Positions 1 through 11,488 of a stretch of DNA of 11,488 bases are shown piece by piece (within the stretch, counting starts at the first letter, position 1; every line of letters begins with the position of its first letter). The stretch covers positions 1 to 11,488 of the forward strand of contig JAPLNJ010000734.1 of NCBI GenBank assembly GCA_026692885.1, written 5' to 3'. The DNA is from Planctomycetota bacterium (GTDB lineage: Bacteria > Planctomycetota > Planctomycetia > Pirellulales > Pirellulaceae). Below the pieces are notes generated by a model. The model saw nothing but the letters and a program-made list of their open reading frames with translations. It was not told the DNA's origin and ran no database searches. Position numbers and translations under genes: made by a program.

Positions 1-74
1 AGCAACGGGGAATGTGTCTGTCCAGTTGGGCCTTGATCGGAACTGTCGGAACCTTGCGAAAGACTTGGAGCAGG
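1..74. other. Left-edge non-coding stretch
   Basis: No convincing gene is visible here. The octamer GAATGTGT at 10-17 has its exact reverse complement ACACATTC at 151-158, on the far side of the large palindrome at 75-150. The two octamers could therefore be the outer arms of one repeat element of about 150 bases. At eight bases each, chance cannot be excluded. Confidence 0.3.
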
Positions 75-150
75 GTGGCGGGGGGCTGAGCCTAAGCGAA
101 GCCCCAGTCCACTGTTGCTGGGGCTTCGCTTAGGCTCAGCCACCAGCCAC
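75..150. repeat. Long perfect palindrome, REP-like element or bidirectional terminator
   Basis: The arms 84-107 and 118-141 are perfect reverse complements over 24 bases around a 10-base loop (108-117). Pairing continues outward through 75-83 and 142-150 with two mismatches, giving about 31 pairs out of 33. The arm core reads AGCCTAAGCGAAGCCCC. Neither side is followed by a T-run, so this is not a standard intrinsic terminator. It lies about 200 bases past the stop of the minus-strand HzsA-related gene. A dispersed palindrome that may also end transcription is the likeliest reading. No second copy was seen in this window. Confidence 0.75.
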
Positions 151-164
151 ACACATTCTTGCCA

Positions 165-356
165 GCCATGACAGCAGTTCGCAGCCTTACGATCAAGGCC
201 TCCAGTTGTCACGACAATTCCCGACGCCAGACAGTCGGTCGGGGCCTTGCTCGGAACGTTGCGCACCGTAAGCGCGAACGCCGCGGCGGCCCCCGCCTTG
301 GCAAGCGTTCGGCGAGTAATCTTCTGGTCGGGCAGCGTGCGCTCCTTGGGCTCGCC
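165..356 (-). pseudogene. Possible remnant of a Tat-exported protein gene (doubtful)
   Basis: Directly after the TGA stop of the HzsA-related gene the same frame stays open through this stretch. Codons at 270-320 read ITRRTLAKAG followed by an Ala-rich hydrophobic run ending AFAL. This resembles a twin-arginine signal: a paired Arg, a Leu two residues later, a Lys and then an Ala/Gly-rich core. There is no ATG, GTG or TTG in frame before the motif, only ATT at 318-320. The residues beyond it do not look like a folded domain and run into the palindrome at 75-150. It may be the 5' end of a gene that lost its start and body, or a chance pattern in GC-rich DNA. Confidence 0.2.
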
Positions 357-2981
357 TCACTGCGGTACGTACCAGAACGTCTTCCAGTACGCCTTGTCCA
401 TTTCAAATGGATCGACAGACGCAGCGAAATCATGGTCCACCGACAGCACTCCGTAGCGGATCATTTCCCGGACATAGTCCCGGCGCGGAACGAATTTGAC
501 CGGGCAGTTTGCGCCGTTGTTCGGACTGGGATTGATCATGCAGAAGCGGTTGTTCTCTTCCAGAATATGCCTCCGTCCACGAGCGACGGCAGCGACGATG
601 GCCAGATAGTCCAGGTCGGTTTTGTCCCGGAATACGGGTCCGCCGGACTTGGCCTGACAGACGCCCAGCCCACCGGCTGTTTTGGCCAGCGGCGCGCGAG
701 CCGCTTTCGACAATTCCGGGTACGACAGATTGTAGATCAGATGTCGATTGAACCGGCCACCGTCTTCGGACATCGTATGCGCGAGGTACCTGTTCTTCTG
801 AAATTCTTCCGGCGGGTAGTAGCGGACATAGAAGTGCGCCGGGAGTTTGTACGTGCCGATCTGCCGTTCTGTTTCGGTCGGCGCGTGGCACCCGTCGCAG
901 CGGCGGCTCATGACTTCGACCAGCGCCTGAGTTTCCGGCCACTGTTTGTCGTTGCGAACGTTGACGCTGTGCTCGTAATAGCCGATCGTGCCGTGACTAT
1001 TGACCGCATAAGTTCCCGCGTGATTGGCGCCGGCGTCCAGCCAGTGGCGAATGATCTTCTGCTCATGCTCCGGCAGGTTGACGCCTTCGTGCCCCTCTTC
1101 GATCAGCTTGAGCAGGCGGCTGGAACCAGTGCCGATGGCGTACGGTTCAAAGTTACTTTTGCTGTGTTCGGAATACGGCAGAATAATCCGGTTGTCGCCG
1201 AACAGCTGCCGCCAGGACATTTGGAGATAACCGATCGGGTAGAGCGGGCCCCAGTGGCCGGAGATGTTAAACCCGCCTTCTTCGCGGTCGTGGTTGTGGC
1301 ATTCCAGGCAGTGCTTGTCCAGGATCGGCTGGATGTCCCGCAGAAAATCGAAGATCTCCGGCACACCGGCAACCGGTTCGAGATTGGCGGGCTGCGTCCG
1401 CAGCAGGTGGAGCAAGCGGTCGCGGTCGCCGGCGCTGGGCGTCTCGGTTCGTTTTTCGTGGCAGCCGATACAGGTGGTGTTTTCGCCCGGCATGACGGAC
1501 GTGAACGAGTGCATACGCTTCACGCAATGTCCTTTTTCGTCCATCGCGAGGAACAGAAAGCTGCGCACCGCCGGCAGTTTGAAATAGGCGCTGCCGTCTG
1601 CGGAAACCGGGACGGAACCGATCAGCCGTTCGACGGAAAACGTACCCCCGGCGGACATTTCGGACATCGCGCCGGCATAGTTAATCGGCTTGGGCAGAAC
1701 CTCGTAGACGAGCAGTTTCTTGACCGTGCCCGGTTTGACGTTCTGCATCTTACGGCCACGGTAAATGTTGACCAGCGCCAGGGTGCCCTGTTCGGCAGAC
1801 GGGTCGGTCTGGTCGGCGATAACGGGTTCTCGCTCGCGCTGCATCACCGGCCGCGGTTCGCCAATCCAGTATCCCGCGGTGGCCAGTTCTGCGGGTAATC
1901 GGTACAGCACCTCGGTTTCGCCCTGGCCGTTCAGCAGTTCGATTGCGGTTTTGTTGGCGACCAGGAAATGGTTTTCGCTGAACGCCCACGGGTCGCAATG
2001 GAGATTGTCTTTGCTGATGTACCGAACGCCTTGGGGGTCGTCCGGCCCGAGTCGTGGATCAATGAGCGCGATTCGGCCGTAATGCTCGCGCAGGCCGTGG
2101 CCGGGTGACCAGGTCACGACCAGCTTGGGACTGTGCGGAACCGACTTCGGAGCCAGGATCGTGCCGTGGTTGATTTGGTTGCCGTAGAGCACCATTTGGC
2201 GGGTGCCGTCGGGGTTCATCGACCAGAGATGATGATAGCCCATGTGAAAGCGGTCCACGTATTCCCAACGCTGGTACGCGACCTGACCGTTGGACAGCGC
2301 CCAGGGCGTGTTGTCGTGTTCGACATTGGCCGACAGCGCGCGGATGCTGGTTCCGTCCGCGTTGCATTTGTACAGCGTTCCGACCTGCGTCATCCAGCAT
2401 TGAACATAGCGATTCGCCCGCGTGGAACAGAAAATGATCTGGTTGTCCGGCAGGTACGTGGGCTCGAAGTCGTCCCATCCGGGCGGGGAGTATGTCCTGT
2501 AATCTTCCATTCCGGGCGAAACGTCCTCGCCCCGGCCCGTCAGTTGTTTCAGGCCGGTGCCGTCGAGATTGATCTCGTACAGACTGTAATGCCGTCTGCC
2601 TTTGGGCAGGTAGGCAAAAAGGAGTTTTTGGGCGTCGTAATACAGCTGCGGGTCGCGGACGTTACCCTCGGGGTCTTCGAAAATCGTGCGAATGGTCTTT
2701 GTCTTGGCGTTGTAGATGCACAGCTTTCCGCCGGAATTCATGGGGAACGTGGTCTGGCACTGGTCGGTCGAGTAATACGCGATGTTGGCGTACCAATGGC
2801 CGTCGATGCTGGGCTTGCGAACAGCGAACAGGACTTCGTCGGGCATGCCGGCGTCGCGGAATGAACCGAGCATCGACGGTTTGTCGGCGGCGGGCTTCTG
2901 TTCCGACGTCTGGCCGAACGCGGGGGGAATCAGAAATAGGGGAATGAATAACAGCAGAACAGGCAGGGTTCTGGAAGACAT
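357..2981 (-). CDS. HzsA-related exported multihaem protein
   Basis: The chosen ATG at 2979-2981 gives 874 residues and puts a signal peptide at the N-terminus (MSSRTLPVLLL through about residue 24, then TSEQ). A longer ATG at 3083 would add 34 residues ahead of it and bury the signal. Residues about 45-400 look like a TolB/PD40 beta-propeller, with NxDGT-type blade motifs near 136-148, 205-217 and 255-266. A middle domain like that of the hydrazine synthase alpha subunit follows (about 405-505). Three c-type haem sites are CIGCH 504-508, CLECH 558-562 and CDGCH 695-699. The protein should be periplasmic and bind haem covalently. In anammox bacteria the relative helps make hydrazine, but other planctomycetes carry many such paralogues of unknown reaction, and no partner hzsB/C gene is present here. 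No clear ribosome site precedes the start. The gene runs away from the toxin-antitoxin pair on the same strand. Confidence 0.85.
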   Translation of the reverse strand: MSSRTLPVLLLFIPLFLIPPAFGQTSEQKPAADKPSMLGSFRDAGMPDEVLFAVRKPSIDGHWYANIAYYSTDQCQTTFPMNSGGKLCIYNAKTKTIRTIFEDPEGNVRDPQLYYDAQKLLFAYLPKGRRHYSLYEINLDGTGLKQLTGRGEDVSPGMEDYRTYSPPGWDDFEPTYLPDNQIIFCSTRANRYVQCWMTQVGTLYKCNADGTSIRALSANVEHDNTPWALSNGQVAYQRWEYVDRFHMGYHHLWSMNPDGTRQMVLYGNQINHGTILAPKSVPHSPKLVVTWSPGHGLREHYGRIALIDPRLGPDDPQGVRYISKDNLHCDPWAFSENHFLVANKTAIELLNGQGETEVLYRLPAELATAGYWIGEPRPVMQREREPVIADQTDPSAEQGTLALVNIYRGRKMQNVKPGTVKKLLVYEVLPKPINYAGAMSEMSAGGTFSVERLIGSVPVSADGSAYFKLPAVRSFLFLAMDEKGHCVKRMHSFTSVMPGENTTCIGCHEKRTETPSAGDRDRLLHLLRTQPANLEPVAGVPEIFDFLRDIQPILDKHCLECHNHDREEGGFNISGHWGPLYPIGYLQMSWRQLFGDNRIILPYSEHSKSNFEPYAIGTGSSRLLKLIEEGHEGVNLPEHEQKIIRHWLDAGANHAGTYAVNSHGTIGYYEHSVNVRNDKQWPETQALVEVMSRRCDGCHAPTETERQIGTYKLPAHFYVRYYPPEEFQKNRYLAHTMSEDGGRFNRHLIYNLSYPELSKAARAPLAKTAGGLGVCQAKSGGPVFRDKTDLDYLAIVAAVARGRRHILEENNRFCMINPSPNNGANCPVKFVPRRDYVREMIRYGVLSVDHDFAASVDPFEMDKAYWKTFWYVPQ

Positions 2982-3206
2982 TGGTAGTGCCCGTCGTGGT
3001 TGAGAATGAACAAGGTGTAATGCCCGCTCTCGGCTGCATTGCACCCCAGGTCGTAGATCGGGCAAGGCGACAGTGGGTGCCACCGCGGCTCGCCATCGTC
3101 GCCACGCAAGAACTGTTTGGAGCTAATCTCTCCGGGGATCTCCGCTCCGTTGCGAATAGACCATCGGTCAGCAGGTGGGCGTCACTGAACGAACTCCGTC
3201 CTTACG
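2982..3206 (-). other. Spacer between antitoxin and HzsA-related gene, with a protein-like open frame
   Basis: No complete gene is assigned. On the minus strand one frame is open from a TGA at 3182-3184 down to a TGA at 2930-2932, 83 codons, and it crosses the start of the HzsA-related gene in another frame. Its upstream part reads like real protein, for example ISSKQFLRGDDGEPRWHPL and GHYTLFILNHDGHYQ. It has no ATG or GTG, and the first possible start is a TTG at the Leu of FLRG. It could be the worn tail of a lost gene or chance. The promoter of the HzsA-related gene should lie here, but I see no clear -35/-10 pair and no T-rich terminator after the antitoxin. Confidence 0.25.
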
Positions 3207-3530
3207 CTACGCCCTTTTCCGCACCGGGACGAACCGAATTTCTACGCGTTTGTTCAGCGCCCCAGCGATCCGGCGGAGCATCGCCAACGAGTGCCCCTCG
3301 TAATCCGAATCCTCCAGACGGCAAATCACCGAAGCCGTGGTGCCGACGAGCTTGGCCAGCGCCCGCTGAGAAAGCCCGGCTTGGGCGCGAAGGTCGTAGA
3401 TCTTGCGGGCGATTTCCGCATTCGCCTCTTCCGCCGCCAAGAGAGCTTGCATTTCAGACTTGTTCCGAAAGTATCGCCGATCCAAGATTTCAACCGCATC
3501 GGTTGTGGGCTGGTGCTTCTTGCCCGGCAT
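3207..3530 (-). CDS. Xre/HigA-type antitoxin of a type II toxin-antitoxin pair
   Basis: This is a 107-residue protein starting at ATG 3528-3530, preceded by AGGAG seven bases upstream. Residues about 46-98 form a helix-turn-helix of the HTH_3/Xre kind: the stretch LRAQAGLSQRALAKLVG, then TTASVICRLE as the recognition helix, then the supporting helices through ALNKRVEI. The acidic, Ala-rich helix before it (about 24-45) is typical of antitoxins paired with Gp49/HigB-like toxins. It should bind its toxin and repress the shared promoter. The reading frame looks whole. The toxin frame, truncated relative to its family, overlaps its first 41 bases. It may now act only as a transcription repressor. 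Confidence in the family is high, but the state of the pair is less certain. Confidence 0.85.
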   Translation of the reverse strand: MPGKKHQPTTDAVEILDRRYFRNKSEMQALLAAEEANAEIARKIYDLRAQAGLSQRALAKLVGTTASVICRLEDSDYEGHSLAMLRRIAGALNKRVEIRFVPVRKRA

Positions 3531-3732
3531 GATTACGGCTCCTGATAAGTGGACCGACCCGGAGTTCATACACGCCGTCCCGCAAGTAGTCCGCTTCTGG
3601 CCTGCGCAGCTCATGTCCTTCGGCGCGGAGGCGACTGATCCGTACGCGGCACTTGGCCTTGGTTCTTGCTGGCAGGCCGTCGATCCACTCCAGGAGAGGC
3701 ACCGATCCGTCGTCCTCCCGGTAGAAAACCAC
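3490..3732 (-). CDS. RelE/ParE-superfamily (Gp49/HigB-like) toxin, C-terminally truncated
   Basis: From a GTG at 3730-3732 the protein has 80 residues and starts VFYREDDGSVPLLEWIDGLP, the usual opening of Gp49-like toxins. The match continues through RRPEADYLRDGVYELR at about residue 57. Family members are normally about 105-120 residues and go on with strands of the type NYRILYFF, which carry part of the RNase active surface. Here only about 12 more codons separate that point from the antitoxin ATG. The frame instead continues as VGPLIRSRNH and runs 41 bases into the antitoxin gene. This looks like an internal deletion of roughly 100 bases, so the toxin is probably inactive. An ATG at 3813 in the same frame would add 27 unlike residues and lies upstream of the promoter candidate, so GTG is preferred although its ribosome site is weak. 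Confidence 0.7.
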   Translation of the reverse strand: MVFYREDDGSVPLLEWIDGLPARTKAKCRVRISRLRAEGHELRRPEADYLRDGVYELRVGPLIRSRNHAGQEAPAHNRCG

Positions 3733-3765
3733 GTTGGTTCTGGGCCTGCTCGTCCTCGTCGTGGT

Positions 3766-3794
3766 ATGTTCGCGTTCCTGCGAACGAATGTCAA
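3766..3794 (-). promoter_or_regulatory. Candidate promoter and operator of the toxin-antitoxin pair
   Basis: On the minus strand a perfect TTGACA -35 box (3789-3794) is followed after 17 bases by GAACAT (3766-3771), a weak -10 box matching three of six positions. Between them lies a palindrome, GTTC at 3774-3777 and GAAC at 3782-3785 around CTGC, with flanking TTC/GAA. An operator between -35 and -10 is where an Xre-type antitoxin would bind to repress its own operon. The toxin GTG follows about 34 bases downstream. Confidence 0.4.
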
Positions 3795-3847
3795 GCCTAC
3801 CTGCGCCCACCATCTGCGTCCACCATCACCACCATCAACACGGGTAC

Positions 3848-3876
3848 TTGACCGTGCCGGGTTCTATCGCCAGAAT
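3848..3876 (+). promoter_or_regulatory. Candidate sigma-70-type promoter of the vWA/PKD operon
   Basis: TTGACC at 3848-3853 and CAGAAT at 3871-3876 are separated by 17 bases and match the consensus at five and four of six positions. This is the best pair I see in the divergent region 3733-4061. It would give a leader of about 180 bases before the ATG at 4062. Transcription could also begin nearer the gene, for which no good box pair was found. Confidence 0.35.
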
Positions 3877-4024
3877 CGTGACATCCCTCGCGCTCCTTCT
3901 GCGACCGAAAGGGTGGAGTCGTTGCTAGTCGGCCTGGACAGGGTGCCCGCCGATACGGCTGACTGACATCGTTCCCACACCCAGGTCGGTTGGTTTCGTC
4001 TCGCCTTCCGGTTGACGTGTTCCT

Positions 4025-4048
4025 GTTCCTGTGTTGGTTCCTGTGTTG
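4025..4048 (+). repeat. Two perfect tandem copies of a 12-base unit
   Basis: GTTCCTGTGTTG occurs at 4025-4036 and again at 4037-4048, with a partial copy just before (GTTCCT from about 4019). It lies directly upstream of the ribosome site GGAAAGGGAA of the vWA/PKD gene. It may be a slipped-strand duplication or a binding site in the leader. Copy number could vary between strains. Confidence 0.6.
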
Positions 4049-4061
4049 GAAAGGGAACGGT

Positions 4062-6233
4062 ATGTATTTCCGGCGATTTGGTTGGACCTTGGTGTGCGCG
4101 TTGATCGTCACAGGCACACCGGCGCTTGGGCAGGTTCCCGGAGAGGGCCAGCCACCTGCGTATTACGTATTAGTCGATACGTCCGGCTCGATGAACGAGA
4201 TGCCCCAGCCTCCCAAGGTGCCCAAAGCTTGGAGCAAGACGATCCTGGCGGAAGTGAAGGAGCAGTTGGGTAATTTCTGCAGCTCGCTGCCTACTGGCAC
4301 GGAAGTGGCGGTCTTCTCCTTTGATGAAAAATTCGTCGAAGGACCCCACGTCGTGATTGCGGGCGACAAGCAGCGAGATCGGTTGCGGCAGTACTTCTCC
4401 GGCTTGAACGCGACGGGGGGTTCTACCCACCTCTGGCGTTCGACCGGCCAAGTGCTGGAACGCGCGGCCGAGGCGACTCGCCGCGAGCCAGGCAAGACCG
4501 TGCAGGTGCTGCTCTTCACGGATGGCGAAGATAACGATTCCAGCCATCCCGATCCAGACCAGGTCCTCGCCCCGTACGATGCCTTGCTGAAAGAACGCAT
4601 CCGACCGTCGTTGGTAACTCTGGGGTTCAAGCTACGAGCTGATCTGTTGCCAGCGCTGCAACGACACCATGTGGACGTTCATCCCACCGTTGATCCGGAG
4701 ATGCTGATCCCGTTGTCGCCTAGCATCAGTTGGCACCCTTCGCAGCCGGTGGTCGGCGAGGAGGTGCAGCTCGTGGATCATTCGGGTGGTTTCATCACCG
4801 AATGGAGATGGACGTTTGGTGACGGCAGCAGCAGCCAGGCCAAGGCGCCGACGCATCGCTATGACAAAGCGGGATCTTACGACGTCCAACTCACCATCCG
4901 CGGGCCGGCCGGAAAGACCAAGAGCGTCAAACAGACCGCGATCATCGTCCCCCCGGAGACGCTGCAGGCTGGTTTTCAGAAGCCGCCGCAGGAGGTGCCA
5001 GCGGGCGCGCCGATCCAGTTCTTCAATAACTCGCGAGGGTCGGTGCATGGGTTCGCTTGGGACTTTGGCGACGGGACCGTGGATACCACGGCACAACCGA
5101 CGCACGCGTTTGCCGGACCAGGCATCTACCCGGTGCGTCTCACCGTGACTGGCAAAGACGGCCGTACGAATGTGTATACCGAAGAGGTCCGTGTGGTCGG
5201 TCCCAAGCCGCCGGTGGTGGACTTCTTCTGTGTCTCCTCGGCGCAAGCCGGGGAGTCGGTGCAGTTCTTTGACCGCTCGCAGGGCCTGGTCGATGCCCGG
5301 CGTTGGAGTTTCGGGGACGGGTCGTCGGCGGCCACCGAACGCGACCCGCGTCACACGTTTGTCAAGCCGGGCACGTGCCAGGTCGAGCTTACGGCGAGCG
5401 GACCCGGCGGCAAACAGAGCCGCGTCCGTGAACTGCGGATCTTGCCGCCCCAGTCGCCAGTGGCCGCCTTCGTGATTGGCGCCACCGATCCGCGGGCCAA
5501 AGACGTCATCGTATTCACCGACATCTCAAAAGGCCAAGTCGCCAGCGCCGTGTGGGATTTCGGCGGTGGCAAGGACACTATGGAGGTTAATTATGATGCC
5601 ACCAGCAAGGACGACGCGAGGTCCGTCAAGCATTGGTACGACGAGCCGGGAAAGTATACCGTAACGCTGCGGGTCCGGGGGCCGGGCGGGGAGCACCAAC
5701 AGGAGCAGAGCCTATCGGTTCGCAAGCCAGAGGGTGGGACGGAGAATGGGAACGAGCCGGACGAGCCGCCGCCCTCGGAGCCCGGCGCATTTTCTTGGGC
5801 TTGGTTGTGCGCCGCCGCGGTCGGGGTTCTGATCGCTGCGGGTCTGCTGTGGTACGGCAATCGCCGTCGCGCGGAGAACGCCGTCCTCGGACAACTAGCT
5901 CGACTGGACGGTGTCATGCACTGCCGCCCGACCAACCTGCCAGGGACCGGCTGGCACTCGTTCGAAGTACCCGGCGGTCCTCCGCGTTTCACCTTTCGGC
6001 CGTCGGATTCGCTGCCCGCCGTGGTCGCGACCGAACTGCCGCTGGAGGCCGTATTGCGTGTCTCCGTCGACCGCCACAGCCGCCGAAAGAGTTACAGCTT
6101 GGAACTTCACGAACATCGCCGCCTGAGACAGACACTGCCGATCGAACCCGGAGTCGAGGTCACGGAGGGCGATTTCGTCTATAGATACTTGCCCCACACG
6201 AGGCCACTTGAACCGCCCGGCGATGTCAAGTAA
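4062..6233 (+). CDS. Exported vWA protein with four PKD domains, one membrane span and a cytoplasmic tail
   Basis: The ATG at 4062 follows an AAGGGA-type ribosome site and gives 723 residues with a clear signal peptide (MYFRRFGWTLV to about residue 24, ALGQ). An upstream ATG at 3990 would put 24 residues before the signal. A von Willebrand A domain spans about 33-225 with an intact metal site: DTSGS 39-43, Thr122 and Asp154 in FTDGE. Four PKD domains follow, marked by WTFGDGS 250-256, WDFGDGT 333-339, WSFGDGS 415-421 and a degenerate WDFGGG 497-502. An acidic Pro-rich linker leads to one membrane span (about 577-598), then NRRR and a 120-residue beta-rich tail I cannot name. The vWA and PKD parts should lie outside the inner membrane and bind a metal-dependent ligand, with the tail inside. 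It heads the plus-strand operon. Domain calls are sure, the role is not. Confidence 0.9.
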   Translation: MYFRRFGWTLVCALIVTGTPALGQVPGEGQPPAYYVLVDTSGSMNEMPQPPKVPKAWSKTILAEVKEQLGNFCSSLPTGTEVAVFSFDEKFVEGPHVVIAGDKQRDRLRQYFSGLNATGGSTHLWRSTGQVLERAAEATRREPGKTVQVLLFTDGEDNDSSHPDPDQVLAPYDALLKERIRPSLVTLGFKLRADLLPALQRHHVDVHPTVDPEMLIPLSPSISWHPSQPVVGEEVQLVDHSGGFITEWRWTFGDGSSSQAKAPTHRYDKAGSYDVQLTIRGPAGKTKSVKQTAIIVPPETLQAGFQKPPQEVPAGAPIQFFNNSRGSVHGFAWDFGDGTVDTTAQPTHAFAGPGIYPVRLTVTGKDGRTNVYTEEVRVVGPKPPVVDFFCVSSAQAGESVQFFDRSQGLVDARRWSFGDGSSAATERDPRHTFVKPGTCQVELTASGPGGKQSRVRELRILPPQSPVAAFVIGATDPRAKDVIVFTDISKGQVASAVWDFGGGKDTMEVNYDATSKDDARSVKHWYDEPGKYTVTLRVRGPGGEHQQEQSLSVRKPEGGTENGNEPDEPPPSEPGAFSWAWLCAAAVGVLIAAGLLWYGNRRRAENAVLGQLARLDGVMHCRPTNLPGTGWHSFEVPGGPPRFTFRPSDSLPAVVATELPLEAVLRVSVDRHSRRKSYSLELHEHRRLRQTLPIEPGVEVTEGDFVYRYLPHTRPLEPPGDVK

Positions 6234-6283
6234 AATTTCGTCGCGTGGGGGGGCGGGGAGGATCATTTGAAAGGGCATAGCTA

Positions 6284-7747
6284 ATGGCTGGTGGCGTTCC
6301 GGAAGAAGGCCAATCGGTCGGTTCACGAATCGAGTGGGGCAGCGTAGGTGAAAGCCACTGGGATCGGATCAGTCCTCGCGAAGGCCAACTACTGGACGAG
6401 TCCCGCGGTGTGGCCCGCACGGCAGAGCCGCTGGTCACCTACTGTGTTCCGCCGCCAGGTTCGTTGCGGATTTGGCGCCGGATTGACGGCGACAAGTACG
6501 AGATGGACCTAGGCGTTGACGACCTGCCGCCCTACGAGACCCTCTACGACCTGTCCGTCCGATTGACGAAGCGCGCCGTAACACAGGGCGGAATATTCGC
6601 CCAAGACGATTCCGATCTGAAGAAATTGGATCGGGTGGCCGATCAGCTACTGCGGATCGCGGGGCGACTGCACGCAGCCCGCTATTCGGTGGGGCTGCTG
6701 CATCCCAGGAATATCCTGATCCTGCAAAGCCCGGAAGGCGAGGAGTTGATTCTCCCGGATGTGGGCTTCGTGTGGCGTCCAGGCGGCCCGATGCTGCCGA
6801 ACTGGCTGGTCCGCAACAGCCCGTTCCGGGACCTATGGGACCATACCGCCGAGACGATGAACTCGCAATTGCAGGAAGCGCACGGCAAGTTCTCCCCTCA
6901 GTCGGATCTGCATACGCTGGCGAGGGTCTTTGCCTGGGCTTTGCGTGCGCGTCCAGCCATGGAAGGTTTGCCGCGATATGCGCGGGAACCCAAGATGCTG
7001 CCGACCTTCGCGGAGGATCCCCAGACGCGAGCCCTGGTTTGGGCGCTGCTGACGGAGGTGCTCGGTGACGAGATCCAGTCGGCGGAGGAGTTGCGGACCG
7101 AACTCGCCAAGACGCCGCTCAGTGCACATTTCATCGAAAAGCCAGCTAGCGAGGAGTTGCCTTCCACGCCTTGGCGGCGGCGGGCGGCAGTCGGCGGCGC
7201 AGCTGTGCTCGTTCTGCTCCTTGTGGGTGCGGTCGGCTATAAGATTTGGATTGATCGCACTCTACCGCTGGCGTCCCCGCCAGGTTGCGAAGACTGTCCC
7301 GGGGAAACGAAGCTCCGCGAGGAATTGGTGGAACTTAGTCAGGCCGTTGAGTCTTGGGACGCCCTCACCGCGAAACGGAAAGCGGGCCTTGCGGACAGCG
7401 CGGAGATTGCCGCTCAGTTGCAGGCGGAGTTAGGGGAGTTGGACCGGCAAGTGAAGCGGCTGACGGCGCTGCACCAAATCCAACTGCACCCGAACAAACA
7501 TTTCCGGGCCAAGGAAGATGCCTGCTTGGCCAAGCTGCGTGGCGAATTCGAGGAGCGGCTGACTTCCGCCGTCAATAATTTGCGTGCCGACTTGCGTGCG
7601 GTCGGCTACCGGGGCCGCGAGGCGTGCCCGCTGCTTGCCGATTTGGACCGCCAACTCAAAGAGTATTGTGCCCTTTCTCCCACCCAGGAGCCACCTTCAT
7701 GTTCCACGAAACTGAAAGCCCTTGCCGAACGATTTGGCTGCCGCTAG
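6284..7747 (+). CDS. Membrane-anchored pseudokinase-like protein with cysteine-rich outer coil
   Basis: The 487-residue protein starts at ATG 6284, with AAGGG eight bases upstream and 50 bases after the previous stop. Residues about 45-280 resemble a Ser/Thr kinase fold. VGLLHPRNILIL (136-147) sits where the catalytic loop should be and keeps Asn143 but has Leu138 in place of the catalytic Asp. DVGF (159-162) stands for DFG, and SDLHTLARVF (207-216) for the DxYSLG helix. No glycine-rich loop or clear ATP-binding Lys is evident, so it is probably a pseudokinase. WRRR then a hydrophobic span (about 301-322) suggests the kinase half is cytoplasmic. The outer half (about 323-487) is predicted coiled coil and holds seven of the eight cysteines (335, 338, 414, 448, 462, 473, 486). 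It probably relays signals between the membrane and the neighbouring vWA protein or GTPase. The kinase-like assignment rests on motifs only. Confidence 0.65.
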   Translation: MAGGVPEEGQSVGSRIEWGSVGESHWDRISPREGQLLDESRGVARTAEPLVTYCVPPPGSLRIWRRIDGDKYEMDLGVDDLPPYETLYDLSVRLTKRAVTQGGIFAQDDSDLKKLDRVADQLLRIAGRLHAARYSVGLLHPRNILILQSPEGEELILPDVGFVWRPGGPMLPNWLVRNSPFRDLWDHTAETMNSQLQEAHGKFSPQSDLHTLARVFAWALRARPAMEGLPRYAREPKMLPTFAEDPQTRALVWALLTEVLGDEIQSAEELRTELAKTPLSAHFIEKPASEELPSTPWRRRAAVGGAAVLVLLLVGAVGYKIWIDRTLPLASPPGCEDCPGETKLREELVELSQAVESWDALTAKRKAGLADSAEIAAQLQAELGELDRQVKRLTALHQIQLHPNKHFRAKEDACLAKLRGEFEERLTSAVNNLRADLRAVGYRGREACPLLADLDRQLKEYCALSPTQEPPSCSTKLKALAERFGCR

Positions 7748-9033
7748 TGTTCTGTCTCGTCTCATCGCTGGGCGTTTGCGCCTGGTCTCAGGATGCACCC
7801 GCACCCAAGCCTGCCGCCGATCCTTTCGCGGATCTTGCACCTTCTGCGGCGACTGCCGTTGCGGCCGTGGACCCGGCTGCTGGCGGTACTAATCTGGTGT
7901 TGGCCGTCAGTGCTAAGCCCAGCGAGAACAAGGACGACCTGGAGCATTTCTTGGCCACCGGTCTGCAAAAAACGGAAGGTGTGGCTTCGGGCAAGCCCAT
8001 TGCGGACGAAATCTCTCGTGACTTCTATGAAACGGTCGCCACGGTGGCCATCAAGGGATTCCAGGGCAGGAAGACGGCGGCCACGGACGTCATTCTGGAA
8101 CCCTACCTGAAGACGAGCGAATACTGGACCGTCCACTTGAAAAATCCGGAACATGATCTGCAATCGCTCACGTTGATCATGGATGACGGGAGCAAGAAAG
8201 AGTTCAAGCCCGGGGATACCGACGGTCGACTGAAGTTCCGTTCGCTGGGGGGATACAGCCTGAAGCTCGATCCCGAGTGGAAGATCAAGTCCTACCAAGC
8301 CACGGTCTTCGTCAACGACCAGGACAAGACGGGGACGGCACTCGCGGAAGAAGTCTGGCCGCAGTCGCGGTTGCGGTACTGGCTCGTCGAAGTCCCGGAC
8401 TTCGTGGGGGGCGATGCCGGAAGGCAGCGGCTGTTCGGCACCCTCACCAATTCTAAGAAGATGCCGAATCCGCTAGTCAGTGTCTCCAACGCCCGCTCGA
8501 CCACCATCGTCGTGGCTAGTTTCGTGTCGGACGTACCCCGTCCGGGGCTGCGTTTCGTGGGGAATCGGGTGACCTTCTGGTTCCCGCCGTTGCCGGATCG
8601 GCACCCCAAACGCGTGGTCATGATGTTCCCCCTGACGGACAAGGATTGGGAGTCGACGCTCGAGACCTATGCCAAGCTGGGGGTCGGAGAGAAGGCCGGT
8701 GCGGAACTGTCGAAGATGATCCACGCGAATTGGGTCCCGCAGGACTCGCCCTCGGTGCTGAACACCAGCTCTCCGGCGCGCTGGTATGACATTCCCGCCG
8801 TGCCCAAGACCCAGCCGACCGATCCGGATCGGGGTTTCGAGCGAGAGTTTGTGCTGGAGGATATCCCGGGCTGGAAGGCCGCCGCCCTCCAGAATGTCTG
8901 GCGGCTGTATGCCTACGAGTTTGAAGATGCCACGGAATCAGGACTGATCCGGATTGACCATAATGGCAAGCCGGTTTACGTGGCGGACGAGAAAGTTGAC
9001 CAGTGGCCCATTGAGGTCAAGACGCTGCAATAA
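7699..9033 (+). CDS. Exported beta-rich protein of unknown family
   Basis: The ATG at 7699 has AGGAG eight bases upstream and begins a signal peptide (MFHETESPCRTIWLPLVF to about residue 30, AWS before Gln31), giving 444 residues. A longer ATG at 7624 would place 25 unlikely residues ahead of the signal. The start lies inside the pseudokinase gene, which ends 49 bases later, so the two are probably translationally coupled. An Ala/Pro-rich linker (about 31-65) follows the signal. The rest is mixed with many short strand-like segments, aromatic pairs and DPEWKIKSYQATVFVNDQD-type stretches. I find no catalytic motif, lipobox, membrane span or repeat. It should sit in the periplasm or at the surface, near the vWA/PKD domains and the cysteine-rich coil. 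I do not recognise the family. A structural or ligand-binding partner is a guess. Confidence 0.8.
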   Translation: MFHETESPCRTIWLPLVFCLVSSLGVCAWSQDAPAPKPAADPFADLAPSAATAVAAVDPAAGGTNLVLAVSAKPSENKDDLEHFLATGLQKTEGVASGKPIADEISRDFYETVATVAIKGFQGRKTAATDVILEPYLKTSEYWTVHLKNPEHDLQSLTLIMDDGSKKEFKPGDTDGRLKFRSLGGYSLKLDPEWKIKSYQATVFVNDQDKTGTALAEEVWPQSRLRYWLVEVPDFVGGDAGRQRLFGTLTNSKKMPNPLVSVSNARSTTIVVASFVSDVPRPGLRFVGNRVTFWFPPLPDRHPKRVVMMFPLTDKDWESTLETYAKLGVGEKAGAELSKMIHANWVPQDSPSVLNTSSPARWYDIPAVPKTQPTDPDRGFEREFVLEDIPGWKAAALQNVWRLYAYEFEDATESGLIRIDHNGKPVYVADEKVDQWPIEVKTLQ

Positions 9034-9042
9034 CTTGGCCAC

Positions 9043-9086
9043 TTGACACGCGAACGGCGGAGCGGGACGATCGATCCCGACCGCCG
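9043..9086 (+). promoter_or_regulatory. Hairpin and possible internal promoter ahead of the GTPase gene
   Basis: The 138-base gap after the exported protein gene is the longest in the operon. It holds TTGACA (9043-9048) with GACGAT 17 bases later (9066-9071, three of six matches). A hairpin overlaps this: CGGCGG (9055-9060) pairs with CCGCCG (9081-9086), and CGGGA (9063-9067) with TCCCG (9075-9079), around CGATCGA. No T-run follows, so a standard terminator is unlikely. It could be an internal promoter with an operator, an attenuator or an RNA processing site. Confidence 0.35.
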
Positions 9087-9171
9087 CCGCTAGGTAATCG
9101 CTGTGCGCCGCGATGCGTCGGTTGCGTTCTTTCCTTCCCCGTTTGTTGGCTGCGGAGTGGGAGTGTGTGCT

Positions 9172-11232
9172 ATGTCCCTGACTCGTGAGGAATGTCCGCT
9201 GGTGACGGACGAACTGTTTACGACGTTCCAAAGGCTGGAGCAGCAACTGGGGGCGGTGCAGGAGAAGTTGTCGAACCTCTGGCAGGCTTTGGTCAAAGAA
9301 CACGAAACCGAAGAGGAAGAAGCCAGGAAAGCTTCCCGCAGTGGCAGGTCGCGGGACAAGCCGCAAAGCCTGCGCGCCCGCTTCGAACTGCTGCGGGCAG
9401 AGGTCACCAAGAAAACCTACCGCGTGGGCTTTATCGGCCGTTCGCAGGTTGGTAAGTCTACGACCGTCAACAACGTGCTCGGCGTTCGCCGCGACGACGT
9501 GCCGGGACCGCCGTCGACGGGCGGCGTCGGCGTCGCCGCGACCTCGACGCCCACCAAGGTTCATCGGGTAGAACCGGGCCAGCCCGCGACTTGCTCACTT
9601 CGTTTTCGCAGCAGCAAGGAGCATCGGGAGTGGCGCGATGCGCTCTGCATCCATGTGGGGGTCGATCCGGAGAATTCGGACGCGGCCTTGATCGCCAAAC
9701 TGAACGCCCTGCTCGCCCAGCCCTGCGATTCCGTGACCACGACCCATTTCCGCCGCTACTTACTGCGGTTCCTGTCCAGTGCCCTTAAGTTTGGCGACAG
9801 CCTCGTCAAGGAGGAACCGCTTACCGAACTCGGCGACTACGAAAAGCGGGCGCACTACACGAACCATGCCGAGGGAGCGGACGCCAACAAATATCAATTA
9901 CTGCGGGAGGTCAACTTAGGATTCCCCAGCAATCACATCGACCAGAAGCTGGAGATCATCGACCTCCCCGGTTTGGGCGCCGGCGGGGATATCGACGACA
10001 TCCTGACGCAACAGTATCTGCCGGTGCTCCACGGGGCGCTGGTCTTCCAGAGTAGCGAACACGTGGGGTCGGCCGAAGCCTATAAACTGCTCGACCTGCT
10101 GCGCAGGCAGTGGCGGGAGTTGCGGGGGCGGGCTTGGATGGTGGTCACCCGGTTCGACTCGATCGGCGGTCCTCAAATTCATGGCGAAGCATTGAACCAC
10201 CGCACGATCTTGGATTCCATCGGGGATACGCTGCGACAGCACCAACTCGCTCCCGAGCAGGTGATGCTGGTTGGAAATGGGATCTACGAGAAATTGCTAG
10301 ACTTGGGCAAGAGCCAGAACGAATGTGACGAGGAGGATATCCCCGAACGATTCCGGCAGCACGCACACCTTGCGGACCAGTACCTGGAGGTCTTGAAGGA
10401 TGGTGGCATCTCGAATATTCGCCACGCCGTCGGCCATCGACTGGCGCAGATGGTCGAACGCGAGGTGCAGGAAAATGTGCGGCGGGAGATCCGGGAACTG
10501 ACCAACGATTTGGTCAGTCGCGTGGAGACCGCCAAGCGGCAGGCCCAGATGAGCCGCAAAGAGTTTGGCCTGGCCCGCCGTTGGCGCCAGCAGGTCCGCA
10601 ACCTCGCCAATCAGTTGGACAACGACCGTTCCATTCTGGAAACACCGGCCGTCAAACTGCGCACCGGACTGCGGGAGGTGCTGGACGAACACTGCCCCCC
10701 TGACAACCTGCCCGCCAAGGACGATATCCCGCGGGACCACGCGCACGACATGCCGCACATGATCGACACCGCCCAGGAACGGGTGGCCACGGAGATTCTG
10801 CCGGAACTCCTCCGGGACATCCGCCGTCGGCTGGAGACGGCCGCCAGTCAACAGAATCTGGATCTGCAGTTGGCCATGCCCGGCGGCCAATCCCCGCTGG
10901 AACGCTGGGACAAACTGTGTGCGCCCGACTTGGCCGACGAGAGCTGGTACAGCTCCCCTTTGAGCAGCTTTAAGAATCCACCCTTGTTTCCGGATGATCC
11001 GGAACAAGTTCGCGACTTCCTCGCGCCCCGGGAATATCGCGACATGATGGAGCACAAGGTCCACGCCGTGGCGTGCCAGACGATTCAGATCATCTACAAC
11101 CGCCTCAAGCAACGGCTCGAAGGTTTGGGTATCGAACTCAGTTCGCTGGGGGATGACGAACATGTGGACCGAGTCCAGGACGTGACCACCTTCGATTCCA
11201 TAGTCCAATTGTTGCGAGAGATACCACTATGA
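9172..11232 (+). CDS. Dynamin-like large GTPase
   Basis: From ATG 9172, with GGAG eight bases upstream, the protein has 686 residues. An in-frame GTG at 9103 is less likely because it precedes this ribosome site. An N-terminal helical, charged region (about 10-75) leads to the GTPase domain: P-loop GRSQVGKST (89-97), a Thr-rich switch TSTPT (124-128), DLPG (264-267) and VVTRFD (324-329) in place of N/TKxD. The long spacing of about 165 residues between P-loop and DLPG contains an inserted helical segment (about 145-250). The C-terminal half (about 400-680) is nearly all helical with heptad-like stretches, as in bacterial dynamin-like proteins. No membrane span is seen, so membrane contact would be peripheral. 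Such proteins remodel or tether membranes on GTP binding. Its stop overlaps the next gene's start. The GTPase call is firm, but the dynamin subfamily is an inference from architecture and size. Confidence 0.8.
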   Translation: MSLTREECPLVTDELFTTFQRLEQQLGAVQEKLSNLWQALVKEHETEEEEARKASRSGRSRDKPQSLRARFELLRAEVTKKTYRVGFIGRSQVGKSTTVNNVLGVRRDDVPGPPSTGGVGVAATSTPTKVHRVEPGQPATCSLRFRSSKEHREWRDALCIHVGVDPENSDAALIAKLNALLAQPCDSVTTTHFRRYLLRFLSSALKFGDSLVKEEPLTELGDYEKRAHYTNHAEGADANKYQLLREVNLGFPSNHIDQKLEIIDLPGLGAGGDIDDILTQQYLPVLHGALVFQSSEHVGSAEAYKLLDLLRRQWRELRGRAWMVVTRFDSIGGPQIHGEALNHRTILDSIGDTLRQHQLAPEQVMLVGNGIYEKLLDLGKSQNECDEEDIPERFRQHAHLADQYLEVLKDGGISNIRHAVGHRLAQMVEREVQENVRREIRELTNDLVSRVETAKRQAQMSRKEFGLARRWRQQVRNLANQLDNDRSILETPAVKLRTGLREVLDEHCPPDNLPAKDDIPRDHAHDMPHMIDTAQERVATEILPELLRDIRRRLETAASQQNLDLQLAMPGGQSPLERWDKLCAPDLADESWYSSPLSSFKNPPLFPDDPEQVRDFLAPREYRDMMEHKVHAVACQTIQIIYNRLKQRLEGLGIELSSLGDDEHVDRVQDVTTFDSIVQLLREIPL

Positions 11233-11488
11233 TTACCTACGTGGATTTCAATAACGTCTACCAGCGGACGGATATCCGCCCATCCCCAGACCACCGTTCC
11301 CTAGCCCGCGAATTGGTCCGAGACCTGAAACTGGACAGCGAGGCCAACGTCGAAAGTTTTCTGCTGATCCTGTCTTGGCCCACCAAGCTGAGTTACCTGC
11401 GCATCCACGCGCGTCACGGCAGGCCTACCGCGGTTGCCTTCAAGGAGGACCGCAAGGAACTCCGCGAGTTGTTCAAGAAGTACGGCGT
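11229..11488 (+). CDS. Unknown protein, 5' part only
   Basis: The ATG at 11229 overlaps the GTPase stop in an ATGA junction, which points to coupled translation and a related job. The first 86 residues are visible and the frame is still open at the window edge. It begins MITYVDFNNVYQRTD without a signal peptide or membrane span. It is mixed alpha/beta and rich in Arg, Lys, Asp and Glu, ending in a charged helix (KEDRKELRELFKKYG). It should be cytoplasmic. I do not recognise a family from this part. Confidence 0.7.
   Translation, partial: MITYVDFNNVYQRTDIRPSPDHRSLARELVRDLKLDSEANVESFLLILSWPTKLSYLRIHARHGRPTAVAFKEDRKELRELFKKYG

Follow-up and report, generated by a model that had tools for sequence, protein, structure and literature searches.

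A candidate trans-envelope gene cluster of a planctomycete joining a vWA/PKD receptor-like protein and a predicted membrane pseudokinase to a large GTPase

Five co-directional genes (g1–g5), located at positions 4062-11488 on the forward strand of a planctomycete contig, combine a receptor-like vWA/PKD protein, a predicted transmembrane (TM) pseudokinase, an exported-looking protein and a large GTPase. The window, as this term is used below, is the whole stretch of 11,488 nucleotides that was analysed; it seems to make up an entire contig, its own proteins being listed on one of 11,488 bases. The products of g1–g4, together with that of g5, are tentatively regarded, at somewhat less than an even chance, as one device for signalling across the envelope: an outer vWA/PKD receptor, with an exported partner, would use a membrane pseudokinase to control a GTPase switch in the cytosol. 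The wider proposition, which is considered doubtful, is that of an as yet undescribed trans-envelope GTPase system. In it, a catalytically dead kinase would put a large intracellular GTPase of dynamin-like architecture under the control of the outer vWA/PKD receptor and its exported co-receptor, which would make a bacterial analogue of signalling from receptor to GTPase that needs no phosphorylation. If the parts do belong to one device, an outside signal would be passed to a large cytoplasmic GTPase via a kinase-fold protein devoid of its catalytic residue; to our knowledge, bacteria offer few well-studied cases of either transmembrane pseudokinase relays or large GTPases under envelope control.

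The arrangement described in an earlier note on this DNA, i.e., five co-directional genes with gaps of 50 and 138 bases, one 49-base overlap and one ATGA overlap, was reproduced in full from the coordinates (Table 1), the intergenic spacings from g1 to g5 being +50, -49, +138 and -4 in this order. The open reading frames g1–g4 are taken to be genes and not chance ones, because g1 has Pfam matches and each of g2, g3 and g4 has one relative in the protein database; the start codon of g4 is backed by its relative P0002. The g5 fragment is rated as coding by the codon usage of g1–g4: its own frame scores 0.269, the two remaining forward frames -0.479 and -0.215, and the best reverse frame 0.031. 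Judged solely from the spacing, g1–g5 may form one transcription unit. In the whole window, two sigma-70-like promoter sites were found versus 2.1 expected, and eight terminator-like sites versus 10.6 expected; the Rfam search gave no matches at the gathering score, no tRNA was found in the tRNA search, and the PHROGs search with g1–g5 gave nothing exceeding chance (best E 0.038, for g4).

Table 1. Positions of the five genes and of the features assigned within them
Feature	Positions	Strand	Length	Basis
g1, receptor-like protein: vWA, PKD repeats (four), a single TM and a tail of some 125 residues	4062-6233	+	723 aa	Pfam, motifs, hydropathy
g1 vWA domain, residues 35-171	4164-4574	+		Pfam, motifs
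g1 four PKD repeats, about residues 219-556	4716-5729	+		Pfam, profile
g1 TM helix, residues 578-596; basic NRRR shortly after	5793-5849	+		hydropathy
g2, kinase-like domain, one TM, predicted outer helical domain	6284-7747	+	487 aa	relative P0006, hydropathy, profile
g2 kinase-like domain, residues 15-289	6326-7150	+		hhalign against 11 kinase domains
g2 catalytic-loop Asn in HPRN, Leu for the HRD Asp just ahead, then DVG for DFG	6701-6766	+		hhalign, motifs
g2 TM helix, residues 301-319; preceded by basic residues	7184-7240	+		hydropathy
g2 putative outer part: CxxC, then predicted helical region (low-confidence model)	7286-7744	+		alignment, AF2
g3, exported-looking protein, no known domain; hydrophobic stretch at residues 11-29	7699-9033	+	444 aa	Pfam, hydropathy, relative P0004
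g4, large GTPase of the TRAFAC type in which no TM was detected	9172-11232	+	686 aa	profiles, hydropathy, relative P0002
g4 motifs G1 GRSQVGKS (9436-9459), G3 DLPG (9961-9972), G4 TRFD (10147-10158)	9436-10158	+		motifs
g5, open; start overlaps the g4 stop (ATGA)	11229 to contig end at 11488	+	first 86 codons	

The receptor-like character proposed earlier for g1 was borne out by a vWA domain with full metal-site motifs, four PKD repeats and one TM. In Pfam, VWA_2 matches g1 at 1.7e-9 (38.7 bits against the cut-off of 27) and PKD_4 at 7.3e-52 over four stretches; the vWA metal site is complete, since DTSGS, TGGST and TDGED, which we take to be its motifs, are all three there. The hydropathy scan for TM segments was run with a 19-residue span at the threshold of 1.5; the N terminus of g1 is signal-peptide-like by eye, and the scan raised no flag there. 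A tblastn search of plasmids with g1 returned 55 records, with identity below 60% throughout and none of them covering 80% of g1. Among the 20 plasmid matches listed, 19 start at least at residue 196 and one at residue 79; therefore, the PKD repeats explain them.

The reading of g2 as a membrane pseudokinase, also put forward earlier, is favoured by the score of its kinase-profile comparison over shuffles, the lack of the catalytic Asp and the single TM. A profile of g2 and its relative P0006, confined to the part ahead of the TM (298 match columns), was compared by hhalign with 11 of the 13 fetched stretches of bacterial kinases, the two others having been dropped for want of the catalytic-loop pattern. 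The score against the 11 Ser/Thr kinase domains was 46.8 over 228 columns (probability 86.8). Two hundred column shuffles averaged 14.7 (standard deviation 2.6) and peaked at 27.0, the reversed profile reached 17.3, and other proteins of the cluster scored 12.0 and 12.7. In this alignment, GLLHPRNIL of g2 is paired with the catalytic loop HRDxKPxNIL, and PDVG with DFG; the catalytic Asp of HRD is thus Leu in g2 and, via alignment, in P0006, and the catalytic-loop Asn and the DFG-equivalent Asp are retained in both. Such a pattern, with the same residue lost and the same two kept in both relatives, fits a conserved non-catalytic role for g2. The Pfam kinase models match neither g2 nor P0006, even with the E threshold relaxed to 10. 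The PADLOC model MkoA matches g2 weakly (E 0.035) at residues 116-160, the same stretch as in the catalytic-loop alignment, and does not match P0006. The AF2 model of g2 is too poor to bear on the fold (pLDDT 42.7); the Foldseek search with it gave none of 339 matches at E <= 0.001, the best one being an Hsp70 fusion at E 0.024. Beyond the TM, Cys335, Cys338 and Cys414 are identical in P0006, and the region past the TM is predicted to be helical, with pLDDT mostly of 50–65.

The AF2 model of g3 is poor as well, with a pLDDT of 31.9. Hidden domains were also considered for this protein and rejected by profile comparison with 30 shuffles each: a PKD domain scored 17.1 versus the shuffle maximum of 17.3, a vWA domain 15.4 versus 22.6, a kinase 12.0 versus 21.3, and a domain like the g1 tail 10.6 versus 17.1.

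The relatives of g2, g3 and g4 were sought in a protein database of 5.8 billion proteins, where a search scores no more than about 8,000 candidates, those with the most short words in common with the query (7990, 7998 and 7993 for g4, g3 and g2, respectively), so that distant relatives may escape and rarity is meant at that sensitivity. Each query retrieved, besides itself, one relative: P0006 with 47% identity over 97% of g2, P0004 with 44% identity over 89% of g3, and P0002 with 47% identity over 99% of g4. Each of the three is listed on an NCBI contig of 13,141 bases; such a coincidence for three sole relatives is best read as one and the same contig, on which P0002, P0004 and P0006 probably lie together, and thus g2–g4 seem to travel together. 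It supports a candidate three-gene core g2-g3-g4, with two examples found here, and agrees with the earlier view of one unit as far as g2, g3 and g4 are concerned. Further searches, which detect close relatives only, gave none: the genome contigs of 84,980 species scanned twice with g4 yielded 15 and 82 pattern matches, and the viral contigs scanned with g4, g3 and g2 yielded 24, 22 and 25, with no match confirmed in any scan; tblastn of g4 against plasmids and phages, and of g2 and g3 against plasmids, yielded nothing.

The GTP-binding motifs G1, G3 and G4 are found in both g4 and P0002. The g4/P0002 profile, compared using 40 shuffles per target (shuffle maxima of 19.3-26.5), reached 49.6 for Der, 45.7 for Era, 35.1 for MnmE and 28.4 for YfjP, 31.8 and 26.9 for two Lactococcus dynamin proteins, and 37.2 for three aligned dynamins of the RdcA type (591 columns spanned; shuffle maximum 22.6, n=40). 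Therefore, with the scores over shuffles for Der, Era and the dynamins, g4 is assigned to the TRAFAC-type GTPases. The Pfam model Dynamin_N gives 21.8 bits on g4, under its cut-off of 27 and about equal to the match of MMR_HSR1 (21.6 bits, under the cut-off of 21.9), and 18.4 bits on P0002. The same model gives 67.0 on RdcA and 53.2 and 50.1 on the two Lactococcus proteins, and also 44.3, 31.4 and 22.3 on the E. coli housekeeping GTPases Der, Era and MnmE; the earlier designation of g4 as dynamin-like was not upheld, in the strict sense, by these scores. The distance between G1 and G3 in g4 is 175 residues, as compared to 160, 164 and 160 in three RdcA-type dynamin proteins of 742-821 aa and 47 in each of Era, MnmE, the second domain of Der and YfjP, with both Lactococcus proteins excluded from this comparison by the absence of the G1 pattern. 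Thus, g4 appears to be a large GTPase with dynamin-like architecture and is a candidate rather than an established dynamin.

Eleos is the name of the LeoA defence system, and the PADLOC model LeoA matches g4 at 1.5e-8. However, this model matches the controls Der and Era at 2e-14 and 5.9e-8, does not match P0002, and separates dynamins poorly (3.2e-5 for RdcA, 3.1e-14 for one Lactococcus protein and none for a dynamin-family protein of Nostoc). The identity of g4 as a LeoA/Eleos-type defence protein was rejected, as there was no specific LeoA or LeoBC match with Der, Era, YfjP and MnmE as controls. Weak matches of Dynamin_N or LeoA, given the scores of Der and Era, caution against a dynamin or defence reading.

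As the receptor would face outwards, the dead kinase span the membrane and the GTPase lie within the cell, the set is most simply read as an allosteric relay that would set the state of the GTPase. Gene order, domain types and the TM segments of g1 and g2 are observed, and the sidedness of the parts, all contacts between them, the path of the signal and the part played by GTP are inferred in what follows. On the outer side of the inner membrane, a ligand would be bound by the g1 vWA domain on its PKD stalk, by g3 and by the predicted helical portion of g2, or these would bind one another. Ligand binding would alter how the g1 tail pairs with the g2 pseudokinase in the cytoplasm, and the pseudokinase, possibly still capable of nucleotide binding, would be the allosteric relay loading or releasing g4, whose GTP state would be the output, perhaps via g5.

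The same parts with a different output might serve in membrane remodelling or repair, where g4, as a true bacterial dynamin recruited by the pseudokinase, would bend, tether or fuse the inner membrane when g1 and g3 report envelope stress. This is judged unlikely: the length of g4 and its G1-G3 spacing are like those of the RdcA-type proteins and unlike the spacing of Era, MnmE, the second Der domain and YfjP, and the RdcA-type profile score exceeds its shuffle maximum over a long alignment, but Der and Era, taken as single sequences, score higher with g4, its Dynamin_N score is lower than that of RdcA, the Lactococcus proteins and even Der, and the hydropathy scan of g4 found no TM or strongly hydrophobic segment. 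Moreover, bacterial dynamins usually occur in operons, at least as a pair, as stated in the available portion of PMC6104087, while one GTPase is seen here, with g5 cut by the contig end. An improbable alternative to the relay is a conflict or phage defence system of the vWA/GTPase type, in which the receptor would sense infection and the GTPase or g5 would be the effector or gate. Conflict systems centred on vWA proteins and TRAFAC GTPases do exist, according to the available text of PMC7159879, few relatives were found here, and a pair of HTH and Gp49-like genes lies just upstream; however, Pfam showed neither GAP1, DO-GTPase or MoxR domains nor any recognisable effector in g1–g4 or the g5 fragment. 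The role in membrane or phage defence suggested earlier also lost ground with LeoA, the sole notable PADLOC match, being unspecific, and with no confirmed relative in the viral, phage and plasmid searches made with g2, g3 or g4.

The combination of vWA with PKD repeats is common in adhesive and polysaccharide-binding surface proteins, and the plasmid matches of g1 that were listed are mostly named PKD domain-containing proteins. Surface adhesion or polymer uptake, with g1 and g3 as the outer binders of carbohydrate or protein and the inner parts as anchor and power source, is nevertheless quite improbable, since Pfam revealed neither a hydrolase nor a transporter or porin in the cluster, where g3 and g5 have no domain assignment, and the pseudokinase and GTPase point to regulation. 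It is very improbable that the genes are chance neighbours, either with g1 and g5 lying by accident beside a smaller g2-g3-g4 unit or with no link among any of the five: the evidence from the 13,141-base contig does rest on the queries g2, g3 and g4, and g3 and g4 are 138 bases apart, but contigs of identical length for three sole relatives and the overlaps of 4 and 49 bases argue for linkage.

Among known systems, the TerY-P type triads consist of vWA, kinase and phosphatase. They place a vWA protein beside a kinase-fold protein, likewise g1 and g2; however, the vWA protein g1 looks exported, g2 is without the catalytic Asp, and there is no Pfam match to PP2C in the cluster. Pfam includes models of DO-GTPase and GAP1, and neither matches g1–g4 or the 86-codon fragment of g5. 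The GTPase-centric DO-GTPase/GAP1 conflict systems described by Kaur et al. in 2020 (PMC7159879) have, in the portion of the paper available, a TRAFAC GTPase often accompanied by membrane components, as here, and a subtype with beta-sandwich repeats, FNIII there and PKD in g1, which is reported to occur in planctomycetes among others; the words pseudokinase, PKD and dynamin are absent from the main text in that portion. The bacterial dynamin-like proteins (RdcA/CrfC, LeoA, Cj-DLP1/2), as presented in the available part of PMC6104087, are large GTPases with a long G1-G3 stretch, like g4. The gene next to rdcA in the K-12 pair rdcA-rdcB overlaps it by 4 bases, as g5 overlaps g4. However, the dynamin-family proteins compared have higher Dynamin_N scores than g4, whose profile matches are unspecific, the 86-codon g5 fragment has no similarity to RdcB, and no GTPase pair is seen here. 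In the earlier note, the exact gene set was not recognised as one already described, and no description of a vWA/PKD protein with a pseudokinase and a GTPase was found in the literature by titles and abstract openings either, with subscription journals mostly outside the coverage.

Upstream of the cluster, on the other strand, there are a Gp49-like gene and an HTH gene. Also upstream on that strand, a protein with three CxxCH motifs carries the middle domain of the hydrazine synthase alpha subunit (PF18582, 1.8e-19); its 63.5 bits are far under the cut-off of 800 of the hydrazine synthase model, and its four plasmid matches are all in genera of Bacteroidota, with 26-28% identity.

The PADLOC defence models LeoA, which matched the large GTPase of the cluster (g4), and LeoBC also recognise the housekeeping GTPases Der (2e-14) and Era (5.9e-8) in the case of LeoA, and MnmE (1.3e-9) in that of LeoBC, and therefore weak matches to either model are no evidence for defence. 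At the three comparison loci with dynamin-family genes (L013, L014, L015), the 3' neighbour is of the rdcB/YjcZ type and overlaps the dynamin-family gene by 4, 4 and 23 bases, respectively, while on both plasmids among them a patatin-like phospholipase gene comes next, so that the three genes look like a conserved cassette on these two plasmids.

Features of the window, with their basis
Feature	Position	Strand	Basis
CxxC of g2, directly past the TM	7286-7297		alignment with the only relative
Large protein, three CxxCH, HZS_alpha middle domain	357-3083	-	motif count, domain match
Gp49-like (DUF891) and HTH genes, overlapping	3207-3813	-	domain/profile matches

In the membrane pseudokinase-like protein g2, the CxxC and a third cysteine at residue 414, all kept in its sole relative (P0006), may form a disulfide or a metal site. 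The HZS_alpha domain of the large protein was matched at 1.8e-19; by the NCBIfam cut-off the protein is not a hydrazine synthase, and its weak relatives lie on plasmids (n = 4), all of Bacteroidota. The DUF891 and HTH genes are arranged as in a HigBA/RelE-type toxin-antitoxin pair.
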